This document shows positions 1 through 64,000 of a DNA stretch of 64,000 nucleotides, in pieces. Numbering within the stretch: position 1 is the stretch's first letter; each line of letters opens with the position of its first letter. Source of the stretch: Psychrobacillus vulpis (GTDB lineage Bacteria > Bacillota > Bacilli > Bacillales_A > Planococcaceae); the NCBI RefSeq assembly GCF_006861825.1, contig NZ_VDGI01000008.1, positions 62,409 to 126,408 of the forward strand, written 5' to 3'. Made by a program: the position numbers and the translations under genes. The notes beneath the pieces are model-generated. The model did no database searches and was not told the DNA's origin. It worked only from the letters and a program-made list of their open reading frames with translations.

Positions 1-252
1 AAAAATCCAAACCCTAATAGCCATATTTTTTTCAACTCAGCTCTCCCTCGTATAGCAAATATAAAAAAGAATTGTACTTACTATATATATGGATTTTTTC
101 ATGAATAAGTCCTTTTGGTTTTTATAAGCTCTACCAAAAAGGGTTATGAGAATGAACAAAAAATTGTAAATGTATATTCGCATTTTTAATTATTTAATCC
201 AAAATTAAAAATTTTAGAGGTTAAATATACCTAAAAATACGAACGATAATCA

Positions 253-284
253 TTGACATGTTTGTAATGTTCGTTTAATATAAT
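253..284 (+). promoter_or_regulatory. Putative promoter of the purine permease leader
   Basis: A TTGACA hexamer (253-258) and a perfect TATAAT (279-284) lie just upstream of the guanine riboswitch. The spacing is 20 nt, longer than the optimal 17, so the true -35 may be another, weaker hexamer. Transcription would begin near 291 and include the whole aptamer. Confidence 0.5.
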
Positions 285-322
285 GTCCGTAGTAATTATT
301 AAATGAACAACTAAAAACACTT

Positions 323-391
323 CATTCGTATATTCTCAGTGATAAGGTCTGAGAGTTTCTATTAAGAACCGAAAATTCTTAACTACGAATG
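323..391 (+). promoter_or_regulatory. Purine (guanine-class) riboswitch
   Basis: P1 pairs CATTCGTA (323-330) with TACGAATG (384-391). The conserved junction parts of the purine aptamer, GATAAGG, GAGTTTCTA and AACTAC, are in order. The discriminating position before the 3' arm of P1 reads C (AAC-TAC), the guanine/hypoxanthine class; adenine aptamers have U. The P1 3' arm ACGAAT (385-390) can instead pair with ATTCGT (397-402) as an antiterminator. Ligand binding should therefore free the downstream terminator and switch the permease off. Confidence 0.9.
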
Positions 392-415
392 GGGAGATTC
401 GTCTTCCCATTTTTA
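389..415 (+). terminator. Riboswitch-controlled intrinsic terminator
   Basis: A 9-bp stem (389-397 with 402-410, one G-U pair) around a TTCG loop is followed by a T-run. It overlaps the P1 3' arm and the antiterminator, giving the classic transcriptional off-switch. Confidence 0.85.
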
Positions 416-445
416 GTTAGGAATTTTTTATTTTAAGGAGGAAAT

Positions 446-1735
446 ATGGAACGTTTATTTAAATTAAGTGAACTGGGCACAAATGTGAAAACGGAGATAC
501 TAGCAGGCTTTACAACATTTTTAACAATGGCATATATTATTTTTGTTAATCCGGCAATTCTATCGGCAGCAGGTGTCCCATTTGATCAAGTTTTTATTGC
601 GACAATCGTTTCAGCAGTAATTGGAACGTTAATAGTGGCTTTGTTTGCAAATTATCCTATTGCTATTGCACCTGGAATGGGGATGAATGCTTATTTTACT
701 AGTGTTGTTGCGACACAAGGGGTTAGTTATCAAGTAGTTTTTGGAGCAGTTTTGATAGCTGGTTTATTATTTCTTTTATTAACGTTTACTAAGTTCCGTG
801 AACTACTTATCGAATCTATCCCAGCTTCCTTAAAGTATGGAATTACTTCGGGTATTGGGCTTTTTATTGCTTTTGTTGGTTTAAAAATGTCAAAGATTGT
901 AGTAGGTAATAATGATGCATTAGTAACGCTTGGCAATTTACGTGACCCAGTTGCTATGCTGTCTATAGCAGGCATATTAATTACATGTGTTTTAATTGCT
1001 CGTAAAGTTAAGGGAGCCTTATTTATAGGAATGTTTGTAACTGCTATAATCGGTTATTTTACGGGGATGTTGCAATTTGAAGGTATTGTTTCGACTCCGC
1101 CGGAAATTGTATTTTTTGATTTAGATATTGCGGGAGTTTTTTCAAATTCTTTATATACAGTTGTGTTTTCATTTTTACTTGTTACTATTTTTGATACGAC
1201 AGGTACAATGATTGGAGTAACGGAGCAGGCTGGTCTCATGAAAGATGGCAAACTACCAAAAGCAAAATCAGCTCTTACAGCGGATGCTGTGGCGACAACA
1301 GTTGGTGCGGCTTTAGGTACGAGCCCATCTAGTGCATACATCGAATCGACAGCTGGAGTAGCAGCTGGTGGTCGTTCAGGATTAACTGCGTTCGTAGTAG
1401 CGATTCTATTCTTAGGTGCTTTATTCTTTTCTCCATTAGTATCGGCTATTTCATCACTTCCAGCAATTACAGCTCCAGCCCTAATTATTGTTGGTTGCTA
1501 TATGATGGAAGGGTTAGCAAAAATAAATTGGAAGAAGTTTGATGAAGCTTTTCCTGCCTTTGTAGTTATTCTTACGATGCCTTTAACTTCTAGTATTGCG
1601 ACAGGAATTGCACTAGGATTCATTACTTATCCATTAATTAAACTTGCGAACGGTAAAGGAAAAGAAGTGCATCCAATTATTTATATCTTTGGAGTTATTT
1701 TTGTTCTTCAAATGGTCTTTTTCCCAGGACATTGA
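446..1735 (+). CDS. pbuG: NCS2/AzgA-type guanine-hypoxanthine permease
   Basis: This 429-aa integral membrane protein matches the AzgA branch of the NCS2 nucleobase:cation symporters and imports purine bases. Visible family motifs are APGMGMNAYF near residues 75-84, DTTGTMIGV near 250 and GTSPSSAYIES near 290, with about 12 hydrophobic segments. Start is ATG with AAGGAGG 5 nt upstream. The guanine riboswitch in the leader supports guanine/hypoxanthine as substrate, as for B. subtilis pbuG. The gene stands alone between the riboswitch and a strong terminator. The PbuG versus PbuO paralogue assignment is inferred mainly from the riboswitch. Confidence 0.88.
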   Translation: MERLFKLSELGTNVKTEILAGFTTFLTMAYIIFVNPAILSAAGVPFDQVFIATIVSAVIGTLIVALFANYPIAIAPGMGMNAYFTSVVATQGVSYQVVFGAVLIAGLLFLLLTFTKFRELLIESIPASLKYGITSGIGLFIAFVGLKMSKIVVGNNDALVTLGNLRDPVAMLSIAGILITCVLIARKVKGALFIGMFVTAIIGYFTGMLQFEGIVSTPPEIVFFDLDIAGVFSNSLYTVVFSFLLVTIFDTTGTMIGVTEQAGLMKDGKLPKAKSALTADAVATTVGAALGTSPSSAYIESTAGVAAGGRSGLTAFVVAILFLGALFFSPLVSAISSLPAITAPALIIVGCYMMEGLAKINWKKFDEAFPAFVVILTMPLTSSIATGIALGFITYPLIKLANGKGKEVHPIIYIFGVIFVLQMVFFPGH

Positions 1736-1784
1736 TAGATATATTAGAAGGTAAGAGATCTGGTTTAAGAAAACAAAGTATCAT

Positions 1785-1837
1785 AAAAAGTGTAGCATAT
1801 TCTCTTTTATCCATTGAGAGAATGCTACACTTTTTTA
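1785..1837 (+). terminator. Strong terminator after the purine permease
   Basis: AAAAAGTGTAGCAT (1785-1798) pairs with ATGCTACACTTTTT (from 1822), with an inner TCTC/GAGA extension. The A-tract before and T-tract after the stem would let it work in both directions. Confidence 0.85.
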
Positions 1838-2117
1838 GATTAAAGGGATTAGGTTAGGTGAGGAGTAAACTTATAGAAGATTCTTACCACGCAAAACCAA
1901 TCTTTTGATCAGTAAACTATAAAACACCGTTTTCTTTTTTTGTCTCCATTTGAAAGAAGGGTGGGTATAGGGTGACACGAATCGAGTACTTATAGGATAT
2001 TTAGCGCTACTTAAGATCTAGAAAATAATAGATTTAAATAATTTGGAAAGTATATAATGACCTACAAATATTTTGCTTATATTTATTTTTTTCAGAACCG
2101 TATATATAATAGACTAG
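1838..2117. other. Intergenic stretch without visible genes
   Basis: About 280 AT-rich bases between the permease terminator and the lysine leader. I see no supported ORF, RNA or repeat here. Confidence 0.5.
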
Positions 2118-2146
2118 TTGACACATATAATATGTTGTTGTAGACT
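2118..2146 (+). promoter_or_regulatory. Putative promoter of the lysine-riboswitch operon
   Basis: TTGACA (2118-2123) is followed after exactly 17 nt by TAGACT (2141-2146), a weak -10. It is correctly placed to transcribe the L-box aptamer. Confidence 0.55.
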
Positions 2147-2177
2147 ATGAAGCATAATTGAATACGACCTCACTTGA

Positions 2178-2363
2178 ACAGGTGGGGTAGAGGCGCGATA
2201 TTTAACAGTCCTTAGTGGAGTTTGAGAAACAATGATTCTAAGGAGAAGGAAATGTCGCCGAAGTTTGTAATAATTCTCGGTATTACATGCTGGGTCTGCA
2301 GTTAAGAACTGCAGGACTGTCACTATAAACGTCCCGGTTTATAGTGGTGAGCTATCTCATTTG
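2178..2363 (+). promoter_or_regulatory. Lysine riboswitch (L-box)
   Basis: The conserved L-box core is present in order: GGTAGAGGCGCG, AGTGGAG, AAGGAGAAGG, GTCGCCGAAG, a CTCGGTATTAC..GCTGG segment, GGACTGTCACT and the closing GAGCTATCTC. This matches the lysC leader of B. subtilis. Several long helices (for example CTGCAGTT/AACTGCAG) fit the five-helix fold. With lysine bound the terminator at 2401-2428 should form. Aptamer ends are approximate. Confidence 0.9.
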
Positions 2364-2400
2364 GGTAAAGAAGAGGATTTAGGGCAACTATACATATTGC

Positions 2401-2428
2401 GACCTGAGTTCATCTCAGGTCTTTTTTT
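2401..2428 (+). terminator. L-box expression-platform terminator
   Basis: GACCTGAG (2401-2408), loop TTCAT, CTCAGGTC (2414-2421), then seven or more T. It lies between the aptamer and the first transporter gene. Confidence 0.88.
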
Positions 2429-2488
2429 TATAGCTTGTCCTTTTTTAGACTTTAAAAACATAAACTTATATAAAAGGAGAGAGATATC

Positions 2489-3331
2489 ATGAAAAACAAA
2501 TCATTTATTTTATTAACCATGTTCCTTTCGTTAATTTTATTATTGGCTGCATGTGGAACAAGTAATGGAGAAAAAACAGGATCATCTTCCAAAGAAAAAG
2601 AAACGTTTACGATTGGTTTAGAAGCTGGTTATCCTCCGTTTAACTGGACACAAATGGATGACACTAACGGTGGAGTGAAACTTAAAGGCAGTGCAGAGTA
2701 TGCAGGTGGATACGATGTAGAAATCGCCAAAAAAGTTGCAGAAGGGTTAGGAAAAGAATTAGTCATTGTTAAAACAGAATGGGATGGTCTTGTACCAGCA
2801 CTAACATCAGGTAAAATCGATGCAATCATGGCGGGAATGTCTCCAACTGAAGAGCGTAAAAAGACAATTGACTTCTCCGATAACTACTACACTTCTAATT
2901 TTGTAATGGTTGTAAAAAAGGGCGGTCCTTATGAAGGAGCAACTTCAATCCAAGACTTCAGTGGTGCAAAAGTAACTGGACAGTTAAATACTTCCCATTA
3001 CGGAGTAATCGATCAAATTAAAGGTGTAAAGAAACAAACTGCTATGGATAACTTCCCAGCAATGCGAGTTGCATTAGAATCAGGAAAGATAGATGGATAC
3101 GTTTCAGAACGTCCAGAAGGAATTAGTGCTTCTTCAGCAAATGAAAACTTTGTAATGGTAGAATTTACAGATGGATTTGTTGCATCTGAAGAAGAAACAG
3201 CAGTTGCAGTTGGACTTACAAAAGATAGTGAACTAACAGATAAAATCAATGAAATTTTAGCGAAAATTTCAGAAGAAGAACGTCAAGAAATTATGGATAA
3301 TGCTATAAAAAATCAACCAGCTGCAGAATAA
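2489..3331 (+). CDS. Amino acid ABC transporter substrate-binding lipoprotein (predicted lysine)
   Basis: A 280-aa extracytoplasmic binding protein of the SBP_bac_3 family. Residues 1-22 form a lipoprotein signal with lipobox LAAC (Cys22), so it is anchored to the membrane outer face. The mature part begins with the typical FTIGLEAGYPPFNW strand and contains GYDVEIAK and the DGLVPALTSGKIDAIMAGM segment. ATG is preceded by AAAGGAGAGAG. It is the first gene of a three-gene operon under the lysine riboswitch, so L-lysine is the predicted ligand. The sequence family alone would only say polar amino acid. Confidence 0.88.
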   Translation: MKNKSFILLTMFLSLILLLAACGTSNGEKTGSSSKEKETFTIGLEAGYPPFNWTQMDDTNGGVKLKGSAEYAGGYDVEIAKKVAEGLGKELVIVKTEWDGLVPALTSGKIDAIMAGMSPTEERKKTIDFSDNYYTSNFVMVVKKGGPYEGATSIQDFSGAKVTGQLNTSHYGVIDQIKGVKKQTAMDNFPAMRVALESGKIDGYVSERPEGISASSANENFVMVEFTDGFVASEEETAVAVGLTKDSELTDKINEILAKISEEERQEIMDNAIKNQPAAE

Positions 3332-3343
3332 TGATTTAGTATT

Positions 3344-3374
3344 ACCGGCTGCAACATTTATGCAGTCGGTTTTT
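3344..3374 (+). terminator. Intra-operon attenuating hairpin
   Basis: ACCGGCTGCA (3344-3353) pairs with TGCAGTCGGT (3361-3370, one G-U) and is followed by TTTT. It lies between the binding-protein and permease genes. It probably lets the binding protein be made in excess, a common arrangement in ABC uptake operons. Confidence 0.6.
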
Positions 3375-3394
3375 AAATCTAAAGGAGGAATACG

Positions 3395-4150
3395 ATGAGT
3401 TTTGAGTGGATAGTATCAATCGTTTCGGATAACTGGCCGATGTTCCTTCGTGGAGCAGGTATAACTCTATTAATATCAATAATTGGTACGATTATTGGCT
3501 CAGTTATTGGATTATTGGCAGGGGTTATACGTACAATTCCTGCGCCTGAAAGGACAGTAAAACGAATAATATTAAAAGTAGTAAATATTATTCTTTCAAT
3601 TTATATTGAGTTTTTCCGTGGAACACCAATGATTGTACAGGCAATGGTTATTTATTATGGGTCTATGTTAGCTTTTAATATCGATATGAACCCAATAATG
3701 GCAGCTGTATTTATCGTATCTATTAATACTGGAGCCTATATGGCTGAAATTGTACGTGGTGGAGTAATTTCAATCGATAAAGGGCAATTTGAAGCTGCAC
3801 AAGCAATTGGTATGAATCATATTCAAACAATGCTACATGTCGTATTGCCACAAGTAATTCGTAATATTTTACCTGCTACAGGAAACCAGTTTATTATTAA
3901 TATTAAGGATACTTCTGTATTAAACGTAATTAGTGTATCAGAATTATTTTTCCAAACGAAATCAATCGCAGGTAACAATTTCCGTTACTTTGAATCGTTT
4001 TTCGTAGCATGTGTTTTATATTTTGTTATGACGTATGCAGTAACGTTAATTTTACGTTATTTTGAAAGAAAATTAGACGGTCCAGAAAATTACAGCATGA
4101 TTGGTCAACCAGCACAAGTTACAAAAACAAGAGAAACAGAAGCTCATTAA
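3395..4150 (+). CDS. Amino acid ABC transporter permease (predicted lysine)
   Basis: A 251-aa polytopic inner-membrane subunit of the HisMQ family. It has about five hydrophobic segments, the EFFRGTPMIVQ motif typical of polar amino acid permeases, and the EAA loop (EAAQAIGMNHIQTM) that docks on the ATPase. RBS AAAGGAGG precedes the ATG. It is separated from the binding protein only by an attenuating hairpin and from the ATPase by 18 nt. Confidence 0.9.
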   Translation: MSFEWIVSIVSDNWPMFLRGAGITLLISIIGTIIGSVIGLLAGVIRTIPAPERTVKRIILKVVNIILSIYIEFFRGTPMIVQAMVIYYGSMLAFNIDMNPIMAAVFIVSINTGAYMAEIVRGGVISIDKGQFEAAQAIGMNHIQTMLHVVLPQVIRNILPATGNQFIINIKDTSVLNVISVSELFFQTKSIAGNNFRYFESFFVACVLYFVMTYAVTLILRYFERKLDGPENYSMIGQPAQVTKTRETEAH

Positions 4151-4168
4151 AACGAAGGAGGAGCATTT

Positions 4169-4903
4169 ATGGAAAAAGTAATTGATATTCAGCACTTAAG
4201 CAAATCCTTTGGAGCTCATGAAGTATTAAAAGACATTGACTTTTCCGTGAATAAAGGAGAAGTTGTATGCATTATTGGTTCTTCTGGGTCTGGAAAATCC
4301 ACACTTCTCCGTTGTATAAATCTATTAGAAAAACCAAGTGGTGGACAAATTATTTATAATGGAGAAAATATTTTAGATGATAAACATGATATCCACAAGT
4401 ATCGTACAAAGCTAGGAATGGTTTTCCAACAATTTAATTTATTTAACAACCACAATGTCCTAAGCAATTGTGGTGTTGGACAGGTAAAAGTATTAAAGCG
4501 TTCAAAAGAAGAAGCAGAGAAAATAGCAATGAAATATTTAAAAGTCGTTGGAATGGATCAATATGTTAATGCAAAAGCTAAACAATTATCTGGTGGTCAA
4601 AAACAACGTGTTGCGATCGCTCGAGCTTTATCAATGGAACCAGATGTAATGTTATTTGATGAGCCAACTTCTGCTCTCGATCCAGAAATGGTAGGGGAAG
4701 TTCTAAAAGTTATGAAAGAACTAGCGGAGTCAGGTCTTACAATGTTAATTGTTACGCATGAAATGGAGTTTGCTAAAGAAGTTTCTGACCGTATTGTGTT
4801 TATGGACAAAGGAGTAATTGCGGAAGAAGGAAGTCCAGAGCAAATTTTCAATAATCCTAGACAAGAACGTACAAAAGAGTTTTTAAAGCGTACGATAAAA
4901 TAG
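4169..4903 (+). CDS. Amino acid ABC transporter ATP-binding protein (predicted lysine)
   Basis: A 244-aa ABC ATPase of the polar amino acid importer type (GlnQ/ArtP-like). Walker [10 protein letters not shown] is at residues 37-45, the Q-loop FQQFNLF follows, signature LSGGQ is near 140 and Walker B VMLFDEP near 165. RBS AAGGAGGAG is present. It powers the transporter formed with the two preceding genes. The operon ends with a hairpin a few bases downstream. Confidence 0.92.
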
Positions 4904-4914
4904 ATGTATCATAT

Positions 4915-4943
4915 AAAGAGGAGCTGCTATTGCAGCTTCTTTC
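4915..4943 (+). terminator. Terminator of the lysine transporter operon
   Basis: AAGAGGAGCTGC / GCAGCTTCTTT around a TATT loop. The T-tract is short because the next bases (CAGACTATAG) begin a repeat element, suggesting insertion against the terminator. Confidence 0.7.
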
Positions 4944-4990
4944 AGACTATAGGAAAACTGGATAATATCGAGTTTGCCTATAGTCTTTTT
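4944..4990 (+). terminator. Second, repeat-borne terminator-like hairpin
   Basis: AGACTATAGGAAAACT (4944-4959) pairs with AGTTTGCCTATAGTCT (4971-4986), one mismatch, followed by TTTT. The same hairpin type recurs at 8450-8489, near 55050-55085 and at 63920-63962, always at the edge of a repeat mosaic. It belongs to the mobile repeat rather than the operon. Confidence 0.65.
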
Positions 4991-5077
4991 ACTTATAAAA
5001 AGAATTAAGATTAATGGAGTTCGGAAAAGCCACTCGCTTTCCGCGGACGAATCGCCAAGTCTCCTCCTCGCTATGCT

Positions 5078-5312
5078 GAGGGCACTGAAAAAGTCCCTAT
5101 AATTTGACGTTACCAGATGAGGTTGTCCTATATTCCAATACATAAGAAAATCGTTGAAACGGCTCCCTTTCCGCGGGCGTTGCCTCAGCCTCCTCGCTTC
5201 GCTGCGGGGTCTTCGACTAACGCTATTCCCGCAGGAGTGTCGCCTTTTTCAACGATTTTCTAGAAATGAAAAAGTATATATATTAAAAAATAGACTGTTT
5301 TTCAGTGCCCTC
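5078..5312 (+). mobile_element. Non-autonomous element with GAGGGCACTGAAAAA ends
   Basis: The ends GAGGGCACTGAAAAA (5078-5092) and TTTTTCAGTGCCCTC (5298-5312) are perfect 15-bp inverted repeats. The flanks are near-identical 8-mers GCTATGCT (5070-5077) and GCTAAGCT (5313-5320), as expected for an 8-bp target duplication that has since changed by one base. Length is 235 bp with no coding capacity. Confidence 0.65.
5145..5261 (+). repeat. 117-bp inverted-repeat element (AGAAAATCGTTGAAA ends)
   Basis: It begins AGAAAATCGTTGAAA (5145) and ends TTTCAACGATTTTCT (5261), with GCGGGCGTTGCC and CCCGCAGGAGTGTCGCC inside. Related copies are at 5620-5736, 7921-8285 (interrupted), 29610-29892 (interrupted), 35858-35925 (deleted) and 63505-63788 (interrupted). 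Confidence 0.75.
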
Positions 5313-5475
5313 GCTAAGCTCGTGCGGGGTCTTGGACGCTCCGTTTTTCCGCAGGAGTCTCGCAGCTTTTTTCCTCTACGTATTGAATCAAGAAGTGGTT
5401 AAACGTTGATGTCCTTAAACATACAAAATGAACGTGATCAGCTAGTGATGATTAAGTCTTTGTTCAAATAAAAAT

Positions 5476-5845
5476 AGAATTAAGATTAATGGAGTTCGGA
5501 AAAGCCACTCGCTTTCCGCGGACGAATCGCCAAGTCTCCTCCTCGCTGTGCTGAGGGCACTGAAAAAGTCCCTATAATTTGACGTTACCAGATGAGGTTG
5601 TCCTATATTCCAATACATAAGAAAATCGTTGAAACGGCTCCCTTTCCGCGGGCGTTGCCTCAGCCTCCTCGCTTCGCTGCGGGGTCTTCGACTAACGCTA
5701 TTCCCGCAGGAGTGTCGCCTTTTTCAACGATTTTCTAGAAATGAAAAAGTATTTATATTTATAAATAGACTGTTTTTTAGTGCGCCCGCTACGCTCGTAC
5801 GGGGTCTTGGAGCAGGAGTCTCGCAGCTTTTTCCTTTACGTATAT
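5476..5845 (+). repeat. GC-rich intergenic repeat mosaic, copy B
   Basis: Near-perfect direct repeat of 5001-5277 at an offset of 475 bp. It includes another 117-bp AGAAAATCG element (5620-5736). The right inverted end of the outer element is degenerate here (TTTTTTAGTGCGCCC), so this copy looks older or partly deleted. The 81 bases between the copies (5395-5475) hold nothing recognisable. Confidence 0.85.
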
Positions 5846-5857
5846 GGATAAAAGATC

Positions 5858-5898
5858 AAAAGGTTTCGGGAATGTTGGGCATTCCCGAAACCTTTTTT
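5858..5898 (-). terminator. Terminator downstream of copD
   Basis: A perfect 17-bp stem, AAAAGGTTTCGGGAATG (5858-5874) with CATTCCCGAAACCTTTT (5880-5896). It lies 40 bp past the copD stop. A near-copy of the same stem sequence occurs at 63349-63396. Confidence 0.8.
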
Positions 5899-5938
5899 GT
5901 CTTAAATATAGGCTACTAAATGGATAGTTTCTTATCTC

Positions 5939-7027
5939 TTACTTTATACTTAGAATTAGTGCTAAATAGCTAGAAAACACGATTAGAATACTTAACAGAA
6001 ATGTGAGGAATGCAGGAGCTTTTTTAAGAAAAGCATAAATTGTTAAACCAATTAAAAGAATTGATAAGATCAATAGTGATATTCCCTTAACATTAGCTGC
6101 AAGCTCTACGTTCATCACTTGAAGATTTTGCCCTTGATAAAAATAGCTGTAAAGCTTAGAAGGGCCTTCATTCTTAAATGTACTTTCAGTAGGTGGTGAT
6201 TGATGACTTAGTGCTGCCGTTACTGAAAAAATGAGTAATACTACTAAGCTTTCTACCTTAGCCCAAGGCTTCGGATTAAAGGACAAATCATTTTGTAGTT
6301 TCTTTTTCACAAATAGGCTATTAATAGCTGCGTATACAAGCAACGGTATGATTAATAAATGCTTTATTAACAAAAGTTGTCCATAAGGGAGCATCCAAGC
6401 ATCTGTATACTTGTTAAAATCAACCACATATGTCATTAAAACAATTCCAGAAATAGCCGTTACACTAAAGCAAATAATTGCAACTGGTGTAAACCACTTT
6501 AAAAAGTTCAACCAGTTTGAAATCCCTTTAGAAAACCAGCTAACTACTAGTAAAACACCTATCCAAATCGTAACTGCTGCAAAATGACTTGTATGTGTTA
6601 CGAAACCTTTTACATGACTAATGGAGGTAGCGTGACTTGCCCAACCTAATCCTAAAATTAATAGAAACGTTAATACAAGTCCTCCAATCGAATATGTTCT
6701 ATTCGATTGGTTCTCAAACCAGAGAAGAAAAATAAACAGTACATTCGCTACTAGAAAAGTGGAAATCCATGCTTTCCCTACTTCAAATGTACGAAGTACC
6801 ATTTGAGATGTTCCTACAAGATCATTTCCTTTATCCAATTGCAATATTAGCAGCAAAATAGGAACAAATGAAAAGATAGCAATCCCTAAAGTAGCAGTAA
6901 CTTGTATCCATCTTTGTATACTTATCTCTGGTTTTAAAGAACTCGGCACTAGTGCTATAAAAAAACTACCAATTAAAATGGAAAAACAAAGATATAAAAG
7001 TATCTCACTAATAATAAGCATCGTCAT
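5939..7027 (-). CDS. copD: CopD-family copper transport membrane protein
   Basis: A 362-aa membrane protein with about eight to nine hydrophobic segments and a CopD-like C-terminal half. Histidines sit in membrane segments (for example SHATSISHVKGFVTHTSHFAAVTIW). CopD proteins move copper across the membrane, usually with CopC. The copC gene lies immediately upstream with a 3-bp gap, so the two are co-transcribed. In B. subtilis the equivalent YcnJ carries both domains on one polypeptide; here they are separate genes. The direction of copper movement cannot be read from sequence. Confidence 0.82.
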   Translation of the reverse strand: MTMLIISEILLYLCFSILIGSFFIALVPSSLKPEISIQRWIQVTATLGIAIFSFVPILLLILQLDKGNDLVGTSQMVLRTFEVGKAWISTFLVANVLFIFLLWFENQSNRTYSIGGLVLTFLLILGLGWASHATSISHVKGFVTHTSHFAAVTIWIGVLLVVSWFSKGISNWLNFLKWFTPVAIICFSVTAISGIVLMTYVVDFNKYTDAWMLPYGQLLLIKHLLIIPLLVYAAINSLFVKKKLQNDLSFNPKPWAKVESLVVLLIFSVTAALSHQSPPTESTFKNEGPSKLYSYFYQGQNLQVMNVELAANVKGISLLILSILLIGLTIYAFLKKAPAFLTFLLSILIVFSSYLALILSIK

Positions 7028-7030
7028 TTA

Positions 7031-7564
7031 TTATTTCTTTCTACGTAACCAGAAGAAAACACCAACAATGATGGCAATTAATGCAATAACAATGATAGGA
7101 ACTATATTAGTAGATGATTGTACTTCTTCTGCCTGCTTAGCTTGTTCAGTTACAGGAGTTTCTACAGTGTTTTCTTCCTCTACTACTTTATCTTCTACCG
7201 GTGTTTCAGCTGCAGCAACCTCTACTGTAAAAGGAATATTACCTTCGATTGGATGCCCATCTGCTCCAATAATGCTCCAAACTACTTCGTAATTTCCATT
7301 TTCCAAAGGATTTGATAATGCACCTACCATTTGACCTTCATTAATAGAAATATTTTCTACAGGAATTGATTCACCATTCGAATTTTTTAATTCAAACGTG
7401 CTACTTTGTTCTATTTTTCCTTCAAAAGTTAAAGTAATTTCGCTTAATTCTTCCTTAATTACTTCTCCATTTGCAGGTGAAGAACTCTCTAATCCTGTAT
7501 GTGCAAAAGCACTATTTGCAAATGAAAGCATAAAAACAAATGCAATTAAAATTATTTTTTTCAT
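7031..7564 (-). CDS. copC: CopC-domain copper-binding protein
   Basis: 177 aa: a signal peptide ending ...SAFA, then a CopC domain starting HTGLESSSPANGEV. The mature N-terminal His and the ADGHPI motif provide the usual Cu(II) ligands. A Glu/Thr-rich linker follows, then a C-terminal membrane anchor with tail WLRRKK. RBS AGGAGGAAT precedes the ATG. It probably captures copper outside the membrane and hands it to the adjacent CopD. Confidence 0.85.
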   Translation of the reverse strand: MKKIILIAFVFMLSFANSAFAHTGLESSSPANGEVIKEELSEITLTFEGKIEQSSTFELKNSNGESIPVENISINEGQMVGALSNPLENGNYEVVWSIIGADGHPIEGNIPFTVEVAAAETPVEDKVVEEENTVETPVTEQAKQAEEVQSSTNIVPIIVIALIAIIVGVFFWLRRKK

Positions 7565-7920
7565 AACTATTCCTCCTAAATAAAAATACTTAACCTATTA
7601 TACCTAGCCTTTGTGAGAAAAGTATGAAATAAGACTTTGAAGTTTGAAAGCTCATGCAGTATGAAATGTTAGAAATAAGAAAAGTGCAAGCAACCTTTAA
7701 ATGCACCTTGTCTTTAATATTCCCTGAGGGCTTAGTATTAAACGTTTGCTAGGTCATTACCGGAGGTTATTTTTTGGGAGGGTAGGAATGTTCGGAGACA
7801 GACTGCCTTTGGTTTGGCTAATGAAAGAAAAATACTTCCCACTAGCTAAAGCAGCGCCCGAAGATACAATTTCGGGCGCACTTTTGCTTCGTTATGAATA
7901 GATACTACTTTTTCATTTCT
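7565..7920. other. Intergenic region with one terminator-like hairpin
   Basis: GCGCCCGAA (7854-7862) and TTCGGGCGC (7871-7879) form a 9-bp stem followed by ACTTTT. A 37-codon frame at 7788-7901 has a fair RBS (GGGAGGG) but runs through the hairpin and resembles nothing I know. No other gene is visible. Confidence 0.45.
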
Positions 7921-8285
7921 AGAAAATCGTTGAAAAAGGCGACACTCCTGCGGGAATAGCGTTAGTCGAAGACCCCACAGCGAAGCGAGGAGGGCACTGA
8001 AAAAATCGAATTAGTATTTTTGTAGGAACAATTTGCTGTATTTAATTAAGAGAATTTAGCGCGACGCATGAGACTCCTGCGGGAAAGCGAGACAGACGAG
8101 ACCCCGCACGAAGCAGAGCGAAGAAGGAGGAGGCTCGTCGCTCGCCCGCGGAAAGCGAATGCCAAAGCGCAAAATTCTCCTAGGACTATTTGATAGAAAA
8201 TTTATTAGAATAACACTTTTTCAGTGCCCTTGAAGCGAAGAGGCTGAGGCAACGCCCACGGAAAGGGGGCCGTCAACGATTTTCT
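7921..8285 (-). repeat. AGAAAATCG element interrupted by an insertion
   Basis: The outer ends AGAAAATCGTTGAAA (7921) and GTCAACGATTTTCT (8285) mark the 117-bp element in the orientation opposite to copy A. Removing the inner 242-bp insert plus one 8-bp duplication leaves 115 bp. That equals 117 minus the two Ts missing in GTCAACG, so the insertion into an existing repeat is unambiguous. Confidence 0.75.
7990..8231 (-). mobile_element. 242-bp non-autonomous element (GAGGGCACTGAAAAA ends)
   Basis: Inverted ends are GAGGGCACTGAAAAA (7990-8004) and TTTTTCAGTGCCCTT (8217-8231). The 8-bp flanks GAAGCGAG (7982-7989) and GAAGCGAA (8232-8239) are a target duplication with one change. The interior carries the GACTCCTGCGGGAAAGCGAGACAG... 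and CCCGCGGAAAGCGAATG modules. Diverged relatives are at 32685-32986, 35640-35790 and 45810-45977. Confidence 0.7.
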
Positions 8286-8430
8286 TATTTATTGGAATAT
8301 TGGACAACCTCATCCGGCAACGTCAAATTGTAGGGAGTTTTTTTAGTGCCTTCAGCCGTAGAGAGGAGGAGGCATGACGATTTGTCCGCGGAAAGCGAGT
8401 GCATTTTTCCGGACTCCATTAATCTTTATT
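8286..8430 (-). repeat. Remaining outer part of repeat mosaic C
   Basis: Inverted counterpart of the left part of mosaics A and B: TGGACAACCTCATC, a degenerate TTTTTTTAGTGCC end, GTCCGCGGAAAGCGAGTG, and CGGACTCCATTAATCTTTATTC. This makes the locus at least three insertions deep. Confidence 0.7.
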
Positions 8431-8449
8431 CTATTTTATAAGTAAAAAG

Positions 8450-8489
8450 ACTGTAGGAAACCTCATAGTATCGAGTGTGTCTACAGTCA
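8450..8489 (-). terminator. Repeat-borne terminator-like hairpin
   Basis: GACTGTAG (8450-8457) and CTACAGTC (8482-8489) close a stem-loop. Read on the minus strand it ends in a T-rich stretch. It abuts a short CTATCC/GGATAG hairpin that follows the MFS gene, the same terminator-plus-element order seen at 4915-4990. Confidence 0.55.
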
Positions 8490-8522
8490 GAGTCTATCCA
8501 TCTGGGATAGGTTTTTAGTTTG

Positions 8523-9713
8523 TTATTCTGTTATTAAACCAGCTTTTTCTTTTCTTCCATGTAAGAAGAAATAAGGGATGATTGTAATGATAGCTAATAC
8601 TCCTAAAATTACATATAGAATGCTATAACCTGTTAATGGAATAATAAATCCAAGTACATATGGGCCGAAGCCTAGTCCCGCATCTAGGAAGATAAAGAAA
8701 GTAGATGTTGCAAGCCCCATCCGATGCGGTGGTGTTAATTTTACCGCAATAGCTTGAGTTGTCGACTGCATATTACCGAACCCAAGACCAATTAGAATAC
8801 CAGCTAGTAATAACATGAAGCTATTGCTAGCTGTGCTTAGTAGCAGCATTCCTGCACCAAAGATTAAAAAGGCAGGGTACATAATATAGTTTGCACCTTT
8901 TGTATCCATTATACGGCCAGTAAACGGTCGTGATACTAATACTGCAACTGCATATACGATAAAGAAGAAGCTAGCTGTCTCTACTAGATTAATTTCAATA
9001 GCATAGAAGTTGATAAAAGAGAGGGCACTTGCGTAACAAAAAGCAACAACTAATGTTATGAAAGCAATGGGTAATGCTCTCGGTTCTACAAAGTTGGAAA
9101 GCTTGAATCCTTTTGTTTCGGTTGTTTTTGTTGGTATTATGCTTGGCGGAACATGAAGAAAGATTGCAGTGATAAAACTGACAATTCCTAAAGCAAGGCA
9201 GAATGTAAAAATCATATGGAAACTTGTATGATGACTCATATACAGACCAATAAATGGACCGATTGCAGTAGCAAGCGTTGCGCTCATGCTATAGTAACCA
9301 ATTCCTTCTCCTTTTCTTGTCAGAGGGATAATTTGTGCGACAATCGTACCGGAAGCTGTACTTGCTATACCTAACGTTAAACCGTGAAGAAATCGGTTAA
9401 CTAGTAGAAAAGGCAAGCCGAGGTTTACAAAATATAGAGCTGTCGTTAACGTAAATAGGGCTAACCCTATAAACAAAGTTTTTTTACGACCGATTAAATC
9501 GATGACACGGCCTATAAAAAGACGACCAATTAAAGTTCCGATGATAAAAATGCCGGTGACTAAACCAGCTTCACTTGTGGAAGCATTGAATTCGTCCACT
9601 GTATAAACAGCAATTGTTACCATTAATAAATAAAAAATTAACGTTAATAAAAAATTGACAGAGGATACAACGATAAAATCCTTTGTCCATAGTTTAGGTT
9701 TTGTTATATCCAA
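8523..9713 (-). CDS. MFS efflux transporter
   Basis: A 396-aa major facilitator with about 12 membrane segments. The loop 2-3 motif GRLFIGRVIDLIGRKK is present, as is a second-half counterpart (SRPFTGRIMDTKG). It is the second gene of a MarR-led operon: the marR stop and this start are 1 bp apart. That pairing suggests drug or toxic-compound export controlled by ligand binding to MarR. Substrate is unknown. Confidence 0.85.
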   Translation of the reverse strand: MDITKPKLWTKDFIVVSSVNFLLTLIFYLLMVTIAVYTVDEFNASTSEAGLVTGIFIIGTLIGRLFIGRVIDLIGRKKTLFIGLALFTLTTALYFVNLGLPFLLVNRFLHGLTLGIASTASGTIVAQIIPLTRKGEGIGYYSMSATLATAIGPFIGLYMSHHTSFHMIFTFCLALGIVSFITAIFLHVPPSIIPTKTTETKGFKLSNFVEPRALPIAFITLVVAFCYASALSFINFYAIEINLVETASFFFIVYAVAVLVSRPFTGRIMDTKGANYIMYPAFLIFGAGMLLLSTASNSFMLLLAGILIGLGFGNMQSTTQAIAVKLTPPHRMGLATSTFFIFLDAGLGFGPYVLGFIIPLTGYSILYVILGVLAIITIIPYFFLHGRKEKAGLITE

Positions 9714-9714
9714 T

Positions 9715-10164
9715 TTATTTGTCTCCTTGTTCTAGAATATTACTCCGGATTTCTCCCATCATTCGAATTGCTTTTAGCTGATCCTCTTCGGAAATTCCCT
9801 GTAAAATACTTTGTTCAAACGCATCTATCGTCACTCGTACATCTTCATAGACCTTTTTTCCAAGTAAAGTAAGCTGCATTTTCTTTTCGCGTCTATCTTT
9901 GCTCGGCATTTGCTCTACATATCCCAGTTCCTCTAAACGAGTAATAGTTCTTGTAACAGTCGGCTTTTCTACACTTTGATAATTAGACAGTTCGACAAGT
10001 GTGGCGGAATCATTACGGTATAAATAAAACAAAATTGACCATTGGGCTCTATATAAATCATGTTTCGCAAGCTGGATATTCAAATGGTTCTCGAATGGAC
10101 GGTATAAAAGCAAAAACTGATGAAAAAATTCACTATATGATTTGATTCGAAAAACCCCCCTCAT
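9715..10164 (-). CDS. MarR-family transcriptional regulator
   Basis: A 149-aa winged-helix regulator: central HTH with TLVELSNYQSVEKPTVTRTITRLEELGYVEQ and a D-R-R wing (PSKDRREKKMQLT). It lies directly upstream of the MFS gene. Two dyads overlap its transcription start, so autorepression with co-regulation of the exporter is likely. The ATG gives MRGVFRIKS; no classical AGGAGG precedes it, only a weak GAGGG. Confidence 0.87.
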   Translation of the reverse strand: MRGVFRIKSYSEFFHQFLLLYRPFENHLNIQLAKHDLYRAQWSILFYLYRNDSATLVELSNYQSVEKPTVTRTITRLEELGYVEQMPSKDRREKKMQLTLLGKKVYEDVRVTIDAFEQSILQGISEEDQLKAIRMMGEIRSNILEQGDK

Positions 10165-10170
10165 AAATAG

Positions 10171-10235
10171 TTACTCAAGGTAATGGTTATCCTAGGTAAC
10201 TATATTAATATATACTTTTTTTAGAAATTTGTCTA
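10171..10235 (-). promoter_or_regulatory. marR promoter and putative MarR operators
   Basis: On the minus strand -35 TAGACA (10235-10230) and -10 TATATT (10212-10207) are 17 nt apart. Just downstream are two dyads, GTTATCCTAGGTAAC (10186-10200) and TTACTCAAGGTAA (10171-10183), sharing TTAC..GTAA half-sites. Their position over the start of transcription is ideal for repression by the adjacent MarR protein. Confidence 0.65.
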
Positions 10236-10413
10236 GAAAAAATTATCGATTCTCTTCTAGATACATGGATTTCCTAGAGATTTTCTTCGGTAAAAGTGTA
10301 AAACATAATTGAAATTTACCCTAATCTAATTCATTATTAATAATAGACAGTCTTTTCGTGAGCTATAAATAGAACTTACGTAAAAGAAATATGTTCTACG
10401 AAGGAAGAAACCT

Positions 10414-11580
10414 GTGAGAGAAGAAAATATCACTCGTATAAATTTAGATGGTAAAGAATTGATATTAATCGGAACGGCACATGTATCGAGACAAAGTGCA
10501 GAACAAGTGAAAGAAGTTATTGAAGCAGAAAGACCAGACTCTGTTTGTATTGAGTTAGATGAACAAAGATATCAATCTGTTATGGATAGTAATAAGTGGA
10601 AAGAGATGGATATTTTTAAAGTAATTAAAGAAAAGAAAGCTACATTGCTTTTAATGAATTTGGCAATATCTTCTTTTCAAAATCGTTTAGCAAAGCAATT
10701 TGATATAAAGCCAGGACAGGAAATGATTCAGGGGATTGAGTCGGCAAATGAAATTGGAGCAGATCTCGTATTAGCTGATAGGAATATCCAAATAACATTT
10801 TCACGTATTTGGCATAATCTTGGATGGTCTGGTAAGGCACAACTTCTTACTTCTGTTTTCTTTAGTATTTTCAGTAAAGAAACAATTACAGAAGAGGAAC
10901 TCGAAAAAATGAAATCACAGGATACGCTGAACGCTGTCCTTGCGGAATTTACGGAATCCTTTCCGAAACTAAAGACTCCTTTAATCGATGAACGAGACCA
11001 ATATTTAGCGCAGAAAATTAAAGATGCACCAGGAGATAAAGTAGTAGCTGTATTAGGTGCTGCACATGTTCCAGGTATTACAAAAGAAATTCAAAAAGAA
11101 CATGATTTAGAAGCATTGGCTCAAATTCCTCCTAAATCCATAGTGCCTAAAATTCTTGGATGGGCAATACCAGCACTTCTTATTGCTATTGTATCCTATA
11201 CCTTTATATCCAATCCGACTGCAGGGTTCGATCAAGCGTTAAGTTGGATACTATGGACAGGAAGTTTCGCTGCTATTGGTGCTGCTATCGCTTTCGGTCA
11301 TCCACTAGCTATATTATCTGCTTTTATTGCTGCTCCGATCACTACCCTGCACCCTTTAATAGCTTCTGGATGGGTTTCAGGAATTGTACAAGCATTTTTC
11401 CGTCGACCAAATGTAGGTGATTTTGAAACACTCTCAGAAGATGTTTTTACTGTAAAAGGCTTTTGGCGTAATAAAGTTACCCGAATTTTACTTGTTGTCG
11501 TACTAACTAACTTAGTGGGATCTATTGGAACATTTATAGGCGGAGCAGATGTTATTAGGGTTTTCTTTAAAAACTTATAG
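10414..11580 (+). CDS. TraB/PrgY-family membrane protein
   Basis: 388 aa starting at GTG with AAGGAAG upstream. The N-terminal TraB domain (about 1-235) shows the paired GTAHVSRQS and LGAAHVPGI motifs and CIELDEQRY, the conserved residues of the TraB/TIKI/GumN fold. The C-terminal 150 residues hold about four membrane segments. Family members are proposed metalloproteases; PrgY limits pheromone activity in enterococci. No partner gene is adjacent, so the role here is unknown. Confidence 0.82.
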   Translation: MREENITRINLDGKELILIGTAHVSRQSAEQVKEVIEAERPDSVCIELDEQRYQSVMDSNKWKEMDIFKVIKEKKATLLLMNLAISSFQNRLAKQFDIKPGQEMIQGIESANEIGADLVLADRNIQITFSRIWHNLGWSGKAQLLTSVFFSIFSKETITEEELEKMKSQDTLNAVLAEFTESFPKLKTPLIDERDQYLAQKIKDAPGDKVVAVLGAAHVPGITKEIQKEHDLEALAQIPPKSIVPKILGWAIPALLIAIVSYTFISNPTAGFDQALSWILWTGSFAAIGAAIAFGHPLAILSAFIAAPITTLHPLIASGWVSGIVQAFFRRPNVGDFETLSEDVFTVKGFWRNKVTRILLVVVLTNLVGSIGTFIGGADVIRVFFKNL

Positions 11581-11605
11581 TACCTTTATGGATGCAGGAA
11601 TAAAT

Positions 11606-11653
11606 AAAAAAATCCCTTCTTTACATGTAGTAGCAGTGAAGAGGGGGATTTTA
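11606..11653 (+). terminator. Terminator-like hairpin after the TraB gene
   Basis: AAAATCCCTTCTT pairs imperfectly with GAAGAGGGGGATTTT. Confidence 0.6.
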
Positions 11654-11677
11654 ATTTGGGAAGGAATATTAATAGAA

Positions 11678-11722
11678 ACGGCTCAAAAGTATTGTTGTAG
11701 CATACTTTTGAGCCGTATTTTT
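11678..11722 (+). terminator. Second strong terminator
   Basis: A perfect 14-bp stem, ACGGCTCAAAAGTA (11678-11691) with TACTTTTGAGCCGT (11703-11716), followed by ATTTTTA. Confidence 0.85.
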
Positions 11723-11768
11723 ATATAAATAAGAAAGTATAAATTTTTTTGATCAGTATCGATCGATC

Positions 11769-11944
11769 TCCAGCGCCTAGCCCCTCGAGGTCAAATAACC
11801 TTCCCCAATGAAGTCAAAGAACGACTTCTTTTGGGAAGAACATTTGCTCGTCGCAGGCCTGCACGATGCAGGTCATACAGTCGGTGCGACACGATGTCGC
11901 GAACTTAGACTGTATTCCTCTAATCAAGGCGCTTGCGCTTTTCT
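11769..11944. repeat. Intergenic repeat, AGCGCCTAGCCCCTCGAGG family
   Basis: It starts CCAGCGCCTAGCCCCTCGAGG and ends CAAGGCGCTTGCGCTTTTC. The core GGTCAAATAACCTTCCCCAA...GAACGACTTCTTTTGG is shared with the tandem pair at 55184-55435; a diverged copy is at 20995-21111. This copy has an extra stretch around 11862-11925 rich in small palindromes (CCTGCACGATGCAGG, GCGACACGATGTCGC). Confidence 0.75.
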
Positions 11945-11957
11945 TATTAAGAATCTA

Positions 11958-12512
11958 TTAACGGATTGTTTTTAATGCGCCGCCCCATGCAATAAGTTCA
12001 TCAAGCATTGCATTTGCATTTGCTGAATGATATTCAGCAGGTTTGAACACGCTCATGTTTTCAAAGTCCGTCATAAGTGAGAATGTAACAGCTGTACGTA
12101 CGTCAGCTACTGATAATTCACCTAAAATTAAACGCATATTTTCATGTGCACGTGTGCCACCTAAACTACCATAACCAACAAAACCGGCAGCTTTGTTAGC
12201 TACTTCTGGCTTCAAGAAGTCAGTAGCATTTTTAAGTGCTCCGCCAACTGCGTGGTTATATTCAGGTGTTATGAAAATGTAAGCATCAAAAGAAGCCATT
12301 TTTTCTGACCACGCTTTGATTGCTGCATTAGCTGCATCTTGTTCTGATGCAGGAAGTTCTGCACCTAAGAAAGGTAATTTGTAGTTTGCAAGATCCACTA
12401 ACTCATACTCTGCGTCATTGCGCTTTGCTGCGAAGTCATACATCCATTTAGCAACAGCATCACCATTACGACCTTGACGAACACTACCTTGAATAATACC
12501 GATTTTTAACAT
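11958..12512 (-). CDS. NADPH-dependent FMN reductase family protein
   Basis: 184 aa when started at the ATG at 12512, which has GGAGG (CCTCC at 12521-12525) 8 nt upstream. A longer open frame reaches 12611 but adds no conserved sequence and has no RBS. The flavodoxin-like fold is marked by the FMN phosphate loop GSVRQGRNGD near residue 8 and TPEYNHAVGGALKNA near residue 85. It should reduce FMN, quinones or azo compounds with NAD(P)H. Monocistronic. Confidence 0.85.
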   Translation of the reverse strand: MLKIGIIQGSVRQGRNGDAVAKWMYDFAAKRNDAEYELVDLANYKLPFLGAELPASEQDAANAAIKAWSEKMASFDAYIFITPEYNHAVGGALKNATDFLKPEVANKAAGFVGYGSLGGTRAHENMRLILGELSVADVRTAVTFSLMTDFENMSVFKPAEYHSANANAMLDELIAWGGALKTIR

Positions 12513-12630
12513 GAATATTCCTCCAATATTTATAGTTAAATTCTCGCTTACTTTTAGATAAAGAATCTCGAATTCAAGGTAATTATAATCCAGAGCTCCA
12601 TGTAGAGTCAATTTAGATGCTTATAAAATA

Positions 12631-12662
12631 AAAAAAGCCAGCTACTCTACAGAATAGCTGGC
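12631..12662 (-). terminator. Terminator of tatA
   Basis: GCCAGCTA (12637-12644) pairs with TAGCTGGC (12655-12662). On the minus strand the stem is followed by a run of T. Confidence 0.85.
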
Positions 12663-12672
12663 GATGAATGTA

Positions 12673-12870
12673 TTAATTTTTCTTTTTTGCTTCTTTATCA
12701 TCTAATTTGAATTCTTCTGCTACCTCATCCACGATATCTTTTGTGGAGTTTTTAAATTCTCTTAACGTTTGTCCAACAGCTTTACCTAACTGAGGTAGTT
12801 TAGATGGTCCAAAGACGATTAAAGCAATAACTAGAATGATAATTAAACCTGGTACACCGATGTTTGGCAT
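12673..12870 (-). CDS. tatA: Twin-arginine translocase subunit TatA
   Basis: A 65-aa protein with one N-terminal membrane helix, the FGPSKLP hinge, then the amphipathic helix [13 protein letters not shown] and a charged tail. This is the minimal Gram-positive TatA that serves both TatA and TatB roles. RBS GAGGAGG lies 8 nt from the ATG. It lies 106 bp downstream of tatC, so the gene order is tatC-tatA, the reverse of the B. subtilis tatA-tatC order. Confidence 0.93.
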
Positions 12871-12976
12871 GGTGCGTACCTCCTCTTAGTTGTTTAATAT
12901 ATTGGTCAAGTGGCGAATGTGCATAATTAGTTAACTTGCTCTAGTTAGTATAACACGTTTAAGAAGATATATTCTT

Positions 12977-13732
12977 CTATTCCTCTAAACTTTCATCTAA
13001 AAGTGCTTTTTTAGCGAGCTGTTTTTTATAGGACCAGCTCGATACGAGAATGCTAATTTCAAACAGAAGTAATAGCGGAACAACAATAATGAAGTCAGAA
13101 ATAAAGTCAGGTGGTGTTATAGAAACTCCAACTATTACAAGTATGAAGTAGGAGACTTTTCTCATTTTTCGTAATCGATCCGGAGTTATTATTCCTAATT
13201 TCGTTAAAAATAGTATGATAACAGGTAATTCAAAAACGATACCTACTGGAATGATTAAATTAAACATAAACGTAAAATATTGTTGCATACCATACGTCTC
13301 TAAAGCACCAATCGAATCATTAATGTTAGACATAAAATTCAACATTAGAGGAAATAAAATAAAATAACTAAAACTAATCCCTGCTAAAAATAAAAAGAAA
13401 GAAATAGGAATAAAATAAATAGTTCCTTTTGCTTCTTTATCAAGCAACCCTGGTTTAACAAATAACCAGATTTGGTACATTGCAACAGGCAAAGTAATTA
13501 AGATAGCTAAGATTAAAGCGCATTTAACATAAATCATTAAACCATCTGTATAGCCAAATACGTTCCATTCAACATGTGCGGCTGTAGGTTGTTGTTTAAG
13601 AAAAGTTAATGTTTTTGGCGCCATCCAAAATCCGAAGGCAAGAGAGAGAACAAACGTTACAGCTACAATAATTAGCCTTTTCCGCAGTTCAGTTAGATGT
13701 TCGACAAGCGTCAATTCAGGTTCTTGTGTCAT
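12977..13732 (-). CDS. tatC: Twin-arginine translocase subunit TatC
   Basis: A 251-aa protein with six membrane helices. The cytoplasmic N-terminus PELTLVEHLTELRKRLI is the signature segment that binds the twin-arginine signal; the conserved FELPV appears in the fourth helix region. Together with TatA it exports folded proteins. No Tat substrate gene is adjacent, so the cargo is not evident. Confidence 0.93.
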   Translation of the reverse strand: MTQEPELTLVEHLTELRKRLIIVAVTFVLSLAFGFWMAPKTLTFLKQQPTAAHVEWNVFGYTDGLMIYVKCALILAILITLPVAMYQIWLFVKPGLLDKEAKGTIYFIPISFFLFLAGISFSYFILFPLMLNFMSNINDSIGALETYGMQQYFTFMFNLIIPVGIVFELPVIILFLTKLGIITPDRLRKMRKVSYFILVIVGVSITPPDFISDFIIVVPLLLLFEISILVSSWSYKKQLAKKALLDESLEE

Positions 13733-13872
13733 GTGTTTTTACCACCCCATTTTCCCAAATACAGTGAAATGCTTTGCTAAAAATAATGATCTTCGTATAG
13801 CAAACAAAGTAAGTCCTAATCTTTAGTATTAAGTACTTTTTAAGAAGGAATGTTGTTTTGTATCATCTAAAC

Positions 13873-13900
13873 ATTATACTCTTCCAATAGAATTTGTAAA
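13873..13900 (-). promoter_or_regulatory. Putative promoter of tatC
   Basis: Minus-strand -35 TTTACA (13900-13895) and -10 TATAAT (13878-13873) with 16-nt spacing. The 5' UTR would be about 130 nt. Confidence 0.5.
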
Positions 13901-13956
13901 TAAAAGCACTCACTTATTAAAAAAAATATGTACAAATTAAGAAAATGTATTATAAT

Positions 13957-14001
13957 AACAAAACTCCTGATTTGCTTTTATCGGCAATCAGGAGTTTTGT
14001 T
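13957..14001 (-). terminator. Terminator of the mtnWXBD operon
   Basis: AACAAAACTCCTGATTtGC (13957-13975) pairs with GGCAATCAGGAGTTTTGTT (13983-14001). It starts directly after the mtnD stop and is A/T-flanked on both sides. Confidence 0.88.
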
Positions 14002-14003
14002 AA

Positions 14004-14537
14004 TTATTTTTGAACAACTTCATCTTGGTAAACAGGTACCCATCCTTCAGCTGTTACAAATATTCGAACTGCTACTACTTTACGGTCTTCTGCAAGTGTA
14101 AAGTAATGCGTAATATTTTCAGGAACGGAAATCAAGTCTCCAGGTGTAAGATGAACTTCGAAAAAACGCTCGTCTTTACCTTGGATAATAAATACTCCAT
14201 GACCACTAACGATATAGCGGACTTCATCGTCCGTGTGAAGATGTTTACGCTCAAAGTTTTTCAGTAGTTCATCTAAGTTCGGATTAGAGTCCGATAAAGA
14301 AATTACATCGGATGCCTTATATCCACGACGGTTTGAAATATTATCAATTTCCTCTTTGAATGCTTGTAAAATTTCGTCTTTTTCTTCATCGCTTAGATCG
14401 AATTTTTCACGAAGATGTACTGGTAACTTTTCTATATCCCAATGCTCATAAATAACTTCTTGTTTCTCTAAAAATGCTGCAACCTCGTTTTGTACTTCAA
14501 TTATTTCGTTCGTTTCTTGAATTTTAATGATAGCCAT
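14004..14537 (-). CDS. mtnD: Acireductone dioxygenase
   Basis: A 177-aa cupin protein that performs the oxygen-dependent last ring-free step of methionine salvage, giving 2-keto-4-methylthiobutyrate and formate with Fe(II), or an off-pathway product with Ni(II). The metal ligands are visible as HLHTDDE (H-x-H-x3-E) near residue 96 and the later His in NITHYF. It is last in the operon mtnW-X-B-D under a SAM riboswitch. RBS GAGAGGAAG. Confidence 0.93.
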   Translation of the reverse strand: MAIIKIQETNEIIEVQNEVAAFLEKQEVIYEHWDIEKLPVHLREKFDLSDEEKDEILQAFKEEIDNISNRRGYKASDVISLSDSNPNLDELLKNFERKHLHTDDEVRYIVSGHGVFIIQGKDERFFEVHLTPGDLISVPENITHYFTLAEDRKVVAVRIFVTAEGWVPVYQDEVVQK

Positions 14538-14552
14538 TCCAAACTTCCTCTC

Positions 14553-15164
14553 TTATTTTATTTGATGTAATGCTAATTGATACTGAAATAAAAACTCGCA
14601 AGCTTCTAGTAGTTTTTTTGCTTCAAAACCATCTTTGCCCCAAACAGTAATGCCATGGTTTCGAATTAATACAGCACCTTTATCTGCAAGTATATGGGAC
14701 TTAAATGCTTCTGCAAGATGCGGAATATGAGCGTAGTTAGGGATGATAGGAATCGAGAGTATATCGTCTTCCTCCCACAAGCCAAAAGCTTTTATAAGTT
14801 CTTGACCTTGAAAATCTATTTTCCCTTTGTCCCCATATAATTCGGAAATAACATTATTTGCGACTGTATGAACATGGAGGCTACAGCCGGAAGATGTTTT
14901 TTCATATATAGCACAATGTAGTAATGTTTCAGCAGAAGGTTTTAAATTGGACTCTTCCACGAGGTCTCCACTAGCATTTACAAGTAAAAAGTCTTCTGGA
15001 GTTCTCTTTTTCTTATCTTTTCCGCTAGCTGTGACTAAAAATTGTAGTGGTTCATTGCTCACTTTTATAGCTAAATTTCCACTAGTCCCCATAAACCAGT
15101 CACGGGCAGCAAGTTCATCTTTTATGTCCGCTAACTCTTCCCATTTACTTTGGAGTGTCGTCAT
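14553..15164 (-). CDS. mtnB: Methylthioribulose-1-phosphate dehydratase
   Basis: A 203-aa class II aldolase-family enzyme that dehydrates 5-methylthioribulose-1-phosphate to the diketo intermediate. Zinc-binding HVHT (in [11 protein letters not shown]) and the later NHGITVWG His are present, as is the GTSGNLA loop. Its ATG overlaps the mtnX stop by 4 bp (translational coupling). Confidence 0.92.
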
Positions 15165-15826
15165 ATTTCTACACCTAGCTTGGTTTCAATAATGCTAATA
15201 ACATCTTGAAAATTCTCGAATGGCTCATAAGGAATATTCAATTGCTCACATTTTTCGATTAGAAAATCCCTAGCTATGACGATGTCTGCTAACTTAGCGG
15301 CTTCTAAATCAGTAATGGAGTCTCCAATTACAACGCTTAACGCATCTGTACCTTGAAGTTGACGGATAATAGACGGCTTACAGCATCCACAACCTTGACT
15401 TGAACATAGCGCATCACAACCATGTGGGAACTTAATTTGTATTGTATCTCCCGAAAAATCGGATTCATTACAATAAAGTCCGGAAAATGGACCGAACTGT
15501 TCAAGAATTGGAGTTACGAAGAAATCGATCCCACCACTAACGATATATAGTGGTATATTGTTTTTTCGCGTATAAGAAACAAATTCTGCAAATCCTTCTC
15601 GAATTTGTGCTTGTTCTAGCAAATAAGAAATGATTTGGTCCTTTAATGAGACAGGTAGTAGAGCAAACATCGCCGCTACACCTTCCCGGATGGACTGCTT
15701 TTGTCCTAAAATATTCTCTTTAATCGGTAAGTATTCCGGAGGAGCGAATTTTTTCATGATAGAGATAATATTATCTTGATTTGTAATAGTGCCATCAAAA
15801 TCACAATAGATGACTAGTTTACTCAT
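15161..15826 (-). CDS. mtnX: 2-hydroxy-3-keto-5-methylthiopentenyl-1-phosphate phosphatase
   Basis: A HAD-superfamily phosphatase, 221 aa from the ATG at 15826 ([13 protein letters not shown]). The nucleophile motif DFDGT is at the N-terminus and the Mg-binding [11 protein letters not shown] near residue 170. I chose 15826 because TGGGGG, overlapping the mtnW stop, is then a correctly spaced RBS; the ATG at 15841 lies within that RBS. It acts after MtnW and before MtnD. Confidence 0.9.
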
Positions 15827-15831
15827 TTTGC

Positions 15832-17046
15832 TTACCCCCATAGTTCTATTGCTGTTTTTAATTCATGGTGCTGATCTGCCGCTTCTACAAGAGGTATTCC
15901 ATTTAGGACAGCTGTTACAGCTTGTCTGAAAGCGAGTCCTCCTCCGATAGCGCCAGCAGGGTGACCATGTACTCCTCCACCAGCATTAATGATGCTATCA
16001 ATCCCATAATCCTCGATTAATAGAGGAACTAGACTAGGATGAATACCTGCAGAAGGGACTGGAAAAGCTCTTTTTACTGCACTTACTTTCGTTAATTCTT
16101 CGCCAAGGGAAAGAGCAACTTTTTTTTCAAGTGCAACACTACCGTAAGGGGAAGGAAACAATGAAAAATCTGCCCCTGCATAGCGAGTTAACTTGCCAAG
16201 TAAAAGTGGTGATGCAACCCCATAAGATGGGGAAGACGTAAACGAACCACTATATGCTGGATGGGCCATAAATGGCAACTGTATATCATTGTCTTCTACA
16301 AGCTCTTGAAGGACATCTAGACCGTAAGTATGGACATTGAATAATAGTGCATCAGCACCTAGTTCTTTTGCTTTCTTCGCCTTATCCCTCAATTCGGACG
16401 TTCGCCCAGATAAATTCACGGCATAAAGGGTTCGATGTCCAGTTTCTTCATACACTTGACGTAATACTTCTTGTGCAGTTGTAATTCTTTTTTCAAAAGG
16501 AGTAAGCGGATTTTCAAAAAGGATTTCATCATCTTTTACAAGATCCACTCCTCCAAGGGCTTGTTGTCGAAGCTGTTCAGCTAAATAATCGATATCTCTA
16601 CCAATTACCCCTTTGAATATACTCATGAGGAGTGGGCGGTCGTACACATTTAGCGAGTTTCGAATATTATCTATACCAAACCTTGGACCAGGAAACTTAG
16701 CTAATAATTCTGGAGAAAATTCTAAGTCTAAAAGTTTCACTTCACCATCGAGTGAAAGTTTTCCAAAAACAGTTGTTAAAATCGCAGGCAAATCAGAAGA
16801 GAAGTTTAAACTAGGATAAGTAATTTTAATTTCTGCTCTGATTTGCTCTGGTTTCAGTGGATGTCGAGTGTTTTCGTATTCGGTTATAGAAACTACATTT
16901 CCTTTATGCTTTTTTAATTGCTCCTGTTCAAGCAATGGTAAATCGGTCCAGGATCCAATAGTTAAACCAAGTGCGATATCTTCCGCCTTTTTTTCAAAAG
17001 AACCAAGCTTTCCATATAGTTGATAGAGAGAGGTTACACTACTCAT
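15832..17046 (-). CDS. mtnW: 2,3-diketo-5-methylthiopentyl-1-phosphate enolase (RuBisCO-like)
   Basis: A 404-aa RuBisCO-like protein of the MtnW type. The KDDE segment ([15 protein letters not shown]) carries the Lys that is carbamylated and the Mg ligands; the glycine-rich [15 protein letters not shown] phosphate-binding loop lies near the C-terminus. It enolises the diketo intermediate of methionine salvage. First gene of the operon, behind the minus-strand S-box. Confidence 0.93.
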
Positions 17047-17100
17047 TATTTATCACATTCCTTTATTTTTACATTTAAATCTAAGTTGCTGTGCTTTTAT

Positions 17101-17135
17101 TAAAAATAAAAAACCTCTTCAAATAAGAAGAGGTT
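17101..17135 (-). terminator. S-box terminator upstream of mtnW
   Basis: AACCTCTTC (17112-17120) and GAAGAGGTT (17127-17135) form the stem; the minus strand then runs into T-rich sequence. The loop sequence AAATAAGAAG (17121-17130) can pair over 10 bp with CTTCTTATTT (17149-17158), the aptamer P1 arm, as antiterminator. Confidence 0.88.
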
Positions 17136-17151
17136 AAAGGTTTAACGACTT

Positions 17152-17252
17152 CTTATTTCTCAGTCAAATGACTGCAAGAATTAGCACCGTGTTCATCATT
17201 GAATCGGTTGCCGGGTATCATAGGGCTTGTCCCTCCACCTGCTCTAAATAAG
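17152..17252 (-). promoter_or_regulatory. SAM riboswitch (S-box) for mtnWXBD
   Basis: The minus strand reads CTTATTTAGAGCAGGTGGAGGGA, then CCCTATGATACCCGGCAACC, CACGGTGCTAATTC and TGAGAAATAAG. These are the conserved S-box elements, closed by P1 CTTATTT/AAATAAG. With SAM bound P1 holds the antiterminator arm and the operon is shut off. It mirrors a second S-box on the opposite strand about 180 bp away. Confidence 0.93.
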
Positions 17253-17299
17253 AAAAAGTTATTCAATTGGGATTATTATGTATTGTCAAATTCATAATG

Positions 17300-17328
17300 A
17301 TTATTTCATGCAAAATAAAAATTGTCAA
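17300..17328 (-). promoter_or_regulatory. Putative mtnW operon promoter
   Basis: Minus-strand TTGACA (17328-17323), 17-nt spacer, AATAAT (17305-17300), about 50 bp before the aptamer. Confidence 0.5.
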
Positions 17329-17364
17329 CATAGTTTTTCGAATGTTTATCAAATTAAAAAAACA

Positions 17365-17394
17365 TTGACAATTCATTTTTGGATATGCTAGGAT
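17365..17394 (+). promoter_or_regulatory. Putative mtnK operon promoter
   Basis: TTGACA (17365-17370), 18-nt spacer, extended -10 TGCTAGGAT with core TAGGAT (17389-17394). It is divergent from the mtnW promoter. Confidence 0.6.
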
Positions 17395-17429
17395 TCATTT
17401 CAAACAGCATAAAGTTGTAACTAATAGCA

Positions 17430-17585
17430 CTCTTATCAAGAGCAGGCAGAGGGTAATGGCCCGATGAAGCCCAGCAACCGACCGTAATACCGTTGTGAGA
17501 CGGGGCGCTTTACGCGCCGAGATGAACATCTCGTAAGGCACGGTGCTAATTCCATCAGAAAGGTAAACTTTCTGAAAGATAAGAG
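17430..17585 (+). promoter_or_regulatory. SAM riboswitch (S-box) for mtnKA and transporter
   Basis: P1 CTCTTATC (17430-17437) pairs with GATAAGAG (17578-17585). Between lie AGAGCAGGCAGAGGG, GCCCAGCAACC, a long extended P3 (GGGGCGCTTTACGCGCC, GAGATGAACATCTC) and GGCACGGTGCTAATTCC. P3 is longer than in the minus-strand S-box. The arm ATAAGAG (17579-17585) can switch to CTCTTAT (17595-17601). Confidence 0.93.
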
Positions 17586-17606
17586 GCGAGAAGTCTCTTA
17601 TTCTAC

Positions 17607-17635
17607 GCCTCTTTCTTTGAAAGAGGCTTTTTATT
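17607..17635 (+). terminator. S-box terminator upstream of mtnK
   Basis: GCCTCTTTC (17607-17615), TTT loop, GAAAGAGGC (17619-17627), then TTTTTATTTT. Confidence 0.9.
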
Positions 17636-17658
17636 TTGTAAAAGAAAGGTAGAGAAGA

Positions 17659-18849
17659 ATGACCATAGCTACAAAAAAACAATATGAATCATTAACAGAA
17701 CAGCGTGCAATTTTATACGCAGAAGGATTGAACTTCTTTTCAGAGGATGCGAAGTTGGCATGTCGCGAAATTGGTGACGGTAATTTAAATTATGTTTTTC
17801 ACATTACGGATTCCAAAAGTGGAAAGGGGATCATCATAAAACAAGCATTACCGTATGCAAAAGTAGTTGGTGAAAGCTGGCCGCTAACTTTAAAGCGCGC
17901 AGCAATTGAAGCAAACGCGCTTAAAAAACATGGGGAATTTGCGGCAGGATTAGTACCTAAAGTATATGCAACAGATGAGGAACTAGCGATTACCGTAATG
18001 GAAGATCTGTCACATTTGACAATTGTTCGAAAAGGATTAATTCAACTAGAATCATATCCGAAGTTAGCGTCGGACATAGGGGTATATCTTGCAAAAACTC
18101 TATTTCATACATCTGATTTTGCATTACATCCATTTGAAAAGAAGAGACTAGTTTCAGAGTTTTCCAATCCTGAGTTATGTAAAATTACCGAAGATCTTAT
18201 TTTTACAGATCCATTTTTTGATCATGAAACAAATGATTTCGAGCCTTCCATCCGAGCTAATGTAGAAGCTATTTGGAGCAACGAATCTTTAAAACTAGAA
18301 GTTGCAAAATTGAAGAAGAGTTTTTTAACAGAAGCAGAAGCGTTACTTCATGGAGATTTACATACAGGTAGTATTTTTGCGAGTGAAACAGAAACGAAAG
18401 TAATCGACCCAGAGTTTGCTTTTTATGGACCAATTGGTTTCGATATAGGATTATTTCTAGCTAATTTGATCGTTCAAACGATTTCTAGAGATGGGGAACA
18501 GCAACTCGTTATACTGCATCACATTGAACAAACATGGGAAGTATTTTCTTCTGAGTTTTCGGAACTTTGGAAAAATAAAGCTATCGAATCCTATAAAGAT
18601 ACAAAGGGTTTTGAAGAATACGTTTTAGACAAAATTTTCACAGATGCACTTGGTTTTGCTGGATGTGAATTAATTCGACGTACTATCGGTTTAGCACATG
18701 TAAATGACCTGGATGGAATTGCAGACGATGAAAAAAGAATTCTGACCAAGAAGCAAGCTTTACAAATAGGTGAAGCACTTATCTTGAAGCGCAAAGAAAT
18801 TAAGTCTATTAAAGCAGTGGTTTGGTTGCTTGAGGAGTTGTATAAATGA
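17659..18849 (+). CDS. mtnK: 5-methylthioribose kinase
   Basis: A 396-aa aminoglycoside-phosphotransferase-fold kinase that phosphorylates methylthioribose (MTR) at C1. Visible are [10 protein letters not shown] (nucleotide loop, about 35), VMEDLSHL (hinge), the catalytic [10 protein letters not shown] near 232 and [10 protein letters not shown] (the DxE metal motif). Length matches MtnK. ATG at 17659 with AAAGGTAG. First gene of an operon that continues through mtnA to an ABC transporter. Confidence 0.93.
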
Positions 18850-19907
18850 GTATTCCGTTATCGATCGAATGGAACAATAAGAGACTTAAGATTTTAGATC
18901 AGCAAAAACTTCCGCTCGAAGTGGACTATCTAACACTCGAAACACTTGAAGATGTGTACGATGCAATCATAACGTTAAAAGTACGAGGTGCTCCTGCTAT
19001 TGGTATTACGGCTTCGCATGGATTAGCTGCTACGGCACAACGTTACGAAACAAATTCATTGGAACAATTTCATCAACTTTTATGTAAAGATGCTACGTAT
19101 TTAGCTGAATCAAGGCCAACAGCAGTCAATTTAGTTTGGGCTTTAGAACGTCTACGTAACGCTGTTCAAAATGCTGCGACTGTTCAAGAAGCGAAGGAAC
19201 GGCTATTAGAAGAAGCAGAGATTATACACAAGGAAGATGAAGCATCGTGCCGAACAATTGGTGAATTTGCTTTATCCTTACTAGGAGATGTTACAAAGGT
19301 TATGACTATTTGTAACGCAGGCACAATTGCTACAGCAAAATACGGCACAGCACTAGCACCCTTCCATCTCGGTAGTGAACGAGGAAAACAGTTTCAAGTA
19401 TTTGCTTGTGAAACTAGACCAGTGTTTCAGGGTTCAAGACTTACTGTTTGGGAGCTTCAACAATCTGGAGTAGATGTCACATTAATTACAGATAGTATGG
19501 CCGCACATACAATTGGAGCAAAAGGAATTGAAGCAATTATCGTTGGAGCAGACCGAATCGTTGCAAACGGCGATACTGCCAATAAAATTGGAACGTTTAA
19601 CTTGGCATTACTAGCTGCAGCTTTTCAAATTCCATTTTATGTGGCAGCTCCTTCCTCTACTTTTGATTTAACAATTGAAAGTGGTGAAAAAATACCAATA
19701 GAAGAACGTCCTTCAGAGGAAATAACACATATTGCTGGTAAGCAGGTGGCTCCAAACGACACGAAGGTATACAATCCAGCATTTGACGTGACGCCATCTA
19801 GCTTAATATCAGCGATTATTACAGAAAAGGGAATCATTTATCCAGAATACAACGAAAATATTTCTGCAATATTGTCATTAGAAAAAGGAGATAATCATGA
19901 AAATTAA
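18846..19907 (+). CDS. mtnA: Methylthioribose-1-phosphate isomerase
   Basis: A 353-aa enzyme of the eIF2B-alpha-like isomerase family that converts MTR-1-phosphate to methylthioribulose-1-phosphate. Conserved [24 protein letters not shown] (catalytic Cys) and [20 protein letters not shown] (catalytic Asp) are present. It overlaps mtnK by 4 bp (ATGA), so the two are translationally coupled. Confidence 0.94.
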
Positions 19908-20976
19908 AACAAGTTGGGTACTAACAGCATTATTAATAATTGGATTAATACTAACGGGATGTCAGCCAAAGGGAGATGCAAAGGAAGAATCTCTTTCTTC
20001 AACTTCAGCGGAATCTTCCGAAAATCCACTAGCAGGAAAGAAAATTGCATTAATTCTTCAACAAAATCTCGGCACTTTCTCTGCGCAATACATTGAAGGC
20101 GTCAAAGAACAGGTGAAAAAGTTCGGTGGAACAGTAACTGTATTTAACTCGGAAGGTGATTTAGCAAAAATGGCATCTAATCTGGATGCTGCTGTAAACC
20201 AAGGGGTAGATGGAATATTAATTGACCACGGTACAAAAGAGGCGCTTAACCAAGGTGTACAAAAAGCTGTAGACAAAGGAATTTCAGTTGTAGCATTTGA
20301 TGCAGGAGTTGAAGTAGAAGGGATAACTGTATTAGAGCAAGGCGACCAGCAAATGGCAGAAATGACTTTGAATAAGTTAGCAGAGGACGCAAACGGTGAA
20401 GCGAATATCGTGAAAATTTGGGTTGCAGGTTTTGCACCGATGGAAAGACGTCAAGTCGCTTACGAGAAATTTCTAACAGAAAATCCAGGAATAAAAGAAA
20501 TTGCTACATTCGGAGCAGCGACGGCTAATACTGCTTTAGATACACAATCTCAAATGGAGGCAGTATTAAAGCAATATCCAAATGAAGGGGAAATTACGGC
20601 TGTATGGGCAGCATGGGATGAATTTGCAAAAGGCGCAGTACGTGCTATTGAGCAGGCAGGAAGAACTGATATTAAAGTTTACAGCATTGATATGAGTGAT
20701 GAAGATTTGCAAATGATTCAAAAAGAAAATAGCCCATGGGCAGCGTCAGCAGCTGTAGATCCAATGGATATTGGTCGTATCCAAGTGCGCTATTTGTACC
20801 AAAAAATTAATGGAGAAAATCCAGAGGAAAAAATCGTTTTAGAGCCTGTGTTTGTGGATGCATCTAAACTTCCAAAGGAAACAGTGACAACAAATAGTTT
20901 GCACGAGTTTATTGAAGGTTGGGGAGCAAGTGAACAAGGTTATACAGATGCATTGAGAGAATTGGAACGTCAGTAA
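19897..20976 (+). CDS. Sugar-type ABC transporter substrate-binding lipoprotein (predicted methylthioribose)
   Basis: 359 aa, with lipoprotein signal and lipobox LTGC (Cys about 22), followed by a Ser-rich linker and a periplasmic-binding-protein type I domain (Peripla_BP_4, RbsB-like). Its ATG (AAAAAGGAG upstream) lies inside the last 11 bp of mtnA, so it is coupled to mtnKA and falls under the same SAM riboswitch. That context argues the ligand is methylthioribose rather than ribose. No rbs kinase or repressor is nearby. Ligand assignment is inference. Confidence 0.82.
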
Positions 20977-20994
20977 CTATAACATAAAGGATGA

Positions 20995-21111
20995 AGCTCT
21001 AGCGCTCAGCCCCTCAAGGTTAAATACAGTTTCTTCTATTAGGTGTGAAACTGCCTCTTCAGAAACTAGCATTTACCTTGTCGGAGCTGAAATAGGCGCT
21101 TGTGCTTTTCT
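20995..21111 (+). repeat. Repeat of the AGCGCCTAGCCCCTCGAGG family inside an operon
   Basis: CTCTAGCGCTCAGCCCCTCAAGGTTAAAT at the left and GGCGCTTGTGCTTTTCT at the right match the ends of the copies at 11769 and 55184. The interior is diverged and contains the dyad TTTCTTCTATTAGGTGTGAAA. It separates the binding-protein gene from the ATPase gene and could act as an attenuating or RNA-stabilising structure. Confidence 0.6.
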
Positions 21112-21131
21112 AAGAGAGGAGCATATTTACA

Positions 21132-22634
21132 ATGAAACCTTTTCTCTCGATGAATGCAATACACAAAAAATTTGGCAACGTGAACGCATTGGAAGATGCA
21201 GAGTTCCATTTAGCAAAAGGTGAAGTGCATGCATTGCTAGGGGTGAACGGCGCCGGGAAAAGTACGCTTATGAAAATTTTATCGGGTGTGTATGAACAGG
21301 ACAAAGGCGATATCGTGCTGGAGGGAAAGAGAATTCGGTTACGATCGCCGAAAATAGCAAAAGAACACGGTATTTATTGTGTATATCAAGAAGTAGATAC
21401 GGCAATTATTCCAGAATTATCTGTCGCGGAAAATATTATGCTCGATACAATTGCTACTGGTAAAAATTTGTTTGTCTCTATGCCAAAACTTTACGAGGAA
21501 GCACGAAATGCACTGAAGGAATTGCAGGTGGAAACCATCTCTTTACAGCAGGCGGCTTTTAAGCTTTCGCTAGCTGAAAAGCAATTAGTGCTAATTGCAC
21601 GAGCACTTGTAAGCTCTGCAAAAATAATTATATTTGATGAACCAACTGCACCACTATCAATCCATGAGTCTAATAAGCTATTTTCAGTAATACATAAACT
21701 GAAGGATAGAGGAGTTGGTTGTGTATTCATTTCACACCGTCTTCCAGAAGTGTTTGAAATTAGTGATCGAATCACCGTTATGCGGGATGGAAAACTTGTT
21801 CAAACATATAACACTGCTGATGCTGAACAAGAAACGATTATAGAATCTATGCTGGGCGCATCTTTTAGTGAGGAACAGAAGAAACGAAATAATACTTTAG
21901 GAGAAATATTATTCCAAGTGGAGGGCTTATCAGATAACCATAAATTGAAAAACCTTTCTTTTACCGTCTCAGAAGGTGAAATTGTTGGCATTGTTGGACT
22001 CGTAGGTGCGGGAAAAACGGAGTTAGCAAAAGCGTTGTTTGGTATAGAACCTTTGAGAAAGGGGATGGTTGAGCTTTCTGGTAGATCTATAAATGTGAGG
22101 CATCCAGTAGAAGCAATAAATGCTGGTATAGCACTTATACCAGAGGAACGTAGAAAAGAAGGCCTTTTTGTGCATGAATCGTTACAAACAAATGCTTCTT
22201 TTCCCAACTTAAAAAAGTTTTCGCGTTTACTATTCATGAATAAAAGAGCGGAAAAAAGTTTCGCAAAGGATATCATTCATCGGTTGCAAATTAAAACGAA
22301 TGACACAGATACACCACTTGTCCATTTAAGTGGAGGAAATCAGCAAAAAGTAGTCATTGGAAAATGGATGTCCCTTGATTCGAAACTCTATTTATTTGAT
22401 GAACCGACAAAAGGTGTTGATATTGGCGCTAAAGCAGACATTTTTAAGCTGATTCGTGAGTTAGCAGAAAGCGGAAAAGGCTGCCTTTATTTTTCGAGTG
22501 AAATTCACGAAGCGATTGGTATTTCCGATCGTATTTTAGTCATATATAACGGTCAAATCGTGAAGGAATTTTCACGTGAAGATGCGACCCAGGAAAGGAT
22601 TTTGTTGTATGCAAGCGGTGGAAAAGAAGAATAA
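21132..22634 (+). CDS. Sugar-type ABC transporter ATP-binding protein (predicted methylthioribose)
   Basis: A 500-aa tandem ABC ATPase of the RbsA/MglA class. The first nucleotide domain has Walker A GVNGAGKST and a degenerate signature (LSLAEKQ); the second has GLVGAGKTE and an intact LSGGNQQK. One intact and one altered site is usual in this family. RBS AGAGAGGAG. Supplies energy for uptake with the neighbouring permease. Confidence 0.88.
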   Translation: MKPFLSMNAIHKKFGNVNALEDAEFHLAKGEVHALLGVNGAGKSTLMKILSGVYEQDKGDIVLEGKRIRLRSPKIAKEHGIYCVYQEVDTAIIPELSVAENIMLDTIATGKNLFVSMPKLYEEARNALKELQVETISLQQAAFKLSLAEKQLVLIARALVSSAKIIIFDEPTAPLSIHESNKLFSVIHKLKDRGVGCVFISHRLPEVFEISDRITVMRDGKLVQTYNTADAEQETIIESMLGASFSEEQKKRNNTLGEILFQVEGLSDNHKLKNLSFTVSEGEIVGIVGLVGAGKTELAKALFGIEPLRKGMVELSGRSINVRHPVEAINAGIALIPEERRKEGLFVHESLQTNASFPNLKKFSRLLFMNKRAEKSFAKDIIHRLQIKTNDTDTPLVHLSGGNQQKVVIGKWMSLDSKLYLFDEPTKGVDIGAKADIFKLIRELAESGKGCLYFSSEIHEAIGISDRILVIYNGQIVKEFSREDATQERILLYASGGKEE

Positions 22635-23628
22635 GGTGAAAGAGAGTGGAATACAATTTTTATATAAATACGGAGCTATTGCCTTATTACTTGTCATTAT
22701 TTTATATTTTAGTTCAATTAGCGAAGCTTTTTTTACATACGGTAACTTTACGGATATATTGCGTTCCATTTCCATTGTTACGCTTTTAGCTATAGGAGTG
22801 ACATTTACGCTAGTCGTAGGCGGCTTTGATCTATCCGTTGGTTCCACGATGTCATTATCAACCGTAGTAACGGCTTCACTAATGGTATGGTATGAAATGC
22901 CACTTTGGCTTGTTCTAATACTACCGATTCTAATTGGCGTACTAGTAGGTTTACTTAATAGCTTTCTTATTGTTGTAATTGGTATTCCTGACTTACTTGC
23001 TACGTTAAGCATGATGTACATTGTTGCTGGCTTTCATCGTACATATACGGAAGGTTACTCCATTTATAACAATATGCCATTAACTTCCGGTGGAAATGCT
23101 CCTGGACAATTATCCGAAGCATTTCTTTGGATTGGTCAAGGAAGAATGTTAGGTTTACCTGTCCCCGTATGGATCATGCTTGTGATGGTGTTGCTGGCTT
23201 ATGTAGTACTCCACCATACCCGTTGGGGACGCGTTTTATATATGACAGGTGGAAATGCAGAAGCTGCAACATTATCAGGTGTAAATATCCGAAAAGTAAA
23301 ATGTGCTTCCTATGTAATTTCTGGAGTTTTTGCTTCCATGGCAGGTATATTATTTACTGCACGGGTTGGTTCGGGGCAAATTGATGCTGGTGCACCATTG
23401 TTAATGGAAGCAGTAGCAGCAGTCTTTGTTGGATACTCTGTTCTCGGGGCTGGGAAACCAAATGCTATTGGAACATTCTTCGGGGCGGCGGTAATTGGTA
23501 TTTTGCTAAATGGATTAACGATCCTGAACTTGCCCTATTACGCATTCGATATTATTAAAGGTGGGGTATTAGTTTCAGCACTTGCTGTTACATATGTGTA
23601 TGCCAAAAAACGGTTTACTCAAACTTAA
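22609..23628 (+). CDS. Sugar-type ABC transporter permease (predicted methylthioribose)
   Basis: An RbsC-like permease, 339 aa from ATG 22609 (MQAVEKKNK), chosen because AGGAAAGG lies 10 nt upstream. An in-frame ATG at 22576 has no RBS. It overlaps the ATPase gene by 26 bp. About nine to ten hydrophobic segments, with the family motifs GGFDLSVGS and the GGNAEAATLSGVNI loop that contacts the ATPase. Last clear gene of the SAM-controlled operon. Confidence 0.87.
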   Translation: MQAVEKKNKVKESGIQFLYKYGAIALLLVIILYFSSISEAFFTYGNFTDILRSISIVTLLAIGVTFTLVVGGFDLSVGSTMSLSTVVTASLMVWYEMPLWLVLILPILIGVLVGLLNSFLIVVIGIPDLLATLSMMYIVAGFHRTYTEGYSIYNNMPLTSGGNAPGQLSEAFLWIGQGRMLGLPVPVWIMLVMVLLAYVVLHHTRWGRVLYMTGGNAEAATLSGVNIRKVKCASYVISGVFASMAGILFTARVGSGQIDAGAPLLMEAVAAVFVGYSVLGAGKPNAIGTFFGAAVIGILLNGLTILNLPYYAFDIIKGGVLVSALAVTYVYAKKRFTQT

Positions 23629-23718
23629 TAAATTTTGTGTCTCGAAGTACTTGTTTTCTTATACGGCAAGTATATAATTCTAGCATATCCTATATTAATT
23701 ATAGAATGGGCTGACAGT

Positions 23719-24921
23719 ATGAAACGACCGCATAATGAAAAGATTAGTATTTATCATGGAATGGCTTCAACTATTGCACTTAACTTTTCGAATAACTTTT
23801 TTCCAATATTCGCGATTACAATATTAGGAGCAACGAATTATCAGGTTGGTCTAATTAGTTCTTTGCCTCCATTAATTGCGTTATTAATGACTATTCCAGC
23901 AGCTATTTTATTGAATCGAGCTAACGCTCAAAAGAAGCTAGTGGCAATGTCTGTATTACTCGCTCGATTGATGTTTTTATTTATCGTTTTAGTTGTTTAC
24001 TTGCCGTCTACTTCGATACAAGCATGGGCATTTTTAGGGGTTATTGCTTTCATCAGTGTGCCGAATACTGTAGCCAATGTAGGTTGGCAAACTCTCATTA
24101 GTGGAATGATTAATGAATCTAGAAGAGGACAATTTTTCAGTGATCGAAATCGTCTACTGACAATGGTAGGACTTGTGTCTACGTTGCTTATCGGTATTTT
24201 AATGAAAGATGCTTCGGAAAGTATTGTTGCTTATCAAATCCTATTTTCAATCGCTTTCGGTTTTGGTTTATTAGAAGTGTTTTTCTTATTAAGACACGAA
24301 GAAGAAGTCGTGCGAGTTGAGAATGATCAAGTAAAAAAGAAGTCTATGGATTGGGGTATTTTTAAACATTCCAATTATGTTTGGTTTTTAGCTGCCGCTC
24401 TCTTTTTTAACTTTGCTTGGCAAATGGCTTGGGGTTTATTCAATATATATAATGTACGAGTAGCTGGTGCAACGATTTTTTGGATTAGTATGTTCTCTGT
24501 TGGTAGTATGCTTATGCAAATTTTAACGTTTCCTTTATGGAAAAAGTGGGCCGACAAATATTCTAATATGCGTGTATTTATATGGGCTGCAATCGGAATG
24601 GCGACAACTCCATTTTTAACGGTATTATCTACGAATTTGTATTACCTGACACTTATTCAAACGACTTCAGGATTCTTCTTGTCAGGGACAGTTTTGATTT
24701 TATTTAATTTACTATTAGAGCAATCGCCTGAAAAGTCTCGTACGTATTGCATTACAACGTATAATGTACTGCTTGCTTTTGTTGCATTTGTTGCACCACA
24801 AGTTGGTATTTGGCTTTTAGATCAATTAGGTATGGAAACAGCGATGTATATTAGCTCTTCCTTGCGTTTTTTAGGTGCTGGAGGCTTTTTATATGTCTAT
24901 ATGCGTAATAGAAAACGCTGA
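23719..24921 (+). CDS. MFS transporter, unknown substrate
   Basis: About 400 aa with 11-12 membrane segments. The start is uncertain: ATG 23719 (MKRPHNEKIS) begins the conserved part; a TTG at 23635 adds 28 poorly conserved residues, and neither has a strong RBS. It follows the MTR permease on the same strand with no terminator, so it may be the last member of the SAM-regulated operon, but the gap and weak start leave this open. Confidence 0.75.
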   Translation: MKRPHNEKISIYHGMASTIALNFSNNFFPIFAITILGATNYQVGLISSLPPLIALLMTIPAAILLNRANAQKKLVAMSVLLARLMFLFIVLVVYLPSTSIQAWAFLGVIAFISVPNTVANVGWQTLISGMINESRRGQFFSDRNRLLTMVGLVSTLLIGILMKDASESIVAYQILFSIAFGFGLLEVFFLLRHEEEVVRVENDQVKKKSMDWGIFKHSNYVWFLAAALFFNFAWQMAWGLFNIYNVRVAGATIFWISMFSVGSMLMQILTFPLWKKWADKYSNMRVFIWAAIGMATTPFLTVLSTNLYYLTLIQTTSGFFLSGTVLILFNLLLEQSPEKSRTYCITTYNVLLAFVAFVAPQVGIWLLDQLGMETAMYISSSLRFLGAGGFLYVYMRNRKR

Positions 24922-24945
24922 GAATTTGACAAAAAAAGAAAAGAA

Positions 24946-25311
24946 TCCATTTGTGCGCTTCTGCTTGTCGACAAATACATTTTTATGAATCAAATGTATT
25001 AAGAACATAATGATTACTGTGCTTTTCCTGTAGCAATCGCTCCAGGCGGTCGCTTTCCGCGGGCTCGCGCCAAGCCTCCTCGGCTTTGCCTGCGGGGTCT
25101 TGAACTGTCTCGCTGTCCCGCAGGAGTCGCCGCCTTCCGCACATTTTTATCTTCAGACCCCGCAGGAGCACATGTTTTTGGCTGTGACGAGGAGGCTGAA
25201 GCCAAGCCCGCTGAAAGCGAAGGGTGGGCCCTGCTAATTCTCTTTATACATGCATCTCTATTCATTGTAAAACGAATTTGTCTACAGTCTAAAGCGTCCA
25301 TTTGTGCGCTT
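24946..25311 (-). repeat. Repeat element inserted at a terminator
   Basis: The element spans about 24961-25290, with AGACTGTAGACAAATTCG at its right end (minus orientation) and TTGTCGACAAATAC at its left. It is flanked by the 15-bp direct repeat TCCATTTGTGCGCTT (24946-24960 and 25297-25311). The right copy is part of an intact terminator hairpin, AAAGCG..CGCTTT (25291-25313) plus T-run. The interior holds TTTCCGCGGG, CCCGCAGGAG and AAGCCCGCTGAAAGCG modules. The same element lies inverted at 43876-44292. Confidence 0.72.
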
Positions 25312-25343
25312 TTCTTTTTTTGCAATGTATTTGAATAGATCTA

Positions 25344-25988
25344 TTATTTTTTACCTAATCCATGCATGATAAATTGAATAGTACGTTCAGTTTCAAGCTC
25401 ATCATCCCATTCACTTTCTGGGAAAAAGATATAACGAGAAATTAAGTAACCAAATATAGTTGAAATAACTAATCTTGCAGCACTTAAAGTTGGCATTTCT
25501 ATTAGCTGACCTTTATCTTGATAACTTTTAATCACTATCAAAATACGATCAAATGTTTTTCTAGCTATTTGTTCAAGAAATTGCTCCCTTAGTTCCGGTT
25601 GAAAAGGAATTTCCTGAATCATAATTTTTATAACAGGAAGCATTTTTTTTATAATTTCTCTTCGTTTTTCAATCGCTGCTCTTAAAAAATCTTCGGCATG
25701 TTCATACGGACGATCTAGTACTTTATGAAAATCATTCACAATGACAGGGCCTATTAGTTTTGTCATAAGCGGAGCAACGATGGAAACGAGCAATTCTTTT
25801 TTTGTTTTATAATGCCGAAAAATGGTACCTTCTGCTACCCCAGCTTTTTTGGCGATTTCATTAGTAGAAGTAGCAGCATAGCCCTTTTCAGAAAAGGATT
25901 CAATGGCAGCAACGATAATTTTTTTTTGCTTTTCGGTTAATTTTTCTTCTTCAAATAGTTGTTGTAATAATATTTCTTCTTCGGACAT
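25344..25988 (-). CDS. TetR-family transcriptional regulator
   Basis: 214 aa. The N-terminal HTH (about 22-66) has AAIESFSEKGYAATSTNEIA and GVAEGTIFRHYKTKKELL; the C-terminal ligand domain is undefined. It is the last gene of the operon ATPase-permease-tetR. A 30-bp palindrome at the operon promoter is the likely operator, giving autorepression relieved by an exported compound. Confidence 0.88.
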   Translation of the reverse strand: MSEEEILLQQLFEEEKLTEKQKKIIVAAIESFSEKGYAATSTNEIAKKAGVAEGTIFRHYKTKKELLVSIVAPLMTKLIGPVIVNDFHKVLDRPYEHAEDFLRAAIEKRREIIKKMLPVIKIMIQEIPFQPELREQFLEQIARKTFDRILIVIKSYQDKGQLIEMPTLSAARLVISTIFGYLISRYIFFPESEWDDELETERTIQFIMHGLGKK

Positions 25989-26020
25989 CGCCTGCTCCTT
26001 TCTAACGCCACATCTTATCT

Positions 26021-27127
26021 TTATATTTTTCGATACTTCTTTAAAGCAAAAATATTTAAAACAATAAACACGAATGCAAATCCTACTAATACAAGAAGGT
26101 CGTATTTAATACTATCGATTCCTAAGCCTTTATACATAACGTCTACTAACGCATTTCCACCATAGTACATTGGCATGAATTTAGCAATAATTTGCATCCA
26201 TTCTGGCATTCCCTCAATCGGGAGAATACCTGCGAAGAATACTTGTGGAACAATAGCTATTGGTATAAACTGCATCATTTGGAACTCGGAATTTGCAAAA
26301 GCTGATAATAGTATACCTAACAGTAGTGCAACAAGGGCGAGAGAAAAATTTATCAGAATAACGTTCCAAAGAGAACCTACAAGCATAATATCTAATACTT
26401 TGACAGCATAAAAAACAACGAAAAGCGTTTGGATAATAGCAAATAGTCCATAGCCGACTAAATACCCAAAAACAATATCCCTTCTTTGGATGGGTGTTGC
26501 CATTAGTCGGTCTAGCGTGCCAGTTGTTCGTTCTCGCAATAATCCAATTCCAGAAATGAGAAAAACGAAAAAGAATACAAAGAAACCGACTAAAATAGGA
26601 CTTAATTGATCAAAAAAAGTAGTATCATTACTGCCGTATATATAAGAAGTATTTATCTCTGGCGTTTTTGCTTTGTTCAGATTAACTGGTACATTTGGAA
26701 GTTTGTATTGAATATCTTGAACAAATTTGGATACATTATTTGCTTGTTCTTTTGCAGATTCAATGGAAATAGCCTGCATTATTTTTGTTTGTAGAACTTT
26801 CGATGAAGAAGGTTGATCATTCGTGAGTGTTAAAGCAACCTTTTCTCCTTCCATTTGAAGCATACCGTCTAAACTATCATCCATTATAATTTGATTTGTA
26901 TTTTTTAATTGTTCATATTGGATAACTACAATTTCTTTTTCTTTTAATTGCTCTATAAGACCTTCTTCTACACCACTTACACCTAGTCTAGGAGAGGTTG
27001 TTTCATCTGAAAGTAAATAGTGCAAAAGAGTAAGAATGACGAGTGGTGCAATCATCATTAAAGCGAGCGTACGTTTATCTCGTATCATTTGGATACAAAT
27101 TCGTTTAACTAATGCGATTGTTCTCAT
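26021..27127 (-). CDS. ABC-2 type exporter permease
   Basis: 368 aa from ATG 27127, where GGAGGT is correctly spaced; the GTG at 27136 lies within that RBS. One N-terminal membrane segment, a large extracellular loop (about 45-175), then five C-terminal segments with the ABC2 motif ERTTGTLDRLMATPIQRRD. It overlaps the ATPase gene by 23 bp. A heterodimer or homodimer with the ATPase would export a drug, lipid or peptide; the substrate is not evident. Confidence 0.86.
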   Translation of the reverse strand: MRTIALVKRICIQMIRDKRTLALMMIAPLVILTLLHYLLSDETTSPRLGVSGVEEGLIEQLKEKEIVVIQYEQLKNTNQIIMDDSLDGMLQMEGEKVALTLTNDQPSSSKVLQTKIMQAISIESAKEQANNVSKFVQDIQYKLPNVPVNLNKAKTPEINTSYIYGSNDTTFFDQLSPILVGFFVFFFVFLISGIGLLRERTTGTLDRLMATPIQRRDIVFGYLVGYGLFAIIQTLFVVFYAVKVLDIMLVGSLWNVILINFSLALVALLLGILLSAFANSEFQMMQFIPIAIVPQVFFAGILPIEGMPEWMQIIAKFMPMYYGGNALVDVMYKGLGIDSIKYDLLVLVGFAFVFIVLNIFALKKYRKI

Positions 27128-27845
27128 CTTTTTCACCTCCAGCTTTTAAAAATACTTCTTCCAAGCTATTGATTTCATAATGATTTTTCAAATCTAAAGG
27201 AGATCCACTCGATATAATTTCGCCGTCTCTCACCATAGCAAGTTGATCGCATTTTTCAGCTTCGTCCATTACATGGGTTGTGATTAATATTGTTTTTCCA
27301 TCATTTTTTAGACGAGTAATCTCCGCCCAAATAGATTTTCGAAGTTCTGGATCAATCCCAACAGTCGGCTCGTCTAATATTAAAATTTGCGGATCGTGTA
27401 TTAATGCAACTGCTAGCGATAGTCTTCGTTTCATACCACCTGAATAATTTTGAACTTTTTTTGTTAGATGAGGAGTTAGATTAACTAAATCCGCTGCGTA
27501 TGCAATTCGCTCATTTTGCACATGTTTGTTTAATTTATATAGCTTAGCAAAAAAAGCGAGATTTTCTTGGCCAGTTAAGTCATTGTATAATGCATCTGCC
27601 TGCGCCATATAGCCAATTTCCTGTAGCAAATTTAAATTCGGAACTTTTGTATTTAATACTTGTACTTGGCCATTGGAAGGTTGGTCCATACCAACAATGA
27701 TTTTTACTAGAGTTGTTTTACCCGAACCAGAAGGACCGATTAGGCCAAATATTTGCCCAGAATTTACTGTAATACTTATGTTATTTAAGACCGTTTTTTT
27801 TCCAAAACTTTTACTTATTTGATCTAATACAATAGTTGAAGTCAT
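27105..27845 (-). CDS. ABC exporter ATP-binding protein
   Basis: A 246-aa ABC ATPase of the DrrA/CcmA type: Walker A GPSGSGKTT near 37, signature YSGGMKRR near 138, Walker B ILILDEP, and D-loop GIDPE. RBS AAGGAGG lies next to the ATG. First gene of the operon; the palindromic operator lies about 20 bp upstream. Confidence 0.9.
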   Translation of the reverse strand: MTSTIVLDQISKSFGKKTVLNNISITVNSGQIFGLIGPSGSGKTTLVKIIVGMDQPSNGQVQVLNTKVPNLNLLQEIGYMAQADALYNDLTGQENLAFFAKLYKLNKHVQNERIAYAADLVNLTPHLTKKVQNYSGGMKRRLSLAVALIHDPQILILDEPTVGIDPELRKSIWAEITRLKNDGKTILITTHVMDEAEKCDQLAMVRDGEIISSGSPLDLKNHYEINSLEEVFLKAGGEKDENNRIS

Positions 27846-27864
27846 TTATAAACCTCCTTTTGAA

Positions 27865-27915
27865 AATAAAAGTGAGTAATCACTCACTTTTATTATATGT
27901 ATATTTCCTTAAAGT
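27865..27915 (-). promoter_or_regulatory. Promoter and palindromic TetR operator
   Basis: Twelve-bp arms AATAAAAGTGAG (27865-27876) and CTCACTTTTATT (27883-27894) around TAATCA form a perfect 30-bp palindrome with TGAGT..ACTCA core. It overlaps the minus-strand -10 TATAAT (27897-27892), with TTGTAC 16 nt upstream as -35. A TetR dimer bound here would block the operon that encodes it. Confidence 0.78.
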
Positions 27916-28008
27916 ACAATAGTAATTAGAAAAAATATTCATACTATTAATTTTTGAGAATGGGTAAACTTATATTGGTAGGGAATAATATGTAAGGGAG
28001 ATAGTTTT

Positions 28009-28365
28009 ATGGTAATAAAATTAAAGCGAGCATATGAAGAACCTTCTAGTGAAGATGGGATTCGAGTGCTAGTTGATCGAATGTGGCCAAGAGGTGTATC
28101 GAAAGAAAAATTAAACCTCCATTTTTGGATGAAGGAAGTAACACCTTCTAAGGAATTATGTAAATGGTTTAATAATGAACCTGCTAAATTTGATGAATTT
28201 GCAAGTCAATACAAAGCAGAACTAGGGGAAGAACAATTGAAAGAATTAGTAATACTCATTACAGAAAATACACAAGATGTGACACTTGTTTATGGAGCAA
28301 AAGATGAAAAATATAACCAAGCAGTTGTTTTAAAAGAAGTATTAGAACAAAAATGTAGCCTTTAA
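28009..28365 (+). CDS. DUF488-family protein
   Basis: 118 aa matching the YeaO-like DUF488 group: KRAYEEPSSEDGIRVLVDRMWPRG near the N-terminus, WMKEVTPSKELCKWF, then a C-terminal TLVYGAKDEKYNQAVVL segment. No catalytic role is established. AAGGGAG precedes the ATG. It is not clearly linked to a neighbour. Confidence 0.85.
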   Translation: MVIKLKRAYEEPSSEDGIRVLVDRMWPRGVSKEKLNLHFWMKEVTPSKELCKWFNNEPAKFDEFASQYKAELGEEQLKELVILITENTQDVTLVYGAKDEKYNQAVVLKEVLEQKCSL

Positions 28366-28568
28366 AATATTCTACGTATGCATTTAAATTTTATTATCAT
28401 TATGAAGGGGGATTTACTGTAAAAGTTCTATTTTCATTTTTAATATCACTTATTTCGGTCTTATTCTATTTTAATTCTCAAATTACAACACCGTTTAATG
28501 AAAAGTTCCACGGGAAACAATTTTCGACATTTCATATCGATTATGAAGAAGAGAGAATAGAGATTGGC

Positions 28569-29492
28569 ATGATAGGAGATATATTATTGCATCTTCCATT
28601 GTACAATTACACAAGTTTTCTAGACTCTTTTGGACCAGTAAGAGAAGAACTGGAGTCATTAGATATTTTAATAGCCAATCAGGAGTCGATCCCTGCTGGT
28701 GCCGAATTTGGATTGTCAGGATATCCGAACTTCGCCAGCCCTTCTCATATTGTTGGGGATTTGAAGGAAGTTGGTGTAGATTTGATATCGATGGCGAATA
28801 ATCATACACTCGATCAAAAAGAAGCTGGCGTTTTGTCAGCTATTAATCATATGAAATCATACAATATGCCCTATGTTGGAGCATACGAATCGTTAGAAGA
28901 TCGAAAAACAGATCGAATTATTCAAGTAGATAATATTGATTTTGGATTTCTTAGCTATACGTACGGGACAAATAGCCACGAAACACCGGAAGGGAAAGAT
29001 TATTTAGTAAACCTAATAAATTCCAAACAAATCGCAGAAGATATTCGTGCGTTGAAACAAAAAGTAGATATTGTTGTTGTGAGTATGCATTGGGGGACGG
29101 AATACGAGATTAAACCAAACGACAATCAGAAACAACTAGCGAAGATGATTGCAGATGCAGGTGCAGATATTATCTTTGGCCATCATCCACATGTTATTCA
29201 GCCTTATGAGGTGATTACAACGAGTAGTGGTCATCAAGCACACGTTTTTTATTCGTTAGGGAATTTCTTTTCCGCACAAAAAATGGAGAATACGGATGTC
29301 GGTGGAATAGGAAAATTAGAGATCTTAAAGAAAAGCATTAATGGTAAAGAAGTGTTGAGCATAGAGAATCCTTCTTTCGTTTCGACAGCTGTTGTGAAAG
29401 GAGAGCCATTTACAGTTAATCTGCTTGTAAATGTGGAAAAACAAATCGGCAAGACGGATAAGTGGGTACAGCAACATGTATTTGGTGAATGA
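28569..29492 (+). CDS. CapA-family (PgsA-like) protein, start codon missing or degraded
   Basis: 307 aa from the first ATG, with CapA metallophosphoesterase-like features: GDILLH at the start, NQES, MANNHTLDQ, SMHWGTEY, GHHPHVIQP, FYSLGNFFS. Starting here cuts off the first beta strand. Fifty codons upstream in frame read KVLFSFLISLISVLFYFN (a signal anchor), a linker and ERIEIGMIGDIL, preceded by RBS GGGGGA at the right distance. However, the codon where a start is expected (28419-28421) is GTA, not GTG/ATG. The gene is probably inactivated by a start-codon change, or it uses a non-standard start. Confidence 0.72.
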   Translation: MIGDILLHLPLYNYTSFLDSFGPVREELESLDILIANQESIPAGAEFGLSGYPNFASPSHIVGDLKEVGVDLISMANNHTLDQKEAGVLSAINHMKSYNMPYVGAYESLEDRKTDRIIQVDNIDFGFLSYTYGTNSHETPEGKDYLVNLINSKQIAEDIRALKQKVDIVVVSMHWGTEYEIKPNDNQKQLAKMIADAGADIIFGHHPHVIQPYEVITTSSGHQAHVFYSLGNFFSAQKMENTDVGGIGKLEILKKSINGKEVLSIENPSFVSTAVVKGEPFTVNLLVNVEKQIGKTDKWVQQHVFGE

Positions 29493-29985
29493 ACAACTAC
29501 AAGTGGTGTTTTCTAGCTCCCCGCCAGTAAAGGTGAGGGAAAGCAGGGCACTGAAAAGGTCTCTATAATTCCACTTTGCCAGATAGGGTGTCCAAAAGTT
29601 TAATTAATATGAAAATCGTTGAAACGGCTCCCTTTCCGGAGGCCACTGAAAAACCAAAATTCAGAAAATAAAGTCACCACTTGAGAAGTATATTTGTATC
29701 AAAATTGGCATGACGTCCCCATAAACACCCTAAAAAGTGAAGGAATTATGGGATTTCGTTTTTATTTTTTGAAAAAAAGTGACTTTTTCAGTGACCTCCC
29801 TTTCCGCGGGCGTTACCTCAGCCTCCTCGCTTCGCTGTGGGGTCTTCACTAACACTATTCCCGCAGGAGTGTCGCCTTTTCAACGATTTTCTAGAAATGA
29901 AAAAACGCGATTAATGCTCTTAATTTCAACTCTTTTTAAGTTCCTTTGAGTAAAGGATAGCGGCTTTTGTATTATAGGTGAACCA
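29493..29985. repeat. Repeat mosaic D
   Basis: No gene between capA and lysR. The region starts with a GCAGGGCACTGAAAA end (about 29544), then TCCAAAAGTTTAATTAATATG. A 117-bp AGAAAATCG element follows (29610-29892), interrupted by a 160-bp insertion (29639-29798). Removing the insertion plus 8 bp leaves 115 bp. Confidence 0.75.
29639..29798 (+). mobile_element. 160-bp non-autonomous element, copy 1
   Basis: The ends GAGGCCACTGAAAAA (29639) and TTTTTCAGTGACCTC (29798) are 15-bp inverted repeats with one mismatch. The flanking 8-bp direct repeat CCTTTCCG (29631-29638 and 29799-29806) is exact. The element matches copy 2 at 63601-63760 over the full 160 bp with one difference. No ORF. It is AT-rich inside a GC-rich host repeat. 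Confidence 0.88.
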
Positions 29986-30888
29986 TTAATCGACTATATT
30001 TCTTTTTTGTTGCAGTATCTTTTTAAATGCACTCACTGATTTTTTATCTTCTATAATATTCGAACGTACGCAGAAGAAAAGTCGCTTAAAAGATACATGA
30101 TTAAGTGGAAGGATGAAAAGATTCTCTTCTTGAATATCCCTTTCGATAACATGAGTGGATAATAGGGATAAACCGATGTTGCTGCTCATAATCATTTCTT
30201 TAATCCCTTGGTTACTACTAATAGTAATAATAGATTTTATTTTTAATCCATTGGAGCGAATAACATGTTTTAAATATTCTCTTGTTCCAGAGCCTTCTTC
30301 TCTCATAAACCATAGTTGATTTTGGAGGTCATTTAAAGCTACCGATTGCTTTTTAGCTAATTTATGTTGTTTGGATCCAACAATGAATAATTCATCTTCC
30401 ATGAAAGGCTCTACTAATAAATTTTTGTCGTATGTTGGACCTTCTACTAATCCGATATCAACTTCGAGTAATCGAACAGATTGTACAATTTCCTCCGTAT
30501 TCCCGATAAAAACTTCAAGTTCAAGGTCCGGATATTTGGTGTGAAGCTCTACAACTAAAGAAGGTAAGATATATTCTCCAATTGTAAAGCTTGCACCAAT
30601 AATAAGTTTTCCTTTCATTTCATCATGATGCTCAGAAATATCTATTTGAGCTTGCTCGTACATCGAAAGTATTTGCTTCGCGCGTTCATACAAAATTTCA
30701 CCAGTTTCTGTGATCTTTAAAAATTTTGGTGATCGGATAAATAACTCTGTGTTAAATTCCTTCTCTAAATTTTTTATATGCAAACTGACACTAGGTTGGG
30801 AAATGTGCAGGATCTCAGCTGTTTTTGTAAAATTTTTGACCTCCGCTAGAGTTGTAAAGGTTTTTAATGCATCATAGTACAAATACAT
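29986..30888 (-). CDS. LysR-family transcriptional regulator
   Basis: A 300-aa LysR protein: N-terminal HTH (ALKTFTTLAEVKNFTKTAEILHISQPSVSLH split over about 8-40), then a substrate-binding domain (about 90-290). It is divergent from the yeiH-like gene with 102 bp between, the classic LysR-target layout also seen for E. coli yeiE/yeiH. It probably activates that gene. No coinducer is evident. Confidence 0.88.
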   Translation of the reverse strand: MYLYYDALKTFTTLAEVKNFTKTAEILHISQPSVSLHIKNLEKEFNTELFIRSPKFLKITETGEILYERAKQILSMYEQAQIDISEHHDEMKGKLIIGASFTIGEYILPSLVVELHTKYPDLELEVFIGNTEEIVQSVRLLEVDIGLVEGPTYDKNLLVEPFMEDELFIVGSKQHKLAKKQSVALNDLQNQLWFMREEGSGTREYLKHVIRSNGLKIKSIITISSNQGIKEMIMSSNIGLSLLSTHVIERDIQEENLFILPLNHVSFKRLFFCVRSNIIEDKKSVSAFKKILQQKRNIVD

Positions 30889-30990
30889 CTCTCCTTATTA
30901 TTAAAAAATTTAATAGTTTCTATGAGTTATATGTATTTTACTAATAACTCACTCTTCGGTAAAGTTTGGGGTAAGAGGAGGGCGTGAGAA

Positions 30991-32022
30991 ATGAGCCAAA
31001 CAATAGGAAATTTTCTAGAACGAAAAAACCTTCAGTCATTTAGTGCAGGGATAGGAATCACATTTATCATTGCCATTATTGCAAAAGTATTAGTTGGAAT
31101 TCCATATTTATCGATTATAGGACAATTAGTAATAGCGATATTATTGGGAATGATTTGGAGTACTACAATTGGTGTACCGACAAAACTTCAAAAAGGAGTC
31201 ACTTTTTCAAGTAAAAAACTGTTACGTATTGGCATTATTTTGTTAGGAATGCGTTTGAATTTAGTCGATATATATCACGCTGGCTTAAACGTATTTTTGA
31301 TTTCAATTATTAATGTAGCATTTGCGTTAGCAGTCGTTTATGGACTTACACTTTTATTTGGTATTGATAAAAAGTTGGGTATTCTAACTGCTTGTGGTAC
31401 AGCTATATGTGGTGCTGCTGCAATTGTAGCGATTGCTCCTCAAGTAAAAGCAAAAGATGAAGAAACAGGAGTTGCTGTTGCTACAATTGCCATATTAGGA
31501 ACATTGTTCACTTTAGTTTATACTCTACTATATCCTATTTTGGATTTAACAGCGAAGGGCTATGGTGTATTTGCTGGGGGTACCTTACATGAAATTGCGC
31601 ACGTTATTGCGGGGGCATCACCAGGAGGGGATTCAGCAGTAGATCTAGCTGTAATTGTAAAGTTAACACGTGTGGCATTATTAGTTCCCATTGCTTTAGT
31701 AATTGGATTTATTGTACAAAAAGGCAACAAATCAGAGGAGAAAAGCAAATTCTCCTTATCTACTATTCCTTGGTTTATTTTAGGGTTCCTAGCAATGAGT
31801 GGCTTAAATACACTTGGTATTTTTTCTGAAACGATAGCAAATTTTATTGTTAGTATCGCTTATCTTCTACTAGCAATGGCAATGGCTGGACTTGGGCTTA
31901 ATATTGATATTCAGTCTTTTAAAAAGTTAGGTTTAAAGACTTTTGCTGCGGGACTCATAGGCTCTATTCTGTTATCAGGTTTAGGCTATTTACTTGTATT
32001 AATGTTTCATTTAAATGTCTAA
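30991..32022 (+). CDS. YeiH/UPF0324-family putative sulfate exporter
   Basis: 343 aa with about ten membrane segments. Family motifs are LLRIGIILLGMRLNL, CGTAICGAAAIVAIAPQVKA, GGTLHEIAHVIAG and AMAGLGLNID. The family is annotated as putative sulfate or anion exporters without firm proof. RBS GAGGAGGG. Divergent from its likely LysR regulator. Confidence 0.87.
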   Translation: MSQTIGNFLERKNLQSFSAGIGITFIIAIIAKVLVGIPYLSIIGQLVIAILLGMIWSTTIGVPTKLQKGVTFSSKKLLRIGIILLGMRLNLVDIYHAGLNVFLISIINVAFALAVVYGLTLLFGIDKKLGILTACGTAICGAAAIVAIAPQVKAKDEETGVAVATIAILGTLFTLVYTLLYPILDLTAKGYGVFAGGTLHEIAHVIAGASPGGDSAVDLAVIVKLTRVALLVPIALVIGFIVQKGNKSEEKSKFSLSTIPWFILGFLAMSGLNTLGIFSETIANFIVSIAYLLLAMAMAGLGLNIDIQSFKKLGLKTFAAGLIGSILLSGLGYLLVLMFHLNV

Positions 32023-32052
32023 AGAATTGGTTATGAAAAAAAGGAGGACTCC

Positions 32053-32658
32053 ATGAAGGAACAGGATCATGATCGATTGCTAAGAATAAAAACCGAGGGT
32101 ATTCGTGAATGGCAACATCAGACGTCTCATTATAATCGATACGAAGCGACTCCTTATATGGCACTCGAGGCACTTTTTGATGAATATACGTGTACGACTT
32201 TTGATAAGTTCGTAGATTTCGGTTGTGGTAAAGGCCGATTCCCATTTTACATTCACCATCATCTTCATATTTCCGTGACAGGAGTAGAGATGAATGGTCA
32301 GCTTTATCAGGAAGCAATGGAAAATTTAGCGAGATATACAGAGAGGTCAAAACGTACGAGAGCGTCTATTAGTTTTGAAAATGCTCTTGCAGAGGAATAT
32401 GAAGTAGAACCTATCGAAAATCGCTTTTACTTCTTTAATCCATTTTCTATTCAAATATTTCAAAAGGTTATTCGAAATATTCTTCTATCTGTTGAAAATC
32501 ATCCACGTTCGGTTGATGTTATTTTATACTACCCTACTTCTGAGTACATTCAATTTCTTGAACAAAATACTGCATTTGAGCTACTAAGAGAAGTAAAAGT
32601 ACCAGTGCTATACGATCAAAATAGCAATGAGCGATTTTTGATTTTTAGGTATGAATAA
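32053..32658 (+). CDS. Class I SAM-dependent methyltransferase
   Basis: 201 aa. Motif I FVDFGCGKGRFPFY near residue 56 and the following acidic residue (VTGVEMN) define the SAM site; YFFNPFS resembles motif IV. RBS AAAAGGAGG. Thirty bp after the yeiH-like gene and probably co-transcribed. Substrate unknown; not recognised beyond the fold. Confidence 0.82.
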   Translation: MKEQDHDRLLRIKTEGIREWQHQTSHYNRYEATPYMALEALFDEYTCTTFDKFVDFGCGKGRFPFYIHHHLHISVTGVEMNGQLYQEAMENLARYTERSKRTRASISFENALAEEYEVEPIENRFYFFNPFSIQIFQKVIRNILLSVENHPRSVDVILYYPTSEYIQFLEQNTAFELLREVKVPVLYDQNSNERFLIFRYE

Positions 32659-32684
32659 ATGAAAGCACCATGCAACGTAAAGAT

Positions 32685-32986
32685 GGAGGGCACGAAAAAC
32701 TCGAATTAGTATTTTTTTAGGAACTATTTGCTGTATTGAATTAAGAGAATTTACCGCGACGCATGAGACTCCTGCGGGAAAGCGAGACAGACGAGACCCC
32801 GCACGAAGCAGAAGAGAGGAAGGAAGGCTAAGGGCGCCTCTTCCTGAGGCATCGCCTTCATGACCAACATCGTGTTGGCCCGAGGAGGCTCGTCGCTCGC
32901 CCGCGGAAAGCGAATGCCAAAGCGATAAATTCTCTTAACGACTATTTGATAGAAAACTTATTAGAATAACATTTTTCAGTACCCTT
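32685..32986 (-). mobile_element. Diverged relative of the 242-bp element
   Basis: Left end GAGGGCAC-GAAAAA (one base deleted) and right end TTTTTCAGTACCCTT. The inner sequence matches 7990-8231 (CTCGAATTAGTATTTTT..., CGCGACGCATGAGACTCC..., GAAAGCGAATGCCAAAGCG) plus about 60 extra bp near 32815-32885. The flanks GTAAAGAT (32677-32684) and GTAATGAT (32987-32994) look like a decayed 8-bp duplication. Confidence 0.6.
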
Positions 32987-33018
32987 GTAATGATGATTGT
33001 AGAGTGCTTTTATAGTTA

Positions 33019-33495
33019 TTATTTTTTTACTTCTTTAAGTAGTTCCTCGTATTCCACATACCAAGCTTGCCACTCATCTTTTCTAGATATTGTTCGACCA
33101 TCTAAAATGGCTCCGATCACATCTAGGCATACATGCCATCCTGCAAGATCTTTTATTGTTTGCTCTGTGAAGGAAGAGATAGTTTCGATGAAGGTTAATT
33201 GACATCCATCAGAAACAGGAGATAATTCAAATTTAGCGATGTCCTTATCCCATTCAAAAGCTAAAATCTTCAAAGGTTCATAATCTAAAATTTGCATGTC
33301 AATGAAAGTTCCATCTTGCATATCAAACTTGATTAAGCCACCTTTACGTAAATCAACAACTTTAAGTTCTGAGAACCATTGCTGTAATTTCTCATTATCA
33401 GTAAGCATAGACCAAACAGCTTCAACTGGATGATGAAGATGTCGTTCGTAACGTGCCGTAAAATCATCATTCACTTTTTGTATAGTTGCGATCAT
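33019..33495 (-). CDS. SRPBCC/AHSA1-family protein
   Basis: 158 aa with the START-like fold signature RHLHHPVEAVWSMLTDNEKLQQWF and a C-terminal helix (GWHVCLDVIGAILDG). Such proteins bind hydrophobic ligands; no enzyme activity can be assigned. RBS AAGGAGGAA. It lies 23 bp after the ribosomal protection gene on the same strand and is likely co-transcribed. Confidence 0.85.
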   Translation of the reverse strand: MIATIQKVNDDFTARYERHLHHPVEAVWSMLTDNEKLQQWFSELKVVDLRKGGLIKFDMQDGTFIDMQILDYEPLKILAFEWDKDIAKFELSPVSDGCQLTFIETISSFTEQTIKDLAGWHVCLDVIGAILDGRTISRKDEWQAWYVEYEELLKEVKK

Positions 33496-33518
33496 AAGAA
33501 TTCCTCCTTAAGTATGAA

Positions 33519-35462
33519 TTATAGGCAGTGCATTACTTCTTCCGCTTCATCCCAAGGAACTTTATAGCCTTTCCCTCTTGCGCAGAAAATAGAAGTGGAT
33601 GTGTACTCGGAATCTGCATCTTTATTGTAGCCAATTTGTTCAATAACTTCATCTTTATTGTGACAACGATCGTACCCACCAAATAGTAGGCTAAGTGTAC
33701 CTTTTCCATGTGTGAAAGATGCAAACGTTGTACTGTAGTTCATAAAGGTTGCGACGGGTACTCGTCCTTTTACAATTACTTTATCACCAACATTTTCAGG
33801 GGAATCAAAGCTTCCGTGAGCTTGTTGAATATCAGATAAAACTCTGCCTATGAGGTCCATATCTACTTTAATTTTAAAGAAGTAGAAAGGTTCAAGGAGC
33901 ACATTTTCAGCTTTCTCTAAACCTTGTCTTAAAGCTCTGTATGTTGCCTCTCGAAAATCTCCTCCATGGGTATGCTCGTTATGACCTCGACCTGTGAGTA
34001 GTGTTACTTTGACATCGGTAAGAGCAGAACCTGTAAGTAATCCGTGATGCTCACGTTCGAATAAATGATGCCGTACTAAGTTTTGATTCCCAATCGATAA
34101 ATCATTTGCATGACATACATTGTCAAACGAAATCCCACTATTTCTTTCAGCGGGTTCTATTAATAAGTGCACTTCTGCATAATGTTTTAAAGGCTCAAAG
34201 TGACCGTACCCTTTTACTGTTGTGTCGACTGTTTCTTTATATAAAATTTTAGGTTTACCAAAAGATACGTTGAATTGGAAACGTTCCAAGACAATTTGTT
34301 CAAGAACTTCAAGCTGAATAACACCCATCACATGCACATGTATTTCTTGAAAATGCTCATCCCAATAAACTCGTAAAGAAGGGTCTTCTGCATCTAGCAA
34401 CTTGAAACAACGCAACACTTCTTTGGCGTGAATAGAAGCGTCAAAAATAACTTTTGATTTTAAAGTAGGAATCATATCGAAGGTTGTCTTGTCATTGATG
34501 GCACCAATTCCATCGCCAATAGAGGCATTTGTTAGCCCAGTTACTGCAACTAGCTCACCCGCGACTGCTTGTTCACTAGTTTTAAACTTATTTCCGCTAT
34601 ATACTCGGAGTTGTGTAATCTTTTCTGCTAACTCTCCGTAATGTACTTCGTCTCGTACTTTTAGCTTGCCGCTTAATAATTTGAGGAATGTCACTCTATT
34701 TCCACTTTCATCATGACGAATTTTGTACACCTGTGCAGAGAATTTTTCTTCTTGTTTATAAGAGGACTCTGTTAATAAATCAAGTTTATCTAAAAATTCG
34801 ATAATACCGATGTCCTTTAGAGCAGAGCCGCTCGCACATGCAAAGATTTTATTTTCTTGAATCATGCGCGTGCATGTTTGTATCCACAAATCCTCGTCAT
34901 AACCAGTATCCATGTACTTTTCGAGAAGGTCTTCATCGCGTTCTGCTATAAATTCGATTAGATCTTCGTTGAAAGAGTTGGTTATATCGCATACGTCTTC
35001 AGATAAGTTAGTGCGAATCTCATCTAATACTTTGGCCGCATCGGTTCCTTCATAATCCGTTTTATTAATAAAGAAAAAAGTGGGCACCTGATGTTTTCGT
35101 AGTAGCTGCCATACCGTTTCTGTATGTCCTTCTACACCATCTACCGCACTAATAATGATAATTGCGTAATCCATCACTTGGATAGCCCGTTCCATTTCTG
35201 GAGAAAAATCGACGTGACCAGGAGTATCGATGACATAATAAGTGGAATCGTTATACGTGAAGATTCCTTGGTCTGCAAAAATCGTAATTCCTCTATTTTT
35301 TTCTATCGAATGACTGTCGAGGAAAGAGTCTTGATGATCGACACGACCTCTTTGTCGAATAGTCTTTGTATGATAAAGTAGCTGTTCTGAAAAAGTAGTT
35401 TTTCCAGCATCAACATGTGCTAGTATACCAATGGTTTTATACAATTCGTCACCCCTGTTCAT
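33519..35462 (-). CDS. Tet(M)-like ribosomal protection GTPase
   Basis: A 647-aa EF-G-type translation factor of the Tet(M)/Tet(O) superfamily. G1 GILAHVDAGKTT (12-23), RGIT (57-60), G3 DTPGH (79-83) and G4 NKTD (133-136) are intact, followed by EF-G domains II-V. Length is close to Tet(M) (639 aa) but the sequence is clearly divergent. It may release tetracycline or another ligand from the ribosome, or serve as a housekeeping paralogue. It sits in ordinary chromosomal surroundings without conjugative-element genes, so resistance should not be assumed. Confidence 0.82.
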   Translation of the reverse strand: MNRGDELYKTIGILAHVDAGKTTFSEQLLYHTKTIRQRGRVDHQDSFLDSHSIEKNRGITIFADQGIFTYNDSTYYVIDTPGHVDFSPEMERAIQVMDYAIIIISAVDGVEGHTETVWQLLRKHQVPTFFFINKTDYEGTDAAKVLDEIRTNLSEDVCDITNSFNEDLIEFIAERDEDLLEKYMDTGYDEDLWIQTCTRMIQENKIFACASGSALKDIGIIEFLDKLDLLTESSYKQEEKFSAQVYKIRHDESGNRVTFLKLLSGKLKVRDEVHYGELAEKITQLRVYSGNKFKTSEQAVAGELVAVTGLTNASIGDGIGAINDKTTFDMIPTLKSKVIFDASIHAKEVLRCFKLLDAEDPSLRVYWDEHFQEIHVHVMGVIQLEVLEQIVLERFQFNVSFGKPKILYKETVDTTVKGYGHFEPLKHYAEVHLLIEPAERNSGISFDNVCHANDLSIGNQNLVRHHLFEREHHGLLTGSALTDVKVTLLTGRGHNEHTHGGDFREATYRALRQGLEKAENVLLEPFYFFKIKVDMDLIGRVLSDIQQAHGSFDSPENVGDKVIVKGRVPVATFMNYSTTFASFTHGKGTLSLLFGGYDRCHNKDEVIEQIGYNKDADSEYTSTSIFCARGKGYKVPWDEAEEVMHCL

Positions 35463-35989
35463 TTCTAGCTGATGCTTATATTATAGCAAAAAGCCAGAAA
35501 TGATTTAGGGGAGTAAGGAAGGTACTGAAAAACTGTCAATTTTTCGAAGTTAATATCCTTTTTATAAAAAAATAGGACACTTTGAATGCCAAAGTGCATT
35601 TAAAGTGCCTTATTCCTGTACTTGTTCTTTTTCATTTTAATAAATTTTCTATCAGATAGTCGCTCAGAGAATTTATCACTTTGCCATTCGCTTTCCGCGG
35701 GAGTCTCATGCGTCGCGTTCAATTCTCTTAAATGAAATAAAGCAAATAGTTCCTATACAAAAATACTAATTCGAGTTTTCAGTTCCCGATGGTATTGTCT
35801 AAAATTAAAAAGTAGAGTAGGAACTTCACAACTATTCATCACTTTACTTTTTATTTCTAGAAAATCGTTGAAGAAGGCGACACTCCTGCCGCAATGCCCG
35901 CGGAAAGGGAGCCGTTTCAACGATTTTCTTATTTATTGGATTGTTGGACAACCCCATCCCTAACGAATGGGAAAGAGTGTTTTATACTA
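35463..35989. repeat. Repeat mosaic F with deleted elements
   Basis: No gene. It begins with a GGTACTGAAAAAC end (about 35521). From 35640 to 35790 it carries a deleted, inverted relative of the 242-bp element (ATAAATTTTCTATC..., TTCGCTTTCCGCGGGAG, GAGTCTCATGCGTCGCG, CTAATTCGAGTTTTCAG). At 35858-35925 there is a 117-bp-type element (AGAAAATCGTTGAAG ... TTTCAACGATTTTCT) with most of its interior missing. Confidence 0.7.
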
Positions 35990-36880
35990 TTAGGAGTTCG
36001 CTTGGATGTTTGTCTTTTGCAGTTTCATACGTTTGAACGTTTTCCATATCCACCCGTCATGTGGCTTGAATAAAAACACAAGCATAAATATTACGCCTAT
36101 CATTGCTGCCATCATTCCTGCAATGGAAGTGTTCCATAGTTTTGCTAAGTAGTACCCTGTAATTGCTGCGGTAACGCCGAATGTCATGCTCCATACAATC
36201 ATTCCTGAGACGCTCTTACTCATAAGGTAAGCAGTAGCAGCGGGTCCAATAAGCATTGCAACAACAAGAACTGCACCTACGCTATCAAAAGCTGCAACTG
36301 TTGTTAAAGAAACGAGCGTCATATAAGAATAGTGCATAGCTAAAATAGGCAATCCAATAGATAGCGCGAAAACTGGATCGAAAGTAGAGAGCTTTATCTC
36401 TTTGTAAAAGAACACTAAGAACAATACATTTAGCAATAGAACAAACAATAGCATCCAAACTGCCTTTGGCATGGAAAAACCGAAAACATCCCATGTATCC
36501 CATGGAACAAACGCAATTTCACCCATCAGCACATGTTCTACATCTAAGTGGACATTTCCCGCAAATAAAGTAATAAATAAAACACCTAATGCAAATAAGG
36601 AAGTGAAAACAACCCCAATGGCAGCATCTTCTTGTAAGCCACCTGATTGGAGCACTTGCACAAGAAAAGTAGTAAGTAATCCAGCGATTGCAGCTCCAAT
36701 TAGCATCCAATATCCACTTAATGATTGAGTAATCATAAATGCTACAACAATTCCAAATAACACCGTGTGACTAATAGCATCTGCTATCATAGCTGTTTTG
36801 CGTAAGATTAAAAATACACCGGTTAATCCGCAAGTTATACCAACTAAGGATCCAGTTAAGAGTACCCAGAATTCATTCAT
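35990..36880 (-). CDS. mntD: Manganese-type ABC transporter permease
   Basis: 296 aa, ABC-3 family, about eight to nine membrane segments (GLTGVFLILRKTAMIADAISH near the N-terminus, FGIVVAF). Last gene of mntA-B-C-D; overlaps the upstream permease gene by 8 bp. Two distinct permeases in one operon match the B. subtilis MntABCD arrangement. Confidence 0.87.
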   Translation of the reverse strand: MNEFWVLLTGSLVGITCGLTGVFLILRKTAMIADAISHTVLFGIVVAFMITQSLSGYWMLIGAAIAGLLTTFLVQVLQSGGLQEDAAIGVVFTSLFALGVLFITLFAGNVHLDVEHVLMGEIAFVPWDTWDVFGFSMPKAVWMLLFVLLLNVLFLVFFYKEIKLSTFDPVFALSIGLPILAMHYSYMTLVSLTTVAAFDSVGAVLVVAMLIGPAATAYLMSKSVSGMIVWSMTFGVTAAITGYYLAKLWNTSIAGMMAAMIGVIFMLVFLFKPHDGWIWKTFKRMKLQKTNIQANS

Positions 36881-37766
36881 GGTTCGTCGCTTCCTTTGCT
36901 ACGTTTCTTTGCTTAAATGCTTTTTTCTTTAGTGATTTGGAGATGAGCCCCCTTGTTGGTGCGAAAAAATACGATATTAAAAAGAGACTAGCAGCACATA
37001 ATACTATAATTGGTCCTGTTGATAGTCCTGTACGAAAAGAGCTTACAATGGTACCTAACGCTCCCGAAAGAGCCCCAAAGAAAGCACTCGTAACAAGAAT
37101 AATTCCAAGGTGATTGGACCAAAATCTAGCAGCTGCAGCAGGTATAATGAGCATAGCTGACATTAATATAATACCAACAGCTTGTATTCCTGTTACAATC
37201 GTTAGGACAGTAAGAGCTGTCAACAAAACACGTAATCGTTCGACCGGTAATCCGATACCTTTTGCAAATACAGGATCAAAAATCATTAGTTTCCATTCTT
37301 TAAAAAATAATAAACACATTAATATGATTAACAAGGCACTACTTGATAGCCAAACTAGGTCGCTTTTCGCCATTGTAGCAGCTTTCCCGAATATAAAATC
37401 ATTCAATCCACTTTGATTTCCTGCTCCGGTTTGATTGACAATAGTGAGGAGAACTATTCCGATACCAAAAAATACAGATAAAACAAACCCAATTGCTGCG
37501 TCTGCTTTTAGCTTAGAATGACCGACAATCCATTGAATCATATATACAGCTAGCGCAGAAGTAATCGCAGCGCCTAACATAAGGATCGGTAAATCCTTTT
37601 GCTGAAAAATTAAATACGCGATTGCAATTCCAGGGAGTGCAGCATGCGCTGCCGCATCTCCTACTAGGCTTTGCTTTTGAAGAAAGGCAAAGGTTCCATT
37701 TAAACCTGCAGCTATCCCTAGCAAAATAGCCCCAACAAGGACCCAAAGCAAGTTTCCAGTTAGCAT
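36873..37766 (-). CDS. mntC: Manganese-type ABC transporter permease
   Basis: 297 aa from ATG 37766 (MLTGNLLWVLVG), selected because GAGAGGTGAG precedes it. The open frame extends to 37838, overlapping the ATPase gene without an RBS. ABC-3 family with about eight membrane segments and the QKQSLVGDAAAHAALPGIAIAY segment. Pairs with the second permease and the MntB ATPase. Confidence 0.87.
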   Translation of the reverse strand: MLTGNLLWVLVGAILLGIAAGLNGTFAFLQKQSLVGDAAAHAALPGIAIAYLIFQQKDLPILMLGAAITSALAVYMIQWIVGHSKLKADAAIGFVLSVFFGIGIVLLTIVNQTGAGNQSGLNDFIFGKAATMAKSDLVWLSSSALLIILMCLLFFKEWKLMIFDPVFAKGIGLPVERLRVLLTALTVLTIVTGIQAVGIILMSAMLIIPAAAARFWSNHLGIILVTSAFFGALSGALGTIVSSFRTGLSTGPIIVLCAASLFLISYFFAPTRGLISKSLKKKAFKQRNVAKEATNHE

Positions 37767-37782
37767 TATTTTCTCACCTCTC

Positions 37783-38541
37783 TCAATTGAACGTTTTGTT
37801 CGATTTCGCTTGATCCATAAAAAATAGTTTTCCACCATATGCTTCTTGTAGATTATCTTCTGTGAATGTTAGTTCTGTTGGGCCAGATGCGGTAATCGTT
37901 TGATTCAACAAAATCATCCAATCAAAGTAGTCAGATGCAGTTTGTAAATCGTGATGGACAACAAAAACTGATTTACCTTTCGCTTTCAAATCTTTTAAAA
38001 TAGCAATAATTGTACGCTCTGTTGCAGCATCAACACCAACAAATGGTTCATCCATAAAATATACTTCAGCTTCTTGTGCTAGTGCACGTGCCAAAAATAC
38101 TCGCTGTTGCTGTCCCCCTGATAATTGACCAATTGATCGATCAGCAAAAGTTTCCATTCCAACGTTTTTTAAGCAATCCATTGCAATTTGTTTATCTTTT
38201 GTCGAAGGTTTTTTGATCATACCTATATGTCCGTAACGTCCCATAAGGACAACATCTAAAGCATTTGTAGGAAAGTCCCAATCGACTGCATTTCGCTGTG
38301 GCACGTAGCCAACTGTATGATCCTTTGAGTTAAGCGGGCGTTCTAAAATATGAACAGCCCCTGATTTGTTTGGTAATTGGTTAAGTATCGCTTTGATTAA
38401 TGTAGATTTCCCTGCTCCATTTGGACCGATAATTCCTGTTAAACGACCTACCGGAATGGCTAAATTCACATTTTTTAATACGACTTTTTCTTCATAAGCA
38501 ACCGATAAATTTTTTACTTGTAACGCGTTCATGTTGCTCAC
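37783..38541 (-). CDS. mntB: Manganese-type ABC transporter ATP-binding protein
   Basis: 252 aa with Walker A GPNGAGKST near 38, signature LSGGQQQR near 140, Walker B VYFMDEPF, and the metal-family feature VPQRNAVDWDFP after the Q-loop. RBS GGAGGTGAG. Directly follows the binding-protein gene. Confidence 0.9.
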   Translation of the reverse strand: MSNMNALQVKNLSVAYEEKVVLKNVNLAIPVGRLTGIIGPNGAGKSTLIKAILNQLPNKSGAVHILERPLNSKDHTVGYVPQRNAVDWDFPTNALDVVLMGRYGHIGMIKKPSTKDKQIAMDCLKNVGMETFADRSIGQLSGGQQQRVFLARALAQEAEVYFMDEPFVGVDAATERTIIAILKDLKAKGKSVFVVHHDLQTASDYFDWMILLNQTITASGPTELTFTEDNLQEAYGGKLFFMDQAKSNKTFN

Positions 38542-38544
38542 CTC

Positions 38545-39468
38545 CTATTTAAGTGAATCGACAATTGTGTTGATGTTATGTTTGTACATTCCAATATAAG
38601 TGCCTTCTTCTGTACCTTCAGCACCCATAGCATCTGAGTAAAGCTGCCCACCAATTTGGATTGTGTGGCCTTTTTCTTTTGCACCTTCTATAACAGCCTT
38701 CATCGCTTTATCTGAAACACTGGATTCGACAAATACAGCTTTAATATTTTTCTTTACTAGAAAATCGACGATATTTTGAATATCTTTTAAACCATACTCA
38801 GAATCTGTACTCAAGCCTTGTAAACCACGTACTTCCATGCCATGACTATTCCCAAAGTAGTTAAATGCGTCATGAGCTGTTACAAGAACTCGTTGTTTTT
38901 CTGGGATCTCACTAATTCGTTTATCTGCCCAATCCGATAACTCGGATAATTTTGTAAAATATGCTTCTTCGTTTTTTGTAAATTCCTCTTTATAGTCCGG
39001 CATCTCTTTAGAAAGAGTTTTGGTTATTTCTTTAGTTGCTAATTTCCATACGTTTATATCAAACCAAATATGCGGATCCGACAGGTTAGGATGTAATTCA
39101 TTACTTAATATTTGATCTTTTGGAATTGCTTCCCCAATTGCAATAACAGTCTTCTCTTTTTTCATTTTCTCAAAAATATCGCTCATTTTTCCTTCCAGTT
39201 CTAGGCCGTTATAAAAAATGATGTCTCCCTTTTCTAATGTTTGTAAGTCACCTTGCGTAGCTTTATAAAGATGAGGATCTACTCCAGGTCCCATTAACGA
39301 TTTTACTTCCACATGGTCTCCTGCAATTTCTTTGACCGCGTCTGCAATTTGCCCTGTTGTCGTTATGACTAATGGCTTTTCATCTTCCCCTAAGTTTTCA
39401 CTAGCATTATTGCTGCTACATCCAACTAATAAGACAGCAGTAACGAATAAAAATAAAATCTTTTTCAA
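38545..39468 (-). CDS. mntA: Manganese-type ABC transporter substrate-binding lipoprotein
   Basis: A cluster A-I (ZnuA/PsaA-like) lipoprotein, 307 aa when started at TTG 39468 (KKILFLFVTAVLLVGC lipoprotein signal). GAGGAG is 9 nt upstream of this TTG but abuts the alternative TTG at 39477. The ligand set appears as DPHLYKAT (His), DPHIWFD (His), FVESSVS (Glu) and YSDAMG (Asp). H-H-E-D is the manganese-type pattern. MntR-like boxes upstream agree. Confidence 0.88.
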   Translation of the reverse strand: MKKILFLFVTAVLLVGCSSNNASENLGEDEKPLVITTTGQIADAVKEIAGDHVEVKSLMGPGVDPHLYKATQGDLQTLEKGDIIFYNGLELEGKMSDIFEKMKKEKTVIAIGEAIPKDQILSNELHPNLSDPHIWFDINVWKLATKEITKTLSKEMPDYKEEFTKNEEAYFTKLSELSDWADKRISEIPEKQRVLVTAHDAFNYFGNSHGMEVRGLQGLSTDSEYGLKDIQNIVDFLVKKNIKAVFVESSVSDKAMKAVIEGAKEKGHTIQIGGQLYSDAMGAEGTEEGTYIGMYKHNINTIVDSLK

Positions 39469-39502
39469 TGTAAACAACTCCTCTTTCCCTAACTCTATTT
39501 TC

Positions 39503-39575
39503 TTTCCTTTAGGAAACTTTTGGGGTAAAAAATTTTACCCTATTTAGCCGATCGATTGATTTTCCTTTAGGAAAC
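39503..39575 (-). promoter_or_regulatory. Two MntR-like boxes and a central palindrome
   Basis: The identical sequence TTTCCTTTAGGAAAC occurs at 39503-39517 and 39561-39575. It is a near-palindrome resembling the MntR operator (TTTGCCTTAAGGAAAC-like). Between them is the palindrome GGGTAAAA-AA-TTTTACCC (39523-39540). Mn(II)-MntR bound to both boxes would repress mntABCD. The central palindrome may be part of the promoter or a site for another regulator. Confidence 0.78.
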
Positions 39576-39688
39576 ATTCTTTCGTTAGGTTAACATTTAA
39601 TAAGTGATTTGTCAAAATATTTTATGTAAGTTTTTTTAAAAAGGTGATTATGAGTAAAATGATTTACTTACAATATGAAAGAAGAGAT

Positions 39689-39719
39689 TTTACAAGTTCT
39701 TTTACTATAGTGTTATACT
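39689..39719 (+). promoter_or_regulatory. Putative promoter of the 58-aa gene
   Basis: Extended -10 TGTTATACT with core TATACT (39714-39719). The best -35 is TTTACA (39689-39694), at a long 19-nt spacing. Confidence 0.45.
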
Positions 39720-39781
39720 GAATAGACAAATTTAATGTGTTAGTAGCAAATGTGAATTTGAAATTGAGGAGGTAACCGTAA

Positions 39782-39958
39782 ATGCAATATTCTAAACCAA
39801 AGATGGAGCAGTTAGTGAAACATAGTGCTGATCTTTCCAAACGTTTGAAAGAGGTAATGAAAGAGCATGATTTAGAAAAAAGTTTCGCTTTAAAAGCGCT
39901 TTATCATTCAGAAGTAAAAGATGGTGGGAAATATCAAAGGGATTATCAAGACCTATAA
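39782..39958 (+). CDS. Small hypothetical protein (58 aa)
   Basis: A short gene with a very strong RBS (GAGGAGG, 10 nt from the ATG), an upstream promoter candidate and a terminator immediately downstream. The product (MQYSKPKMEQ... ending YQRDYQDL) is hydrophilic and mostly helical, with no signal peptide or cysteines. I do not recognise the family. Confidence 0.75.
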   Translation: MQYSKPKMEQLVKHSADLSKRLKEVMKEHDLEKSFALKALYHSEVKDGGKYQRDYQDL

Positions 39959-39969
39959 TTCGTAGAACG

Positions 39970-40008
39970 AAAAGCGTGTAAGTCGTTAATTGACTGAACA
40001 CGCTTTTT
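39970..40008 (+). terminator. Terminator of the 58-aa gene
   Basis: AAAAGCGTGT (39970-39979) pairs with ACACGCTTTT (39998-40007), followed by T. Confidence 0.8.
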
Positions 40009-40243
40009 AAAATAACCCATTATTTTCTAATAATTAATTGATCAAATTGGATAAATACAAGTTGGCTAACCTTTCCGGTCAGTTGAAGCATATCTTTTCA
40101 TAATCTGTCATTATATTACCGCGTCTTATCAAACTTGTAGAAGGTGTTAGAATTCATAAAATGTTTTTATGGAAATAAAATACAATATAAATGAGGGATA
40201 TTAAATGGAGGCCAGCAACTAGCCCCTCTTTAGTCAAAAGTAT

Positions 40244-40280
40244 AGCGTACGTTAAATTGTACGCTTTTAGATATTTTTTA
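40244..40280 (-). terminator. Weak hairpin after the coat protein gene
   Basis: AGCGTAC (40244-40250) and GTACGCT (40259-40265) just past the stop codon. The minus-strand tail is only ATACTTTTG. Confidence 0.4.
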
Positions 40281-40571
40281 AAATTTGTCATCTGGATGCA
40301 GGTTATTTTGCATAAGTTTCTGTACTTTGCCAATCTGCTCCTTAGATGCAAGCTCAGTCTTATACCAGCCTTTATTGCTCATTATCTCAAAAAGTTTATA
40401 ATGGTTTGAGCTCGCATTTTCAAAACATTGCCCATAAATTTCCCGTAGCTGCTGATGTGTGGTCTCTAACATGGTGTTGTTGATACTTCGGCAGCGTCCC
40501 TTCTCCAGCTCAAGACAAAGCTGGAGCATTTCACGATCTGTTAAGCCGCGACCTGCGATATTGTTTGGCAT
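40278..40571 (-). CDS. CotF-like spore coat protein
   Basis: 97 aa from ATG 40571 (MPNNIAGRGLTDREMLQLCLELEK). The start was chosen for its spacing from AAAGG; the frame is open up to 40640, overlapping the upstream gene. Helical, with Cys residues, and matching the C-terminal half of CotF/YhcQ-type coat proteins. Paired with the small gene upstream, gap about 20 bp. Confidence 0.75.
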   Translation of the reverse strand: MPNNIAGRGLTDREMLQLCLELEKGRCRSINNTMLETTHQQLREIYGQCFENASSNHYKLFEIMSNKGWYKTELASKEQIGKVQKLMQNNLHPDDKF

Positions 40572-40590
40572 ATGAACCATCCTTTTGCAG

Positions 40591-40797
40591 TTATTGAATG
40601 TTGTTATTTGTTCGGTTGAAGTATTGAGAGAGTTTTGCAATTTTTAACTGATGTTTTTCTGCCATCTCCTCAAGTATTTTTCTTAGCTCCTGGTCTTTAC
40701 ATTGTGTTGCACACCAGTTCATTGTTTTTGCGATTATCTCCTCTGCACGGATTTCATCCTCAATAAATGCCAATTCCTTCATCGTTAGGACGGTCAT
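40591..40797 (-). CDS. Small CotF-related spore coat protein
   Basis: 68 aa with GGGAGGTG 7 nt from the ATG. The helical sequence LAFIEDEIRAEEIIAKTMNW and CATQCKDQELRKILEEMAEKH resembles the N-terminal half of CotF-family proteins. Two adjacent half-size genes suggest a split two-part coat protein, with sporulation-phase expression likely. Assignment rests on pattern recall. Confidence 0.7.
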   Translation of the reverse strand: MTVLTMKELAFIEDEIRAEEIIAKTMNWCATQCKDQELRKILEEMAEKHQLKIAKLSQYFNRTNNNIQ

Positions 40798-41350
40798 TTT
40801 ATTTCACCTCCCAAACATCTATATAAAGTTAGTATTGTTTGTATTGAGCTATTTTATCCTTTATAAGATAGTCTTTTAACTCTTTTCTAATTGCGGTCAG
40901 TTTATTTATAACATCCTAATTATCTATTTGAAAAATTCTCGTAAATTTTTCTGGAGTACGTCTAATAGCTTTTTATACACTTAACGAAGACTACTAGAGG
41001 CTTTTTTTAAGGGATTGATTGTTTTATAGACCAAAGAAGATTGCAAAGCTTCCTACTAAAAAAACGGATATCGATACTTTGATAACGAAGGAACGCTTTT
41101 TCTTCTTCAAGTTAAGGGGCAATGAAATTGGAGCTACTAAAGAATTACAGGACATTACGAGGACTAACTGCTTACAAACCCTATATCGAATTAAACGGAT
41201 ATCTTTAAAAGGAACAAATGCAACAACTTATGGAAATAGAAGAGAATCCCAAAAATGTTGATAACCTATATCTAAGAATTTGCTGTACTTTTTTTATTAA
41301 TATCGGAAATGACGAATTCTATTAGTTAAGCAATGGTTAATAATAGAGAT
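40798..41350. other. Intergenic region with a possible gene remnant
   Basis: No convincing intact gene. On the plus strand 41122-41325 is a single frame broken once by TAA (41206-41208). The two parts (MKLELLKNYRTLRGLTAYKP... and MQQLMEIEENPKNVDN...) read like protein and may be a decayed gene. An overlapping 80-codon frame at 41019-41261 in another register has no RBS and odd composition. Confidence 0.3.
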
Positions 41351-41377
41351 ATAAAAAAGGACCAAAAATTTGGTCCT
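41351..41377 (-). terminator. Terminator of speD
   Basis: AGGACCAAA (41358-41366) and TTTGGTCCT (41369-41377) form the stem. On the minus strand it is followed by TTTTTTAT. Confidence 0.85.
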
Positions 41378-42200
41378 AATACTTTTCTTCTTCTCTTGCC
41401 ATGTTTTTAGCGTAGAAAATCTCATCCATTTCTGTTTTTAACTTCTTTGTAATGGATATTTTTTCTTCATCGGTTAACTCGTTTTCTGTGTAGCTGAATA
41501 GGTAGTTATTTAAATCAAATTTCTTGAGTTTACATTTTGTATGAAAAATATTCTCCTGGTACACATTTACATCAATCATTTGATAATACTCTTGTAAGCC
41601 AACAGGAATATAGTTTTGAATGGAATTAATGTCATGATCGATAAATAATTTATGGCCAGTTACGTCTCTAGTAAAGCCACGTACACGATAATCCATCACC
41701 ATAACATCTGTCTCAAATGAATGAATCAAATAATTCAACGCTTTCAAAGGAGAAATTTCTCCACAGGTGGAAATATCAATATCCGCACGGAATGTACTAA
41801 TCCCTTCATCCGGGTGATACTCAGGATAAGTATGAACGGTTATATGACTTTTATCTAGATGGCCAACTACTGTTTCGGGTAGTGGGCCTGGTGATTCTTT
41901 AAATGAATCCACTGGAGAATCATCAACAGGTCCTTCCGAAACCAAAATGGTTACACTTGCTCCCTGTGGTTCATAATCTTGTTGAGCAATATTTAAAATA
42001 TTTGCCTCAATAATATCCGACACTTTGGTTAATATTTTTGTCAAACGTTCCGCATTATATTGTTCGTCGATATAGTCAATATAAGCCTCTCGTTCTTCTT
42101 TCGTTCTTGTGTAGCAAATATCGTACATGTTAAAACTTAAGGTCTTTGTAAGATTATTAAACCCATGTAACTCAATTCTTTGCTTAGGAGTTAAACTCAT
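41376..42200 (-). CDS. speD: S-adenosylmethionine decarboxylase proenzyme, long E. coli type
   Basis: 274 aa from ATG 42200, with GAGAGGAG 7 nt upstream; the frame is open to 42305 but has no further RBS. The self-cleavage region [14 protein letters not shown] gives the pyruvoyl Ser, followed by [26 protein letters not shown] and [13 protein letters not shown]. All are close to E. coli SpeD (264 aa). It makes decarboxylated SAM for spermidine synthesis. Bacillus SpeD is usually the short ~126-aa class, so this is the other class. No speE is adjacent. Confidence 0.92.
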
Positions 42201-42604
42201 TTTTGAACTCCTCTCTTTCACTAAAATTTCAGGCCTAGTTGAAACGATATAATAAGTATGCGTTAAAACTAGTATTACATTCCCTGTAGCTTTATTTTTC
42301 CACAAACAAATTTTTCTGAAACATATTGCTCTTGTTTACATAGGAATGAATTTTCTTATTGAACTAGTGGGGCAGGTTAGTTGAAGAAGTCAAAGTATTA
42401 TATTCAAACTTTATATAAAAGATACAATACACCTTAACCAGCATAATGACTGTCAAGTCCGACAAACAGTTCTATGAATGCAACAATAAAAGACTTAAAT
42501 ATTCTTTCACTATAAAAAATATGCATATATTTTATAGATAATCGCAAATTTGGACAAGAAAATGGCAATGTCCCTTTCTATAATCAATATGAGGGGGAAG
42601 AAAG

Positions 42605-43840
42605 ATGACTATATTGAAGACAAAAAATCCGTATCAAGTTTATATTTATACTTGTTTTTTATCACAATTATTTTTTACATTTATTTTCACCGTAAATTTG
42701 TTATATCATGTGAAAATTGTAATGCTTGATCCACTCCAACTTGTTTTAGTAGGAACTGTTTTGGAACTATCCGTTTTTCTATTTGAAATTCCAACTGGAG
42801 TAATTTCAGATGTAAAAAGCCGGAAGCTCTCTATAATAATTGGGTACTTTTTAATAGGTATTGGTTTTTTAATCGAGGGGTTATTCCCTTATTTTATGAC
42901 TGTACTTTTAGCACAAGTTGCATGGGGTATTGGTTACACATTTACTAGCGGTTCTCAGCAAGCATGGATTGCAGATGAAGTAGGGGAAGAGCGTGCTTCA
43001 TTAGCATTTATAAGAGGAGCAAAGGCTGGTAATCTTGGGCAAGTCATAGCGATACCTTTAAGTATATTAACGGGCCTTTATATGATTAATCTACCAATCA
43101 TTATTGGCGGACTTTGTATGATTGGGTTGGCGGTATATTTAATCATATTTATGAAAGAAGAAAACTTTAAACCGTTGGATAAAACGGAGAGAATGTCTAC
43201 GTGGGAAAATATGAAGGGAAATATGGGGAAAATTATTTTTCATTCTAGAACTAGCTTTATCATCAGAATGCTTTTCCTTATTGCTTTATTCGTTGGATTT
43301 TATAGTGAAGGATTCGATCGTTTATGGATGTCACATTTTTTTGATATATCTAATTTAGTAGCTCTAACTGATGAAAAATTGGTTTTATTAACTGGGGGTA
43401 TTCAATTTATTGTTGTGCTAATTTCTTTTGTAGCACTCCATTTAATGAATAGAAGCTCTATACATCAGAACCTTAAACATATTTATGTCGCCCTTTTTAT
43501 ATGTAGCTTATTTATTATTACTTCATTAATCGGCTTTGCATTGTCGACGTATGCAATAGGTTTGTTAGTATTTTATATAATTATCCAAGTAACAAGGAAA
43601 GTTATGTACCCACTAGAGGATATTTGGCTGAATAAAATTATTCCAGAATCTTCTACTCGTGCAACATTTTTTTCCGTAAAAGGCCAAGTGGATGCAATCG
43701 GTCAAATTGGTGGAGGTCCTGTAATTGGTTATATTGCAACAAATTTTACGATAAAAACAGCAATTATTGTTAGCGCCATTTTGTTAACTCCAGTTTTATT
43801 TTTATATAATATTATTTTGAAAAAAACTAATAAAAAGTAG
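42605..43840 (+). CDS. MFS efflux transporter
   Basis: 411 aa with about 12 membrane segments and the loop motif FEIPTGVISDVKSRKLS (GxxxD-x-x-S-R-K type). RBS GAGGGGGAAG. The family includes macrolide and tetracycline exporters, but nothing specific can be read here. Monocistronic; the sequence after the stop leads into a terminator disrupted by a repeat. Confidence 0.82.
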   Translation: MTILKTKNPYQVYIYTCFLSQLFFTFIFTVNLLYHVKIVMLDPLQLVLVGTVLELSVFLFEIPTGVISDVKSRKLSIIIGYFLIGIGFLIEGLFPYFMTVLLAQVAWGIGYTFTSGSQQAWIADEVGEERASLAFIRGAKAGNLGQVIAIPLSILTGLYMINLPIIIGGLCMIGLAVYLIIFMKEENFKPLDKTERMSTWENMKGNMGKIIFHSRTSFIIRMLFLIALFVGFYSEGFDRLWMSHFFDISNLVALTDEKLVLLTGGIQFIVVLISFVALHLMNRSSIHQNLKHIYVALFICSLFIITSLIGFALSTYAIGLLVFYIIIQVTRKVMYPLEDIWLNKIIPESSTRATFFSVKGQVDAIGQIGGGPVIGYIATNFTIKTAIIVSAILLTPVLFLYNIILKKTNKK

Positions 43841-43854
43841 AAATTATTTAAAAG

Positions 43855-44313
43855 AGCATCAGTCTTGGAACTGATCAATCAGACTGTAGACAAATTCGTT
43901 TTACAATGAATAGAGATGATGTATAAGAGAATTAGCGGGGCCCGCCACTTCGCTTTCCGTGGGCTTGGCTTCAGCCTCCTCGTCACTGCAAAGACACTGG
44001 CCAATTAAAGTTCGGCCAGTGTCTTTCCTGCGGGATCTTCAGTTCAAGCTATTCCCACAGGAGTCTCCGTGGCGGGCCCTACCTATTTTTCATAAGTTGA
44101 AAGTAATATCTAATAAAAATAACAAATTGATTATCCCATCTCATCAAGTAAATAGGCTTTTATTGTCCACTTTCTGTTTATTGAAGAAAAAAATGTGCGG
44201 AAAGCGTCCGCCTGGAGCGATTGCTACAGGAAAAGTACAATAATCACTATGTTCTTAATACATTTTGATTAATGCATTTGTCAACAAGCTGAAGCATCAG
44301 TCTTGATACTGAT
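43855..44313 (+). repeat. Repeat element inserted at the MFS terminator
   Basis: Between two near-copies of AGCATCAGTCTTG..ACTGAT (43855-43875 and 44293-44313) lies a 417-bp element. It begins CAATCAGACTGTAGACAAATTCG and ends TTTGTCAACAAGCTGA. It is the inverted counterpart of the element at 24961-25290. It carries an extra perfect 13-bp hairpin AAAGACACTGGCC/GGCCAGTGTCTTT (43990-44026). Confidence 0.72.
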
Positions 44314-44325
44314 GCTTTCATTTTT
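44292..44325 (+). terminator. Intact copy of the terminator beside the repeat
   Basis: AAGCATCAGT (44292-44301), CTTGAT loop, ACTGATGCTT (44308-44317), then TCATTTTTC. A partial copy remains at the other end of the repeat. Confidence 0.75.
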
Positions 44326-44352
44326 CAATCTATTTTATATAGAGTAGCCATA

Positions 44353-45222
44353 TTATCCGAAAATCTGTGCTGCAATGCCATACAACGTATTATTCCGTAA
44401 TGGTAATTCATTTGAATTTTTTATCATAATCGGTGGTTGGCTTACTTTGATGAAACCGTATTTCTCAAGCTTAGACATAAAAATCTCATTCCCTGAAGGA
44501 ACATCAATTCTTAACTTCCCAATGTGATTCTTCGCTAGTTCATCGATTATTAAAAGTGCTGTTTGGGAATCTGTAGCCACAATGGGACCTAAAATAAGAT
44601 TCACAGGTCCTTTAACTGACAAACCATAACCAATAACTGCTCCATCTGGACTTTTAACAACTAAGGAATCTTTTGACTGGTTTATCCTATTCATAAGAAA
44701 GGTTTCTCTATTAACACCGAATGCTTCTGTATCTAAATTTATTAATCCGTACAAATCTTCCTCACTTAAAGGCTCAATATTATAATTATTGGTACTGCTT
44801 GTAATAGATTGTTCATAGTTATCACAAAGGAACTTATGAACAGAATCTATAGAAGTAAAACCCATTTTCTCATACATAGGTTTTCCTTCTTCCGTTGCAA
44901 TTAACATAACAGGTGTATTTATTGGAACAGATTCCAAGCACTTCTCGGTAGCTTTTCTTCCCAAACCCATCCCCCTGTAATCTTCTCTAACAATAACCAT
45001 ACCAATGGATGCTAATTTTGAACTGTAATCAATGATAGCTGCACTGGAGACTATCAATCCTTCTTCATTTTTATGGCCATAAATTCTTCCAGAGGACATT
45101 ACTGTTGTAACTTCATTTTCGTCATAGTCCCATCCAACTGAATTGGATAAATCGATTAATCTGGAAATATCATTTTTATCAAATTTTTCTAAAATGGGTT
45201 CTGTTGTATTGAATGAACTCAT
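44353..45222 (-). CDS. GNAT-family N-acetyltransferase
   Basis: 289 aa. The N-terminal GNAT domain has the acetyl-CoA loop VREDYRGMGLGRKATEKCL near residue 78; the C-terminal half (about 150-285) looks like a second, degenerate GNAT-like domain. Acceptor unknown. Upstream on the same strand is a VOC protein, gap 27 bp, so they probably form a two-gene operon. Confidence 0.84.
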   Translation of the reverse strand: MSSFNTTEPILEKFDKNDISRLIDLSNSVGWDYDENEVTTVMSSGRIYGHKNEEGLIVSSAAIIDYSSKLASIGMVIVREDYRGMGLGRKATEKCLESVPINTPVMLIATEEGKPMYEKMGFTSIDSVHKFLCDNYEQSITSSTNNYNIEPLSEEDLYGLINLDTEAFGVNRETFLMNRINQSKDSLVVKSPDGAVIGYGLSVKGPVNLILGPIVATDSQTALLIIDELAKNHIGKLRIDVPSGNEIFMSKLEKYGFIKVSQPPIMIKNSNELPLRNNTLYGIAAQIFG

Positions 45223-45249
45223 ACATAAACACTCCTAAATTAACCTATT

Positions 45250-45669
45250 CTATTGTGAGATAAGATACTTTTCTTTGAATTTTGGACTTAATTCACTCCA
45301 TACATCAAATATATTGCCATCTAAGTCATAAAAAACAAAGTTCTTTCCAGTATGTCCTCTGTCTTCAATTTCTCCAACTTTTATCTGTTTATCAATAAAA
45401 TCCTTATGAATAGCCTCTAGCGAATTTAATCCATCCACTTCAAATGTTATAGAGAAACGCTTTTGACCGTGTATATCATAGAAGTTAGAGCTTTGATCTT
45501 CTTTAGATTTAACAAGAAAAATACTTTGGTTTGCAAAGTTTAGAATTGCTTTGTCGTTATCTTTGTAGCTTAACTCAGCACCTAATTTGTTTACATACCA
45601 TTCTGAAGAATCTTCTACATTAGTTACAGGGATGTAAGTAGTACCTATCCTTAATAATTTGTCGTTCAT
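45250..45669 (-). CDS. VOC (glyoxalase/bleomycin-resistance fold) protein
   Basis: 139 aa with the two beta-alpha-beta-beta-beta modules of the VOC fold: YIPVTNVEDSSEWYVNKLGAEL at the N-terminus and YDLDGNIFDVWSE at the C-terminus. Metal-dependent lyase, dioxygenase or binding functions are all possible. RBS AGGAGG. First gene of the pair with the GNAT gene. Confidence 0.84.
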   Translation of the reverse strand: MNDKLLRIGTTYIPVTNVEDSSEWYVNKLGAELSYKDNDKAILNFANQSIFLVKSKEDQSSNFYDIHGQKRFSITFEVDGLNSLEAIHKDFIDKQIKVGEIEDRGHTGKNFVFYDLDGNIFDVWSELSPKFKEKYLISQ

Positions 45670-46212
45670 CCAATTGCCTCCTTTTATTTATATAAATAAT
45701 TATATTCTCCATTTATATAACTTTCCCTTTATAAAAATTGTATAATTTTCACCGTCTTTAACAAACATGGCTATGTTAAATTTTATTGTTGATTTTAATT
45801 GATTGTAGTAAAAGGCGGCGACTCCAGCGGGAAAGCGAGACAGACGAGACCCCGCACGAAGCAGAGCGAAGGAGGAGGCTCGTCGCTCGCCCGCGGAAAG
45901 CGAATGCCAAAGCGATAAATTCTCTTAAAGACTATTTGATAGAAAATTTATTAGAATAACACTTTTTCAGTGCCCTTAGCCTTGCGACAAGGAGGTTCAC
46001 GGACCGCCCGCGGAAAGCGTCCGCCTGCAACGGAAATCAACAGTATAGATTAAAAGTGCCAAATAAATAAAAAAACCTCACCTGACAAAGGGTGAGGCTC
46101 AAATATATATGAGAAAAACGAAGGGAGATCTTTTCAGATTATTAATCTGTTTCTCTATATATATTTACCACGAAGAGAATAGATAAAACTAGAAATATTT
46201 ACCTGAATGATT
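45670..46212. repeat. Repeat region with a 242-bp-type element remnant
   Basis: No gene. Bases about 45810-45977 match the right two-thirds of the 242-bp element, including GACAGACGAGACCCCGC, CCCGCGGAAAGCGAATGCC and the end TTTTTCAGTGCCCTT (45963-45977); its left end is lost. GCGGAAAGCGTCCGCCTG at 46012-46029 is a further repeat module. A minus-strand terminator follows at 46069. Confidence 0.7.
46069..46101 (-). terminator. Terminator of the AraC-type gene
   Basis: The minus strand reads GAGCCTCACC, loop, GGTGAGGTTTTTTTATT. It lies about 110 bp past the stop codon. Confidence 0.75.
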
Positions 46213-47157
46213 TCAATCTATTTCTTTTTCCTTAATAGGTAAGTAAATTTCCATATAGATTTTTTCATACTCCCAATCATGACAGTGTTCATCATAATAT
46301 TCAAAATCGTAGCCGTTTTCATCGACTTCATATAGAGATTTTGGTAACCAATCCTCCAAAATATATTGCCATGTTCCTTTGATAGAAGGGACAAATTGTT
46401 CAACTTCCACAAGTGGGGTTCTAAAAACTGCATATGTTGCTTCTGTAATTTCTAACTTTGTTAGTCCTTCAGGAATCCGGGTGTCTTGGTCATAGTTTAC
46501 GGCAAATAAATAGGTAAAGCTGTCTTTCAATTCGGTTCCACTTAGATTAATACAATATTCCCCATGCTTTTTAGGAGACAATAGATTGTACAAAGTTCTT
46601 TCGATTGCTTCATCAGCTGAAATTCTTTGCTCCCAAAAAGCGGGTGCATCTCTTGTATATATAATCTTCTCCAAATGGCTTTCGAATGTTTTGCCTGCAA
46701 TGTCAAAAGCCTTTTTCTGCACAATTTTTGGTTGCATAACAATGCCACCAGTCTGTTTTTGTCTAAGGCTCCATAAATCCGGTTTTTGTGGTAAAGAGAT
46801 TGGACAATGAAGTTTATACAAGCTTGGAGGGCTTCCGAAACACTTTTTAAAAGCCTTTGTAAAACCAGAATGGGTTTCAAATCCATAATCTAGTGCTATT
46901 TGGATAATTTTTTTGCCTTGGACTAATTCATACAAAGCGAATTGAAGCTTTCTTTTCTGAACGTAATCCATAACGGTATAACCTATATGTTTATCAAAAA
47001 TGCGATAAAAGTGATAGGGAGAGTAACCGACCATGCGAGCTAATTCTTCAGAGTTAATCTCCTCTTTAATATGCTCGTCTATATAATCAATTACTTGTTG
47101 TAATAAAAATAACTGTTGAATAGAAATTGCCACCTTTTTTATTAATCTATTATTCAT
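46213..47157 (-). CDS. AraC-family regulator with GyrI-like effector domain
   Basis: 314 aa. The N-terminal AraC HTH pair (about 18-118) shows ELARMVGYSPYHFYRIFDKH and IALDYGFETHSGFTKAFKK. The C-terminal ~160 residues are an effector-binding (GyrI/BmrR-like) domain. Such one-component sensors bind small hydrophobic drugs. Divergent from the beta-lactamase-like gene with about 60 bp between, which makes that gene a candidate target. Confidence 0.85.
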   Translation of the reverse strand: MNNRLIKKVAISIQQLFLLQQVIDYIDEHIKEEINSEELARMVGYSPYHFYRIFDKHIGYTVMDYVQKRKLQFALYELVQGKKIIQIALDYGFETHSGFTKAFKKCFGSPPSLYKLHCPISLPQKPDLWSLRQKQTGGIVMQPKIVQKKAFDIAGKTFESHLEKIIYTRDAPAFWEQRISADEAIERTLYNLLSPKKHGEYCINLSGTELKDSFTYLFAVNYDQDTRIPEGLTKLEITEATYAVFRTPLVEVEQFVPSIKGTWQYILEDWLPKSLYEVDENGYDFEYYDEHCHDWEYEKIYMEIYLPIKEKEID

Positions 47158-47218
47158 AATATATCTTATTGTTTGATTATAATAGATTATAATTAAATTA
47201 GGTGAAGGGGGATAAAAG

Positions 47219-48019
47219 GTGAAGAAACTTATAAGTAAAATTCAAGACTTGATCGGTCAGTCAGAAGGCATATGGGGGATTGTATTAGAGGATTTGGATT
47301 TAGGGGAGAAGTGGGAATTGAATGGGGAAGAGCTTTTTTATGCAGCAAGTGTAATTAAAGTACCAGTAATGGCCACTATTTTTTCCGCAGTTGAACGTGG
47401 AGAATTGACGTTAACAGATCAAATCCTCCTAAAGGAAAAAGATTTTGTTGGCGGTTCTGGCGTTCTTCAACATTTTACCCCCGGAACGTCCCTTCCTATT
47501 CAGGACATAATTATGCTTATGATTATTCAAAGTGATAACACTGCAACGAATATACTAATTGACCTCGTTGGGGTGGAAAATATCGTAAGGACGATGAACG
47601 AAGCTGGTATGGAGAAGAGTACTTTTTACAATAAGTTAATGATGAACAATCCTAATCCAAAAGGGTTCAATCAAGTGACAGCATCTGATATTGCAAGACT
47701 ATTAAAGCTGATTGCTTCAGGAGAATTGGTGTCTTCAGAAGCGAGTGAGCAGATGATTAGTATTATGAAAAAACAACAAATAAAAGATTGTTTACCAGAG
47801 AAGCTACCGTCTCCTTACTCTAATTTTAATAATGGAATGATTGCTTGGGAATTAGCACATAAAACAGGTTGGATTCCCGGAACTCGGCATGATGTTGGTA
47901 TTTTTTATGTTGGGCAACGGAGGCTAATTGCAACTGTCCTATCAAAGGAAGTAGATGATTTAATGTCTAAGCGAATTCTTTCCGAAATAGGCGAAGAAAT
48001 ATATAACTATTTACAATAG
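47219..48019 (+). CDS. Class A beta-lactamase-like serine hydrolase
   Basis: 266 aa from GTG (GAAGGGGG upstream). The penicillin-recognising fold motifs are present: SVIK (S-x-x-K, about 44), SDN (about 101) and KTG (about 220). No signal peptide or lipobox is visible, so the protein should be cytoplasmic, and the E-x-x-L-N omega-loop motif needed for efficient beta-lactam deacylation is not seen. A peptidase or esterase role is at least as likely as beta-lactamase activity. Followed at 12 bp by a phosphatase gene. Confidence 0.82.
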   Translation: MKKLISKIQDLIGQSEGIWGIVLEDLDLGEKWELNGEELFYAASVIKVPVMATIFSAVERGELTLTDQILLKEKDFVGGSGVLQHFTPGTSLPIQDIIMLMIIQSDNTATNILIDLVGVENIVRTMNEAGMEKSTFYNKLMMNNPNPKGFNQVTASDIARLLKLIASGELVSSEASEQMISIMKKQQIKDCLPEKLPSPYSNFNNGMIAWELAHKTGWIPGTRHDVGIFYVGQRRLIATVLSKEVDDLMSKRILSEIGEEIYNYLQ

Positions 48020-48030
48020 AGGGGTGAATC

Positions 48031-48648
48031 ATGTTAACTCTATACATAACAAGACATGGCGAAACAGAGTGGAATACACAGAAGAGGATGCAAGGCTGGC
48101 AAGATTCGGAGTTGACTGAAAGTGGAATAAACAATGCAGTATATCTAGGAAAAAGTCTTAAAGACACACCAATTGATATTGTTTTTTCAAGTCCAAGTAA
48201 TAGGACACTAAAAACGGCTAGTCTAATTTGTGCCGATAGGAATATTCCAATAATAATCGATGAAAATTTAAAAGAAATGAACATGGGGGTATGGGAAGGA
48301 GAAACACAATCTTCTATAAAAGAAAATCATCCAGTAGAATTTCATCATTTCTGGAATGCTCCACAGCATTTTACCCCTGTCGGAGGAGAAACATTTCTAG
48401 AAACACGAGATAGAGCTTTAAAAGCTTTAAATCGAATAAAAGAAGATTATCATTCCGGCAATATTTTAATCGTTACTCACTCAGTAATTATAAAATGCTT
48501 TATATCCATTATAAAAAATCAATCTATTGAAAAAATATGGGACCCTCCTTATATTCACGATACGAGTCTTACTATAGTAGAAGCACACGGAAAAAAGTAT
48601 AAAATTCTATTAGAAGGCGATATATCTCATAAAGAAGTTGTTTTGTAA
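48031..48648 (+). CDS. Histidine phosphatase family protein
   Basis: 205 aa. The catalytic RHG motif is in YITRHGETEWN near residue 8; the second catalytic region is VTHSVIIK near 145. This is the phosphoglycerate mutase-like broad-specificity phosphatase group (PhoE/CobC type). RBS GAGGGG. Co-transcribed with the preceding hydrolase; ends at a bidirectional terminator. Confidence 0.86.
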   Translation: MLTLYITRHGETEWNTQKRMQGWQDSELTESGINNAVYLGKSLKDTPIDIVFSSPSNRTLKTASLICADRNIPIIIDENLKEMNMGVWEGETQSSIKENHPVEFHHFWNAPQHFTPVGGETFLETRDRALKALNRIKEDYHSGNILIVTHSVIIKCFISIIKNQSIEKIWDPPYIHDTSLTIVEAHGKKYKILLEGDISHKEVVL

Positions 48649-48660
48649 ATAAGAACACTA

Positions 48661-48706
48661 AAAAACCCCTGATTTCTGACTGTTAGAAATCGGGGGTTCT
48701 TACTTT
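48661..48706. terminator. Bidirectional terminator between convergent genes
   Basis: AACCCCTGATTTCT pairs with AGAAATCGGGGGTT, with A-run before and T-rich sequence after. It serves the phosphatase gene and the SDR pseudogene. Confidence 0.82.
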
Positions 48707-48709
48707 TTC

Positions 48710-49474
<765 letters not shown>

Positions 49475-49583
49475 TTAAATATATTTTAATGTTAAATATT
49501 TTAACGTTAAAGTTATTGTGTGATTTGAGTAAATCCTTTTCAATTATTTTGCTTTCGTTTGAAAATAACTGCGGTGAAAAGAA

Positions 49584-49625
49584 AAGGTGATTCGCAATCG
49601 TTTAAAACGAAATACGAATCACCTT
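49584..49625 (-). terminator. Terminator of the FAD dehydrogenase gene
   Basis: AAGGTGATTCG (49584-49594) pairs with CGAATCACCTT (49615-49625). The minus-strand tail is TTTTCTTTTC. Confidence 0.8.
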
Positions 49626-49628
49626 CTT

Positions 49629-51284
49629 TTATTTCAGTTCCTTAGCAATAGCGCGTCCGACTTCTCTTCCTGTGAAAATACAGCCACCTAAAAATGTTCC
49701 TTCGAGAGAACGGTAACCATGAACTCCGCCACCACCAAAGCCAGTTACTTCTCCGGCAGCATACAAGCCAGGCACAGGATTACTAGAAGCATTTAGTACA
49801 CGTCCATATAAATCTGTTTGTAATCCACCGAGCGTTTTGCGAGTTACTATATTCAACCGAACCGCAATAAGCGGACCGTTCTTTGAATCTAGTATTTTGT
49901 GCGGAGATGCAACTCGTATAAGTTTATCTCCAATATAGCTTCGAGCACCCCTTAATGCAGTTACTTGTAGATCTTTTGTAAATTTATTGTCTATTTCACG
50001 ATCACGTGCTTTCAATTGTCTTTCAATATTTTCTAAGTTTAATAGATTATCACCTGTTATTTTATTCATCCCTATAACTAAGTCGGTCAAATTATCGGCA
50101 ACGACAAAATCCTCTCCTTTTTCCATAAATGCTTTTACGGGAGCGGTAGGGCCAGGAAGTATTCGTTTCAATACTTCTTTTATACTTTTCCCTGTTAGAT
50201 CAGGGTTTTGTTCGGAGCCGGAAAGTGCAAACTCTTTTTCAATAATTTTCTCTGTTAATATGAACCATGAGTAGTCAAAGCCTGTTTTTCGAATGGCTTC
50301 GAGTGTTCCAAGTGTGTCAAAACCTGGGAAGTTTGGTGTTGGAAATCGTTGTCCTGTTGCATCAAGCCAAATAGATGAAGGACCAGGAAGAATTCGAATT
50401 CCATGCTTTGGCCAGATAGGACTCCAATTTTTAATGCCTTCTGTGTAATGCCACATCCGGTCTTTATTAACAAGGCGACCTCCAGCTTTTTCTGTAATGG
50501 CAAGCATGCGGCCATCGACATGCTCTGGTACACCAGAGATCATCTTTTGGGGAGGGGATCCTAGTCTCTTTGGCCAATTTTCTCTTACTAAATCATGATT
50601 TCCACCGATTCCACCACTTGTAATGAGCACTGCTGAAGCAGTATATTCGAATGTTCCTATAACCTCCCGTGAGGTCGATTTTCCGCGATTTACAGAGCTT
50701 GCAACTAGTATTGATCCGTGAACACCAGTGACACACCCGTTTTCTAATAACAATTCATCTACTTGATGGCGGGGTTTGAATTCCACAAGTCCATTAGCTA
50801 TTGCCGAACGAACACTTTCTTCAAATGGTCTTACTATTCCGGGGCCGGTTCCCCAAACAATATGAAATCTTGGAACAGAGTTACCGTGGCCTTCTGCTAG
50901 ATATCCACCTCTTTCTGCCCAACCAACTACAGGAAAAAAACGTATCCCTTGTGCATGAAGCCATTGTCTTTTTTCTTCTGCAGCAAAGCGCACATAAGCT
51001 TCTGCCCATTTCTTCGCCCAGTAATCTTCATCGTCTTCTCTGTCAAAGCCAGCAGTTCCTAGCCAGTCTTGCCATGCTAATTCGTACGAATCTTTGATAC
51101 CAAGCCTTCTCTGTTCTGGCGAATCTACAAGAAATAATCCACCAAACGACCACCAAGCCTGACCTCCAAGTGAGTTTTCAGGTTCTTGATCTAACAATAA
51201 AACTTTCTTTCCGGCATCTGCAAGTTCTGCTGTAGCAACTAATCCAGCTAATCCAGCTCCTACAACTATTACGTCAAAATTCAT
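49629..51284 (-). CDS. FAD-binding dehydrogenase (fumarate reductase/ketosteroid dehydrogenase-like)
   Basis: 551 aa. The N-terminal VIVVGAGLAGLVATAELADAG is the FAD dinucleotide loop, followed by DQEPENSLGGQAWWSFGG; the C-terminal GLYAAGEVTGFGGGGVHG is the second FAD segment. Length and motifs fit the flavoprotein family annotated as FAD-binding dehydrogenases with KstD-like ends. No steroid-pathway genes are nearby, so the substrate is open. Monocistronic. Confidence 0.85.
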   Translation of the reverse strand: MNFDVIVVGAGLAGLVATAELADAGKKVLLLDQEPENSLGGQAWWSFGGLFLVDSPEQRRLGIKDSYELAWQDWLGTAGFDREDDEDYWAKKWAEAYVRFAAEEKRQWLHAQGIRFFPVVGWAERGGYLAEGHGNSVPRFHIVWGTGPGIVRPFEESVRSAIANGLVEFKPRHQVDELLLENGCVTGVHGSILVASSVNRGKSTSREVIGTFEYTASAVLITSGGIGGNHDLVRENWPKRLGSPPQKMISGVPEHVDGRMLAITEKAGGRLVNKDRMWHYTEGIKNWSPIWPKHGIRILPGPSSIWLDATGQRFPTPNFPGFDTLGTLEAIRKTGFDYSWFILTEKIIEKEFALSGSEQNPDLTGKSIKEVLKRILPGPTAPVKAFMEKGEDFVVADNLTDLVIGMNKITGDNLLNLENIERQLKARDREIDNKFTKDLQVTALRGARSYIGDKLIRVASPHKILDSKNGPLIAVRLNIVTRKTLGGLQTDLYGRVLNASSNPVPGLYAAGEVTGFGGGGVHGYRSLEGTFLGGCIFTGREVGRAIAKELK

Positions 51285-51423
51285 TTTCCAACCCCCTAAT
51301 TAGTAAGAAAATTAGCAATTTTATTTCATTATATTTCTTTTTGAACTGAATATCTATTCAGTTTGCAATTCTACGTTAGAACAGATAGCCTAGTATTGTA
51401 CAGGATATATTGGAGGGAATACA

Positions 51424-52377
51424 TTGACTAACGTTAGCCGAAAACCGGCATTCATTTATACATTTGCATACAATGAGGATGAACGCTCTCTATGCCATTT
51501 AGAGATGCGCTCTTTTTTTGGAACAGATACTGCTTTAAAAATCATAAAAAGTGAAGTGGAAATTGACCCAAGCAGAAGTCCATTTATAAAAGAGAGAGTA
51601 GAAATTATAGTAGATGGAGAAACAGTGGATGATATTGTTGCACAAGCATCTACTGTTGGCTCAGAAAATGAAACAAATAAAGTAAGGTTTTTGAAAATTA
51701 ATGACCTCCCAGAAGAGAATCGAATTAAAAACGATGATCGCCTTCGTATAGAAAGGACAATTGGCAATGAGTTGATAGGAGATTTCGATTTACGAAATCC
51801 AGATCAAATATATGCAGTCGTCCCATATGGTGGTCGTTGGTATTTCGGTAAATGTACAAAAAGTGAACCGATATGGTTTAAGCATATAAAGAAGCCTAGA
51901 GAGTATTCGACAGCATTAAGTACACGTGTTGCCCGAGCAGTAGCAAACATAGCAGTGCCACATCCGGAAGGAGTTAGAGCAATCGATCCTTGTTGTGGAA
52001 TTGGAACAGTCCTAGTAGAGGCTCTTTCCATGGGGATAAATATCGTAGGAAGAGATATCAATCCACTAGTTTGCGCTGGTTCAAGAGAAAATATTGCATA
52101 TTTTGGCTTAACTGGAGAAGTGAAGATGGGTCCAATTGAGGAAATTACAGAAACGTATGATGTGGCAATCATTGACTTACCTTATAATTTATATACACAT
52201 GCATCATGGGAAGAACAGTTTATAATCATAAATCATGCCCGTCGAATCGCAAAAAAAGTAGTAGTTGTTACAATCGAATCGATGGATGAGAGAATCGTGA
52301 AGGCAGGACTTCAAATTAAAGATCGTTGTGTTACAACAAAACAGCAGTTTACACGAGAGATACTTGTTTGTGAATAA
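51424..52377 (+). CDS. Putative RNA methyltransferase (TRM11/THUMP-less type)
   Basis: 317 aa from TTG (TGGAGGGAA upstream). The C-terminal SAM domain has AIDPCCGIGTVLVEAL (motif I) and IIDLPYNLYTH, a D-L-P-Y variant of the (D/N)PP(Y/F) N-methyltransferase motif. This resembles TRM11-type tRNA guanine-N2 methyltransferases, but no clear THUMP domain is seen. Followed at about 25 bp by the LytTR gene. Confidence 0.75.
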   Translation: MTNVSRKPAFIYTFAYNEDERSLCHLEMRSFFGTDTALKIIKSEVEIDPSRSPFIKERVEIIVDGETVDDIVAQASTVGSENETNKVRFLKINDLPEENRIKNDDRLRIERTIGNELIGDFDLRNPDQIYAVVPYGGRWYFGKCTKSEPIWFKHIKKPREYSTALSTRVARAVANIAVPHPEGVRAIDPCCGIGTVLVEALSMGINIVGRDINPLVCAGSRENIAYFGLTGEVKMGPIEEITETYDVAIIDLPYNLYTHASWEEQFIIINHARRIAKKVVVVTIESMDERIVKAGLQIKDRCVTTKQQFTREILVCE

Positions 52378-52401
52378 AGCTGAAAGAAAGGAATAATTAA
52401 T

Positions 52402-53046
52402 ATGAAGGATTTATCCATTGATGGGTTATTGGAAGTAATCGGTGAATTGTTTTCTGATGAAATATCTATTGCGATATCTGATACCGAAAAATACATTTAT
52501 TATCGGCCGAGTAAACGAATTGATTTAAAAATTTCGCCCGGTGATTCAGTAAAGGAAGGAACAATTGCTTATAAAGCTTTGCATAGTAAGCAAAAAGTTT
52601 CCGAATTTATTGACCGAGAAATATTTGGAGTTCCTTATCACGGAATGGCTGTTCCTTTTCAACGTAATGGTGAACTTGAAGGTAGCGTGTTAGCAATATA
52701 CCCAGCTTTTACGGATGGTAAATCGGTCATTACGATTAAGACACAGGATGGTTGGAAACCAATTCCTTTTTCAGATATATTGTATTTAGAAGCAAAGGAT
52801 CGTAAAACACATATTGTTACGACTACTTTTTCAGGAACACACACAACTTCTTTGCAGGACTTTGAGTATCGACTTCCAAGAGAATCTTTCATTCGCTGTC
52901 ATAGATCCTTTATTGTCAACGTACATCATATAAATGAAATTTTTCCCGACACACATTCCACATTTGTACTAGCAATGGACAATGATGAAAAAGTATCGGT
53001 AAGTCAATCGTATTCTAGTTATTTCAGAAAGTTATTAGGATTTTAA
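52402..53046 (+). CDS. LytTR-domain DNA-binding regulator
   Basis: 214 aa. The C-terminal half (about 108-212) is a LytTR domain: IPFSDILYLEAKDRKTHIV, FIRCHRSFIVNVHHINEIF. The N-terminal half (1-100) is not a receiver; it looks like a small sensory domain with SPGDSVKEGTIAYKA and PYHGMAVPFQRNGELEG. It lies 260 bp upstream of a CoA-transferase gene on the same strand, a plausible target. Confidence 0.83.
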   Translation: MKDLSIDGLLEVIGELFSDEISIAISDTEKYIYYRPSKRIDLKISPGDSVKEGTIAYKALHSKQKVSEFIDREIFGVPYHGMAVPFQRNGELEGSVLAIYPAFTDGKSVITIKTQDGWKPIPFSDILYLEAKDRKTHIVTTTFSGTHTTSLQDFEYRLPRESFIRCHRSFIVNVHHINEIFPDTHSTFVLAMDNDEKVSVSQSYSSYFRKLLGF

Positions 53047-53308
53047 CCTTATTCCTAATAAAATATGCCGTAGTAAATTTAATAAGTTACGTTTGAATAA
53101 GGGGAAATCCATCTATTATTCAAGCGTTTTTTTTTATGATTATTTTATGAAAGTATCAAAAATGAAATTGAAATGATTAAAAATGCTGCTTTAGTAAATA
53201 AATTTTCTGCTTTAAGCAATTAAAAGGTGTATCCATCAGTATTTTTCTAACTTGTGACAAAACACGATAAAATTATTTTAATGCTATTTTCGAGGGGGAT
53301 CTCAAGTT

Positions 53309-54823
53309 ATGAAAAAGAATCTTGAACGTATTAAGAATAGTAGTTTACATAGTCTAGTTGTGGGAGCAAATGAGGCTGCATCATGGATTCAAGATGGAAT
53401 GACTTTGGGTTTAAGTGGTTTTACACGTGCGGGTGATGCGAAAGCGGTTCCAATGGCGTTAGTAGAGCGTGCAAAAGATGAATTTTTTAAAGTGAATATA
53501 TTTACAGGAGCTTCTTTAGGCTCCGATATAGATAAATTGATGTCAGAAGCAGGCATTGTAAACAAACGATTACCATTCCAAGTAGATGCAACAATGCGCA
53601 AAAATATTAACGCAGGTGAGCATTTATTTGTCGATCAGCATTTATCACATACTTCAGAAATGGTCCGTGCTGGAGTATTACCTACTGTTGACTTTGCAAT
53701 TGTGGAAGCGATTTCAATTACGGAAGATAATATGATTATTCCTACAACATCTGTAGGAAACTCATCGACATTCATTAAACACGCTAATCATATTATTATC
53801 GAGATCAATTCTGCACAGCCTGAACTACTTGAAGGGCTACATGATGTGTATGAGCCAGAAGTGCAAGGACACCGACTTCCTATTCCATTGACAAAAGTAC
53901 AAGATCGAATCGGAACAATCGGTATTCCTTTTGATCCAGAAAAAGTAAGAGGAATAGTCTTCGTAAATCAGCAAGATTCACCATCATTAATCGTCGCACC
54001 TGATCAAGAAACGGAAGATATGGCACAACATTTAATTTCACTTTTGAGAGAAGAAGTAAAAGTAGGAAGATTAACAGAAAATCTTGCACCTATTCAAGCA
54101 GGTATTGGGTCTGTGGCAAATGCAGTACTTCACGGAATGATCGATTCTGAATTTGAAGATTTGACAATATACTCAGAGGTACTTCAAGACTCTGTATTTG
54201 AATTAATCGATGCAGGTAAAGTAACTTTTGCATCAGGTTGCTCCATTACACTTTCGCAAGAAACAATGGATCGTGTATTTGGAAATTTAGAACAGTATCG
54301 TGACAAGCTTGTATTAAGACCACAAGAAATTTCGAACCATCCAGAAATTATTCGTCGACTCGGTTTAATTTCTATAAATACTGCGCTTGAATTTGATATA
54401 TACGGAAATGTAAATTCTACGCATGTGTCTGGTACTAAAATGATGAATGGTATTGGTGGTTCAGGAGACTTTGCTCGCAATGCACGTTTATCGATATTTG
54501 TAACGAAGTCGACAGCTAAAGGAGGAAATATTTCTAGTATTGTTCCTTTCGCGGCACATGTCGATCATACAGAACATGACGTTGATGTTGTTGTAACAGA
54601 GCAAGGCTATGCTGATCTTCGTGGTTTAGCGCCAAGAGAACGTGCAGAGCTAATCATTAACAACTGTGCACATCCAATGTATAAAGAACAATTACGAAAT
54701 TATTACGAGGAAGCTTTAACAAGAGGTGGACAAACTCCTCATGTACTTGAAAAAGCGTTCTCTTTCCATACGAATTTAGCAGAACATGGTTCAATGCTAG
54801 AAAAAGTAGAATCACTAGTATAA
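53309..54823 (+). CDS. Acetyl-CoA hydrolase/succinate-CoA transferase
   Basis: A 504-aa member of the Cat1/ScpC/Ach1 class of CoA-transferases that exchange CoA between succinate, acetate or propionate. Visible segments: GMTLGLSGFTRAGDAKAVP near the N-terminus, GNSSTFIKHAN, GIGGSGDFARNARLSIF and VVVTEQGYADLRGL near the C-terminus. RBS GAGGGGG. Length fits the family. It is near a LytTR regulator and may be tuned to acetate or carbon overflow. Confidence 0.87.
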   Translation: MKKNLERIKNSSLHSLVVGANEAASWIQDGMTLGLSGFTRAGDAKAVPMALVERAKDEFFKVNIFTGASLGSDIDKLMSEAGIVNKRLPFQVDATMRKNINAGEHLFVDQHLSHTSEMVRAGVLPTVDFAIVEAISITEDNMIIPTTSVGNSSTFIKHANHIIIEINSAQPELLEGLHDVYEPEVQGHRLPIPLTKVQDRIGTIGIPFDPEKVRGIVFVNQQDSPSLIVAPDQETEDMAQHLISLLREEVKVGRLTENLAPIQAGIGSVANAVLHGMIDSEFEDLTIYSEVLQDSVFELIDAGKVTFASGCSITLSQETMDRVFGNLEQYRDKLVLRPQEISNHPEIIRRLGLISINTALEFDIYGNVNSTHVSGTKMMNGIGGSGDFARNARLSIFVTKSTAKGGNISSIVPFAAHVDHTEHDVDVVVTEQGYADLRGLAPRERAELIINNCAHPMYKEQLRNYYEEALTRGGQTPHVLEKAFSFHTNLAEHGSMLEKVESLV

Positions 54824-54827
54824 TAAA

Positions 54828-55100
54828 AACCGATTTCATCTTTTGATTTCTTGTCACCATTTTACATCACCACAAGATTAAAGTAGAAAGGTATCGTTTT
54901 ATTGGAGAAGCGTCCGCTCGACTCCTACGGGAAAAGCGAGACAGACGAGACCCTGCAGGAGCATAGCGACGAAGCGGCTCGGCACTCGCCCGTGGAAAGC
55001 GAGCGGTAAGCTTCGGAAAACCTAATCTACCCTATAAAAACAAAAAGACTGTAGCAACTCGTTTTTAGAGTTTGTATACAGTCTGAACCGATTTCATCTT
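54828..55100 (-). repeat. Repeat element inserted at a terminator
   Basis: Flanked by the exact 15-bp direct repeat AACCGATTTCATCTT (54828-54842 and 55086-55100). The element between (54843-55085) has TCCTACGGGAAAAGCGAGACAG, GCCCGTGGAAAGCGAGCGG and, at its right edge, the hairpin AGACTGTAGCAACTC...GAGTTTGTATACAGTCT. The right flank is the intact terminator below. Confidence 0.68.
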
Positions 55101-55120
55101 ATGGATGAAATCGGTTTTGT
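55086..55120 (+). terminator. Terminator for the CoA-transferase gene, displaced by a repeat
   Basis: AACCGATTTCATC (55086-55098), TTATG loop, GATGAAATCGGTT (55104-55116), then TTG. The left arm is also found directly after the CDS at 54828. Confidence 0.8.
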
Positions 55121-55183
55121 TATGAGAGAAAAAACTACAAAATTTCTCTATTAAGTATCTGTTGCCAAACATATGCGCATCCA

Positions 55184-55435
55184 CATTTCTATTTGTCCAG
55201 CTCCCACGCGCCTAGCCCCTCGAGGTCAAATAACCTTCCCCAATGAAGTCAAAGAACGACTTCTTTGTGGAAGAACATTTGCTTGTCGGGGCAGACATAG
55301 GCGCTTGCGCATTTCTATTTGTTCAGCTCCTGCGCGCCTAGCCTTTCGAGGTCAAATAACCTTCCCCAATGAAGTCAAAGAACGACTTCTTTGTGGAAGA
55401 ACATTAGCTTGTCGGGGCTAACCAAGGCGCATCCG
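55184..55435. repeat. Tandem pair of 126-bp repeats, AGCGCCTAGCC family
   Basis: CATTTCTATTTGT starts both units (55184 and 55310; period 126 bp). Each continues with GCGCCTAGCC, CGAGGTCAAATAACCTTCC, GAACGACTTCTTTGTGG and CTTGTCGGGGC. The same core is at 11769-11944. An 82-codon frame crossing both units is an artefact of the repeat. Confidence 0.82.
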
Positions 55436-55445
55436 CATTTCTTAG

Positions 55446-56354
55446 TTAGTGAATATCCTTTTTCTTGAATCTTCCACCGCGAACTTCTGCTATATTGCCA
55501 ACTGCTAAAAACGCATGATCATCAATTTCTTCAACAATCGATTTTAGTTTTGCTTCTTCTAGTCTCGTAATAACAGTAAAGATAACTTTTTTATTATCTC
55601 CTGTATATGCACCTTCTCCGTGTAGGTATGTTACACCACGACCAAGACGATCCATGATTGTATCTCCTATGTCTTCGATATAATCACTGATGATATAGAC
55701 AGATTTCGACTCATCGAGTCCTTGTATTACGATATCAATCGTTTTAAAAGCAATGAAATAAGCTAAAAATGAATACATTGCTTGTTCCCAAGTGAAGACG
55801 AAACCAGCAACTGAAAAAATAACTAAGTTAATAATCATGATTATTTCTCCCACAGAAAATGGGAGTGCTTTATTGAATAGAATAGCGAGTATTTCAGATC
55901 CATCTAAAGATCCACCATTTCGGATTACTAGACCAACTCCTATACCTAAAACAATTCCTCCAAACACAGTTGAAAGTAATAAATCGGTAGTAATTGGATC
56001 TACTTTATGTAAAAGTGAGGTGAAAATGGATAGAACGGTAATACCAAAGAGAGTAGATAATGCGAAGGTTTTTCCGATTTGTTTATAGCCTAGGAAAAAG
56101 AAAGGAATGTTGAGGATAAATATGAATATCCCTAAACGTGCTCCTGTTAAGTGAGATAGGATAATGGAGACCCCTACGACTCCTCCATCTAAAATTTGAT
56201 TAGGAACTAGGAATAGCTCCAATCCAATTGCCATTAAAATAGCACCTATAGCAATCATTAGTGTACGTGCAACGATAATTTTTTTGGGAGCATTTCTATG
56301 TGGAGTTTTTCCAATTTTTATATCTGTACTTATCTCTGCTGTTAAGTCACTCAA
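55446..56354 (-). CDS. yitT: YitT-family membrane protein
   Basis: 302 aa from TTG 56354, which has AGAGGAG 6 nt upstream; the ATG at 56390 has no RBS. About six membrane segments in the N-terminal two-thirds (GGVVGVSIILSHLTG, NGGSLDGSEILAI), then a soluble DUF2179 domain (VIFTVITRLEEAKLKSIVEEID). The family is widespread in Firmicutes with unknown transport function. Confidence 0.86.
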   Translation of the reverse strand: MSDLTAEISTDIKIGKTPHRNAPKKIIVARTLMIAIGAILMAIGLELFLVPNQILDGGVVGVSIILSHLTGARLGIFIFILNIPFFFLGYKQIGKTFALSTLFGITVLSIFTSLLHKVDPITTDLLLSTVFGGIVLGIGVGLVIRNGGSLDGSEILAILFNKALPFSVGEIIMIINLVIFSVAGFVFTWEQAMYSFLAYFIAFKTIDIVIQGLDESKSVYIISDYIEDIGDTIMDRLGRGVTYLHGEGAYTGDNKKVIFTVITRLEEAKLKSIVEEIDDHAFLAVGNIAEVRGGRFKKKDIH

Positions 56355-56634
56355 TTTAATCTCCTCTTTTCTGAAAATGTACTTATTCATATATTTTATA
56401 GAATATAAACCTATTATTAAAGTGAAAAGCGTTCAATTTTATGAAATTAATCTGTTAAAAAAATATGATATAATAAGTTAGAAATTTTCAACTTTATACA
56501 GTTGAAGACTCTAACTACTATTGTTAGTTGTAAGATGAACAGTTAAAATCTAGGCACAATTTTTCTCTGCGACACTGGACGGGGAGAAGCGGAAGTAAGT
56601 GTCATGATGAATTTGATGGAAAGCGAGAGTATAA

Positions 56635-57276
56635 ATGGGAATTATACAAGGTTTGATTAGTTTTATTTTACATATAGATGAGCATTTAGTAGATATTATC
56701 CAAATGTTTGACGTATGGTCGTATGCTATTTTATTCTTGATTGTTTTTGTGGAGACAGGTGTTGTCATTTTTCCTTTTTTACCTGGCGATTCCTTACTAT
56801 TTGCAAGCGGGGCCTTTGCAGCAGTTGGTGCATTTCAAATTGTTTTTTTAATGGTTGTATTTTTTACAGCTGCTGTACTTGGAGATACGATGAATTATCA
56901 TATTGGTAAAAAAGTTGGTACTTCTATTCCACCTAATAGTTTTCTAGGAAAATGGATCAATCAGGACAAGATGATAAAAGCACAACAATTTTTTAATAAG
57001 CATGGTGGAAAAACAATTGTCATCGCACGTTTTATGCCTTTTATCCGCACATTTGCACCGTTTGTTGCAGGAGCTAGTCAGATGAATTATCGCTATTTTA
57101 TTCTTTATAATGTGACTGGCGCAGCGTTGTGGGTGAGCTTATGTACAATGCTTGGGTATTTCTTTGGTAACATTCCAATTATTAAAGAAAACTTCTCCAC
57201 TGTTTTATTACTTATTATATTTATTTCGGTGTTGCCTGGAATCATCGGATTTTTAAAGGGAAGTATAAAAAAATGA
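56635..57276 (+). CDS. DedA-family membrane protein
   Basis: 213 aa with SNARE-associated (DedA/VTT) features: FLPGDSLLFASGAFAAVG near 45, RFMPFIRTFAPFVAGASQMNY near 130 and NVTGAALWVSLCTMLGYFFG near 155. Family members flip phospholipids or undecaprenyl phosphate and support membrane homeostasis. The region upstream (56355-56634) shows no recognised RNA element. Confidence 0.88.
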   Translation: MGIIQGLISFILHIDEHLVDIIQMFDVWSYAILFLIVFVETGVVIFPFLPGDSLLFASGAFAAVGAFQIVFLMVVFFTAAVLGDTMNYHIGKKVGTSIPPNSFLGKWINQDKMIKAQQFFNKHGGKTIVIARFMPFIRTFAPFVAGASQMNYRYFILYNVTGAALWVSLCTMLGYFFGNIPIIKENFSTVLLLIIFISVLPGIIGFLKGSIKK

Positions 57277-57306
57277 AAGTGTTGCAAATGACGCAACACT
57301 TTTTTA

Positions 57307-57342
57307 TTGACAAAAATAATAGATGTAATTATGATGGTTACA
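57307..57342 (+). promoter_or_regulatory. Promoter and Rrf2-type operator 1
   Basis: TTGACA (57307-57312), 17 nt, TATGAT (57330-57335). A dyad TGTAA-N9-TTACA (57324-57342) overlaps the -10. The same dyad occurs before the downstream gene. Confidence 0.75.
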
Positions 57343-57359
57343 TCGAAAGGTGGAAAGAT

Positions 57360-57788
57360 ATGAAAATCAGTAGTCGATTTACAGTCGCTGTTCATATACT
57401 ATCTCTCGTAACTTTAGATCGAAACGTCGTTTGTACTTCTGAGTGGATTGCAGAAAGTGTTAATACGAATCCAGTAGTAATTCGAAGACTAATGGGTATG
57501 CTAAAAAAAGCAGGATTCATTGATATTCGACGTGGACTAGGTGGTGCCACACTTCAAAAACCGTTACATGAAATAACGTTATTAGATGTATATCGTGCGG
57601 TTGAAGTAGTGGAAGAGGGAGAACTTTTTCAAATGCATGAAAATCCAAATCCCAATTGTCCTGTAGGTGCTAATATTCAAGAAGTACTGGAAATAATACT
57701 GTTCCGAGCACAAGATGCTATGGAAGCAATTTTAAAGGAAGTTACGATGGAAGAGCTAGTTCAAGTGTTAAGTAAAAAAATTGGATAA
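57360..57788 (+). CDS. Rrf2-family transcriptional regulator (YwnA-like)
   Basis: 142 aa from ATG 57360; the frame is open further upstream but runs through the promoter. The winged HTH is at the N-terminus (SSRFTVAVHILSLV, SEWIAESVNTNPVVIRRLMG, GLGGATLQKP). It has a single Cys (PNCPVG), unlike the three-Cys Fe-S members, so it probably is not an Fe-S sensor. Divergent spacing and shared operators tie it to the next gene. Confidence 0.85.
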   Translation: MKISSRFTVAVHILSLVTLDRNVVCTSEWIAESVNTNPVVIRRLMGMLKKAGFIDIRRGLGGATLQKPLHEITLLDVYRAVEVVEEGELFQMHENPNPNCPVGANIQEVLEIILFRAQDAMEAILKEVTMEELVQVLSKKIG

Positions 57789-57813
57789 ACTATATTCAAT
57801 TTTTTTAATATAG

Positions 57814-57834
57814 TTGTAACTTACTTAGTTACAA
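57814..57834 (+). promoter_or_regulatory. Rrf2-type operator 2
   Basis: The 21-bp dyad TTGTAAC-TTACTTA-GTTACAA contains TGTAA-N9-TTACA, identical in layout to operator 1. It lies 37 bp before the start of the NAD(P)-binding protein gene. Confidence 0.75.
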
Positions 57835-57870
57835 TTAAAATGTTAACTAATTTATTTGGAGGGACATAAT

Positions 57871-58509
57871 ATGAAAATAGGTGTAATTGGGGCAACAGGA
57901 AAAGCAGGGAGTTTTATAGTAAAAGAAGCAAAATTAAGAGGCCATGAAGTGACTGCAATTGTAAGAAACGCTGCAAGATTAAATGATCAAGATGTTTCTG
58001 TTTTAGAAAAAAGTATATTTGACCTTACATCAGATGATGTAAAACAGTTTGATGTAGTAGTAAATGCTTTTGGTGCTCCTCTTGGCGAAGAACAAGCACA
58101 TGTGGATGCTGGTCATGCTTTAATCGAAGCGCTTAAAGGAACAAATACAAGAGCAATTGTTGTAGGAGGCGCAGGAAGTCTATACGTAGACGAAGATAAA
58201 ACAGTTCGGGTAATCGATACACCTGATTTTCCAGACATATTTAAACCAACAGCAACAGGTCAAGGAAGAAACTTAAAAGAACTACAAGAAACACCTGATA
58301 TTAAATGGACATTTGTCAGTCCGGCTGGCCACTTTGACCCGGAAGGTAAAAGAACAGGGTCTTATCAATCAGGAAAAGATAATTTAATTTTAAACTCAAA
58401 AGGCGATAGCTACATCAGTTATGCAGATTATGCAATTGCCATTGTGGATGAAATTGAAAATCCTCAGCATGAAAATGAACGTTTTTCAGTTGTTTCAGAA
58501 GCGGAGTAA
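57871..58509 (+). CDS. NAD(P)H-binding NmrA-like protein (YwnB-like)
   Basis: 212 aa from ATG 57871 with GGAGGG 7 nt upstream. The Rossmann start KIGVIGATGKAGSFIVKEA and VVGGAGSLYVD are visible; no SDR catalytic Tyr-x3-Lys is obvious. In B. subtilis the ywnA/ywnB pair has the same order of types. It may be a redox sensor or reductase controlled by the Rrf2 protein. Confidence 0.85.
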   Translation: MKIGVIGATGKAGSFIVKEAKLRGHEVTAIVRNAARLNDQDVSVLEKSIFDLTSDDVKQFDVVVNAFGAPLGEEQAHVDAGHALIEALKGTNTRAIVVGGAGSLYVDEDKTVRVIDTPDFPDIFKPTATGQGRNLKELQETPDIKWTFVSPAGHFDPEGKRTGSYQSGKDNLILNSKGDSYISYADYAIAIVDEIENPQHENERFSVVSEAE

Positions 58510-59562
58510 ATGATGAAAAAGGGAATTGAGCTCGGCATATATACGCTTGGGGATCTTGGGATGGATCCTCATACTGGAAGTACAATAAGCATGCATCAGC
58601 GTTTAAAAGAAATAATAGAAATGGGAAAATTGGCAGATGAAGCAGGGTTTGATATTTTTGGTGTAGGAGAGCATCATCGCCTAGATTATGCTGTCTCTTC
58701 TCCTGCAGTAGTTCTCTCTGCGGTAGCACAAGTAACAAAGCAGATTAAATTGACGAGTGCAACATCTGTGTTAAGTACATTGGATCCTGTTCGCCTATTT
58801 GAAGACTTTTCAACAGTGGATTTACTATCTAATGGTAGAGCAGAAATAATAGCGGGAAGAGGAGCTTTTGTAGAGTCATTTCCCTTATTCGGATATGATT
58901 TAGACGAATATGATGCTTTATTTGAAGAAAATATAAAGTTACTTCAGCAGTTAAATGAGGAAGAAATTGTTTCTTGGCAAGGTCAATTTCGTCCTAGTCT
59001 TACAAACGCAATGATTTCTCCTAGACCAGTTCAAAAGAAACTTCCACTTTGGGTAGGTGTAGGTGGTACACCGGAGAGTGCAGTAAGAGCTGGAAGACTA
59101 GGAACAGGTATGGCAATGGCAATTCTCGGTGGAGATCCAAAGCGGTTTAAACCATTAGTAGATTTGTATTTTCAAGCAGGATCAGAAGCGGGATATTCAC
59201 GTGATTCCTTGAGCGTCGGTGTTACAGGACATACTTACATTACAAAAGAGTCCCAGCAGGCTAGAGATGAATTTTATCCTTATTACTCTAACTACTGGTC
59301 TTATGTGAATAAGCAGAGAGGTATGGAGACTAGAGTGTCCCGAGCTGATTTTGAAATAATGGCTAGCGCTGAAACCGCACTTTTTGTCGGTAGTCCTGAA
59401 GAAATCATTGAAAAAATCCTTTATCAACATGAATTGTTTGGTCATAAGAGATTTATTGCGCAGCTAGATATTGGGGGCCAATCTTTTAGTAATATTGTAA
59501 AAGGAATGGAACTTCTTGCTACAAAAGTAGCACCGATAGTAAGAAGAGAGACAAGTAAATAG
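58510..59562 (+). CDS. Luciferase-like (LLM class) flavin-dependent oxidoreductase
   Basis: 350 aa. It starts immediately after the previous stop codon (ATGATG; the second ATG at 58513 fits GCGGAG better). LLM fold segments: GFDIFGVGEHHRLDY, TSATSVLSTLDPVRLFEDF, EIIAGRGAFVESFPLFGYD and PLWVGVGGTPESA. It uses FMN or F420 in the family; FMN is expected in Bacillales. Co-transcribed with the NAD(P)-binding protein. Confidence 0.85.
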   Translation: MMKKGIELGIYTLGDLGMDPHTGSTISMHQRLKEIIEMGKLADEAGFDIFGVGEHHRLDYAVSSPAVVLSAVAQVTKQIKLTSATSVLSTLDPVRLFEDFSTVDLLSNGRAEIIAGRGAFVESFPLFGYDLDEYDALFEENIKLLQQLNEEEIVSWQGQFRPSLTNAMISPRPVQKKLPLWVGVGGTPESAVRAGRLGTGMAMAILGGDPKRFKPLVDLYFQAGSEAGYSRDSLSVGVTGHTYITKESQQARDEFYPYYSNYWSYVNKQRGMETRVSRADFEIMASAETALFVGSPEEIIEKILYQHELFGHKRFIAQLDIGGQSFSNIVKGMELLATKVAPIVRRETSK

Positions 59563-59573
59563 CTCCAACGAGA

Positions 59574-59613
59574 ATGACTTAGATGTGACTTCACGCATCT
59601 AAGTCATTTTTTT
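59574..59613 (+). terminator. Terminator after the LLM oxidoreductase gene
   Basis: ATGACTTAGATG (59574-59585) pairs with CATCTAAGTCAT (59596-59607), then six T. Confidence 0.9.
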
Positions 59614-59719
59614 ATTGTCTAACGCCTTTGTTATAAAAAAATTCTTAGCGCATACAATCAATTGTCCAAGCATATTGTTTAATTGCAGTGGAAAAGATAC
59701 GAATGGGAGGAATTACAGA

Positions 59720-61240
59720 ATGGTTTATGCATTTCCGAATACAGAAGGGTCAAAGATTTCTTTTAAGGACAAGTATGAAAACTATATTAACGGAGAATGG
59801 ACTCCACCAGTAAATGGACAATACTTTGAAAATGTCACACCTATTACAGGACAAGCATTTACACAAGTTGCTCGTTCTACTGCAGAAGATATTGAACTAG
59901 CTTTAGATGCGGCGCACGCTGCAAAAGATGCGTGGGGTTCCACTTCTGTTGCAGAACGCTCCAATATATTAAATAAAATTGCGGATCGAATTGAAGAAAA
60001 TTTAGAAAAGTTAGCAATAGCAGAAACTTGGGATAACGGGAAAGCAGTCCGTGAAACATTAAATGCAGATTTACCATTAGCGGTCGATCACTTCCGTTAT
60101 TTTGCAGGGGCGATTCGAGCACAAGAGGGTGGATTAAGTCAAGTTGATAATGATACAGTTGCGTATCACTTCCATGAGCCACTCGGCGTAGTTGGACAAA
60201 TCATACCTTGGAACTTCCCGATTTTAATGGCAGTGTGGAAGCTAGCTCCGGCTCTTGCAGCAGGGAACTGTGTCGTCTTAAAGCCTGCTGAGCAAACACC
60301 AGCGTCGATTTTAGTTTTGATGGAGTTAATTGAAGATTTACTACCTCCTGGTGTTGTAAATATTGTGAATGGTTTCGGCTTAGAAGCTGGGAAACCACTA
60401 GCGTCTAGCCCGCGAATTAGTAAAATTGCATTTACAGGTGAAACGACTACTGGTCGACTAATTATGCAATATGCTTCCCAAAACTTGATACCAGTGACAT
60501 TAGAGCTTGGAGGAAAGTCACCAAATATTTTCTTTGAGGACATTATGGATGAAGATGATGCATTTTTAGATAAAGCAGTAGAAGGATTTGTTTTATTTGC
60601 GCTAAATCAAGGTGAAGTATGTACTTGTCCTTCACGCGTACTAATCCAGGAATCTATTTATGATAAATTTATGGATCGTGTACTGGCGCGCGTAGAAGCA
60701 ATTAAAGTCGGAAATCCATTAGATCCAACTGTTATGATGGGTGCACAAGCTTCCATGGAACAAATGGAAAAAATTCTATCTTATTTAGATATTGGAAAGC
60801 AAGAAGGGGCAGATTGTTTAATAGGTGGGGAACGTAATACTCTAGAGGGCGAATTAGCAAATGGGTATTATATTAAACCAACTGTGTTCAAAGGCACTAA
60901 CAATATGCGTATTTTCCAAGAAGAAATTTTCGGACCGGTAGTATCGGTGACAACCTTTAAAACGAAAGAAGAAGCGCTGGAAATTGCAAATGATACATTA
61001 TATGGATTAGGATCTGGTGTTTGGACACGTAATATGAACACTGCGTATCGTTTCGGACGTGGTATTCAAGCAGGACGTGTTTGGACAAACTGCTATCACC
61101 AATACCCAGCGCATGCGGCATTTGGAGGGTATAAGATGTCCGGAATTGGTCGCGAAAACCATCTAGCTATGCTTAGTCACTATCAACAAACGAAAAATCT
61201 TCTAGTAAGCTACAATGAAAATAAACTAGGATTCTTTTGA
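59720..61240 (+). CDS. NAD(P)-dependent aldehyde dehydrogenase
   Basis: 506 aa from ATG 59720 (GGGAGG 9 nt upstream); the longer frame from 59615 runs through untranslated sequence. Catalytic Glu is in [10 protein letters not shown], catalytic Cys in [20 protein letters not shown] is the cofactor loop. This is the AldA/ExaC (acetaldehyde) group, whose members are often followed by a DUF779 gene, as here. Confidence 0.9.
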
Positions 61241-61242
61241 TA

Positions 61243-61303
61243 CTAGGTGAGCGTCCGCAAACGGTGTCCCCGAGAGAAACTTCGCGCAGGAGACAGAACC
61301 TAG
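61243..61303 (+). other. Hairpin-capable leader between aldh and DUF779 genes
   Basis: CTAGGT (61243-61248) and ACCTAG (61298-61303) bracket GAGCGTCCGC and a GAGACAG stretch. It resembles a fragment of the intergenic repeats rather than a terminator; it may simply be a short repeat remnant in the operon. Confidence 0.35.
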
Positions 61304-61348
61304 TAAAAAGTTTATCTTCTTATCTTTCAGAGGAAAGGGTGAGTGTAG

Positions 61349-61705
61349 GTGGTTGAGCGCGTAATCGCAACAGACGCTGCACTGGAACTCATTGAATTAG
61401 TGAAAAGTAAGCATGGATTAGTTATGTTTCATCAATCAGGAGGTTGCTGTGATGGTTCTTCCCCAATGTGCTATCCAGATGGAGAATTAATCATTGGAGA
61501 TCAGGATGTATTGTTAGGCCATATTGGAGATGCACCATTTTATATGCACAAAAGCCAGTTTGATTATTGGAAGCATACCCAGCTGATTATTGATGTAGTG
61601 GACGGTCGTGGTGGGATGTTTTCCCTTGAAGGGGTAGAAGGGAAACGTTTTTTAACGAGATCACGAGCGTTTACAGCTGAAGAGAATAAACAATTGCAAG
61701 CTTAA
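61349..61705 (+). CDS. DUF779 family protein
   Basis: 118 aa from GTG, with AGGAAAGG about 10 nt upstream. A Cys-rich patch QSGGCCDGSSPMCYPDGE near residue 30 is the family hallmark; the rest is a compact beta-rich domain. The family is found next to acetaldehyde/alcohol dehydrogenases, possibly as an accessory or metal-binding factor. Function unproven. Confidence 0.87.
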   Translation: MVERVIATDAALELIELVKSKHGLVMFHQSGGCCDGSSPMCYPDGELIIGDQDVLLGHIGDAPFYMHKSQFDYWKHTQLIIDVVDGRGGMFSLEGVEGKRFLTRSRAFTAEENKQLQA

Positions 61706-61913
61706 ATAGGAGCGAATTAGGGAGTCAGTTTTAGACTTTCTAGTTCGCCTTTTTACATTTCCAGAATCCCTCCACGCTTGATTTAGGTAATGCTATTACT
61801 TCATTTCGTCAGAAGTGATACGCATAAGGAACTTGCGCTTTTATTCTTTTGTCCTTTCGATAGATTCGGCTATACTAAAGAAAAGATTCAATGAATGGAA
61901 GAGGTTATGCAGA

Positions 61914-62645
61914 ATGGTTCAAAAATTATTACGTGCACATGCGTCTGTCCGTAAGTATAAAGACTATACACTTTCTAAGGAGGAAGTTTCAGAGCTAGTT
62001 GAAACTGCTCAACATGCAGCAAGCTCTCATTTCGTTCAAGCATACAGTGTTATCTGGATTACAGATGATTCTAAAAAGGAAGAGCTTGGTAGACTTTCAA
62101 ACAATCCTAAGCAATTTGAAACTGCTGGAGCAGCTTTATTATTTTGTGCAGATTTTCATCGCCTGCAAGTAGCGGGAAAGTTACATGACACAGAGATTAT
62201 TATCGATACGACTGAAAATGTTTTAGTAGGAACTGTGGATGTTGCTTTATTTGCACAAAATCTCGTCATCGCAGCAGAGTCAAAAGGATATGGAATTTGT
62301 TTCATTGGCGGAGTACGAAATGAACCAAACGAAATCAGTCATTTATTCGACTTACCAGAAGGAGTTTTCCCGTTATTTGCAATAACGTTGGGTGTTCCAG
62401 ATCAGCAAAACGACGTAAAACCACGTCTTCCAGTATCAGCTGTCTTACATGAAAATGCTTACGATAGTGTAAAATACAACAAATTGTTAAAGGAATACGA
62501 CCAAACGATGGAAGATTATTATACAAGTAGAGGTTCTAACCAGAAAGCTGCAAATTGGACTAAGTCAATGGCGGACTTCCTTGATCAACCTAGACGTACA
62601 CATATGAAGGAATTTCTGGCAAGTAAAGGATTTCATTTGAAATGA
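61914..62645 (+). CDS. NfsA-type NADPH nitroreductase
   Basis: 243 aa from ATG 61914 (GGAAGAGG 9 nt upstream); the frame is open from 61815 without an RBS. Flavin-binding features: HASVRKYKDYTLSKEEV at the N-terminus, AAQHAASSHF-like TAQHAASSHFVQAYSV, and GYGICFIGGVRNEPNEI. It reduces nitro compounds or flavins with NADPH. Terminator at 61715-61760 is not clear. Confidence 0.85.
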   Translation: MVQKLLRAHASVRKYKDYTLSKEEVSELVETAQHAASSHFVQAYSVIWITDDSKKEELGRLSNNPKQFETAGAALLFCADFHRLQVAGKLHDTEIIIDTTENVLVGTVDVALFAQNLVIAAESKGYGICFIGGVRNEPNEISHLFDLPEGVFPLFAITLGVPDQQNDVKPRLPVSAVLHENAYDSVKYNKLLKEYDQTMEDYYTSRGSNQKAANWTKSMADFLDQPRRTHMKEFLASKGFHLK

Positions 62646-62654
62646 GGTTTACAT

Positions 62655-63329
62655 ATGAAAACTAAATGGTCAACTGAGCTAGTGAAAACCTATATGGAGC
62701 CGCATCGAAACGAAGAGAATGCTTTACCAATGGCAAAATATATGAAAAACAATTTTCCTTTTTTAGGAATTAAAACTCCAGAACGTAGGGATATTTTTCG
62801 TGCCCTTTTGAAAGAGAACGAGCTTCCTTCTTATGAATTAGTTCAAAAAGAAGTTTGGGAACTTTACCGATTAGAAGAACGAGAATATCATTATGTGGCA
62901 ATTGAATTATTAGGTAAATACAAAAAGAAATTAACTGTGGGGGATTTAGCATTCTGCCTAAAACTAATTGAAACAAACTCATGGTGGGACAGTATTGATT
63001 CGATTGCCCCTAATATTGTTGGGGATATTGTGAAGTCGAGTAGAGTGGAAGGGGAAGCGGAAATGATCGAATGGGCTAAGTCTACGAATATGTGGACAAA
63101 CCGTGCTTCTATATTACACCAGTTAAAATATAAAAAAGATACCAATGAAGAATTATTATTTGCTACGATTGAGCGCCACACCGTTTCAAAAGAATTTTTC
63201 ATTCAAAAAGCAATTGGTTGGGTGCTTAGAGAGTATGCCAAAACTAACCCAGATGTTGTTCGGAGTTTTGTAGAAAGTACTAACCTTGCACCATTAAGTA
63301 AACGAGAGGCATTAAAACATATAAAATAG
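62655..63329 (+). CDS. AlkD-like DNA alkylation repair protein
   Basis: 224 aa, all-helical HEAT-like repeats. Matching segments are FPFLGIKTPERRDIFR, EWELYRLEEREYHYVAIELL-like VWELYRLEEREYHYVA, WWDSIDSIAPNIVG (the W-x-D active-site region) and the C-terminal WVLREYAKTNPD. It excises alkylated bases without base flipping. Only 9 bp after the nitroreductase gene, so co-transcription is likely. Confidence 0.88.
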   Translation: MKTKWSTELVKTYMEPHRNEENALPMAKYMKNNFPFLGIKTPERRDIFRALLKENELPSYELVQKEVWELYRLEEREYHYVAIELLGKYKKKLTVGDLAFCLKLIETNSWWDSIDSIAPNIVGDIVKSSRVEGEAEMIEWAKSTNMWTNRASILHQLKYKKDTNEELLFATIERHTVSKEFFIQKAIGWVLREYAKTNPDVVRSFVESTNLAPLSKREALKHIK

Positions 63330-63348
63330 GAAAAGTCGTATATGTTTT

Positions 63349-63396
63349 CAAAAGGTCTCGGGAATTTTGGACATTCCTGAAACCTTTTGAATTTTT
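63349..63396 (+). terminator. Terminator of the nitroreductase-alkD operon
   Basis: CAAAAGGTCTCGGGAA pairs with TTCCTGAAACCTTTTG, with small mismatches, followed by AATTTTTT. It is a near-copy of the terminator stem at 5858-5898. Confidence 0.8.
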
Positions 63397-63439
63397 TATC
63401 CATTTTCCTTCTAATTTCGTTGAGGAAAAATGTTCAGTT

Positions 63440-63790
63440 GGTACTACTTTATAGGGGGCACTGAAAAAACGTCTATTTTTTATGGTAAATACTTTTTCAA
63501 TTCTAGAAAATCGTTGAAAAAGGCGACTCTCCTGCGGGAATAGCGTTAGTCGAAGACCCCGGAGCGAAGCGAGGAGGCTAAGGCAACGCCCGCGGAAAGG
63601 GAGGCCACTGAAAAACCAAAATTCAGAAAATAAAGTCACCACTTGAGAAGTATATTTGTATCAAAATTGGCATGACGTCCCCATAAACACCCTAAAAAGT
63701 GAAGGAATTATGGGATTTCGTTTTTATTTTTTGAAAAAAAGTGACTTTTTCAGTGGCCTCCGGAAAGGGAGCCGTTTCAACGATTCCCCA
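63440..63790 (-). repeat. Repeat mosaic G
   Basis: GGGGGCACTGAAAAA (63454-63468) is an outer end. A 117-bp AGAAAATCG element (63505-63788), in the orientation opposite to copy A, is interrupted at 63601-63760 by the 160-bp element. An open frame crossing it encodes the same spurious peptide as mosaics A and B and is not a gene. Confidence 0.75.
63601..63760 (+). mobile_element. 160-bp non-autonomous element, copy 2
   Basis: The ends GAGGCCACTGAAAAA (63601) and TTTTTCAGTGGCCTC (63760) are a perfect 15-bp inverted repeat. The exact 8-bp direct repeat CGGAAAGG lies at 63593-63600 and 63761-63768. This is the reverse complement of the duplication at copy 1: the same site of the host repeat was hit, in the opposite relative orientation. 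Sequence matches copy 1 except one base. Confidence 0.9.
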
Positions 63791-63919
63791 ATTTATTGGA
63801 ATATTGGACAACCCTATGAATAATAGGGAGGCTCGTCGCTCGCCCGCGGAAAGCGAATGCCAAAGCGCTAAATTCTCTTAGAACTATTTGGCAGTCTTCA
63901 CTCTATTTTATAAGAAAAA
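63791..63919 (-). repeat. Outer modules of mosaic G
   Basis: GGAATATTGGACAACC, then GGAGGCTCGTCGCTCGCC and GGAAAGCGAATGCCAAAGCG modules and TTCACTCTATTTTATAAG, as in mosaic C, leading to the hairpin below. Confidence 0.65.
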
Positions 63920-63962
63920 AGACAGTAGACAAACTCGATAAAATCAAGTTTGTCTACTGTCT
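63920..63962 (-). terminator. Repeat-borne 16-bp hairpin at the window edge
   Basis: AGACAGTAGACAAACT pairs with AGTTTGTCTACTGTCT, followed on the minus strand by TTTTTTC. It abuts a second hairpin (63963-63992, AATAGGAAAAGC/GCTTTTCTATT), likely the terminator of a minus-strand gene beyond the window. Confidence 0.65.
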
Positions 63963-64000
63963 AATAGGAAAAGCTTTAAATGCTTTTCTATTTGGTGTAA

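Follow-up and report, generated by a model that had tools for sequence, protein, structure and literature searches.

Two kinds of element that bear on the insertion described here are already known from the literature: MITEs linked to the IS1182 family (PMC11578231, PMC3852290) and IS1182 elements that strike transcription terminators. MITEPye1 of Paracoccus yeei is a non-autonomous element with IS1182-like ends and direct repeats, and can fold (PMC11578231, as excerpted), and in Methanosarcina acetivorans MITEs of 160 and 169 bp have been paired with ISMac2, an IS1182 member (PMC3852290, as excerpted). The staphylococcal elements IS1272 and TnSha1, which belong to the same family, target hairpins that are often transcription terminators. 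The excerpts that describe them, citing a review, also ascribe palindromic targets to some family members (PMC5678879, PMC4923244), and a duplication of the loop is drawn as one hypothetical pathway in one model (PMC5678879). For Streptococcus pneumoniae, the text consulted describes clusters of the BOX, RUP and SPRITE elements, short repeats that have inserted into each other (PMC10969869).

Here we characterize a 242-bp insert in a 64,000-nucleotide stretch of Psychrobacillus vulpis DNA (the window). The insert, B, is a MITE, that is, a non-autonomous IS derivative, and we are confident that a transposase of the IS1182 family, recognising its GAGG(G/C)CACTGAAAAA ends, mobilised it in trans. 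No description of this repeat family was found in the literature searched, with subscription papers and ISfinder outside the search. The insert and its host have the following parts.

7990-8231, + strand: 242-bp insert, a type-B MITE without a transposase (reading frames inside are all 41 aa or shorter)
7990-8004, + strand: left terminal inverted repeat of the insert, GAGGGCACTGAAAAA
8217-8231, - strand: right terminal inverted repeat of the insert, AAGGGCACTGAAAAA as read on this strand
7982-7989, + strand: left copy of the target-site duplication, GAAGCGAG
8232-8239, + strand: right copy of the target-site duplication, GAAGCGAA, with one substitution
8056-8160, + strand: GC-rich core of the insert, 63% GC, with relatives in the host-element core and in repeats elsewhere in the genus
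7921-7989, - strand: one half of the host AGAAAATCG core, from the alignment of the restored site
8240-8285, - strand: other half of the host AGAAAATCG core, from the same alignment
8339-8353, - strand: GAAGGCACTAAAAAA, a degenerate outer end belonging to the type-A MITE that hosts the insert

Rechecking 7921-8285 confirmed the coordinates that a preliminary description had given for the insertion. Joined together, 7921-7989 and 8240-8285 make 115 bp. The reverse-complemented 117-bp element at 5145-5261 can be aligned with them over the whole length, with 112 of 115 aligned bases identical, three substitutions and one 2-bp gap. The empty site had been called exactly restorable, which holds for its length and not for its sequence; the 8-bp duplicate is present, and its two copies agree at 7/8 positions rather than perfectly. 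The two 15-bp ends of the insert agree at 14/15 positions, and GC content rises from 0.45 over the full insert to 0.63 in the core, that of the window being 0.36. The expectation that intact elements matching the restored junction occur elsewhere in the genome was borne out: among 70 matches listed in a search with the 117-bp element, at least 48 cover at least 115 of its positions, a lower bound given that 40 of 356 candidate regions were scored. The preliminary description could not see that the AGAAAATCG element at 5145-5261 is itself the centre of a larger element, 5078-5312, with the same ends as the insert. A second outer end of the corresponding host element around the insert was not found.

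The insert belongs to a large family. The 4.02-Mb genome contains GGGCACTGAAAAA at 65 places on the forward and 63 on the reverse strand, and these 128 occurrences are not due to chance, since the same motif read backwards occurs 0 times; a pattern for the right end of B likewise finds 82 places and none in its control. Of 55 matches listed for a 238-bp insert query, 43, including the insert itself, cover at least 196 bases at 89-100% identity, and these copy figures are lower bounds, as 40 of 287 candidate regions were scored. We surveyed 76 genome segments (302,689 bases, 255 ends), sorting families by the bases that follow the shared end, and counted 38 complete B copies of 229-242 bp, 20 complete C copies, every one of 160 bp, and four complete A copies of 217-235 bp, most other A copies being interrupted; the centre of A is the AGAAAATCG core, and the IS itself makes up a further group. 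With boundaries fixed at GAGG...CCTC, the identity of left and right flanks was then taken at each length from 3 to 14. For B it has a sole peak, at 8 bp (mean 0.72, against 0.33 for flanks from different copies; n=38), with values of 0.18-0.34 at 4-7 and 9-14 bp; 12 of the 38 duplicates are exact. Among C copies 19/20 are exact at 8 bp, against a control of 0.41 exact that is high because one target is common to all of them.

GAGG(G/C)CACTGAAAAA ends are common to the insert, the 160-bp C element, the larger AGAAAATCG-holding A element and an IS1182-family transposase gene, and they also bound two internally deleted IS copies. These deleted copies, 309 and 515 bp long, retain both IS ends and no more of the transposase than its final 36-39 codons. 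Deleted copies of this kind are thought to be the source from which MITEs arise. It had been proposed that the ends of the insert are of the same class as those of the 160-bp element, which is correct, and that one end type mobilises different cargo, which gains support from the sharing of these ends by three MITE families (A, B and C), two deleted IS copies and a transposase gene.

The resident transposase gene is an intact 492-aa reading frame (contig C23:352499-353974) with DUF772 and DDE_Tnp_1 domains, and it passes the NCBIfam IS1182-family model NF033551 (367.3 bits, cut-off 270). Upstream of it lies GAGGCCACTGAAAAAGTCC. The downstream IS end, GAGG(G/A)CACTGAAAAACCTTAGC, was read from other contigs, in one instance adjoining the final 227 codons of this gene; there is no full copy of the resident IS in one piece because the gene runs to the contig edge. 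Intact IS copies with both ends and a duplication were found in relatives and, in this genome, not within one contig. The IS locus L204 of the relative G008 agrees with a Psychrobacillus soli record over 3056/3056 bases, in keeping with a Psychrobacillus origin of the window. All eight IS loci inspected in genus relatives have the shared end type on both sides (up to three mismatches), and 8-bp flank pairs were read at three loci (CAGTGAAA at L217, AGCGTAGC at L224 and CTAAAGGG at L216). In a wider scan of named genomes, covering 80 IS loci that were the best 80 of 248 relatives, both ends are present at 68/80 with up to three mismatches. An 8- or 9-bp duplication (up to one mismatch) occurs in 50 of the 57 loci with both flanks and not in the other seven; 11 lack a flank. 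At two IS1182 loci of one genome, L206 and L231 in G012, the copies have swapped 8-bp flanks (AACGAAGC and CTTGGTAC), an exchange that appears to be a sign of recombination between IS copies.

Subterminal sequence was also tried as a guide to the partner IS of B and rejected: the best agreement of either B end with the IS ends compared is 14/25 positions. The right end of A agrees with the left end of the resident IS at 17/25, tied with one other IS. In this comparison the right end of the resident IS was 2 bases off register, and its scores may be understated.

The ends, the 8-bp duplication, the family, the empty sites, a transposase gene with the same end, the deleted IS copies and the reuse of slots can all be read directly in the DNA. 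In the mechanism that we propose from them, an IS1182-family transposase would recognise the GAGG(G/C)CACTGAAAAA ends of B, and would excise B or copy it from another place. B would then be joined to cuts staggered by 8 bp within the GC-rich core of an older MITE whose ends are of the same type, and repair of the staggered cuts would leave the 8-bp duplicate. The mover is presumably the resident transposase or a decayed relative, and slots would be chosen by hairpin shape, not by their letters. Weighing against the mechanism are the spread of the resident IS over several contigs, the poor subterminal agreement of B with any IS compared, the perfect 8-bp duplicate in no more than 12 of 38 B copies and the hairpin predictions for B sites given below. 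Four further MITEs in the window, and two slots in the A core, are as follows.

5078-5312, - strand: intact 235-bp MITE of type A, sharing the terminal repeats; the central part, 5145-5261, serves as reference for the empty site
5553-5787, - strand: second MITE of type A, lying in a unit that is present twice (4982-5383 and 5455-5843)
29639-29798, + strand: type-C MITE of 160 bp, occupying the CCTTTCCG slot in an A core
63601-63760, + strand: type-C MITE of 160 bp, likewise occupying the CCTTTCCG slot, on the opposite strand
5166-5173, + strand: CCTTTCCG slot in the A core, which holds 20/20 complete C copies, 7/38 B copies and both IS deletion derivatives
5193-5200, + strand: CTCGCTTC slot (GAAGCGAG on the other strand), which holds the insert and 10 more B copies at the identical junction, plus copies in mirror orientation

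We aligned each restored empty site to four reference repeats. Scores of at least 40 were reached by 29/38 B sites, compared with a median of 9 and a maximum of 37 for 200 random window segments; at nine of the 38 the host match is weak or absent. The 8-bp slots in the A host are shared among B, C and the IS derivatives, and C occupies the CCTTTCCG slot in both orientations. Six B copies lie at one junction of the repeat that also houses the two A copies of this window. The window shows a three-level nest, with the outer repeat containing A and A containing B. The units 4982-5383 and 5455-5843 form a direct, near-identical duplication of the outer repeat with an A element inside. Elsewhere in this genome, A cores stand in regular tandem arrays with spacings of about 180, 214 or 240 bp (contigs C9:64044-65089, C76:56392-57352, C6:62118-62830 and C2:10752-11346).

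The locus itself has been rearranged. It contains genes that we take to encode an ABC transporter, copC, copD and an MFS protein. Two relatives, G003 and G009, carry the ABC transporter gene followed by copC, copD and an oppositely directed MFS gene; compared with them, the copC-copD block of the window is reversed. Inverted MITE clusters lie at both junctions of the turned block (window 4904-8522), and the left cluster (4942-5284) is identical to the right, in inverted alignment and with the insert left out, at 309 of 339 bases. MITE ends are absent from the orthologous place in 4/4 relatives read (G003, G004, G009 and G010), of which G010 has neither the ABC nor the copC-copD genes in the stretch and G004 lacks copC-copD. 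Recombination between the MITE clusters is the likely cause of the copC-copD flip.

Such recombination is also what lends substance to the alternative that survives best, in which an A element already carrying B was moved or copied here through the ends of A, by gene conversion or by recombination between clusters. The similarity of the left and right clusters suggests that exchange between them has taken place at this very locus; A cores are numerous, with 476 core ends found at up to two mismatches (control 42), and the A-core junction is identical in 11/38 B copies, the insert included. Still, B copies differ in their two-sided target alleles (GAAGCGAG pairs and GTAGCGAG pairs) and the slot holds both orientations, so that B was inserted on several separate occasions. 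Moreover, for 29 of the 38 B copies the host is a recognised GC-rich element, these hosts being of several kinds, and the two nearby A copies are without B. We therefore regard arrival as part of a composite as rather unlikely for the insert, and favour transposition of B itself into A.

The GC-rich cores raise a second alternative. The insert interior had been called unrelated to the 160-bp element and GC-rich, and both points hold: the alignment score of 12.5 falls in the range of shuffles (mean 11.3, maximum 17.0), and the core has 63% GC. The B core is related to the core of its A host, scoring 34.5 against at most 16.5 in shuffles, a kinship that the preliminary description could not see. 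Many copies of insert positions 81-166, which correspond to 8072-8157 of the window, are present in other genomes at about 80% identity, and a similar GC-rich stretch, judged by eye and used as a reference host in the slot analysis, lies between the left end of the IS and the transposase gene. The repeats could in principle be structured RNAs or regulatory elements of the host, spread by selection and not by transposition; the approximately 85-bp core has a match in 16/19 genus genomes searched (the own genome included), and the A core folds much better than shuffles (z -4.9). However, target duplications of fixed length, transposon ends, nesting that breaks older copies and absence from the orthologous locus make this very improbable. 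The insert has no Rfam match at gathering score, and 7500-8600 has no promoter-like site against 2.0 expected by chance. A known RNA family was likewise rejected as an explanation of the insert, the six Rfam matches of the window all falling outside it. A match to Bacillaceae-1 RNA (RF01690) at 32812-32878 lies within a B-type element of about 32686-32986 and interrupts its GC-rich core. The genome has 34 RF01690 matches above cut-off, several close to MITE clusters, and the Bacillaceae-1 "RNA family" may be a mobile repeat in its own right. Finally, an arbitrary indel between diverged repeats, by chance or misassembly, would suit the imperfect 7/8 duplicate of the insert and is scarcely credible when the same 8-bp geometry recurs in 38 B copies, 20 C copies and IS copies of other species.

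Returning to transposition by an IS1182-family enzyme, we looked at the shape of the target. In the named genomes, the centre of the duplicated bases falls in a predicted hairpin loop at 46/50 restored IS sites, against 36% in mononucleotide shuffles. Under stricter controls (49 usable sites, 44 distinct), loop placement is predicted at 40/44 distinct sites, compared with 3-20/44 for places displaced by 12-40 bases and 37% for dinucleotide shuffles, and a U-tract stands at terminator spacing at 39/44 sites versus 34/176 displaced places. It is thus well supported by these predictions that full IS copies of the group lie mostly in the loops of intrinsic terminators, with the loop duplicated. 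IS1182 copies at three loci in Ureibacillus and Bacillus infantis (L264, L272 and L275) are in similar GC-rich repeats, not terminators.

The MITEs are less clear in this respect. B sites fall in a predicted local loop in 18/38, 14/38 and 11/38 cases with flanks of 18, 24 and 32 nt, counts not distinguishable from dinucleotide shuffles (36%, 32% and 24%, respectively), so that for B we claim preferred slots and not shape. Pairing of the arms beside B duplicates is not above the control for the IS set (mean 3.63/8 versus 3.53). C sites are in a predicted loop in 18/20 cases against 37% in shuffles, counts that are not independent because all 20 represent one site. One idea, which we consider evenly balanced between right and wrong, is that the IS1182 group and its MITEs recognise their targets by DNA shape, landing on hairpin tips and duplicating the tip, where IS1272 deletes the hairpin. 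As the cores of the MITEs are hairpins of this kind too, every insertion would then add new landing sites, and the MITE cores would become self-made, nested docking stations that spare genes.

From a single insertion, a defined transposon system emerges, with a mover, three passenger families, a footprint length and preferred slots. The landing of IS1182 copies in terminator loops that are duplicated offers a direct route to ask if a DDE transposase reads DNA shape. The genome is also an example of how hundreds of repeats can be gathered with little gene damage, and the probable copC-copD flip illustrates how MITE clusters can seed inversions.

Compared with described systems, B is like MITEPye1 in being non-autonomous, with ends resembling those of an IS1182-family IS, with direct repeats and with the ability to fold; MITEPye1 differs in its 1-3 chromosomal copies and its 18-bp ends of another element, and nesting is not described in the excerpt available (PMC11578231). 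The ISMac2 MITEs share with B an assigned IS1182-family partner, and differ in being archaeal and in repeat sizes that the excerpt gives as 26/4 and 25/0, thus without an 8-bp duplication (PMC3852290). BOX, RUP and SPRITE resemble the B nest in the mutual insertion of short repeats, and are other elements in another organism, with no IS1182 link stated in the text consulted (PMC10969869). The IS group described here resembles IS1272 and TnSha1 in its hairpin and terminator targets; IS1272, as excerpted, deletes the stem-loop without duplication, whereas the present group keeps the stem and duplicates an 8-9 bp tip (PMC5678879, PMC4923244). Stem-loop replacement of the IS1272 type was considered for this group and does not agree with the 8- or 9-bp duplication in 50 of the 57 complete named copies. 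The palindromic target attributed to some family members was found for the presumed mover, as judged by the 40/44 distinct sites in a predicted loop. Loop duplication without hairpin loss by an IS1182 element was not found in the literature searched, with subscription papers and ISfinder again outside the search, and looks like a variant of known behaviour. What is new here is the kinship of the B core with the core of its host, together with the 8-bp host slots common to B, C and the IS derivatives.
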